A stretch of 27,586 bases of DNA from a virus: IMG/VR virus record IMGVR_UViG_3300035199_000084, positions 1 through 27,586 of that record; one strand, written 5' to 3'. Both the position numbers and the translations under genes were made by a program. Below the pieces are notes generated by a model. That model did no database searches and was not told the origin of the DNA. It saw only the letters and a program-made list of their open reading frames with translations. Shown here piece after piece: positions 1 to 27,586 of the stretch (position 1 is the stretch's first letter; every line of letters begins with the position of its first letter).

Positions 1-90
1 CTTAAATATCCAATTTTAGACTATCCCAAGTTTAAAAACAAAAATTATAAAACAGATACTAACATTTTTACACAGAGAGTATTAATTTAA
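1..90 (+). CDS. Possible C-terminal end of an upstream gene (partial)
   Basis: Frame 1 is open from the window edge for 29 codons and ends in TAA at 88-90; the other two forward frames hit stops within the first 20 bases. The residues (beginning LKYPILDYPK, ending TQRVLI) look like ordinary protein, but 29 open codons in AT-rich DNA could be chance. It would end 17 bases before the next start, which fits the dense packing elsewhere. No function can be given. Confidence 0.3.
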   Translation, partial: LKYPILDYPKFKNKNYKTDTNIFTQRVLI

Positions 91-107
91 TTAAATTATA
101 CAAAAAT

Positions 108-614
108 ATGTCAAAACATAAGAAGAAGAAGAAAAAATATTATCCTTCTGTTGATCTTGGTGGGCAGGAGTTAGAACGAAATGAAGATGGTACTCTTACT
201 AGGAAAGTTGATGGCGAAAAGTTCAGGTTTGCCTTTTACGGAGAAGATCGTCACTTAGAAAAAGTTTATAATTCAGTCCTGGAGAACTACTATTCCAGAG
301 GATTGCTTGACATCAGGGATAAGGAAATCAACAGCAGAAGGTACTGGGCAGGACAGCGATTTGAAAAAGTATGCCACAGGGCAGGACTAGAGCCAAAGAT
401 TACAGCCAGACTGGAAGAGTTTATTGGTGGATCGAAAGAGGAGTTTGTTCACCGAAACATAGATGCGCATTCAGAGTTTCATATTATCATTAAGGAGATA
501 GGAAAGTTCTGGGATGTGTTGTGGCTGGTCATTGTTTCAAACAAACCAGCTAAAAAAAGAATGGATGAGTTCAGGGAAGCTCTCGACAGGTTGATCCTGT
601 ATTATGATATGTAA
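108..614 (+). CDS. DUF6456-like protein, possible phage regulator
   Basis: A 168-residue basic protein starting with a lysine-rich tail (residues 2-10). Residues 77-101 contain RYWAGQRFEKVC followed by RAGLEPKITARLE. The C-terminus (about 135-168) reads FWDVLWLVIV, then KKRMDEFREALDRLILYYDM. This order, an AG-R-(F)-x-RAGLEP-(V/I)TA block followed by a terminal R-x-AL-x-x-L-x-x-(H/Y)Y block, resembles the DUF6456 domain, which is known mainly from alphaproteobacteria and their phages and has a helix-turn-helix-like character. Regulation or DNA binding is inference. No Shine-Dalgarno precedes the ATG, but it is the first Met in a long open frame. The next 130 bases are noncoding and contain a promoter-like element and a terminator, so this gene probably belongs to the unit before the late operon. 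Confidence 0.55.
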   Translation: MSKHKKKKKKYYPSVDLGGQELERNEDGTLTRKVDGEKFRFAFYGEDRHLEKVYNSVLENYYSRGLLDIRDKEINSRRYWAGQRFEKVCHRAGLEPKITARLEEFIGGSKEEFVHRNIDAHSEFHIIIKEIGKFWDVLWLVIVSNKPAKKRMDEFREALDRLILYYDM

Positions 615-675
615 ATTTATTGTGTCAATAATGTGTAAGTTTTGTATTTGTTCCTATTAACAAATCAATCGTAAT

Positions 676-704
676 TCCCTATAACTATATACACTCACTA
701 TAAT
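676..704 (+). promoter_or_regulatory. Candidate late promoter with ACTCACTATAAT core
   Basis: Positions 699-704 are a perfect TATAAT -10 hexamer. No good -35 hexamer lies 16-18 bases upstream. The same stretch (693-702) reads ACTCACTATA, ten bases identical to the core of the T7 RNA polymerase promoter, although the initiating GGG is absent. It lies in the only sizeable gap before the packaging genes, where a late promoter would be expected. Use by host sigma-70 polymerase with an activator, or by a phage polymerase encoded elsewhere, are both possible. A terminator hairpin starts only 16 bases further on. Confidence 0.35.
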
Positions 705-719
705 TGTGAATATTTTTAT

Positions 720-744
720 AGCCATCTCTTTGAGGTGGTTTTTT
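720..744 (+). terminator. Intrinsic terminator before the late genes
   Basis: The stem CCATCTC (722-728) pairs with GAGGTGG (732-738) through one T-G wobble and can be extended by G721-T739 and A720-T740. The loop is TTT and six Ts follow (739-744). The T tract ends three bases before the ATG of the next gene. It either ends transcripts from the upstream region or acts as an attenuator below the promoter-like element at 699-704. Confidence 0.75.
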
Positions 745-747
745 ATT

Positions 748-1026
748 ATGTCAGAACAGAAACTTTGGATTGCTGTTCTTGTACAGGGTTTAACCGATGC
801 TTTGGGATCATTCCTTTGGATGTCCAGGTTGAATACCAAATACGAGCAGGAAGCCAAAGACTGGCTCACGAGCAAAGACTTTAAGTTCATTTGTTCCCTA
901 GCCGGTATGCAGACAAACCAGGTCAAAGACATTTACGACAGAATGACCAAGCACAAACATTATCTTACTTTGGAGGACATTAGGCACTTATTGAATGAAA
1001 CTTTTAATAGACGATCTGTATTGTAG
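748..1026 (+). CDS. Small conserved phage protein upstream of terminase
   Basis: A 92-residue soluble protein beginning MSEQKLWIAV. The central block KYEQEAKDWLTSKDF then KFICSLAGM (about residues 31-55) follows a pattern (A-x-x-WL-x-S-x-DF-x-x-(I/V)C-x-LAG) that I associate with small genes just upstream of terminases in many marine phages; their function is unknown. A start at 748 is preferred over the upstream GTG at 706, because the intervening codons are the terminator hairpin. There is no Shine-Dalgarno. The gene ends two bases before the next likely ATG (1028). A role in packaging regulation is only suggested by position. Confidence 0.7.
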   Translation: MSEQKLWIAVLVQGLTDALGSFLWMSRLNTKYEQEAKDWLTSKDFKFICSLAGMQTNQVKDIYDRMTKHKHYLTLEDIRHLLNETFNRRSVL

Positions 1027-1027
1027 T

Positions 1028-1192
1028 ATGATTATGGTGGATAATCCTGAAACAAAACAGCCAGAAATAATTGTTAGGTTTGCAAACTTCTCCAATCAGG
1101 AAGAAGCTCTTAAATTCGCAAGTTACTTTCGTAGCTTACCAGAATACACCGAGCATATGCAGCCACAAGATGAAAAGGTAACGCTACACTAA
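1028..1192 (+). CDS. Small hypothetical protein between late genes
   Basis: A 54-residue protein beginning MIMVDNPETK, with an alternative start two codons later (1034). The frame stays open upstream to 995, but that stretch overlaps the previous gene, so the ATG at 1028 is the better start. It has a mixed charge pattern, with IIVRFANFSNQEEALKFAS suggesting a small alpha/beta fold. I do not recognise a named family. Its TAA overlaps the ATG of the small terminase (TAATG), which implies translational coupling. Confidence 0.65.
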   Translation: MIMVDNPETKQPEIIVRFANFSNQEEALKFASYFRSLPEYTEHMQPQDEKVTLH

Positions 1193-1617
1193 TGCCTGAA
1201 CAACAGCTCATACCGGTTAAAAAAGGCAGACCGACCAAATACTCCAAGACGATAGTCAAGGACATACTCGACAGGCTCTCTCGTGGCATAAGCATCAGGG
1301 ATGCCGTAAAGGAATGCAACATCACTTGGCAGTCATGGCGCAACTGGATGTTAAAGGATGACAAGCTGAAAGACGCTTATGTCAGAAGCAAAGAGTTAGG
1401 AATAGAATATGTCATAGGAGACATAGACAAGAGAATTGAGAACGCACTGGACAAACCAAAGATCAGTATGTCTGAGGTAAAGCTGCTTGAGGTGTACAGC
1501 AAGAATATGCAATGGAAGGCAGGGAAACTTGCTCCCAAGTATTATGGTACTGAGAAGCAGACATTAAGCATTACCGACAGTGATGACAAGAAGATAGAGA
1601 TAAGTTGGCAAAGCTAA
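1192..1617 (+). CDS. terS: Terminase small subunit
   Basis: A 141-residue protein that would recognise phage DNA and load the large terminase for packaging. After a basic N-terminus (KKGRPTKYSK, 10-19) comes a helix-turn-helix-like segment at about 21-53: VKDILDRLSRG, ISIRDAVKECNIT, WQSWRNWM. This is the usual layout of Sf6 gp1-type small terminases, in which a DNA-binding domain is followed by an oligomerising helical region, here about 55-120. Length fits that family (about 140). The start overlaps the preceding stop (TAATG). Unusually, the large subunit does not follow directly: about 1.4 kb including a leftward gene and a noncoding stretch separates them. Confidence 0.75.
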   Translation: MPEQQLIPVKKGRPTKYSKTIVKDILDRLSRGISIRDAVKECNITWQSWRNWMLKDDKLKDAYVRSKELGIEYVIGDIDKRIENALDKPKISMSEVKLLEVYSKNMQWKAGKLAPKYYGTEKQTLSITDSDDKKIEISWQS

Positions 1618-1623
1618 AAGAAG

Positions 1624-1809
1624 TTATTTGATGAAAAGTTTAAAATCTTTTCTTCTAAATTGTCTTAACCATAGTCTAGCTTCTTTAACGTCTTTAATTT
1701 TTTTTAAAGCATCCTTATGCTGAATAGTCCATAACTGACATTCTGCATTACAAATAGCATCTGCTATACAATAATAAAGTGTTCGTAATATTTTATTAGG
1801 TATCTTCAT
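1624..1809 (-). CDS. Small leftward gene of unknown function
   Basis: The only gene on the minus strand that I can support. It encodes 61 residues starting MKIPNKILRT. It is basic and helical, with CIADAICNAEC (residues 14-24) and a Lys/Arg-rich end (RQFRRKDFKLFIK). A consensus AAGGAGG (1815-1821 on the plus strand) sits five bases before the ATG at 1809. The further upstream in-frame ATG (1824) would place that ribosome site inside the coding region, so 1809 is chosen. It converges on the small terminase, with seven bases between the ends. I recognise no family. A repressor-like or moron-type gene expressed separately from the late operon is possible but not shown. Confidence 0.6.
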   Translation of the reverse strand: MKIPNKILRTLYYCIADAICNAECQLWTIQHKDALKKIKDVKEARLWLRQFRRKDFKLFIK

Positions 1810-1814
1810 AAATA

Positions 1815-1821
1815 CCTCCTT
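1815..1821 (-). promoter_or_regulatory. Ribosome binding site of the leftward gene
   Basis: AAGGAGG on the minus strand, five bases before ATG 1809. It is one of only two full seven-base consensus sites that I noticed in the window (the other precedes 27008), and it decides the start of the leftward gene. Confidence 0.75.
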
Positions 1822-1988
1822 CATATATTAAACGTGATTTTTTCACTAAATGCGGAATGGAAAGATTAAATACACTCCAATAGTACATGAAAAGAATGCC
1901 AAACAGACAGTAAGCAAGAGTCCTGGATAACAGTCATCAATATGAAAAGGTAGGGATATTAAGAAAGGTTTACGAAATTGCTCTTTTT

Positions 1989-2020
1989 TTACACAAAACT
2001 CTTGTGTAATCTTAATTTTT
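1989..2020 (+). terminator. Hairpin with T-rich tail (weak terminator)
   Basis: TTACACAA (1989-1996) and TTGTGTAA (2002-2009) form a perfect 8-bp stem around an AACTC loop. The bases that follow, TCTTAATTTTTTT, are T-rich but the T run begins six bases after the stem. The stem is AT-rich, so termination would be weak. An operator or an RNA processing site are alternatives. Confidence 0.35.
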
Positions 2021-2168
2021 TTAACAAAAATAATAAAAACTTTTAAATTTTAAATAGTTTTGATCCAAAACTTTCCCAAACAGGAAGTTTATGGCTGAAA
2101 ACTAACAAAAATATATCATTGGTTTCGTATTACCATATTAAATAATTCAAGCACCCCACGAGGTCGGA

Positions 2169-2182
2169 GCAATTGCAATTGC
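2169..2182. promoter_or_regulatory. 14-base perfect palindrome
   Basis: GCAATTGCAATTGC is its own reverse complement and contains two overlapping GCAATTGC octamers. It lies between the weak promoter candidate at 2119-2146 and the start at 2212, a usual place for a repressor operator. Chance cannot be excluded. Confidence 0.3.
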
Positions 2183-2211
2183 AACCAACTTCAACACAAT
2201 ACAAACTTCTT

Positions 2212-2463
2212 ATGGATTTTAAAAAACAAAACCCAATAGCCAAAGACTTACGAAAATCTGGAAAATATAAAATGCGAGTAAAGAAAAACAGGAAAAAATA
2301 CACCAGAAAAAAAACCTTCAATGATCCCTTCAAGGACTTGATAAAGGCGATGGAGAACAAGACGCACTATCCTGACCGAGTAGGAAAGGGTGTGGTGAAA
2401 GGCGATGATGTGGCTTCAATGCGAGACATAATCAACAATGAGCAAGGAAGCAAGGATGCGTGA
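2212..2463 (+). CDS. Small basic protein, ArfA-like N-terminal region
   Basis: An 83-residue protein. The start MDFKKQNPIA at 2212 is preferred because the upstream frame to 2173 runs through the palindrome and encodes an unlikely Gln/Thr-rich leader. The block NPIAKDLRKS, then KYKMRVKKNRKKYTRKK (residues 6-32), matches the order of features in the ribosome-rescue factor ArfA and related short phage proteins: an A-x-x-L segment, RV-x-K-(N/S)-(K/R)K, then Y-x-RK and more basic residues. The second half is acidic/mixed and unlike ArfA. Function is therefore tentative. Its stop overlaps the GTG start of the methyltransferase (GTGA). It lies in the islet between the two terminase genes. Confidence 0.6.
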   Translation: MDFKKQNPIAKDLRKSGKYKMRVKKNRKKYTRKKTFNDPFKDLIKAMENKTHYPDRVGKGVVKGDDVASMRDIINNEQGSKDA

Positions 2464-3038
2464 ATTTAGATACAAAAAAGAAATTTACACAAAAAGAAAG
2501 AATGCAGCTTTGGCTTGGAAAGTCCATTGATGGAACAAGAGTTAAAAATGATTTTTATGAAACGCCACCAAATGCAACGCAAATGCTCCTTGATAAAGAG
2601 GATTTTGATAAAACAATTTGGGAATGCTCCTGTGGCAAGGGAGCTATAAGCGAAGTTTTAATAAAAAATAATTATGATGTTGTCTCTCACGATTTGATTG
2701 ATCGTGGATATGGCACACCAAATAAAGATTTTTTATTAACAACAAAAAAAGAAGCTGACAGCTTAATTACAAATCCTCCCTATGGAATATCTGTGCCATT
2801 TTGGAGAAAGTGCATAGAACTGGACATTAGAAAATATGCTTTTCTTTTAAGAATTACCTGGCTTGAAGGAAGGGAAAGATCGGAAATATTTAAAAAACAT
2901 CCCTTTAAAAGATTGTATGTTTTTTCCAAACGCATACAGCAATACAAAGAAGGCAAAATGTTGGGAAGTCCAATGTTGGCTTTTGGATGGTTTGTTTGGG
3001 AAAAAGGAAATACTGATTGCAAGGTTGATTGGATATGA
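2460..3038 (+). CDS. Phage N6-adenine DNA methyltransferase
   Basis: A 192-residue class I SAM-dependent methyltransferase expected to modify adenine in DNA. Visible are the phage-type N-terminal signature DFYETPP (31-37), the SAM-binding motif I as ECSCGKGAIS (55-64), an acidic residue at the end of strand two (SHDLIDRGYG, 76-85), the catalytic motif IV NPPY (105-108) and the conserved C-terminal FGWFVWEKG (175-183). It is short, with no obvious separate target-recognition domain, as is usual in this phage family. No partner restriction enzyme is visible, so protection of phage DNA is more likely than a restriction system. The start is GTG at 2460, overlapping the previous stop. Its own stop overlaps the large terminase ATG (ATGA). 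Base composition looks more AT-rich than the terminase genes. Confidence 0.85.
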   Translation: MNLDTKKKFTQKERMQLWLGKSIDGTRVKNDFYETPPNATQMLLDKEDFDKTIWECSCGKGAISEVLIKNNYDVVSHDLIDRGYGTPNKDFLLTTKKEADSLITNPPYGISVPFWRKCIELDIRKYAFLLRITWLEGRERSEIFKKHPFKRLYVFSKRIQQYKEGKMLGSPMLAFGWFVWEKGNTDCKVDWI

Positions 3039-4285
3039 AAATAGTCATACCCTACAAGCCACGAAAGCATCAAAAGGAAGTTCACAATAAGTTAAAGAGA
3101 TTTAATGTCCTGGTCTGCCACAGGCGTTTCGGCAAGACTGTTTTGTGCATTAACGAGATTTTAAAAAAGGCGATGCAGAATACATTGTCCAGACCACGAT
3201 ACTATTACCTCGCACCGACCTATTCGATGGCGAAAAGAACGAGTTGGGATTATTTGAAAGAATATACGAATGTTCTTCCAAATGTTACCTACCACGAGAC
3301 GGAGCTTCGATGTGATCTACCCAACGGAGCTAGAATACAGCTTCTAGGATGTGAACGACCAGATTCCCTTCGTGGCTTATACATTGACGGAGTAGTTCTT
3401 GATGAAGTGGCTCAAATGCCACCTCGACTATGGACTGAAATTATCCGACCTGCCTTGAGTGACAGGGAGGGATGGATGATTGCCATTGGCACTCCTCAAG
3501 GTCATAACGCATTCTTTGACTTGTATGATTACGCTAATCATCAGGAAGGATGGTACGCAGAGACTTTTAAAAGTTCCGAGACTGGAATCATATCCGATTT
3601 GGAACTGAACGAAGCAAAACACTTGATGCCAGATGAAGTCTATGAGGCAGAATTTGAATGCTCCTTTGACTCGGCAGCACTGGGATCAATCTACGCAAAA
3701 GGACTTACGAAGGCGGAAGAAGAAAAAAGAATTACAAAAGTACCCTATGAGACAGGAATCAAGGTCAACACCTACTGGGATCTCGGAATGGCGGATAAGA
3801 CTGCCATCTGGTTTGTCCAGCAGAAGGGATCGGCTTTCCACATCATAGACTACTATGAGGATAGTGGTGAGAGTTTAGAATTTTATGCAACTGTTCTCGA
3901 TGAGAAGAAGTACATTTACGATACGCATTACCTCCCACACGATGCAAATGTCAGGGAATTGGGAACTGGAGTATCACGAGTAGAGACGGCACAGTCTTTA
4001 GGAATGAGAACTTCCATTGTTCCCAAGCTCCCTGTCGAAGATGGAATCAATGCCGTGAGGATGGTCTTGTCGAGATGCTGGTTTGACTTTGAAAAATGCA
4101 AGTACGGACTTGACGCATTACGGCAATACAGATGGGCAACGACTGAAAGAGGAGAAATAAAAAACAAGCCAGAGCATTCCTGGTGTTCCCACGCTGCTGA
4201 CTCGTTCAGATATTTCGCAGTCGGCAACAACCAGTCAAGCGATTGGAGTACCAAAATCAAATACAACAATTTAGGAATAGTTTAA
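3035..4285 (+). CDS. terL: Terminase large subunit
   Basis: A 416-residue packaging ATPase/nuclease. From the ATG at 3035 the ATPase half shows the adenine-binding motif (KPRKHQ, about 8-13), a Walker A variant HRRFGKT (29-35), Walker B VVLDE (120-124) and a GTPQG coupling motif (152-156). The nuclease half has an RNase H-like start YWDLG (247-251, Asp 249) and the closing Asp in HAADSFRYF (Asp 389). Together these give a full-length, intact TerL of the general P22/Sf6 type. An in-frame TTG at 3029 is possible, but the ATG couples to the methyltransferase stop (ATGA). The portal gene follows after three bases. Confidence 0.93.
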   Translation: MKIVIPYKPRKHQKEVHNKLKRFNVLVCHRRFGKTVLCINEILKKAMQNTLSRPRYYYLAPTYSMAKRTSWDYLKEYTNVLPNVTYHETELRCDLPNGARIQLLGCERPDSLRGLYIDGVVLDEVAQMPPRLWTEIIRPALSDREGWMIAIGTPQGHNAFFDLYDYANHQEGWYAETFKSSETGIISDLELNEAKHLMPDEVYEAEFECSFDSAALGSIYAKGLTKAEEEKRITKVPYETGIKVNTYWDLGMADKTAIWFVQQKGSAFHIIDYYEDSGESLEFYATVLDEKKYIYDTHYLPHDANVRELGTGVSRVETAQSLGMRTSIVPKLPVEDGINAVRMVLSRCWFDFEKCKYGLDALRQYRWATTERGEIKNKPEHSWCSHAADSFRYFAVGNNQSSDWSTKIKYNNLGIV

Positions 4286-4288
4286 CAG

Positions 4289-6349
4289 ATGGCACGATTA
4301 TCAAAACAAAAATTGCTTTCATTGATAGCGCAGGAGATTTCAGGATCTCTCGGCTTCTATGCGAGTGACTTGTCAAAACAGCGAGAGAACGCACTCAAGT
4401 ATTATTTGGGTGAGCCGTTGGGCAATGAGGTGGAAGGAAGGTCAAGCGTAGTCTCACAGGACTTGCTTGAAGTCATTGAATCCATCCTGCCGAGCTTGAT
4501 GCGAATGTTCACGCAATCGGACAAGGTGGTTAATTTCGAGCCGATGCAGCCAGAGGATGTTCCTTATGCGGAGCAGATCACCGACTACTGCAATTTCATA
4601 TTCAATCACGACAACGATGGATTTGGAATTTTACAGTCGATGTTCAAGACCGCACTCTTGCAGAAGAATGGATTTTGCAAGGTGTACTGGAAAGTCTCCA
4701 AAGAGCAGAAAAAGGAACGCTACAAGAATTTAGACGAAACGCAATACCAAGCTCTGTTGATTGACGATGAAGTGGAAGTCATCAGTGTCGAGGAGATTGT
4801 GGATGAGAAAGAGGCGGATTTAATTGAGCCAGGACTTGAAGAAGCAATGGCTGAATCAAATGTGTCTTATAATGTCGAAGTTCGCAGGACAAAGGAATAC
4901 GGAAGATGCGCCATTGAGCCAGTTCCACCAGAAGAGATTTTAGTTTCTTCCAGAGCAAAATCACTTAAAGATTGTGATTTCATCGCCCACAGGGTGACAA
5001 AGACCATATCCGAATTGCTCGATATGGGTTTCAAGAAATCCGATGTGGAAAACCTGCCAAGCGCTGAAAGTGAATTTTTTAACACCGAAGCGATGATCAG
5101 GCGAAGCTATGACGATGCGACAACGGACTTGGAATTGACCAATGTCGATCCTGCTATGCGAGTTGTTCAGATTACTGAATGCTATATGAGAGCTGATGTC
5201 GATGGAGACGGCATAGCCGAGTTAAGAAAAATCATTGTCGGAGGAAGTGGCTACAACAGCTACAACATTCTGGAGAATGAAGAAATATCCGTACTGCCTT
5301 TCGCTATGTGCGTGGCGATTCCAATGCCGTTCAGGTTTTTTGGATTGTCAATGTACGATCTTCTGGCTGATGTCCAGTTGATGAGTACGAGCATTATGAG
5401 ACAGACTCTCGATAATATGTATATGCAAAATTCAGCGAGAACAATTGTCGTTGACGGACAAGCGAACTTGGATGATTTACTGACTACCAGACCTGGTAGC
5501 ATAGTCCGAGTGAAATCGCCTAATGCCGTTACACCATTGCAAACACCTAACTTCTTGAATGAAGGTTTGTCAATGATGAAAAAAATTGATGAGGTCAAGG
5601 AAAAGAGATCTGGCGTTCCCAATCAACTGATGGGATTGAATCCAGACACGATTAACAAGTCACACACCACAGCGCAGTCTGTCAATCAGATGATGAACAG
5701 CTCAACGCAGCGCATTGAATTGATTGCAAGAAGTTTCGCTGAAGGCGTGAAAGAAATATTTAAGAATGTTCTGTCGGTGGTCTGTGAATATCAGGACAGA
5801 GAAAGAATTATAAAACTGCGAGGCAAATTTGTTTCGGTTGATCCCAGAGAATGGGTGAATCGTTATGACTGCACTGTGCAAGTTGGACTGGGAACAGGAA
5901 ACCAAGACCAACGGCTTGAAGTTCTGCAAAGAGTTTTAGGTGTGCAGGAAAAGCTGCTACAGGCAGGAGGACTGGGATTAGTTACTCCTCAAAATATCTA
6001 CAACACTTTAGAAAATTATTTACAAAACAGTGGATATAAGGATGCGAGTCAATTCTTCGTCAATCCTGCTAATGCACCTCCGCAGCCACCTAAACCGAAA
6101 GAACAAGATCCTGCCCTTCAACTGGCAGCACAGGACATACAAATGAGAGCAGCCAAGAATCAGGCGGACATACAATTAAAACAGCAAAAGCAAAAAGCCG
6201 ATGAAGTGTTCAAGGCAGGAAAGTTAAACCTGGATCAGCAAAAATTGGCAACCGACATTATTAAACAGGAACAAGGCAAGGAAATGGAAAAAGAAAAATT
6301 GGCTACTAAAATTATTGATAGTGCAATGATAAGTGAGAGTTACCGATAA
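4289..6349 (+). CDS. Portal protein (P22-like)
   Basis: A 686-residue protein forming the dodecameric gate through which DNA enters and leaves the head. The N-terminus (RENALKYYLGEPLGNEVEGRSSVVSQDL, split here as RENALKYYLG / GRSSVVSQDL) and the following IESILPSLMRMF (about 62-73) are typical of P22-type portals. The middle contains MRQTLDNMYMQNSARTIV and GVPNQLMGLNPD, the wing/crown segments shared by this family. The last ~80 residues are Gln/Lys-rich coiled coil (QMRAAKNQADIQLKQQKQ), as in the helical barrel of long podovirus portals. Length is close to P22 gp1 (725). The stop overlaps the next start (TAATG). Confidence 0.9.
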   Translation: MARLSKQKLLSLIAQEISGSLGFYASDLSKQRENALKYYLGEPLGNEVEGRSSVVSQDLLEVIESILPSLMRMFTQSDKVVNFEPMQPEDVPYAEQITDYCNFIFNHDNDGFGILQSMFKTALLQKNGFCKVYWKVSKEQKKERYKNLDETQYQALLIDDEVEVISVEEIVDEKEADLIEPGLEEAMAESNVSYNVEVRRTKEYGRCAIEPVPPEEILVSSRAKSLKDCDFIAHRVTKTISELLDMGFKKSDVENLPSAESEFFNTEAMIRRSYDDATTDLELTNVDPAMRVVQITECYMRADVDGDGIAELRKIIVGGSGYNSYNILENEEISVLPFAMCVAIPMPFRFFGLSMYDLLADVQLMSTSIMRQTLDNMYMQNSARTIVVDGQANLDDLLTTRPGSIVRVKSPNAVTPLQTPNFLNEGLSMMKKIDEVKEKRSGVPNQLMGLNPDTINKSHTTAQSVNQMMNSSTQRIELIARSFAEGVKEIFKNVLSVVCEYQDRERIIKLRGKFVSVDPREWVNRYDCTVQVGLGTGNQDQRLEVLQRVLGVQEKLLQAGGLGLVTPQNIYNTLENYLQNSGYKDASQFFVNPANAPPQPPKPKEQDPALQLAAQDIQMRAAKNQADIQLKQQKQKADEVFKAGKLNLDQQKLATDIIKQEQGKEMEKEKLATKIIDSAMISESYR

Positions 6350-7341
6350 TGGCAACATTCACTCCATTTATGCAGGGATCAGAAGCGCAAGGCATCATCA
6401 GCAATTATCTTGGTGGTGGCTATGCTTCATCGCCCAATGTAAATACAGCAGGTCAATTTCGCAATCCCATTTTTGACATAAGAACACAACAGGAATTAGC
6501 AGGAGATTTAGATCCTTCAGCTTTATATCCAAATCCTCAAATAGATTTTTCCGTTCAAGAAGAAGATGAAATTGAAGATCCCTGTCCTATCGGTTATCAA
6601 TTAATTGATGGTGTATGTCAGCCAATAGAAAATTTTGATTATACCCAAAGATCTGCACAAGATCAAGGTGATGATGAAGAAGATGTCTTAACTTTTAGTG
6701 AACAAGAATATAACAGAATGAGAAGAGATCCCAGTAATCCTTTCGGAGCAGGAATTGAATTGGATAAATGGAAAGTGGAAGAAGATGAGTTTGGCAATAC
6801 AGTTTATAAATATAAAAAAAGAGGATTTGAACCAAATCTTTTTGGATTATTTGATGCTGTAACAGGTGGAAATAAAAGAAGAGAAGCAAAATTTAATGAA
6901 GCTATCAGGACAAAATTAGGACAAACACAATCGTCTAATTTTTTTGGAAAGAATATTAATCCATTAGCTTTTGGTTATCAGGATGATGATACATTTACAG
7001 AATATTCTCCACAGAATTATTTAGCACAAGTAAGCGATGTAAAAATTCCTGGAAGTAATCAAGGAGCAACAATGGGTGAATTACTTGCAACTGTTGGTCA
7101 AGGAACACAAGGAACACAACAAGTTAATACAGGACAACAAGGAACACAAGTATCACAAAATTTAGGAAGTCTTTTACAAGATAGTGGCAGAAGAGATGAC
7201 AATGCTTATGAAGCTGCCATTGCAAAAAACATAGCCAGAAATTTAGCCGATAGAGATTCAACAACAGGAAAGAAAAAATCAACTGCAAGTACAGGTAGTG
7301 GTTATTCTACATCTCTAGGTGGTTTTTATAAAGGCAGGTAA
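6349..7341 (+). CDS. Hypothetical protein with CPxGY motif
   Basis: A 330-residue protein between portal and scaffold. An acidic stretch (EEDEIEDP) leads into CPIGYQLIDGVCQPIE (about residues 78-93), a short two-cysteine motif of the form C-P-x-G-Y/F-x-x-x-x-G-x-C that recurs in marine phage proteins and resembles a minimal EGF-like turn. The second half is low complexity, with repeated QGTQ units (about 248-267) and a Gly/Ser-rich end, suggesting an extended, possibly virion-associated chain. No enzyme motif is seen. It is visibly more AT-rich in third codon positions than the portal before it. Both ends overlap neighbours by TAATG, so it is translated with the head genes. Confidence 0.7.
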   Translation: MATFTPFMQGSEAQGIISNYLGGGYASSPNVNTAGQFRNPIFDIRTQQELAGDLDPSALYPNPQIDFSVQEEDEIEDPCPIGYQLIDGVCQPIENFDYTQRSAQDQGDDEEDVLTFSEQEYNRMRRDPSNPFGAGIELDKWKVEEDEFGNTVYKYKKRGFEPNLFGLFDAVTGGNKRREAKFNEAIRTKLGQTQSSNFFGKNINPLAFGYQDDDTFTEYSPQNYLAQVSDVKIPGSNQGATMGELLATVGQGTQGTQQVNTGQQGTQVSQNLGSLLQDSGRRDDNAYEAAIAKNIARNLADRDSTTGKKKSTASTGSGYSTSLGGFYKGR

Positions 7342-7589
7342 TGGAATTAGAAAAAGAACAACAAAGAGGACACAGAGCCAAAACGATACTTGAAGATGAA
7401 ATATTCGTGGAGGCAATACAAAAAGTTTCTGGTGAGTTAGATACCGAATGGGTGAACTCACCTGTAAGAGATACCGAAGGCAGAGAGAAAATCTATATGA
7501 TGAAAAAGATGCTCAATGTCCTTCTGGTGCAACTGCGATCCGTTATGGAGACAGGCAAACTCGCCTCCAAGCAGATCAATAAAAAATAA
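7341..7589 (+). CDS. Small conserved protein between portal and scaffold
   Basis: An 82-residue helical, charged protein. It starts RGHRAKTILED at residues 9-19 and carries DTEWVNSP and RDTEGREKIY (about 34-52) followed by MLNVLLVQLRSVMETGKLA. The pattern RG-x-(R/K)A-x-x-(I/L)L, then W-x-x-(S/T)-x-x-x-D-x-x-(G)RE, then a helix ending ETGK, is one I associate with small proteins encoded next to portal genes in many tailed phages. Their role is unsettled; helper functions in head assembly have been guessed from position. The start overlaps the preceding stop by TAATG. The scaffold gene begins nine bases on. Confidence 0.7.
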   Translation: MELEKEQQRGHRAKTILEDEIFVEAIQKVSGELDTEWVNSPVRDTEGREKIYMMKKMLNVLLVQLRSVMETGKLASKQINKK

Positions 7590-7598
7590 GGAGCAATA

Positions 7599-8624
7599 AT
7601 GGCAGACAAACCTGCAAAGGAATCTGCTGTTTCAGAGCCAACCTTTAGGACAGATGAAACAGCACAAGCAATCGCAACCCTACTGAATAATGAAGAGACT
7701 GCAAGGAACGATGAAGAGCTTGGAACAGAAAAATCGGAAGAAGAGAAAGTCGATCTTGTAAAAGATAACGATGATCCCTTATTAGAGGATTTGGATGTTA
7801 ATGAAAAAGACATAGTAGATAACGATGAAGCCACATCGGAAAGTGAAGAGACACTTTATGAAGTTACAGTTAATGGTGTAAAGCATAGGGTTAATCTCAA
7901 TGAGCTAACGAAGGGCTACTCAAGGGAATCAGACTATACCAAAAAAACGATGGATTTAAGCAATCAGCGCAAGGATGTTGAGTCTTTGCAGGGTGACTTA
8001 AAGAAAGAGTTAGAAGCAGTCAAAAGTTCTCGAAATCAATATGCAACTCAATTGGATCAAATATCCAAACAATTGCAGCAAGAGGAAAAGATTGATTGGG
8101 ATACTCTCTACCGAGACGATCCTGCCGAGTATGTTAAAAAAAAGGCAGATTCAGACAAGCGTAAAGAGGCATTGCAACTTGCACAGCAAGAACAAATGCG
8201 TATTCACCAAGAGCAACGATCCGAGCAGGAAAAAGTCTATCGAGACTATCTTGCAAAGGAACGGCAAATCTTGGCTGAAAAACTTCCAGTCTATGCAGAC
8301 AAGAACAAGAGTGCAGAGTTTACTAAACGACTGACGAGTTTTGCAAAAGAGAATGGATATACCGATCAGGAAATCGCTATGATGGTTGACCATCGAGCAG
8401 TTTTACTGTTAGCTGACGCTTATAGATATAACCAACTCAAAAAAACAAAACTCACAGGCAACAAGGTAAACAAACCTCCAAGAATTGTCAGCTCCAATGC
8501 TTCCAATGTTAGAGAAGAATCCGTTGAAAAGCAAAACCTTGATAAGAGAATGAATAAACTGAAAAAATCAGGACATCTTGACGATGCAAAAGATGTATTC
8601 AAGGAGATGTTCTTTAACAAATAG
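7599..8624 (+). CDS. Capsid scaffolding protein
   Basis: A 341-residue, highly charged internal assembly protein expected to shape the procapsid and then leave or be degraded. The N-terminal ~80 residues are acidic and disordered (EELGTEKSEEEKVDL, ESEETLYEV). The core signature YEVTVNGVKHRVNLNEL then KGYSRESDYTKKT (about 86-118) is characteristic of scaffolds of SU10- and P22-type phages. A long Gln/Lys/Glu coiled coil follows (about 120-235). The basic C-terminus (LDKRMNKLKKSG to the end) would bind the coat protein. A ribosome site AAGGAG lies six bases before the ATG. The position directly before the coat gene supports the call. Confidence 0.85.
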   Translation: MADKPAKESAVSEPTFRTDETAQAIATLLNNEETARNDEELGTEKSEEEKVDLVKDNDDPLLEDLDVNEKDIVDNDEATSESEETLYEVTVNGVKHRVNLNELTKGYSRESDYTKKTMDLSNQRKDVESLQGDLKKELEAVKSSRNQYATQLDQISKQLQQEEKIDWDTLYRDDPAEYVKKKADSDKRKEALQLAQQEQMRIHQEQRSEQEKVYRDYLAKERQILAEKLPVYADKNKSAEFTKRLTSFAKENGYTDQEIAMMVDHRAVLLLADAYRYNQLKKTKLTGNKVNKPPRIVSSNASNVREESVEKQNLDKRMNKLKKSGHLDDAKDVFKEMFFNK

Positions 8625-8633
8625 GAGAAAACT

Positions 8634-9605
8634 ATGGGTGTACCTAGTAACACCACAGAAACTTTTTCCAGAGTTGGTATAAGAGAAGATTTAGCAGATG
8701 TTATTTACAATATTTCACCTGTTGAGACACCTTTTATATCCAATGCAGGAAAAGGTACTGCTACTCAAACGAATCACGAGTGGCAAACAGATGCACTAGA
8801 AGCAGCAGCAGCTAATGCACAAATTGAAGGAAACGATTACACGCTAGATACCAGAGCAGCAACAGTTCGCTTGTCGAATTATACGCAGATAACTGGAAAA
8901 GCAGTAGGTGTTTCTGGAACTGACGAAGTCGTAAAGAATGCAGGAAGAGGAGACGAACTTGCATACCAAATGGCTAAAGTTGGTAAAGAACTAAAAAGAG
9001 ATATTGAATACGCAAATATCGCAACAGAAAACGCAAAGGTCGCAGGATCATCTGGCACAGCTAGAGAATCTGGATCTGTTGGTTGTTGGTACGGAGGAAA
9101 TATTCCTGGTACTGGCACAGCAGCAGCAAACTTTTCTGATGGTGGCTTGAGTGCCGATCCAGTAGGAACAGGAGCAACTGCACCAGCAGGAGGCACTAAT
9201 CGTACATTTACAGAAAGTCTGCTTAAAGCAGGTTTGAAAAAATGTTATGATCTTGGTGGCAATCCAAAGGTCGTTCTCATGTCTGCAAGTCATAAGCAAA
9301 TCGCTTCTGGCTTTAACGGAATTGCGACATCAATTCAAAAAGCTGAAGATAAAAGAGTTATTGGAGCTGTTGATATTTATGTCAGTGATTTTTCAGAAGT
9401 GAGCTTTGTGCCTGATAGACACCAAAACGCAAACAGAGTAGATATTCTAGATATGGAATATTGGGGAATATCTTATTTAAGACCATTCCAAACTACTGTA
9501 CTTGGAAAGTCAGGCGATAATGATAAAAGATTAATGTTAGCAGAATGGACTTTGGAAGCAAAGAATCCAAATTCTTCTTTCGGAATCTTTAATCTTACTG
9601 CGTAA
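8634..9605 (+). CDS. Major capsid protein (SU10/DUF5309 type)
   Basis: A 323-residue HK97-fold coat protein. The opening GIREDLADVIYNISPVETPF (16-35) and later HEWQTDAL (48-55) with RLSNYTQITGKAVGVSGTDE (78-97) are hallmarks of the SU10/DUF5309 coat family. GDELAYQMAKVGKELKRDIE begins the long spine helix. The C-terminal part contains VDIYVSDFSEVSFVPDR and DMEYWGISYLRPF. An Ala/Gly/Thr-rich insertion at about residues 160-188 probably forms a surface loop. A ribosome site AGGAG precedes the ATG. A strong terminator 20 bases after the stop probably isolates or boosts coat mRNA, which fits the high copy number of this protein. Confidence 0.9.
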   Translation: MGVPSNTTETFSRVGIREDLADVIYNISPVETPFISNAGKGTATQTNHEWQTDALEAAAANAQIEGNDYTLDTRAATVRLSNYTQITGKAVGVSGTDEVVKNAGRGDELAYQMAKVGKELKRDIEYANIATENAKVAGSSGTARESGSVGCWYGGNIPGTGTAAANFSDGGLSADPVGTGATAPAGGTNRTFTESLLKAGLKKCYDLGGNPKVVLMSASHKQIASGFNGIATSIQKAEDKRVIGAVDIYVSDFSEVSFVPDRHQNANRVDILDMEYWGISYLRPFQTTVLGKSGDNDKRLMLAEWTLEAKNPNSSFGIFNLTA

Positions 9606-9623
9606 TTTTAATTATATTTTAAG

Positions 9624-9652
9624 GAGGGTGAAATTAGTTCGCCCTCTTTTTT
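9624..9652 (+). terminator. Intrinsic terminator after the capsid gene
   Basis: GAGGGTGAA (9624-9632) pairs with TTCGCCCTC (9638-9646): nine base pairs with one T-G wobble and an ATTAG loop. Six Ts (9647-9652) follow. This is the strongest internal hairpin that I saw. Because genes continue in the same direction, it is probably partial or overcome, setting a high coat-to-downstream ratio. Confidence 0.9.
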
Positions 9653-9689
9653 ATTGAAGATCGAAAGATCGGAACAATAGAGGAAACAA

Positions 9690-10037
9690 ATGAGAACTTT
9701 AAACGATTATTTTATTATGGGTGGCAATATGACAGCCATTCAAACAGCAGACAACGCAAGTCCTGTTGTAGTAATTCCTGACGAAGGAACGCTGAAAGTT
9801 ATTTATATGAATGTTCATACTGTTATTGATGCAGAAACAACTTTTGACATTATGAAAAATGGTACGGACACAACTGTTGATGCAACTTTGGCTGATGCTA
9901 CTGTTGATGAAACAGGAGTGGCTTTAACTTTAAGTGGAACAGTAGAATTGAGTGCAGGAGATGCACTTAATATTCAAAGCAATGGTGAACAATCTGCTTC
10001 AACAACAGCAGATGTAAGCTACATCATTAGAAGATAG
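9690..10037 (+). CDS. Putative capsid decoration/head fibre protein
   Basis: A 115-residue beta-rich protein beginning MRTLNDYFIMGG. It contains DASLADAT-like alternating Thr/Val/Ala strands (TTFDIMKNGTDTTVDATL, about 50-67) and ends in SYIIRR. Small proteins beginning MRTLNDYF and ending in a basic -RR directly after an SU10-type coat gene are common in podo- and siphovirus genomes; capsid decoration is a reasonable guess from gene order and fold character, but not proven. GAGGAAAC stands before the ATG as a ribosome site. Later in-frame ATGs (9718, 9730) are possible but less likely given the conserved first residues. Confidence 0.6.
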   Translation: MRTLNDYFIMGGNMTAIQTADNASPVVVIPDEGTLKVIYMNVHTVIDAETTFDIMKNGTDTTVDATLADATVDETGVALTLSGTVELSAGDALNIQSNGEQSASTTADVSYIIRR

Positions 10038-10045
10038 GATCAGTT

Positions 10046-10333
10046 ATGCCACAAACATATTACGGCAGACCTGGAACAACACACAAGGTTGATTTTACAG
10101 CATCGTCTGTAGCATCATCATCTGCCTTTGGCAGCACCACAAGTGTTGTGATGTTGTGTGCAAAAACGGCAGGTTGCCATTTTCATATTGCAAGTGTTCC
10201 TGTTGCAACAACAAGTCTATCCTTCTTACCTAAAGATACAGTAATGTATGTGCAGGTGAATGGTGGAGATAAGATTGCTGCCATCAGGGAAGCATCAACT
10301 TCAGGAAGTCTGTTCGCAACCGAACTTATATAA
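10046..10333 (+). CDS. Small beta-rich structural protein
   Basis: A 95-residue protein starting MPQTYYGRPG, rich in Ser, Ala and Val. Features such as VVMLCAKTAGCHFHIA (about 34-49) and LPKDTVMYVQVNGGDKIAAIRE suggest a beta-sandwich. Gene order (after the coat and decoration-like genes, before the neck genes) and length suggest a minor head or decoration component. I do not recognise a named family. It starts eight bases after the previous stop. Confidence 0.6.
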   Translation: MPQTYYGRPGTTHKVDFTASSVASSSAFGSTTSVVMLCAKTAGCHFHIASVPVATTSLSFLPKDTVMYVQVNGGDKIAAIREASTSGSLFATELI

Positions 10334-10337
10334 AAGT

Positions 10338-10688
10338 ATGACAAAAAAATTGTGGATTGATAAGCCAGATAGCAAATCGACTTTAAAAACTCGAATGCAC
10401 ATTGACGAAGGTGAAAACAAGTATCACTTTGAGGACATACAGGATGTCGCACCGATATTGGATATGAATAAAAAAGAAGCCAATATGGGTGCTGATGCCT
10501 ACAAGGTCAGAGGATTGCAAGATGCAAAAATGTACAAGGTTGCATCCATCCCTTTGATTGTTGTTCAGCAATTGGCACAAAAAGGAATCATGTCCAATGG
10601 AGGTCAGATTCTTGACAGACCACGATTTAAAAAATGGATCAACGATCCAGATAATAGACACTTTAGAATTTATCAAGGAAGTATTTAA
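10338..10688 (+). CDS. Conserved small head/neck-region protein
   Basis: A 116-residue protein starting MTKKLWIDKP. The start at 10338 is preferred over an open frame reaching back to 10260, because that would run 70 bases into the previous gene. Features: HFEDIQDVAPILDMNK (about 33-48), ASIPLIVVQQLAQKGI (about 71-86) and a C-terminal KKWINDPDNRHFRIYQG. The D-V-x-P-(I/V)LD block, an internal helix and an ending like (L/I)NDP-x-N-x-x-FR-x-x-x-G are features I associate with small genes between coat and neck in many marine phages. Function is unknown; head completion is an inference from position. The stop overlaps the next start (TAATG). Confidence 0.65.
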   Translation: MTKKLWIDKPDSKSTLKTRMHIDEGENKYHFEDIQDVAPILDMNKKEANMGADAYKVRGLQDAKMYKVASIPLIVVQQLAQKGIMSNGGQILDRPRFKKWINDPDNRHFRIYQGSI

Positions 10689-11317
10689 TGGCACTAGACA
10701 CCTATGCCAATCTCAAAACGGAGATTGCTAACTATTTAAACAGATCAGACCTGACAGATAATATTGATACATTTATTGATTTAGCTGAAGCAAGACACGC
10801 AAGGGATTTAAGAGTTCGTGAGATGGAAGCTGACGATGTTTCCACTACAACTGTGTCCGGTACTCAAAGCTATGATTTACCTACTGGCTATCTTGAAATG
10901 AGATTTGTTACTTGGCAGTCCAATCCTTATACTTACTTGGATTATATGTCTCCACCTGACTTGTTCAGAGTGTATAATGCAGGAGAAGGAGCTGGAACGC
11001 CACGATACTACACTATTGTAGGAACAAAAATTTATTTAGGATTTAAACCTGATGCAGCCAATGTTTTGGAATTAGGAATATTTAAGAAATTAACTGCCTT
11101 GTCTAGTTCCGATACATCGAATGCTATTTTAACGAATTATCCTGATCTGTATTTATACGGATCACTGGCTGAATCAGCACCATTTTTAATGCAAGACGAA
11201 AGACTGCCAGTATGGGCAGGACTGTATCAAGAGGGAGTTAAAAGTGCCAATTTGTCATCCTCACAAGGAAGGACATCTGGTGCGCCTTTGAATATGTCAG
11301 CTAAAATGGTGGTGTAA
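10688..11317 (+). CDS. Head-tail adaptor protein (SU10/P22 gp4-like)
   Basis: A 209-residue neck protein predicted to bind under the portal. The opening LDTYANLKTEIANYLNRSDL (3-22) and FIDLAEARHARDLRVREME (29-47) give the helical bundle seen in adaptors of this class. The beta segment SGTQSYDLPTGYLEMRFV (57-74) and the later YYTIVGTKIYLGFKP (about 106-120) complete the pattern. The DLP-x-(G/D)(Y/F)LE motif and the C-terminal helix AESAPFLMQDERLPVWAGLY are typical. The nozzle gene follows directly (TAA then ATG), the same adaptor-nozzle order as in SU10-like phages. Confidence 0.8.
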   Translation: MALDTYANLKTEIANYLNRSDLTDNIDTFIDLAEARHARDLRVREMEADDVSTTTVSGTQSYDLPTGYLEMRFVTWQSNPYTYLDYMSPPDLFRVYNAGEGAGTPRYYTIVGTKIYLGFKPDAANVLELGIFKKLTALSSSDTSNAILTNYPDLYLYGSLAESAPFLMQDERLPVWAGLYQEGVKSANLSSSQGRTSGAPLNMSAKMVV

Positions 11318-13072
11318 ATGATTGAGTTTGGTGAATTACTTGCCGATCTTCCAACTTACTCAAATCCTGGAGCTATCAAGGTAGATGGAGTAATCCCTGC
11401 CAAAATTGGCTACAGGGGATTTCCGAATTTTGCCGAGAGAAGCACCAATGCTTTGGGAACGACTGCTGTTGGACTGTTCACATCATTTTCATCAGTAGGA
11501 TCAACCAACTATGCAGGTGACACGACAAAGCTGTATCAGTATGATTCTTCACAGGCATTCAACGACAAGTCAAAAGCAGGAAACTACTCAAATTCCACAA
11601 CGGAGAATGATCGAGATTTTTGGTCGTTCACCCAGTTTGGAAGCAGGATTATAGCATCCAATTATGCAGATCCGATTCAGTATTTTGATGAAACTTCGAG
11701 CAGTTTGTTCGGTGATCTCATCAGCACCATTCACGCAAAGTATGTGGCTACTGTTCGAGATTTTGTTTTTGCTGGTTACACGAAAGAAATTGAAACAGCC
11801 AAGACATTTGATTCTAATGCCATTTCAAGCAATGAAATAACGATTACGGCTCATGGGTGGGCAACTGGCGATACAGTTGTCTATGACAGGAACGGCAATA
11901 CGGCTTTAACCAACCTAACCGATGGCAGCACCTATTATGTTATCAAGGTTGACGCTGATACAATTAAACTGGCTACAACGGCAGCAAACGCTGTGGCAGG
12001 AACAGCCATTACTTTATCGGCAACTGGTGGATCTGAAACACACAAACTGCAAAAGTTCACAACGAACTTTCAACGGGTAAAATGGTCAGCACTAAATGAC
12101 AGCTCCGATTGGACAGCAAGTACGGCAACACAGTCTGGTTATCAGGATGTAGTTGGAACGCATGGCAAGATTCAAGCAGTTGTTGGTGGTGAGGATTTTG
12201 CGACAATATTTTTTGAAAGAGCAATTTACAGAGCTGACTATACCGGCTCTCCGTTAATTTTCACTTTCAACAAGATAGCTGATAACATTGGAGCATTTGC
12301 TCCTCGTTCTGTTGCTTCCTTTGGTAACATGATTTTCTTCCTGGCTGACGATGGTTTTTATAAACTTACTGGCGGTCAGCAGCTAGAGCCAATTGGAAAC
12401 GGCAAGATAGATGATTTTTTTTACAATGATCTTTTAACAAATATTGATGGCATTACATCCGCAATTGATCCGAATAACAGCTTGGTTGTTTGGTCGTATC
12501 GTGGAGCAGGTGCGACAGGTGGCATTTCACTTAATAACAAACTACTTGTCTTTAACTATGCCGTTAATAGATGGAGTACGGCAAGTGTTGATTTAGAATA
12601 CTTGGCTACTTCAGCGCAAGAGGCATTCACGCTTGAAGCTCTTGATGAAATTTCATCCTCGATTGACACGCTACCTTACAGCTTGGACTCGTATCGTTTT
12701 TTAGATGGTTTGATTGGGTTAAGTGGCTTCAATTCTTCGCACAAGTTCGGCAAGTTCAGTGGAGCAAATGTTGACGCAACAATTGACACGAAGGAATTTG
12801 AAGGAGTCGAAGGCAAAAGAAGCACACTCATCAACTGTACGCCCATTGTCGATGTTAATGGATTTACTGGAACTGTAACGGCAACGCCCATTACCCGTTC
12901 CTCCCAAGCCGATGCCGTAACAGTAGGAACGGCTGTAAGCGAAAGATCAAACAATGGTGATTGTCCTCTGCGATCAACAAGTAGGTATCATCGTTTAAGA
13001 ATTATTGCATCAGGCAAGTTTACAACTCTATCTGGTGTGCAAATTGAAGCTAGACCAGAGGGGAGAAGATAA
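11318..13072 (+). CDS. Tail nozzle/hub protein (P22 gp10-like) with inserted domain
   Basis: A 584-residue protein predicted to form the distal neck ring, P22 gp10/SU10 nozzle type, that plugs DNA and carries fibres. The opening GELLADLPTYSNPGAIKVDGVIP (in parts GELLADLPTY, NPGAI) and the repeated propeller-like strands DFWSFTQFGSRIIASNYADP, FATIFFERAIYRADY, FGNMIFFLADDGFYKL support this. Residues about 167-245 look like an insertion: NEITITAHGWATGDTVVY, then LTDGSTYYVIKVDADTIKLA, a beta module with HG-(F/W)-x-(T)GD and Y(Y/V)VI motifs that recurs in unrelated phage and marine bacterial surface proteins. The C-terminal domain (about 500-584) is beta rich. The stop overlaps the next start (TAATG). 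Confidence 0.75.
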   Translation: MIEFGELLADLPTYSNPGAIKVDGVIPAKIGYRGFPNFAERSTNALGTTAVGLFTSFSSVGSTNYAGDTTKLYQYDSSQAFNDKSKAGNYSNSTTENDRDFWSFTQFGSRIIASNYADPIQYFDETSSSLFGDLISTIHAKYVATVRDFVFAGYTKEIETAKTFDSNAISSNEITITAHGWATGDTVVYDRNGNTALTNLTDGSTYYVIKVDADTIKLATTAANAVAGTAITLSATGGSETHKLQKFTTNFQRVKWSALNDSSDWTASTATQSGYQDVVGTHGKIQAVVGGEDFATIFFERAIYRADYTGSPLIFTFNKIADNIGAFAPRSVASFGNMIFFLADDGFYKLTGGQQLEPIGNGKIDDFFYNDLLTNIDGITSAIDPNNSLVVWSYRGAGATGGISLNNKLLVFNYAVNRWSTASVDLEYLATSAQEAFTLEALDEISSSIDTLPYSLDSYRFLDGLIGLSGFNSSHKFGKFSGANVDATIDTKEFEGVEGKRSTLINCTPIVDVNGFTGTVTATPITRSSQADAVTVGTAVSERSNNGDCPLRSTSRYHRLRIIASGKFTTLSGVQIEARPEGRR

Positions 13073-13242
13073 TGGCAACAAAACCTAAAAAAAGATCAAA
13101 GAAGAAATTAACACCTTTAGAAAGAATAAGAAAAGAACTTGATAAGCTAGAAGCACTACACGAAAAGGAAAATAACATCGTTGAAAAGATAACCGACATC
13201 ATTGATGAAGGCGAAGAAGATGACGATATGGATTGGAAATAA
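13072..13242 (+). CDS. Small charged coiled-coil protein
   Basis: A 56-residue gene beginning MATKPKKRSK, its ATG overlapping the nozzle stop (TAATG). It has a Lys-rich N-terminus, a helical middle with heptad-like leucines (LERIRKELDKLEALHEKE, 16-33) and a very acidic end (DEGEEDDDMDWK). It looks like a small coiled-coil dimer with opposite charges at its ends. I do not recognise a family. Overlap coupling and a clean frame support it as real. The next ATG follows two bases after the stop. Confidence 0.65.
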   Translation: MATKPKKRSKKKLTPLERIRKELDKLEALHEKENNIVEKITDIIDEGEEDDDMDWK

Positions 13243-13244
13243 AA

Positions 13245-13478
13245 ATGTCCACCAACGGCAGCAAGAAAAAAGATTGGATTCAGGGAGCAGTCAAGAAACC
13301 TGGTGCGTTAAGAGCAACTGCTAAACGAATGAAACTGATTAAGGGCAGTAAGCAAAAGTTATCTAATAAAGACTTATCCATTATGGCAAAGAAAGCCAAA
13401 AAGACAGGTAATACTTTATTAGCTAAACGGGTGAATTTAGCCAAGACATTCAAGAAGATGAATCGAGCTAGAGGATAA
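13245..13478 (+). CDS. Small conserved basic protein (KKPGALR motif)
   Basis: A 77-residue, strongly basic protein starting MSTNGSKKKD. It carries WIQGAVKKPGALRATAKR (11-28); short phage proteins with W-I-x-x-A-(I/V)KKPGAL are widespread among marine and SU10-like phages and lie near neck genes, with no assigned function. The rest is Lys-rich helix (SIMAKKAKKTGNTLLAKRVN). High positive charge suggests nucleic acid contact or packaging inside the virion, but this is inference. An in-frame TTG at 13233 is possible, but ATG at 13245 avoids overlap. The stop overlaps the next start (TAATG). Confidence 0.7.
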   Translation: MSTNGSKKKDWIQGAVKKPGALRATAKRMKLIKGSKQKLSNKDLSIMAKKAKKTGNTLLAKRVNLAKTFKKMNRARG

Positions 13479-13807
13479 TGGCAACAAGTTCCTATAAAAC
13501 TGTACCCTTATCCGTACCGGATCAGGCTGCACACTTGCGGATGATCTCGATTGCCCTGAACAATACAATAGGTGGCAAGGTCAACAGCACAGGATCGCTG
13601 ACCTTAACAGCCAGTGCCACGACAACCACGCTTACCGATGAGAGGGTGGGAAGTGGATCTATTATATTATTCATGCCAACGACTGCCAATGCTTCAACGG
13701 CTTTTGCGAACTTGTATGTTTCAGCAAGAGTTGATGGATCGGCAACGCTAACCCATGCCAGTTCAGCCAATACTGACCAGACATTCGGTTATGTTGTCTT
13801 TGGATGA
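13478..13807 (+). CDS. Small beta-sandwich virion-like protein
   Basis: A 109-residue Thr/Ser/Ala-rich protein. It starts with MATSSYKTVPLSVPDQAAHL and continues in alternating strands (GSLTLTASATTTTLTDERVG, IILFMPTTANASTAFANLYV), ending FGYVVFG. The P-(L/V)-x-V-x-D-x-x-x-H-(L/A)-R-x-I-x-x-A-(L/I)N motif at the N-terminus, followed by a beta domain, recurs in small phage structural genes near neck and fibre genes. A role as a minor fibre or hub component is likely but unproven. The next gene starts inside its stop (ATGA). Confidence 0.65.
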   Translation: MATSSYKTVPLSVPDQAAHLRMISIALNNTIGGKVNSTGSLTLTASATTTTLTDERVGSGSIILFMPTTANASTAFANLYVSARVDGSATLTHASSANTDQTFGYVVFG

Positions 13808-14193
13808 TTAGAAAAGTACCGCCAGACGATTTACATATCATTTGGAACGAAGTGGAGCAAAAAATCAAACCTGCTCTGGATGACTGCTACACGCCACAGG
13901 ACATCATTGATGGTTTGATACAGGATCGTTTCCAGTTGTTTATCAGTTGGGAGGATCATGTTGAGAGTGCCGTTATAACGGAGATCGCACAGTACCCTCA
14001 AAAGAGGATTTGTCGCTATTTTCTGGCAGGAGGAAACAACATGGATAATTGGCTTGAGCCAATACAAAAAGCAATTGAACAGTTTGCAAGAGACAACCAA
14101 TGCAATGCAATAGAAGTTGCAGGTCGCAAAGGATGGCTACGCAAATTGAAAGGATACAAACAAAAAATATTTTTAATGAGTAAAGAATTATGA
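13804..14193 (+). CDS. GNAT-like small phage protein
   Basis: A 129-residue alpha/beta protein. It begins with IIWNEVEQKIKPALDDC and YTPQDIIDGLIQDRFQLFIS, then a hydrophobic strand, then a helix (WLEPIQKAIEQFARDNQC) and the motif IEVAGRKGWLRKLKGY (about 103-118). The order helix, strand, helix, then (I/V)-x-x-x-(G/S)R-x-GW-x-(R)-x-(L)-x-GY is that of a compact family with a GNAT acetyltransferase-like fold encoded among phage structural genes. A clear acetyl-CoA loop is not seen, so it may be a structural or assembly protein and not an enzyme. Start and stop both overlap neighbours (ATGA at each end). Confidence 0.65.
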   Translation: MIRKVPPDDLHIIWNEVEQKIKPALDDCYTPQDIIDGLIQDRFQLFISWEDHVESAVITEIAQYPQKRICRYFLAGGNNMDNWLEPIQKAIEQFARDNQCNAIEVAGRKGWLRKLKGYKQKIFLMSKEL

Positions 14194-15005
14194 GCAAAGG
14201 ATCGAATCCCCAAAACATCACTACAACCACATCATCAGAGCCGTCTGAATTTGTCAAACCTTATGTAACAGAAGCGTTTGGTCAGGCACAGGATTTATTT
14301 AGGTCAACAACACCTAACTATTTTCCAAGTCAAACCTATGCAGGTTTCGCACCTGAAACAACGGCAGCGTTAAATCTGGCGAGTACAAGGGCATTAAATA
14401 ATCCTCTTCTTGGATCATCACAGAATGAAATTAACAAGATCCTTCAAGGAGACTATTTAACTCCAACATCCAATCCGTATTTACAGGATTTATACAATCA
14501 AATGGCAGGTGATGTTACTTCAGGCGTTCAATCACAATTTACGAAAGCAGGGAGACTTGGCAGTAGTGCCAATCAAGAAACTTTAGCCAGAGAGTTAGGA
14601 AACTTGGCAACCAATGTCTATGCACCTAACTATCAGACAGAACGAGCAAACATGATGGCAGCAACGCAATTAGCTCCACAACTTGCTCAAGCAGATTATC
14701 AAGACATTCAAGCATTGGGTGGAGTTGGTCAAACAAAAGAAGCGATGGAAATGGCACAGATACAGGATGCTATGGCTCGTTTTGATTTTGAACAGCAAAA
14801 ACCATATTACAAATTACGAGAATATTTAGGATCTATTGGATCACCAGTACCTCAAACTACATCAGCAACCAAACCTGTCTTTAGAAATCAAGGAGCAGGA
14901 ATACTTGGTGGCGCAATGCAAGGTGCTGAACTCGCAGGACTCATACCTGGTATGGGTGCAGGATGGGGTGCTATTGGTGGTGGCTTATTAGGAGGATTTG
15001 CTTAA
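14190..15005 (+). CDS. Probable DNA ejection protein (short)
   Basis: A 271-residue protein with N-terminal EPSEFVKPYVTEAFGQAQDL (17-36) and NYFPSQTYAGFAPETTAAL (about 43-61), then Ala/Gln-rich helices, ending in a glycine-zipper hydrophobic tail (GAGILGG, GMGAGWGAIGGGLLGGFA) over about the last 40 residues. A YP/FP-x-(Q/S)T-(Y/V)A-x-(F) motif and a membrane-active glycine-rich C-terminus are features I associate with short ejection or virion-internal proteins encoded between the neck genes and two large helical proteins. P22 gp7/gp20-like function is inferred from position and composition, not from clear homology. The next ATG overlaps the stop (TAATG). Confidence 0.55.
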   Translation: MSKGSNPQNITTTTSSEPSEFVKPYVTEAFGQAQDLFRSTTPNYFPSQTYAGFAPETTAALNLASTRALNNPLLGSSQNEINKILQGDYLTPTSNPYLQDLYNQMAGDVTSGVQSQFTKAGRLGSSANQETLARELGNLATNVYAPNYQTERANMMAATQLAPQLAQADYQDIQALGGVGQTKEAMEMAQIQDAMARFDFEQQKPYYKLREYLGSIGSPVPQTTSATKPVFRNQGAGILGGAMQGAELAGLIPGMGAGWGAIGGGLLGGFA

Positions 15006-16366
15006 TGGCAAATCAGTATGATGTAAGAAAATCTATTTTAGATGCAGGTTTAAATTATCCTATTAATACAAATCAAATGAATAATGCTCTCGCACAATCA
15101 CATATGATGAATCTTGCAAAAAAAGATTTAAACAATCTTAAAAAAAATCTTAATTATAGTGCATTGAATCAAGCAAGTCCTTATTTAGCTAGAACAAATC
15201 AACCTATGCAGGAAATGGCTAATGTCAGGAGAGTTCAACCACAAGGTTATTCTTCTCTTGGTGGTCAAATGTCTGCAATGGGATTGCCTATGCCAACAGG
15301 ACAAGCAGGACAAAAAAGAACTGCAGATAAAACACCTCCCAACTGGAAAGACAACCTACTTAACTACATTGTCTCGCCAAAAGGAAGAGGAATGGCACAA
15401 GGTCTTTTAGAGGCAAGTGGATATTCAGAAGTTCCAGTTACTTTCGGTCAAGCACTTTCAATGGGAATGAAAAGAGGTACTGAAGCTGAAGCATCAGCAG
15501 CAGCATCACAGTTGGCTAAAGACAAGTTTGCTTATCAAAAATCACAGGATTTAATTGCAAATTTATTAGCTCAAACAGGTTTAGAAATAGAAGAAAAAAA
15601 GATTAAGCCACAAGATAAATTTGAGCAAATAGAAATTGAAGTGCCAGATGGAAAAGGTGGAACAATAAAAGTTCAAGCCAATAAAAATTTAATAACAGGA
15701 GAAGTTAAACCTGTTATGTCTGGTGGTGGAACGAATATTTATAATACATCAGGGCAAGGTGGATGGAAAAAAGTCAATGAAACATTTGGAACTGAAGTAA
15801 CTAATTGGAATTTGAATGGTGGTTATACTAAACAGCTAGAAAATTTAAGTAAAATTGATGATGTTATTGGCACTCTTAAAGAACAAAATGTTACAGGTAA
15901 ATTCACAGGTCTTGTTCCTAGAGTAATTAGGGCATTTATCAATCCAGATTCAGTTGCCATTGAAGATGACATACGATCAATTATTTTCCAGTCATTAAGA
16001 GAAACTTTGGGTGCGCAGTTCACACAGAAAGAAGGAGAAAGACTGGTTGAGGCATCTTTTAATATTTTATTGGGCGAAGAAACAAACATTAAAAGATTGG
16101 AAAGACTAAAATCCACTATTCTTAAAATGGCAGAAGCTAAAGAACAGGCAGCAAAGTATTTTATTGCAAATGATGGCGATATGACTGGATATGAATTTCA
16201 AACTAGCTTTGGTTTTAATGACATCAAGGATGGAATGTGGAAAGTTGAAGATTATACAGGTTTAAACGATGCAGACTTAATAAAATTATTTCAAGGTGCA
16301 GATAAAAATGAGCAAAATTTTATCATTGAAAATGCAGAAGCAATAGGAATTAAATTAGATGAGTAA
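15005..16366 (+). CDS. Probable internal virion/ejection protein (453 aa)
   Basis: A 453-residue, Asn/Gln/Lys-rich, largely helical protein starting MANQYDVRKS. The frame runs upstream to 14963, but that would overlap the glycine-rich end of the previous gene, so the TAATG-coupled ATG at 15005 is used. It has GLLEASGYSEVPVTFGQAL then SMGMKRGTEAEASAAASQ (about 132-170) and a C-terminal helical domain (TQKEGERLVEASFNILLG, about 338-355). Phage ejection or tape-like proteins often carry the 'TFGQALS-x-GM-x-x-(G/A)-x-x-AE' block, seen near such virion genes in marine phages. Placed second in a run of three helical genes before the fibres, it probably enters the cell with the DNA. Function is inferred. 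Confidence 0.6.
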   Translation: MANQYDVRKSILDAGLNYPINTNQMNNALAQSHMMNLAKKDLNNLKKNLNYSALNQASPYLARTNQPMQEMANVRRVQPQGYSSLGGQMSAMGLPMPTGQAGQKRTADKTPPNWKDNLLNYIVSPKGRGMAQGLLEASGYSEVPVTFGQALSMGMKRGTEAEASAAASQLAKDKFAYQKSQDLIANLLAQTGLEIEEKKIKPQDKFEQIEIEVPDGKGGTIKVQANKNLITGEVKPVMSGGGTNIYNTSGQGGWKKVNETFGTEVTNWNLNGGYTKQLENLSKIDDVIGTLKEQNVTGKFTGLVPRVIRAFINPDSVAIEDDIRSIIFQSLRETLGAQFTQKEGERLVEASFNILLGEETNIKRLERLKSTILKMAEAKEQAAKYFIANDGDMTGYEFQTSFGFNDIKDGMWKVEDYTGLNDADLIKLFQGADKNEQNFIIENAEAIGIKLDE

Positions 16367-17885
16367 TAGAGATATAACTTTAAGTCAATTGACTGGCACT
16401 ACGGAGGGCAATGGAGAAGAAAAGGCACAAGCATACCTTAACGAGTATAAACCAGATCAAAATACATTTTTTCAAGCTCTTGGAAATATAAAATCAAGTG
16501 CAACACAATTAGGACACGACATATTAACTCCATTCTTGCATCCAGTTCAAACAGCTAAAAGTATGAAGGATTTAGGATCAAGTGTTGTTAGTTTAATTCG
16601 ACCTGGAGAACAGGGAAATGAACAACTGGCAAAAGAAGTGGGTAATTTTTTTGTTCAGCGATACGGAAGTTTAGACAATATTAAAAAAACTTTTGCCACC
16701 GATCCAGTCGGTATGTTGAGTGATGTGGCTATCATTTTAACTGGTGGAGGTGCATTAGCAGCGAAAGCTCCTGGTGTAGTAGGACAAACAGCAAAAATAG
16801 TAGGAACAGTTGGCAAAACAATTGATCCTATTAATGTAGCAGCTAAAGGAACAAAATTAGCATCCAAAGTTGTAACTAAACCTGCTGAAGCAATTGTTGG
16901 AATGACAACAGGTGCAGGTGGAGAGGCAATTTCTCAAGCTGTAAAAGCAGGTAAGGCAGGTGGCGAAGCAGGAGAAGCGTTTGTTTCTAACTTGCGAGGT
17001 ATGGAAAAAGCTGAAGATGTTGTTGGAGATGCTTTTTCAGCAATGAAAAAAATATCAGAAGAATCAAAAGGAACTTACAAGACTAATTTATTAAAACTGA
17101 AATTAAATAAAGTTCCAGTTAAGTTTTCCAAGATAACTGATGAGATAAATAAATTTAGAAGATCAAAAATGTTTGAGGGAGAATCAACTCTTTCCCTGAA
17201 GGCACAAAAAAAATTAGAATCAATTGATAAAATTATAGCAAATTGGAAAGCAAATAAAAAATTACACAATGCTAAAGGTTTGGATATGCTTAAAAGACGA
17301 ATTGATGCAGAATATCCAACTGGAATACAAGTGGGTGATTCAGGTGTTGTTGTAGCTGAAATAAGAAATTTAATTAAAAATGAAATTATAAATCAAGTTC
17401 CAAATTATGCCAAAGTAATGAAAGCATATGAAAAGGCAATTACATTTGAAAGACAAATGATGAAAGAATTGTCGTTGGGAAATAAAACGGCAGCAGGTAC
17501 GACATTGCGAAAATTACAATCTGTAATGCGTAATAATGTCAATACAAACTTTGGACAACGATTGGATTATGTAAAAGTTTTAGAAGGTGTAACAGATAAG
17601 AATATTATGTCTAAATTAGCAGGACAAAGTTTAAGTTCTTGGACTCCAAGAGGAATACAAGGTTTAGGCGCAGGATCAGTCGCAGCTTATGGTGCATTTG
17701 TTGATCCAACTTTATTAGCAGGTCTGGCTTTTCAATCTCCTAGATTGATGGGAGAAGCAGCATATAAACTTGGTCAAGGAGCTAATATAGCAGGAAAAGT
17801 TCCTGTTGTACCCTTATCTCAATCAGCAAGAGCAGCAGGTTTATTATCTAATCAAGCACTAGAAAAAAGAGGATTATTACAATGA
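16359..17885 (+). CDS. Probable internal virion/ejection protein (508 aa)
   Basis: A 508-residue helical protein overlapping the previous gene by eight bases. It contains an Ala/Gly-rich hydrophobic segment (DVAIILTGGGALAAKAPGVV, about 122-141) and later GAGSVAAYGAFVDPTLLAGL with AFQSPRLMGEAAYKLG (about 435-472). The (S/N)PR-x-(M/V)GEAAYK-x-G motif recurs near the C-terminus of long phage internal proteins. The middle (about 230-420) is Lys-rich helix without enzyme motifs. Membrane-active segments and its location just before the first fibre support a role in the DNA translocation channel. No lytic transglycosylase or peptidase motif was seen in any of the three proteins. Confidence 0.6.
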   Translation: MSNRDITLSQLTGTTEGNGEEKAQAYLNEYKPDQNTFFQALGNIKSSATQLGHDILTPFLHPVQTAKSMKDLGSSVVSLIRPGEQGNEQLAKEVGNFFVQRYGSLDNIKKTFATDPVGMLSDVAIILTGGGALAAKAPGVVGQTAKIVGTVGKTIDPINVAAKGTKLASKVVTKPAEAIVGMTTGAGGEAISQAVKAGKAGGEAGEAFVSNLRGMEKAEDVVGDAFSAMKKISEESKGTYKTNLLKLKLNKVPVKFSKITDEINKFRRSKMFEGESTLSLKAQKKLESIDKIIANWKANKKLHNAKGLDMLKRRIDAEYPTGIQVGDSGVVVAEIRNLIKNEIINQVPNYAKVMKAYEKAITFERQMMKELSLGNKTAAGTTLRKLQSVMRNNVNTNFGQRLDYVKVLEGVTDKNIMSKLAGQSLSSWTPRGIQGLGAGSVAAYGAFVDPTLLAGLAFQSPRLMGEAAYKLGQGANIAGKVPVVPLSQSARAAGLLSNQALEKRGLLQ

Positions 17886-17898
17886 CAAGGAAGAATAA

Positions 17899-19761
17899 AT
17901 GACAGTATCAAATTATAGCACCACAGCCGACAGCAATAGTACGATCAATTCGATCAACATTGCCGAAGGTTGTCCTCCATCGACCATAAATAACGCCATA
18001 CGAAATGAGTTGGCTGATTTAAGAACTTATCTCAATGACTCCTCGTGGTTTATTGTTGGAGACGGAGACGGAGCTTGTACTTTCACCTATTCAAGTGGAA
18101 CGGCTGTAACAGTCGCTTCAACCGATGTCACAACTGCACATCACGCCAACAGGAGATGCAAGGTTGTTGGATCTAATACTGGAACTATTTACGGATTTAT
18201 AGCTTCATCAAGTTTTTCAACGAATACGACAATTAATTTTACTTTTGATTCTGGATCAATCTCGGCTTCCGATGCGACAGTCGATGTTTATTTAGGATCT
18301 CCATACACGAACATTGCAACTTCCAACATCCCTGCAACAGCCGTAAGTGCAAAAACAACGATTACAAGCATAGATTCAGCTAATGACTATATGCTGATAT
18401 GGGATGCAACCGATTCAGCTTTGAAAAAAGCAACAGTAGCCAATACAGTTACGCACCAGGATTTAGACTTTGAAGGTGATAGTGGATCATCATCCGTTGA
18501 TTTAGATTCACAATCATTCGACATCGCAGGTGGAAGTGGAATTACAACAACGGCATCAGGGCAAACCCTGACTGTCGCAGGTGATGACGCAAGTACATCG
18601 GCAAAAGGTGTCGCTTCATTTTCATCAGATAATTTTTCTGCCTCATCTGGCGCAATTAGTATTAAAGATGCAGGGATTGCAAACGCAGAACTTGCTGATA
18701 TGGCAGCCAATACTGTCAAAGTAAGAAATGCAAACTCTTCTGGAGTTCCTTCTGACTTGGCATTAGCGACAACCGAAATAATGATTGGTGATGGAACTGG
18801 CTTCACAGCAGCAGCTCTCTCTGGTGATGCAACTATGACTAATGCAGGAGCAGTTACGATTGCTGACAACGCAATTAATTTAGCCAAACTCGAAGATGGA
18901 ACGCAAGGCGATATTTTATATTATGGTGCAAGTGGAACACCAACACGACTAGGTGCAGGAACATCAGGCGATGTACTGACAACTGGTGGAGGATCAGCTA
19001 ACCCTGCATGGGCAACTCCAACAACTGGCGATATAACTGGAGTAGGCGTTACTTCACCGATTACAGGTGGTGGAACAAGTGGATCTGTTACGATTGCCAT
19101 ACAGGATTCTTCAACAAGTCAAAAAGGAGCAGCAAGTTTCAGTTCAGATAATTTTGCAGCTTCATCAGGAAACATAACAATCAAGGATGCAGGTGTGGCG
19201 AATGCCGAACTCGCTGATATGGCTGCTAATACCATTAAGGTAAGAAACGCCAATTCAAGTGGAGTTCCATCCGATCTCGCACTCGCTACAACAGAAATTT
19301 TAATTGGAGACGGCACAGGATTTACTGCTGCATCGTTATCAAGCGATGTAACAATGACAAATGCAGGTGTTGTAACCATAGCAGCAAACGCAGTTACTTT
19401 AGCCAAACTTGAAGATGGCACTCAAGGAGACATACTTTACTACGGAGCTTCAGGCGCACCAACCAGATTATCGGCAGGTACTTCTGGCGATGTTTTAACT
19501 TCTGGAGGAGGATCGGCAAATCCTGCTTGGGCAACACCGACTACAGGTGACATCACAGGCGTTACGGCAGGAACAGGATTGTCTGGAGGAGGAACTTCAG
19601 GATCAGTAACATTGAATATGGCTGACACAGCCGTTTCAGCAGGATCATATACCAATTCTAGCATCACAGTTGATGCACAAGGAAGATTAACGGCAGCTTC
19701 ATCTGGATCAGCTAGTGGAGCAACACAGGGATTTGCAATTGCAATGGCAGTTGCGCTTTAA
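17899..19761 (+). CDS. Long tail fibre with internal duplication
   Basis: A 620-residue Gly/Ser/Thr/Ala-rich fibre. The N-terminal ~150 residues (SINIAEGCPPSTINNAIRNE, 18-37, then a beta domain) form the probable virion-binding head; the motif (I/V)AEGC-x-P-(S/G)-x-(I/V)NNA-(I/M)R is common in phage fibres. Two copies of a 150-residue unit follow (233-382 and 406-555), 132 of 150 residues identical by my count, each with KVRNANSSGVPSDLALATTE, IMIGDGTGFTAAAL-type and DGTQGDILYYG motifs. The C-terminus ends ITVDAQGRLTAASSG and a short hydrophobic tail. A ribosome site AAGGAAG precedes the ATG. It would trimerise and contact the host surface. Confidence 0.85.
   Translation: MTVSNYSTTADSNSTINSINIAEGCPPSTINNAIRNELADLRTYLNDSSWFIVGDGDGACTFTYSSGTAVTVASTDVTTAHHANRRCKVVGSNTGTIYGFIASSSFSTNTTINFTFDSGSISASDATVDVYLGSPYTNIATSNIPATAVSAKTTITSIDSANDYMLIWDATDSALKKATVANTVTHQDLDFEGDSGSSSVDLDSQSFDIAGGSGITTTASGQTLTVAGDDASTSAKGVASFSSDNFSASSGAISIKDAGIANAELADMAANTVKVRNANSSGVPSDLALATTEIMIGDGTGFTAAALSGDATMTNAGAVTIADNAINLAKLEDGTQGDILYYGASGTPTRLGAGTSGDVLTTGGGSANPAWATPTTGDITGVGVTSPITGGGTSGSVTIAIQDSSTSQKGAASFSSDNFAASSGNITIKDAGVANAELADMAANTIKVRNANSSGVPSDLALATTEILIGDGTGFTAASLSSDVTMTNAGVVTIAANAVTLAKLEDGTQGDILYYGASGAPTRLSAGTSGDVLTSGGGSANPAWATPTTGDITGVTAGTGLSGGGTSGSVTLNMADTAVSAGSYTNSSITVDAQGRLTAASSGSASGATQGFAIAMAVAL
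18595..19044 (+). repeat. Fibre repeat unit, copy 1
   Basis: A 150-codon unit of the long fibre, from TSAKG to TGDITGV. It aligns without gaps to the copy at 19114-19563, differing at 18 of 150 residues by my count, but a large share of synonymous codons differ. Confidence 0.9.
19114..19563 (+). repeat. Fibre repeat unit, copy 2
   Basis: Second 150-codon unit, from TSQKG to TGDITGV. Between 19240 and 19299 it encodes the same 20 residues as 18721-18780, yet 13 of the 20 codons are spelled differently. At DNA level it is therefore a strongly diverged repeat. Confidence 0.9.
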
Positions 19762-19787
19762 CCTATAAAAAAAAAGGAGAATAAAAA

Positions 19788-20126
19788 GTGGCTCAAGATT
19801 TTGAAAAAGCATATAAATCGCAAGTTACAACTTCTGCCCATACATTAATTACATCCAATTCTGATGATGCGATTATTGGTATTCGCCTGACGAATATCAC
19901 TTCATCTGCCATCACAGTTGACTGTTGGATTGATGTGGCAGCAGCAGGAAGTACAGCGTCAATTGTTTACTTGGCTGATGATTTAAGCATTGCACCAAAA
20001 TCAAGTGTAGAGCTTATTCAAGGCGGAGCAAAAGTTGTTATTCAAAGCACAGATTTATTACGGGTACAAGCATCGGCTGCAACTTCATGTGCAGCTTATG
20101 TAAGTTACATAGACGCAATTAGTTAA
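19788..20126 (+). CDS. Small beta-rich fibre-region structural protein
   Basis: A 112-residue protein with GTG start, supported by AAGGAG seven bases upstream. It begins MAQDFEKAYK and continues in short strands (IIGIRLTNITSSAITVDCWI, about 28-47; SVELIQGGAKVVIQSTDLLR). The 'IxGxxLxNxTxxxVxVdV' strand pattern and the 'G-x-(K)-V-V-(L/I)-x-x-x-D-x-(L)-x-V' pattern are typical of small phage tail or fibre accessory proteins. It probably sits at the fibre base or tip. The next gene starts 11 bases downstream behind its own ribosome site. Confidence 0.7.
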   Translation: MAQDFEKAYKSQVTTSAHTLITSNSDDAIIGIRLTNITSSAITVDCWIDVAAAGSTASIVYLADDLSIAPKSSVELIQGGAKVVIQSTDLLRVQASAATSCAAYVSYIDAIS

Positions 20127-20137
20127 GGAGAAATAAT

Positions 20138-20317
20138 ATGGCTGAAACAAAAGATCAAAACGGAACTCTGTACATTGGTCAGGAAAGTGCCAAAGATGGA
20201 ATTTTTACCCATCAGGCAACCATAGACGGAAATCATTACATAGATAGTGCTGTTGTGGCAGGAACTGTCACTTTCACAGGCACAGTAACAGTAACAGGAA
20301 ATTTGGTAATAGTGTGA
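20138..20317 (+). CDS. 59-residue fibre-like structural protein
   Basis: Starts MAETKDQNGT behind an AAGGAG ribosome site with an eight-base gap. The second half is a beta repeat (VVAGTVTFTGTVTVTGNLVI, about 39-58) of the kind that forms short trimeric beta stems at the ends of phage fibres. Its stop overlaps the GTG of the next fibre gene (GTGTGA), so the two are translationally coupled. It may be a free-standing fibre anchor, or the remnant head of a longer fibre that was split from the following gene. Confidence 0.7.
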   Translation: MAETKDQNGTLYIGQESAKDGIFTHQATIDGNHYIDSAVVAGTVTFTGTVTVTGNLVIV

Positions 20318-20871
20318 GTACATTAAACGTAGATAAGGTAGATCCCAGTACAGGCACGGCTTTAGAAATTGGCACTTCTGGTGATACGATCAATGTACCC
20401 TCTGGTGTAACTTTAGATATTAATTCTGGAGCGACACTGGATGCGACAGGAGCAACTGTAACTGGTACTATTGGAAGAGTTTTGCAAGTAGTTCAAGGAA
20501 GTATAAATACTGAAGCAAGTACAACAAATGGAAGTTTTGTAACAACAGGACTTTCTGTAGATATTACACCTAGTTCATCAAGTAACAAGGTATTAGTATT
20601 ATTTAATGGTGTTGGTGGAACAAATGATACTGATGGTAATTATTTTACTCTTTATAGAGATTCAACAAATTTAGGTGGTGGTAGTGGTCATGTTAGAATG
20701 AAAGGAGTTTCAGGTGGTTTTCAATCTGGAATATCTATGTCTGAATTAGATTCCCCATCAACAGCTTCACAAATTAGCTATGTAGTAAGATTTGCACAGG
20801 CTGGTGGAACAGCAACAATATCTACTGGAGATACAAAATCAACAATTACAGCAATGGAGATTGCAGTATGA
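20314..20871 (+). CDS. Tail fibre, cassette 1
   Basis: A 185-residue fibre with GTG start coupled to the previous stop. The N-terminal region LNVDKVDPSTGTALEIGTSG (4-23) and DTINVPSGVTLDI are the typical marine phage fibre anchor. The stem is short (GATLDATGATVTGTIG). The C-terminal domain begins RVLQVVQGS (about 55) and contains VDITPSSSSNKVLVLF and ELDSPSTASQISYVV, ending TITAMEIAV. This C-terminal beta domain, with a (R/K)(V/I)LQVV opening, ITP-x-S-x-SNK and a terminal AMEI(A/G)V, is shared by all three cassette fibres and is a plausible receptor-binding head. It overlaps its partner gene by four bases (ATGA). Confidence 0.8.
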   Translation: MSTLNVDKVDPSTGTALEIGTSGDTINVPSGVTLDINSGATLDATGATVTGTIGRVLQVVQGSINTEASTTNGSFVTTGLSVDITPSSSSNKVLVLFNGVGGTNDTDGNYFTLYRDSTNLGGGSGHVRMKGVSGGFQSGISMSELDSPSTASQISYVVRFAQAGGTATISTGDTKSTITAMEIAV

Positions 20872-21179
20872 AAACAGTTTCAGAAGCAATACTGGTTATC
20901 AATCCAAAAGCCGAATTTACAGTACATAACAATCTTGATTTGGATAATTGTGAAATAGTATGGCATGAAGATACAACACCAATATCAAAAGCAGACATTC
21001 AAACCAAACTTGATGAACTTCAGGCAGACTATGATGCTTTAGATTATGCCCGAAAAAGGAAAGAGGCATACCCCGACATATATGATTACATGGACGGAAT
21101 AGTTAAGAACGATCAAACGCAAATAAATAAATACATAGCTGACTCACAGGCAGTTAAAGTTAGATACCCCAAAGGATAA
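20868..21179 (+). CDS. Fibre partner/chaperone, cassette 1
   Basis: A 103-residue protein. The N-terminal half, VSEAILVINPKAEFTV then NCEIVWHEDTTPISKADI, resembles XkdW-type tail assembly proteins (an AI-x-x-(I/L)-x-P-x-A-x-F block then IEW-x-D). The C-terminal half, LQADYDALDYARKRKEAYP (about 53-71), then a helix and a final RYPKG, is shared with the partners at 21877 and 22941. Because each partner follows one fibre, a dedicated fibre chaperone or capping role is likely but unproven. The start overlaps the fibre stop (ATGA). Confidence 0.7.
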   Translation: MKTVSEAILVINPKAEFTVHNNLDLDNCEIVWHEDTTPISKADIQTKLDELQADYDALDYARKRKEAYPDIYDYMDGIVKNDQTQINKYIADSQAVKVRYPKG

Positions 21180-21182
21180 ACA

Positions 21183-21875
21183 ATGGCAGAACTAAGAGTA
21201 AAAGGAACAGGCACTTTAAAGCTATTTGAGAGTGATAACACAAGTAGTGTTACCATCGCCTCTCCTGCAAGTCTGGGTGCTGACAGGACAATCACACTCC
21301 CTGACGCAAGTGTAACTTTAGCAAGTGGTACTATGCTGGCAACAGATGGATCAGGAGCTAGTTTAACAGCTCTCAACGCATCAGAACTCGGATCAGGAAC
21401 TGTTCCAACAGCAAGACTTGGAAGTGGAACGGCATCCAGTTCTACAGTACTGTATGGCGATCAGACTTACAAAGCAGAGCCTGGTGGTGGAAAGGTATTA
21501 CAGGTTGTAAATTATAGTTTGACTGATAGTAGTGGCATATCAACAACAAGTACATCATATGTTGCTGCTACAGGTGTGGAGGTAGATATTACACCATCTG
21601 CCACAAGTAGCAAAGTTTTAATTCATTTTGTGTCAGGAAATACTTACAAATCGTCTGGTAATTTATATTTTGGACTATATAAAGATGGTAGTAAAGTTGC
21701 AGATATTGGAAAAACTTATAATAGTGTACCTATAGCGTTTCATTATTTAGATTCACCTAGCACGACTTCTGCAATTACTTATGAAATTTATTATTATGCT
21801 AGTACTGGAACAGCATATCTAAAAAATAATGCAAGTAATGCTGTCATTCTTACAGCAATGGAAATAGGAGTATAA
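21183..21875 (+). CDS. Tail fibre, cassette 2
   Basis: A 230-residue fibre starting three bases after the preceding stop. Its N-terminus (MAELRVKGTGTLKLFESDNT, 1-20, then TITLPDASVTLASGTML) differs from those of fibres 1 and 3. A 49-residue linker at 61-109 (LTALNA to LQVV) is 45/49 identical to fibre 3. The receptor-like C-terminal domain starts GGKVLQVVNYS and carries VDITPSATSSKVLIHF and LDSPSTTSAITYEI, ending LTAMEIGV. Anchor, linker and tip thus have different relatives: a domain-swapped fibre. Confidence 0.8.
   Translation: MAELRVKGTGTLKLFESDNTSSVTIASPASLGADRTITLPDASVTLASGTMLATDGSGASLTALNASELGSGTVPTARLGSGTASSSTVLYGDQTYKAEPGGGKVLQVVNYSLTDSSGISTTSTSYVAATGVEVDITPSATSSKVLIHFVSGNTYKSSGNLYFGLYKDGSKVADIGKTYNSVPIAFHYLDSPSTTSAITYEIYYYASTGTAYLKNNASNAVILTAMEIGV
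21363..21509 (+). repeat. Shared fibre linker, copy in cassette 2
   Basis: 49 codons from LTALNA to KVLQVV, including GSGTVPTARLG and VLYGDQTYKAEPGGG. They match 22351-22497 at 45 of 49 residues with many synonymous differences. Confidence 0.85.
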
Positions 21876-21876
21876 A

Positions 21877-22182
21877 ATGGAAATAGATAATAAAGTAGAT
21901 AGACATTTTGCAATCAGAAATACACATCCAACTGTTGTAACTATTTCTGGAGATACAGAAGCCCTAGATGAAAATGGTATTGCAGTTGCATTAGATGAAT
22001 CACTAATTTCTACAGAGATGGATAGACTACAAGCAGAGTATGATGCTTTAGCTTATGCAAGAAAAAGAGAAGCTGAATATCCAAAGATTGGCGATCAATT
22101 AGATAAAATATATCACGAAGGAATTGACGCTTGGAAAGCAGATATGATAACACCAATAAAAAATAAATACCCAAAGGGATAA
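21877..22182 (+). CDS. Fibre partner/chaperone, cassette 2
   Basis: A 101-residue protein one base after the fibre stop. The N-terminal half (HFAIRNTHPTVVTISGDTEA, about 10-29) is unlike the partners in cassettes 1 and 3. The C-terminal half (MDRLQAEYDALAYARKREAE, about 47-66; YPKIGDQLDKIY; end KNKYPKG) is the same family. A constant C-terminal module with changing N-termini suggests that the N-terminal half is matched to its own fibre. Confidence 0.7.
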   Translation: MEIDNKVDRHFAIRNTHPTVVTISGDTEALDENGIAVALDESLISTEMDRLQAEYDALAYARKREAEYPKIGDQLDKIYHEGIDAWKADMITPIKNKYPKG

Positions 22183-22185
22183 ATA

Positions 22186-22941
22186 ATGGCATCAATATTA
22201 AAAGTAGATAAACTCGATCCCCAAAGCGGAACGGCTCTGGAGATTGGCACATCAGGAGATACGATTTCAGTACCAAGTGGAGCAACGCTAGATATTAGTT
22301 CTGCCACGCTTACACCTCCTGCGACACTTCCTGCAAGTAGTGGAGTTAATTTAACGGCACTCAATGCAACAAATTTAGGAAGTGGAACTGTACCAACAGC
22401 TCGGCTAGGCACAGGAACTGCATCAAGTTCAACAGTATTATATGGAGATCAGACCTACAAGGCAGAGCCAGGCGGGGGGAAGATTTTACAGGTGGTTCAA
22501 ACAACTGCAACTTCCGCATCAACTCATAGTACTGTTTCCACTTACACAGCCAGTAATGTATCAGGAGCAATCACGCCTACAGCAGCTTCATCAAAAATTT
22601 TTGTTTCATTCTTTTGGTTGGGAACTACTAGTAACGAACCAGCACAACTTTCAGGCGGTGCTGCAAAAATTTATCAAGACATAGATTCGGGTGGTTATGC
22701 AGCACTTTACCCATCTTCAGTCGGTGGTATGCAGTTTCGGATCACAAGAGAGGTTGGAAGCGGAGGTTTAAGTATAAGAGCTTATCAAAATATTACTTAT
22801 TTAGACTCACCATCTTACACCCTGACAGATGTGATAACTTATAAACTTTATGCTGCGGCTGGTTCTAGTGGCTGGGGCAATTATTATGTTTGTCCAGATG
22901 GAGATAGTGCAAGTGTAATTTTAATGGAGGTAGCAGCGTAA
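22186..22941 (+). CDS. Tail fibre, cassette 3
   Basis: A 251-residue fibre. The anchor (ILKVDKLDPQSGTALEIGTS, 4-23, then GDTISVPSGATLDIS) is of the fibre 1 type. The linker (56-104) is of the fibre 2 type. The tip begins GGKILQVVQTT, then ITPTAASSKIFVSFFW, and ends with SYTLTDVITYKLYAAAGSSG and VILMEVAA. The tip is larger than those of fibres 1 and 2, with an extra Gly/Ser-rich part (SGGAAKIYQDIDSGGYAALY, about 157-176). The stop overlaps its partner's ATG (TAATG). Confidence 0.8.
   Translation: MASILKVDKLDPQSGTALEIGTSGDTISVPSGATLDISSATLTPPATLPASSGVNLTALNATNLGSGTVPTARLGTGTASSSTVLYGDQTYKAEPGGGKILQVVQTTATSASTHSTVSTYTASNVSGAITPTAASSKIFVSFFWLGTTSNEPAQLSGGAAKIYQDIDSGGYAALYPSSVGGMQFRITREVGSGGLSIRAYQNITYLDSPSYTLTDVITYKLYAAAGSSGWGNYYVCPDGDSASVILMEVAA
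22351..22497 (+). repeat. Shared fibre linker, copy in cassette 3
   Basis: The counterpart of 21363-21509: 49 codons from LTALNA to KILQVV with four residue differences by my count and many changed synonymous codons. Confidence 0.85.
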
Positions 22942-23306
22942 TGGAAGATTATAAAAAATTCGCAGATGCGTTGAATAACTTAAAACCTGAAGCTGGATTT
23001 TGTTATCGTGACAATTATCCAATGACGGAAGAAAAGTATGCGACAGTAGAATGGATGACAGGAGTTGAAGCAGATGGTGAGACAGCCATAACAACGACAG
23101 TCAATCCTCACCCTGAACTCACTTGGTCAGCAGTCAATGCTGAAATGACACGACTTCAAACTGAATATGACGCACAGGATTATGCTAGAAAAAGACAGGC
23201 TGAATACCCTTCCGTACAGGATTTAGTTGTTGCTTTGTATGACACGGATGACAAGGCTGCCATTGAAGCTAAACGAGCAGAAGTGAAAGCGAAGTATCTT
23301 AAATAA
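22941..23306 (+). CDS. Fibre partner/chaperone, cassette 3
   Basis: A 121-residue protein coupled to fibre 3 by TAATG. The N-terminal half (FADALNNLKPEAGFCYRDN, 6-24; ATVEWMTG) is of the XkdW-like type seen in cassette 1, but with a longer insertion (GVEADGETAITTTVNPHPEL). The C-terminal module (MTRLQTEYDAQDYARKRQAE, about 69-88; YPSVQDLVVALYD; end KYLK) is shared with the other two partners. The stop overlaps a 24-residue cysteine-rich ORF (TAATG). Confidence 0.7.
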   Translation: MEDYKKFADALNNLKPEAGFCYRDNYPMTEEKYATVEWMTGVEADGETAITTTVNPHPELTWSAVNAEMTRLQTEYDAQDYARKRQAEYPSVQDLVVALYDTDDKAAIEAKRAEVKAKYLK

Positions 23307-23380
23307 TGAGTGATAAATGCCCTTGCGATAAATTAAAAGAAGATTGCACACATCCAAACTGCGAAACTTCAGCAGAATAA
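23306..23380 (+). CDS. 24-residue cysteine-rich microprotein
   Basis: Begins MSDKCPCDKL at an ATG that overlaps the previous stop (TAATG). Cysteines at 5, 7, 14 and 19 and a histidine at 16 make a spacing (C-x-C ... C-x-H-x-x-C) compatible with a tiny metal-binding knuckle. It is too short for ordinary gene calling. The coupling and four Cys in 24 residues are the only support. The next ORF starts seven bases on. Confidence 0.45.
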   Translation: MSDKCPCDKLKEDCTHPNCETSAE

Positions 23381-23387
23381 ACTCTAA

Positions 23388-23468
23388 ATGTTCGACTGGT
23401 TTGATAAGTCTATCATAGCCATAGCTATACTTTCAATTTTAATTTTTTTAATGGTGGTAGTATGGTAG
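23388..23468 (+). CDS. 26-residue single-span membrane peptide
   Basis: MFDWFDKSII begins the peptide; residues 8-26 are almost all hydrophobic (IIAIAILSIL, then IFLMVVVW) and it ends at the membrane face. It overlaps the next gene by seven bases (ATG 23462 inside its last codons), so translation is probably coupled. It could be a pinholin-like or lysis-modulating peptide, or a leader allowing coupled translation. No homologue is known to me. Confidence 0.5.
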   Translation: MFDWFDKSIIAIAILSILIFLMVVVW

Positions 23469-23824
23469 ATGTAAGTTCCCAGACTTCAATTTCTATGCCG
23501 ATTAAAAATATGATTGGCATAATTTTTTTGGTCGCTAGTTTTGTATTCGCATATGCACAAATCACTTCAAGACTGACATCACTAGAAACTAAAGACGAAT
23601 TAATGTCTGCTGATCTTTTAAAAAAGGCAGAGCAAACTCCCAAGAATTTAGAAATTTATATGTTGATCGAGCATAATGCGAAATCTGTTGAAAAAATAAC
23701 AAAAGAATTAGAGTCAATGATGCACAACAAAATAAATATTGATTTTTTAAAAGACCAAGTTTCAAAACTTCAAAACGATGTTGAGCTTCTAAAAGACAAG
23801 GTACGAAACAATGGAAGTAATTAG
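23462..23824 (+). CDS. Membrane-anchored coiled-coil protein, i-spanin-like
   Basis: A 120-residue protein. It has a polar N-terminus (VDVSSQTSISMPIKN, 2-16), one membrane span (MIGIIFLVASFVFAYA, 17-32) and a long helical, coiled-coil part (LTSLETKDELM to the end; KLQNDVELLKDKV near 102-114). A VDVSSQTSISMP-type N-terminus plus span and coiled coil is common in small proteins near fibres and lysis genes of marine phages. The topology matches inner-membrane spanins (Rz-like), but a virion-associated role is also possible. The stop region overlaps the next gene start at 23811. Confidence 0.6.
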   Translation: MVDVSSQTSISMPIKNMIGIIFLVASFVFAYAQITSRLTSLETKDELMSADLLKKAEQTPKNLEIYMLIEHNAKSVEKITKELESMMHNKINIDFLKDQVSKLQNDVELLKDKVRNNGSN

Positions 23825-24119
23825 CATCATAGTAATGTTTATATTCGGTAATATGAACGACCAACAAGATAGATTGACGCAATATGTTCCAATGTCCTCT
23901 GTTTCCGAATGTCTAAAGGAAAAAAGAATACTCGCAAGGAACGAAGAATTTAAGAAAGATGCCTTTTGTGGAGAGGCATTGGTAGAAATGAAAGATGGTG
24001 TTGTCATTACACTTCATTCTGAATTGCCTGAAGGAGCAATATTAGTTGATAAGGAAGTATCGAAACAAGCATTAAAGGAATGGACTTTAAGAGCAAAAGA
24101 AAAATGGGAAAACAAATAA
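23811..24119 (+). CDS. Small exported-type protein with two cysteines
   Basis: A 102-residue protein with a short hydrophobic N-terminus (VISIIVMFIFG, 3-13). It has a polar, charged body with Cys 34 and Cys 53 (SSVSECLKEKR; KDAFCGEA), which could pair in the periplasm, and a helical end (ALKEWTLRAKEKWENK). The same plan, a short leader followed by two cysteines, is seen in the 76-residue protein at 24728. The hydrophobic stretch is short for a cleavable signal, so export is uncertain. It overlaps its upstream neighbour by 14 bases and its stop overlaps a lipoprotein-like gene (TAATG). Function unknown. Confidence 0.55.
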   Translation: MEVISIIVMFIFGNMNDQQDRLTQYVPMSSVSECLKEKRILARNEEFKKDAFCGEALVEMKDGVVITLHSELPEGAILVDKEVSKQALKEWTLRAKEKWENK

Positions 24120-24319
24120 TGTTTAGTATGGCGATAGTATCAGCTTTATCCATGTATAGCTGTGGAATTTATAATGGAATGAGTATGAAACCACACAAGA
24201 CAACGATCTCCACCAATACTTCCATGACCGACATTGATAAAGGCGATAGTGATAAAGACCAGGAAAAACAATCACTAGGACTACAAATCAAACAGGAATT
24301 TCTTTGGAAAGAAAATTAA
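24104..24319 (+). CDS. Putative small lipoprotein, o-spanin-like
   Basis: From ATG 24104 it is 71 residues: MGKQIMFSMAIVSALSMYSC, a positive start, a hydrophobic core and a cysteine at residue 20 that resembles a lipobox (MYSC, not the strict L-A-G-C). A TAATG-coupled ATG at 24119 is an alternative start and leaves the cysteine at residue 15. The rest is polar and Thr/Asp/Lys-rich (SMTDIDKGDSDKDQEKQ). A short outer-membrane lipoprotein beside membrane-anchored coiled-coil proteins is the arrangement of two-component spanins. No proline-rich stretch of the lambda Rz1 type is present. Its stop overlaps the next microprotein (TAATG). Confidence 0.5.
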   Translation: MGKQIMFSMAIVSALSMYSCGIYNGMSMKPHKTTISTNTSMTDIDKGDSDKDQEKQSLGLQIKQEFLWKEN

Positions 24320-24390
24320 TGGAAATAATTATTATGATGTACACAGTTAGTATTGTTGGTGGCTTAATTATTATGGCGATTCAACAATGA
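24319..24390 (+). CDS. 23-residue single-span membrane peptide
   Basis: MEIIIMMYTVSIVGGLIIMA is hydrophobic almost throughout and ends IQQ. It begins inside the previous stop (TAATG) and ends overlapping the next ATG (ATGA), so it is stitched into the operon at both ends. That double coupling is the main evidence that it is translated. A lysis-modulating or purely coupling role is possible. Confidence 0.45.
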   Translation: MEIIIMMYTVSIVGGLIIMAIQQ

Positions 24391-24725
24391 ATAAAATTAA
24401 TTTAGGAATAATAATAACATTATTTATTCAAGCCAGTGCTTTTATTTGGTTTTTAAGTTCTCAAAATTCAAAGATAGATCAATTATACAAATTTTACGAA
24501 GAAGAATCAGCAAAGTCGGTAATTGAAAACCAAGTCAAGATGAAACTGGATCTGGAAAATCTCATGCAGGATGTAAAGCAAATCAAGAAAGATCTTAGAC
24601 AGGGCAACAAGAAAGACAAGGAGATAATGGATCAGCACAAACAGTTGTTCAATTTATTGAATAGCTCGACTGACATGATGCAACAAAGTGAAACTAAAGG
24701 TGGATCTTATAGTTATGGCGATTAA
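24387..24725 (+). CDS. Second membrane-anchored coiled-coil protein, i-spanin-like
   Basis: A 112-residue protein with an N-terminal membrane span (LGIIITLFIQASAFIWFL, 6-23) followed by a charged coiled coil (DQLYKFYEEESAKSVIENQV, about 31-50; LENLMQDVKQIKKDLRQG). It ends in a Ser/Gly/Tyr-rich tail. The topology is that of Rz-type inner-membrane spanins. It lies just after the putative lipoprotein, which makes it the better spanin partner by gene order. It resembles the protein at 23462 in plan only, not in sequence. Its ATG overlaps the preceding stop (ATGA), and the next gene begins two bases after its TAA. Confidence 0.55.
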   Translation: MNKINLGIIITLFIQASAFIWFLSSQNSKIDQLYKFYEEESAKSVIENQVKMKLDLENLMQDVKQIKKDLRQGNKKDKEIMDQHKQLFNLLNSSTDMMQQSETKGGSYSYGD

Positions 24726-24727
24726 AA

Positions 24728-24958
24728 ATGAAAACAGTTTTTTTATTGCTGATGCTTATGTCATCTCCCAACCAAACCACCATAAAGTATAATGGTATTT
24801 TATATAAGTCAGAGGCGGAATGCATAATTGCAAGGGATGGTTACATGACAGCATATCACGGCAAGGATCAACAATACAAGGATAAGATTATAACAGAGGC
24901 ATTTTGCGTTCCCTTTGACGCATTCCCTCTAATAGAAACCACAGGAATAGGAGCTTGA
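24728..24958 (+). CDS. Small secreted-type protein with two cysteines
   Basis: A 76-residue protein with a typical signal peptide (MKTVFLLLMLMSSPNQT; cleavage perhaps near 14-18). The mature part is KYNGILYKSEAECIIARDGY (about 20-39), then AYHGKDQQYKDKII and TEAFCVPFDAFPL, with Cys 32 and Cys 60 available for a disulfide. I associate short secreted proteins with a Y-x-(S/T)-E-x-(E)C-(I/L)-x-ARD-(G)-(Y/F) block with pelagiphage-like genomes, where they lie near lysis genes without an assigned role. It probably acts in the periplasm or cell envelope. Confidence 0.6.
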   Translation: MKTVFLLLMLMSSPNQTTIKYNGILYKSEAECIIARDGYMTAYHGKDQQYKDKIITEAFCVPFDAFPLIETTGIGA

Positions 24959-24961
24959 GGC

Positions 24962-25162
24962 ATGGCTGAAGAAAAAATAACCGAGAATGAGAAAGACATT
25001 ATTCGCATTAGCGGAGAATTAAAACTCATCAATCAGAAACTCGACAACCATGTTTTTCACATAAGCTCAAAAATTGATACGATCTTCAAGATCGTCTGGA
25101 CAATTAGTTTTATGATACTGGGATTATTGTTAAAGGCAGTCTATTCTGTCATGGCAGGTTAA
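24962..25162 (+). CDS. Haemolysin XhlA-like membrane protein
   Basis: A 66-residue protein. The N-terminal two thirds form an amphipathic coiled coil (ENEKDIIRISGELKLINQKL, 8-27) and residues about 43-63 form a C-terminal membrane span (FKIVWTISFMILGLLLKAVY). This plan, helix then C-terminal span with short polar end, is that of XhlA-type proteins, which support holin function in some phages. Size fits the family. It starts three bases after the previous stop. A holin partner lies 1.5 kb downstream. Confidence 0.6.
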   Translation: MAEEKITENEKDIIRISGELKLINQKLDNHVFHISSKIDTIFKIVWTISFMILGLLLKAVYSVMAG

Positions 25163-25208
25163 AAGTCAAATTAGGAGCAATCTATACACATTCTTTAAAA
25201 GGGATTGT

Positions 25209-25913
25209 ATGAATACAAAATCAATACTTATTTTAAGCGATACGCATTTTCCATATCAACATCTTAATTATTTTGAATGGATAAAAAAAATTAAAAATCA
25301 TATCAAACCAACTCGTGTGATTCACATTGGGGATGTGATTGACAATGCAAGTATTATGGTAGAACGACCTGCCGATCCAAATGTTGAAAGTCCAATATTT
25401 GAATTGGCAAGTGCCAAAAAAGAAATTCGCAAGTTGGAGAAAATTTTTCCAAAGATGGACATTCTTTTCGGCAACCACGACTTACGCATTATGCGAAGAG
25501 CCGAGAGATTCGGCATACCTCGTTCAATGCTCAAAGACTTAAATTCTATTTATGAGATCAAGTCTAAATGGCAATGGCACGACAAGCTGAACATTAATTT
25601 GCCTAACAAAACAAATGTGTTATTCACGCATAATTTCAAGAATAATATTTTAGCCAGTTCAAAGGAGCTTGGCTGTTCTTTTGTTTGTGGACATTTCCAT
25701 ACCCAGAGCTTAATTTCTATGTGGTCATCACCCACAGCATTGAATTTTGCTATGTGCGTTGGAAGTTCCATTAATCCCAAAGCTGAATCAATGCGCTACC
25801 AAAAAAACTTTATTAAACGACCGATAATTAGTATAGGTGCAATAATAAATTCACAGCCAGTTATTTATGCAATGCCTCTCAATGACAGAGGAGAATGGAC
25901 TGGCGCAATATGA
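25209..25913 (+). CDS. Calcineurin-like metallophosphoesterase
   Basis: A 234-residue metal-dependent phosphoesterase. All core motifs are present: SDTHFP (10-15), GDVIDN (41-46), GNHD (88-91), FTHN (139-142) and GHFH (161-164), so the two-metal site looks intact. The substrate cannot be told; phage members include nucleotide and nucleic-acid phosphatases. Between motifs lies a helical insert (AKKEIRKLEKIF, about 69-80). It starts 46 bases after the previous stop, one of the larger gaps in this region (which has GATTAGGAG-like purines upstream), and its stop overlaps the next gene (ATGA). An accessory metabolic gene or repair-type role is inference. Confidence 0.85.
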   Translation: MNTKSILILSDTHFPYQHLNYFEWIKKIKNHIKPTRVIHIGDVIDNASIMVERPADPNVESPIFELASAKKEIRKLEKIFPKMDILFGNHDLRIMRRAERFGIPRSMLKDLNSIYEIKSKWQWHDKLNINLPNKTNVLFTHNFKNNILASSKELGCSFVCGHFHTQSLISMWSSPTALNFAMCVGSSINPKAESMRYQKNFIKRPIISIGAIINSQPVIYAMPLNDRGEWTGAI

Positions 25914-26122
25914 CAACACAAGATCCTTTGGTTCAACACTTAATGGATAAAATGGCTTCTCGTTCCGAAGCAGGAATTAACAAATACAAGAACACAATGG
26001 TCACGACTCAAATGGGTGCTGTCGCAGCAATCGATAACGCCATCGAGGAGTGTTTAGACCAAGCCGTGTATCTGGAAAAAGCAAAAAGGGAGTTGCAGGA
26101 AAAATGGACATTGAAGCACTGA
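25910..26122 (+). CDS. Small MazG-like/EE-motif protein
   Basis: A 70-residue helical protein starting MTTQDPLVQH at an ATG overlapping the phosphoesterase stop (an upstream ATG at 25895 is less likely). SRSEAGINKYKNTM (about 23-36) and AIDNAIEECLDQAVYLEKAK (45-64) reproduce the R-x-x-x-G-x-x-KY ... AIEE-x-(L)D-x-x-x-YL pattern of short phage proteins related to the all-alpha NTP pyrophosphatase (MazG) core. The EE-x-x-D part of the metal site is visible; whether it is active is unknown. It overlaps the lysozyme start by 19 bases. Confidence 0.65.
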   Translation: MTTQDPLVQHLMDKMASRSEAGINKYKNTMVTTQMGAVAAIDNAIEECLDQAVYLEKAKRELQEKWTLKH

Positions 26123-26538
26123 AGGATTCCATTAAATCCCATGAAGGAGTAAGAAACCAGGTTTACAAAGACCATTTAGGCAACAGAACCATTGGCTATG
26201 GACACCTGTGTTTGGATCACGAAAAATGGGATGACAATAAAATTTATCCAAGAAAAGTCATAAACAGGACATTTGAATACGATTTCAACATATCCCTTAA
26301 TGACGCAAAAAAATTAATTGAACAAGAGAGCATTCATCCAGACGCATTCGGTGTCTTGGTGAATATGTGCTTTAACATGGGAAGTCCACGAGTGTCAAAG
26401 TTTCAAAAAATGTTAGCTGCTTTGGAAGTACAAGATTATAAAACAGCATCAACGGAAATGTTGGACAGTAGATGGGCATCTCAAGTTCCCAACAGGGCAA
26501 GGGAATTATCGGAGATTATGAAACAATGTTCAAGCTAA
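26104..26538 (+). CDS. Endolysin, T4-type lysozyme (GH24)
   Basis: A 144-residue muramidase that cuts peptidoglycan between NAM and NAG. From the ATG at 26104 the catalytic triad is E14 (SHEG), D23 (YKDHLGN) and T29 (RTIGYGH), with the exact E-x8-D-x5-T spacing of T4 lysozyme. The C-terminal SRWASQVPNRARELSEIM matches the T4 SRW-x-x-Q-(T/V)PNRA block. It has no signal peptide, so it needs the holin for release. The frame continues upstream to 26050, but those codons overlap the previous gene and do not belong to the fold. A 32-residue membrane peptide overlaps its 3' end. Confidence 0.93.
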   Translation: MDIEALKDSIKSHEGVRNQVYKDHLGNRTIGYGHLCLDHEKWDDNKIYPRKVINRTFEYDFNISLNDAKKLIEQESIHPDAFGVLVNMCFNMGSPRVSKFQKMLAALEVQDYKTASTEMLDSRWASQVPNRARELSEIMKQCSS

Positions 26539-26624
26539 TTTTTTTATTATTATTCGCAATGCTGGTGGCGATTGAATTTGCCAATCTGGTTATTTATTTT
26601 CAACAAGTAGGATATATATGCTAA
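26526..26624 (+). CDS. 32-residue single-span membrane peptide
   Basis: Begins MFKLIFLLLFAMLVAIEFAN inside the 3' end of the lysozyme gene in another frame, and overlaps the holin start by seven bases (ATG 26618). Residues 4-25 form one hydrophobic helix; the end is QQVGYIC. Being stitched between endolysin and holin suggests a lysis-timing peptide (antiholin- or pinholin-like) or coupled translation into the holin. Confidence 0.5.
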   Translation: MFKLIFLLLFAMLVAIEFANLVIYFQQVGYIC

Positions 26625-26998
26625 ATTTATTAATTAAACCTCTTTTAAATTTAGGAGGAGATGTTGTTAAAGGTGTAATAGAAAGTAAGCGATTAAAGTC
26701 TGAACAAAAATTAACTAAAATAAAAGCTGAAACTGAATTATTAAATAAGCAAATTTCTGGAGAAGTTGAGTGGGATATTCAAGCAATTAAACAAGCTGAA
26801 TCATCCTGGAAAGATGAATATTTAACAATTTTGTTTTCGATACCTTTACTGCTCTGCTTTTTGCCCTTTACAGTAGAGTATGTTGAAAGAGGGTTTGCAG
26901 CGTTATCACAAACTCCTGATTGGTATAAATACACTTTGGGTGTGATTGTATCAGCATCGTTTGGAATTAAAGGTGCAAGTAAATTTTTTAAAAAATAA
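26618..26998 (+). CDS. Holin (GTA holin-like family)
   Basis: A 126-residue membrane protein expected to permeabilise the inner membrane and release lysozyme. It has an amphipathic N-terminus (LLIKPLLNLGGDVVKGVIE, 4-22), a charged helix (23-60), then the signature SSWKDEYLTILFSIPLLLCF (62-81) and FAALSQTPDWYKYTLGVIVS (93-112), followed by a Gly/Ala-containing span. The (S)W-(K/R)DE-(Y/F)LT and P-x-WY motifs with two to three spans are those of the gene-transfer-agent holin family common in alphaproteobacterial phages. The next gene has a full Shine-Dalgarno immediately after the stop. Confidence 0.8.
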   Translation: MLNLLIKPLLNLGGDVVKGVIESKRLKSEQKLTKIKAETELLNKQISGEVEWDIQAIKQAESSWKDEYLTILFSIPLLLCFLPFTVEYVERGFAALSQTPDWYKYTLGVIVSASFGIKGASKFFKK

Positions 26999-27007
26999 GG
27001 AGGAAAT

Positions 27008-27142
27008 ATGAATCTTATTAAAGATCTATGGAGTCATTTGAAAGAATGGAGTGACTGGAAACTGCGTGACTGGCTGAAAGCGTGTATCGTAGTTTTTGTA
27101 GTTTTAGTGGTTCTTAAAATAATTATAATACCTGGCGCATAA
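27008..27142 (+). CDS. Small tryptophan-rich membrane protein
   Basis: A 44-residue protein beginning MNLIKDLWSHLKEWSDWKLR behind a full AAGGAGG four bases before the ATG. The first half is amphipathic with four Trp; the second is a membrane span (CIVVFVVLVVLKIIII, 26-41). I have seen small proteins with this W-x-x-L-(K)-x-W-(S)DWKLRDWLK block next to phage lysis genes in marine phages, with no known function. The strong ribosome site suggests high expression. A holin regulator is possible. Confidence 0.65.
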   Translation: MNLIKDLWSHLKEWSDWKLRDWLKACIVVFVVLVVLKIIIIPGA

Positions 27143-27155
27143 AGAATTTCGTTTT

Positions 27156-27506
27156 ATGAGGAAATGTCCGCCAAAAATTAAAATTGGATACAAGGAAATT
27201 GACATTGAATTTGTCAAGTCGGACTTTGCCAAGCAGACGGACAGCTATGGCGAGTATCATCACAGGTCAAACAAGATCGAGATACAACAGGACTTGAATG
27301 ATGCCGATTACGCCAATACACTTTTACACGAAATCCTACACGCAGTGGCTTATGAAATGAGCTTGACGCAGGAAGGCAATGTTCTTGCCAAAGACTCGGA
27401 TGAGGAAATTGTCGTGAACTCAATTACAAATGGATTGATGGGTGTCATCAAGGACAACTCTTGGTTGTTAAAAATTCTTCAAGAAAACATCAATTCTGGG
27501 AAATAA
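27156..27506 (+). CDS. HExxH putative metalloprotease
   Basis: A 116-residue protein with a zincin motif HEILH at 58-62 (LLHEILHAVAYEM) and a downstream EE at 83-84 (DEEIVVNSITNGL) that could supply the third zinc ligand. The N-terminal half is beta-rich (KIKIGYKEIDIEFV; NKIEIQQDL). Short phage proteins with this plan (HE-x-(L)H-A then EE-x-V-(N)-x-(I/L)-x-(N)GL and D-N-x-W) occur near the ends of structural operons; a substrate is not known. The active-site residues look intact. It is the last gene before a strong terminator. Confidence 0.75.
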   Translation: MRKCPPKIKIGYKEIDIEFVKSDFAKQTDSYGEYHHRSNKIEIQQDLNDADYANTLLHEILHAVAYEMSLTQEGNVLAKDSDEEIVVNSITNGLMGVIKDNSWLLKILQENINSGK

Positions 27507-27539
27507 AAACCCTCATATCTCAACGAGGTTAAGGTTTAA

Positions 27540-27574
27540 GGGGGGTGGCTGTATGATTGCACCCTCCTTTTTTT
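27540..27574 (+). terminator. Intrinsic terminator at the end of the late operon
   Basis: GGGGGGTG (27540-27547) pairs with CACCCTCC (27560-27567), eight pairs with one G-T wobble, over a 12-base loop. Seven Ts follow (27568-27574). It lies about 34 bases after the last stop. It is the natural end of the rightward transcript that begins before 748. Confidence 0.9.
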
Positions 27575-27586
27575 AAGTATTTAAGT

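Follow-up and report, generated by a model that had tools for sequence, protein, structure and literature searches.

What do three small genes do that each follow a short fibre gene in a marine phage, and in what unit do such fibres and their partners change between phages? The stretch of DNA analysed here (the window; 27,586 nucleotides, IMG/VR record IMGVR_UViG_3300035199_000084) carries three tandem fibre/partner pairs at 20314-23306, first noticed in a sequence-only reading and confirmed as open reading frames. The locus is very probably a rack with three slots for short trimeric receptor-binding fibres, whose partners would act in trans as tip-specific chaperones, the fibre tip being exchanged together with the N-terminal domain of the partner. 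If so, abundant marine phages may follow a testable rule when they replace fibre tips while keeping fibre assembly intact: each tip would be swapped, across the gene boundary and into conserved slots, along with the N-terminal half of the chaperone that belongs to it.

Layout of the rack and its modules

All window genes described here lie on the plus strand. Upstream of the pairs, a larger fibre-like protein of 620 aa (17899..19761) matches phrog_38058, tail fiber protein (E 6.6e-17), and is followed by a conserved virion-type gene (112 aa; 19788..20126), homologues of which stand ahead of fibre arrays in relatives and which served as an entry point independent of the partner, and by a conserved 59-aa protein (20138..20317) which heads a-/b-type racks and lies directly ahead of slot 1. 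Fibre 1 (185 aa; 20314..20871) has an anchor at 20314-~20414, DNA similarity to relatives ending at ~20414, and a DSP/TNF-like tip at 20473-20868. Its partner (103 aa; 20868..21179) is composed of an N-domain of type A (~20868-21017), a hinge (~21018-21074), and a C-module termed gamma (~21075-21176). Slot 2 holds a fibre of 230 aa (21183..21875) with the anchor MAELRVKGTGTLKLFES, a linker at ~21351-21488, and a tip at 21489-21872, the anchor and linker being common to many loci whereas the tip is not; partner 2 (101 aa; 21877..22182) combines N-type B (~21877-22026), the hinge (~22027-22083), and C-module alpha (~22084-22179). In slot 3, a fibre of 251 aa (22186..22941) with the anchor MASILKVDKLDPQSGTALEIG, a linker at ~22339-22476, and a tip at 22477-22938 precedes partner 3 (121 aa; 22941..23306), made up of N-type C (~22941-23153), the hinge (~23154-23210), and C-module beta (~23211-23303). 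Within each pair, the reading frames overlap by 4 or 1 nt or lie 1 nt apart. The slot-specific N-terminal anchor would attach the fibre to the virion, with the linker in slots 2 and 3 leading to a C-terminal tip of TNF-like lectin fold that may bind the receptor. The AlphaFold model of the fibre 2 tip (pLDDT 93) is a TNF-like beta sandwich, matched by Foldseek to 2wq4, 9ib9, and Pgp3 (TM 0.59-0.76), and in its predicted fold the tip resembles trimeric TNF-like lectins such as the BC2L-C N-domain and PLTL. By sequence, the sole solved relative of the tip is orf22 in PDB 9efk (E 1.6e-21).

Blocks shared among the fibres had been reported from the letters and are far above chance (E 2e-20 for fibres 1 and 3, 1e-35 for fibres 2 and 3, and 2e-17 for fibres 1 and 2), with 47/53 positions of the linker identical between fibres 2 and 3; the partners compared with one another give E 4e-14 to 2e-8. 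The tips, described earlier as different beyond a shared start, do differ but are not unrelated, tips 1 and 2 being 37% identical across 138 aa, and all three are, as judged from sequence comparison, divergent members of a single tip family. The partners had been credited with a constant C-terminus, which holds for the hinge only: these ~19 residues (LQxxYDAxxYARKRxxxYP), whose coding DNA forms a threefold repeat (62 nt; 77% and 65%), are the sole constant part of the three partners, whereas the last ~30 residues represent three modules, gamma (DIYDYMDGIVKNDQTQ..), alpha (IGDQLDKIYHEGIDAWK..), and beta (VQDLVVALYDTDDKAAI..), each of which also occurs on other partners elsewhere. The N-ends are all distinct, including those of partners 1 and 3, which had been thought to share an XkdW-like start, and relatives of type B are found in P-SSP7, MEP402, and the loci L097 and L098. 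Membership in XkdW (PF09636) was dropped, since partners 1 and 3 show no match even at E<=1, partner 2 shows none, and only 1/66 relatives matches (E 1.6e-4).

Similar anchors in slots 1 and 3 and similar linkers in slots 2 and 3 would fit an array grown by recent whole-cassette duplication in this phage, as was originally proposed. The linker, however, is equal at only 13/30 fourfold sites, which is near saturation at synonymous sites, all three partners differ in both their N- and C-modules, and the distinct anchors recur in conserved order across relatives, making such recent growth highly improbable. In the phage clade, the three-anchor rack is conserved, mostly in the same order, while the tips and partners in the slots differ, so that relatives do not always carry the same three genes in fixed form. 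The earlier notion of a modular array with exchange, presumably serving receptor binding, is supported.

The probable unit of exchange

The survey of relatives covered about 310 loci. Tips of the DSP family are paired with N-domains of the N0 group in 114/116 cases and GYK tips with N1 in 71/72, corresponding to a mutual information between tip family and partner N-domain of 1.08 bits versus 0.036 bits when shuffled; 31 loci hold both DSP and GYK pairs, and crossed pairing was never seen among them. Partner C-modules, unlike the N-domains, mix relative to tip family. Even within DSP pairs, similarity of the tips correlates with that of the N-domains (r 0.26, 0/500 shuffles), while neither tip and C-module nor N-domain and C-module similarities correlate in these pairs; GYK pairs show no clear correlation of tip and N-domain (r 0.10, 35/500 shuffles). 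Tip and partner N-domain adjoin in the DNA, and linkage alone could hold such a pair together.

Blocks conserved at the DNA level comprise the C-module, the junction, and the next anchor and linker, with the tips excluded. The exchanged unit is best read as the fibre tip plus the partner N-domain, spanning the gene boundary, and not as the whole fibre-and-chaperone cassette first suggested; the fibre anchor and the partner C-module tend to remain with the slot. Recombination between phages would swap this unit between conserved flanks, the anchor or linker upstream and the hinge and C-module downstream, so that a tip and the chaperone portion recognising it would travel together.

Partners as putative fibre chaperones

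All three partners match the profile of phrog_9114 (E 1.6e-18, 4.1e-19, and 4.9e-11 for partners 1, 2, and 3), the match covering residues 12-100 of partner 2 and only 45-119 of partner 3. Function is listed as unknown for this family in PHROGs, and the chaperone reading would propose one. Partners 1-3 match no chaperone family in Pfam at E<=1, Phage_tail_APC (PF16778) included, or in NCBIfam, and neither they nor 66 relatives match DUF4376 or a Tfa-type Pfam model. A natural chimera nonetheless exists in a related locus (L011, 6996-7337), in which N-type A is joined to Phage_tail_APC (43 bits versus a cut-off of 26.6). The AlphaFold model of partner 1 (pLDDT 96; E17-20 and E29-32, with four helices following from residue 41 on) predicts a small beta N-domain and a helical C-domain, as in two-domain trans chaperones of the Pam3 gp25 type. 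Searches with the partner model gave no PDB match at E<0.001; among viral structures, a protein resembling a tail assembly chaperone matched weakly (E 0.023).

Fibres ending in a Peptidase_S74 domain (PF13884), which carry their chaperone in cis, occupy the same slots of related racks (slot 2 of L099, for example), and a phrog_9114 partner follows 0/21 of them, compared with 131/149 DSP fibres. S74 scores above the Pfam cut-off in three fibres; in racks, S74 fibres adjoin the next fibre directly in 5/5 cases, and in L214 a small unrelated reading frame follows. Among the non-S74 fibres of racks, 19/94 have no recognised small gene downstream. Between related phages, cis and trans chaperoning would substitute for one another within a given slot. 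Pairing of tip and N-domain, absence after S74 fibres, the Phage_tail_APC chimera, and the precedents of Pam3 gp25 and V22 gp27 together argue that the partners are chaperone-like, as had been surmised, and they are best read as chaperones that act on fibres in the manner of Pam3 gp25 and Mu Tfa. The N-terminal domain would recognise the tip family and the helical C-module would trimerise and nucleate folding of the fibre trimer, doing in trans the job of the S74 domain in other rack fibres. Gene order alone might also associate a tip with a hitch-hiking N-domain of a protein that does something else, such as regulating the late operon, given that the two are contiguous and that PHROGs gives the partners no functional annotation. 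The association spans unrelated tip families and single loci carrying both, however, and the mutual exclusion of S74 and partner as well as the chimera render this extremely unlikely.

Chaperoning in trans has a close model in Pam3 gp25, the variable N-terminal beta domain of which grips the fibre tip while the helical C-domain trimerises in a 3:3 complex, resembling intramolecular chaperones (PMC9608196). Pam3 gp24/gp25 and the pairs described here share a small fibre with a TNF-like tip domain, trimeric in Pam3 and predicted to be so here, and a two-domain helper with a variable N-terminal beta domain and a helical C-domain; Pam3, however, has one pair instead of three slots, gp25 is 162 aa long, and the gp24 tip is glycine-rich (PMC9608196). 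Unlike in Pam3, the helper C-module here tends to remain with the slot, and neither sequence nor PDB fold search matched gp25 to a partner. Mu Tfa is likewise encoded with its fibre and modular, its variable part fitting the fibre and its conserved part driving assembly (PMC9608196), whereas the partners have no Pfam match to the Tfa family and Mu Tfa remains on the fibre. In the marine Alteromonas phages A5 and V22, a fibre and downstream chaperone are likewise common to distant phages; these chaperones are larger (195-239 aa, DUF4376), are described for a single fibre, and are shared as a whole module, in contrast to the tip and chaperone N-half exchanged here (PMC10579305, PMC7289586). An active V22 fibre requires gp27, whose gene lies immediately downstream of the fibre gene (PMC7289586).

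Some such helpers stay attached to the fibre, as reported for Mu Tfa and S16 gp38 (PMC7289586); for A5-type chaperones, a role as transient caps has been proposed (PMC10579305). The partner might likewise belong to the virion, sitting on the fibre tip as an adaptor or cap and contributing to receptor binding, a role that the tip-matched N-domain would also fit. We consider this distinctly unlikely, as S74 fibres in the same slots do without a partner, pointing to folding more than to binding as its task, and as in Pam3 the receptor loops are covered by gp25, which was not detected in virions (PMC9608196).

Slot-specific C-modules and fibre number

The beta C-module is restricted to slot 3 (13/20 versus 0/25, p 1e-6) and comes last in 22/22 nonredundant cases. 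Partners residing together show only a weak tendency to avoid similar C-modules (3% versus 7.9% expected, 20/300 permutations). It is conceivable, though rather doubtful, that the slot-specific modules gamma, alpha, and beta are orthogonal trimerisation domains preventing mixed trimers of co-expressed chaperones, in which case a rack could accept any unit of tip and N-domain without cross-talk.

A dedicated chaperone for each fibre, as the sequence-only reading had it, fits the window, but not P-SSP7 and Lederberg, where runs of DSP fibres precede one partner and fibres outnumber partners. Small tandem genes including the same partner family are found in P-SSP7 (gp37-gp41), which also has the same DSP tips, and in HTVC010P (gp25-gp33), both differing from the present rack in their anchors and in having several fibres per partner. 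In HTVC-like phages, a single D partner often follows a pair of GYK fibres.

Three fibre/partner pairs

The linear 27,586-bp window, an entire IMG/VR virus record, carries portal, terminase and major head protein genes, and its closest portal relatives are marine and freshwater phages of the podovirus type. A 192-aa gene directly 5' of the terminase gene (2460-3038) matches phrog_799, a phage DNA methyltransferase family (E 2e-54), and genes for a metallo-phosphoesterase (25209-25913) and an endolysin-like lysozyme (26050-26538) lie downstream of the fibre rack. In the rack, three fibres (20314-20871, 21183-21875 and 22186-22941) are each followed by a small partner (20868-21179, 21877-22182 and 22941-23306); these six reading frames, proposed by the sequence-only reading, were confirmed with coupled junctions, and the resemblance among the fibres and among the partners is far above chance expectation. 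All three partners match PHROG 9114, whose function entry is unknown. Their common part is a hinge, LQxxYDAxxYARKRxxxYP, and not the constant C-terminus claimed earlier: three C-modules (gamma, alpha and beta) lie 3' of the hinge, each recurring on other partners, and the N-domains upstream of it differ in all three. N-domain A (partner 1) is also found in HTVC010P and HTVC106P and, with another C-end, in HTVC203P; N-domain B (partner 2) occurs in P-SSP7, MEP402, MEP301 and DC33, and N-domain C (partner 3) in P-SSP3 and Lederberg. The XkdW-like N-terminus attributed to partners 1 and 3 found no support in partner 3, and partner 1 does not qualify as having one.

Tips, partner N-domains and partner function

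Eight IMG/VR scans, started from partner, fibre and anchor sequences and from upstream and tail genes, gave about 310 loci; the first 238 sources contained 314 partner ORFs, 295 of them immediately preceded by an ORF of 80 aa or more on the same strand. Among 218 nonredundant fibre/partner pairs, grouped into single-linkage clusters and with C-types assigned by pattern, 114 of the 116 DSP-family tips were paired with N group 0 and 71 of the 72 GYK-family tips with N group 1, figures that can be inflated through common ancestry and linkage. The scans selected mainly for partner type, not tip type, so the association is not produced by sampling, and in a control for genome ancestry the 31 loci with both pair types held no crossed pairs (0/31). 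N group 0 was found attached to at least six C-modules. Within DSP pairs, tip similarity followed N similarity (r 0.257, 0/500 shuffles), and neither tip and C (r -0.02) nor N and C (r -0.03) were correlated; within GYK pairs, tip and N were weakly correlated (r 0.10, 35/500 shuffles) and N and C varied jointly (r 0.70).

The closest worked-out example for the window partners is Pam3 gp25, a protein similar to intramolecular chaperones, in which a variable N-terminal beta domain grips the fibre tip and a helical C domain trimerises, giving a 3:3 complex; gp25 was not detected in virions (PMC9608196). V22 gp27, the product of a gene 3' of a marine phage fibre, is needed by that fibre (PMC7289586), and fibre and chaperone modules have been transferred together among distant phages (PMC10579305). 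We infer that the window partners are fibre chaperones of the Pam3 gp25 and V22 gp27 kind and that the unit of exchange would be the fibre tip plus the partner N-domain. A natural fusion of N-type A with Phage_tail_APC (L011, 6996-7337) links the partner family to annotated fibre-assembly proteins; as the window partners pass the sequence test of no known chaperone family, they are described as working like such chaperones rather than as members of a family. Partner 1 is modelled (pLDDT 96) as an N-terminal helix, two short strands and four helices; the partner fold has no significant match in the PDB and three viral matches at E <0.001, all to uncharacterised or unnamed proteins. The predicted fibre-2 tip (pLDDT 93) is a sandwich of ten strands, nearest to TNF-like trimeric lectins and Pgp3, and the tip family matches in sequence the C-terminal end of a 658-aa protein of solved structure that is present in 18 chains (9efk orf22).

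An ordered rack of slots and its probable chaperones

Rack relatives were collected via the upstream gene (19788-20126), without reliance on the partner, and anchor classes, which define the slots, were assigned by pattern. The order anchor 1 (VDKVDP), anchor 2 (KLFES), anchor 3 (VDKLDP) is complete in seven nonredundant loci, counting the window; L213 has the order 1-3-2, a slot is missing or broken in other loci (L228, L216), and a sister group has its own anchor set, seen as b1-b2-b3 in ten loci. Tips and partners vary among rack relatives, and DNA matches between the window and other loci begin in the partner hinge and C-module, cross the junction, cover the anchor and linker that follow, and end at the tips. 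The beta C-module is carried by 13 of 20 slot-3 partners versus none of the 25 partners of slots 1 and 2 (p 1e-6), occurs next to N-types A to D, and marks the last partner in 22/22 cases; in the sister group (L262, L267, L271, L314 and others) a last-slot C-module related to beta, VVALWEGVVEERM, is last in 10/11. In L213, the slot-2 C-module is still with anchor 2 although now last in the array, and there the C-module thus tracks the anchor, not the position. A test of whether differing C-modules separate co-expressed chaperones showed only a weak trend.

The proposal of one partner per fibre holds for the three window pairs and fails in P-SSP7 and Lederberg, where runs of DSP fibres are followed by a single partner; in HTVC-type phages one D-type partner often comes after two GYK fibres. 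A single helper may serve a run of similar tips. Peptidase_S74, an intramolecular (cis) chaperone domain, scored above the Pfam cut-off in three fibres that lack a downstream partner, and a profile made from these retrieved 21 nonredundant S74 fibres. None of the 21 has a 9114 partner next, versus 131 of 149 DSP fibres (p 2e-16, uncorrected for phylogeny); in racks, S74 fibres directly abut the next fibre (5/5), and other fibres are followed by a small gene (75/94; p 6e-4, likewise uncorrected). Behind one S74 fibre, that of L214, lies an unrelated ORF of 105 aa without homologues in the surveyed loci. Fibre chaperones, their modularity and module transfer are already known; a limited literature search found no description of a multi-slot rack with a chaperone gene divided between cargo and slot, nor of cis/trans chaperone replacement inside one slot.

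Other fibre regions among relatives

Long fibres of 400-461 aa occupy slot 1 of L030, L104, L222 and L227 and slot 3 of L110, those of L030 and L222 matching phrog_4492. The small ORFs behind them (60-66 aa in L030 and L222) end in an (N)xxYQ...WxAxGNTIEEAD-type motif and are perhaps a further partner family. Fibres of L065, L099, L104, L112 and L229 end in an lYG-type strand, and these, like the unclassified fibre of L217, precede a Phage_tail_APC-related partner with a WRQSLRDIP...IWSKP-type end; the L216 copy of the L217-type partner falls below the Phage_tail_APC cut-off (E 0.0011). In Pelagibacter phage HTVC010P (gp27-gp29; L006, 6265-7411), the fibre 5' of partner gp29 seems frameshifted, its GYK end lying in a separate short ORF (6951-7088), which looks like a sequencing error or a broken fibre. 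The taxonomy line of Limnohabitans phage DC33 (PQ492659.1; L010) reads Inoviridae, yet its 39-kb genome has fibre/partner genes resembling those of tailed phages, and the label looks wrong.
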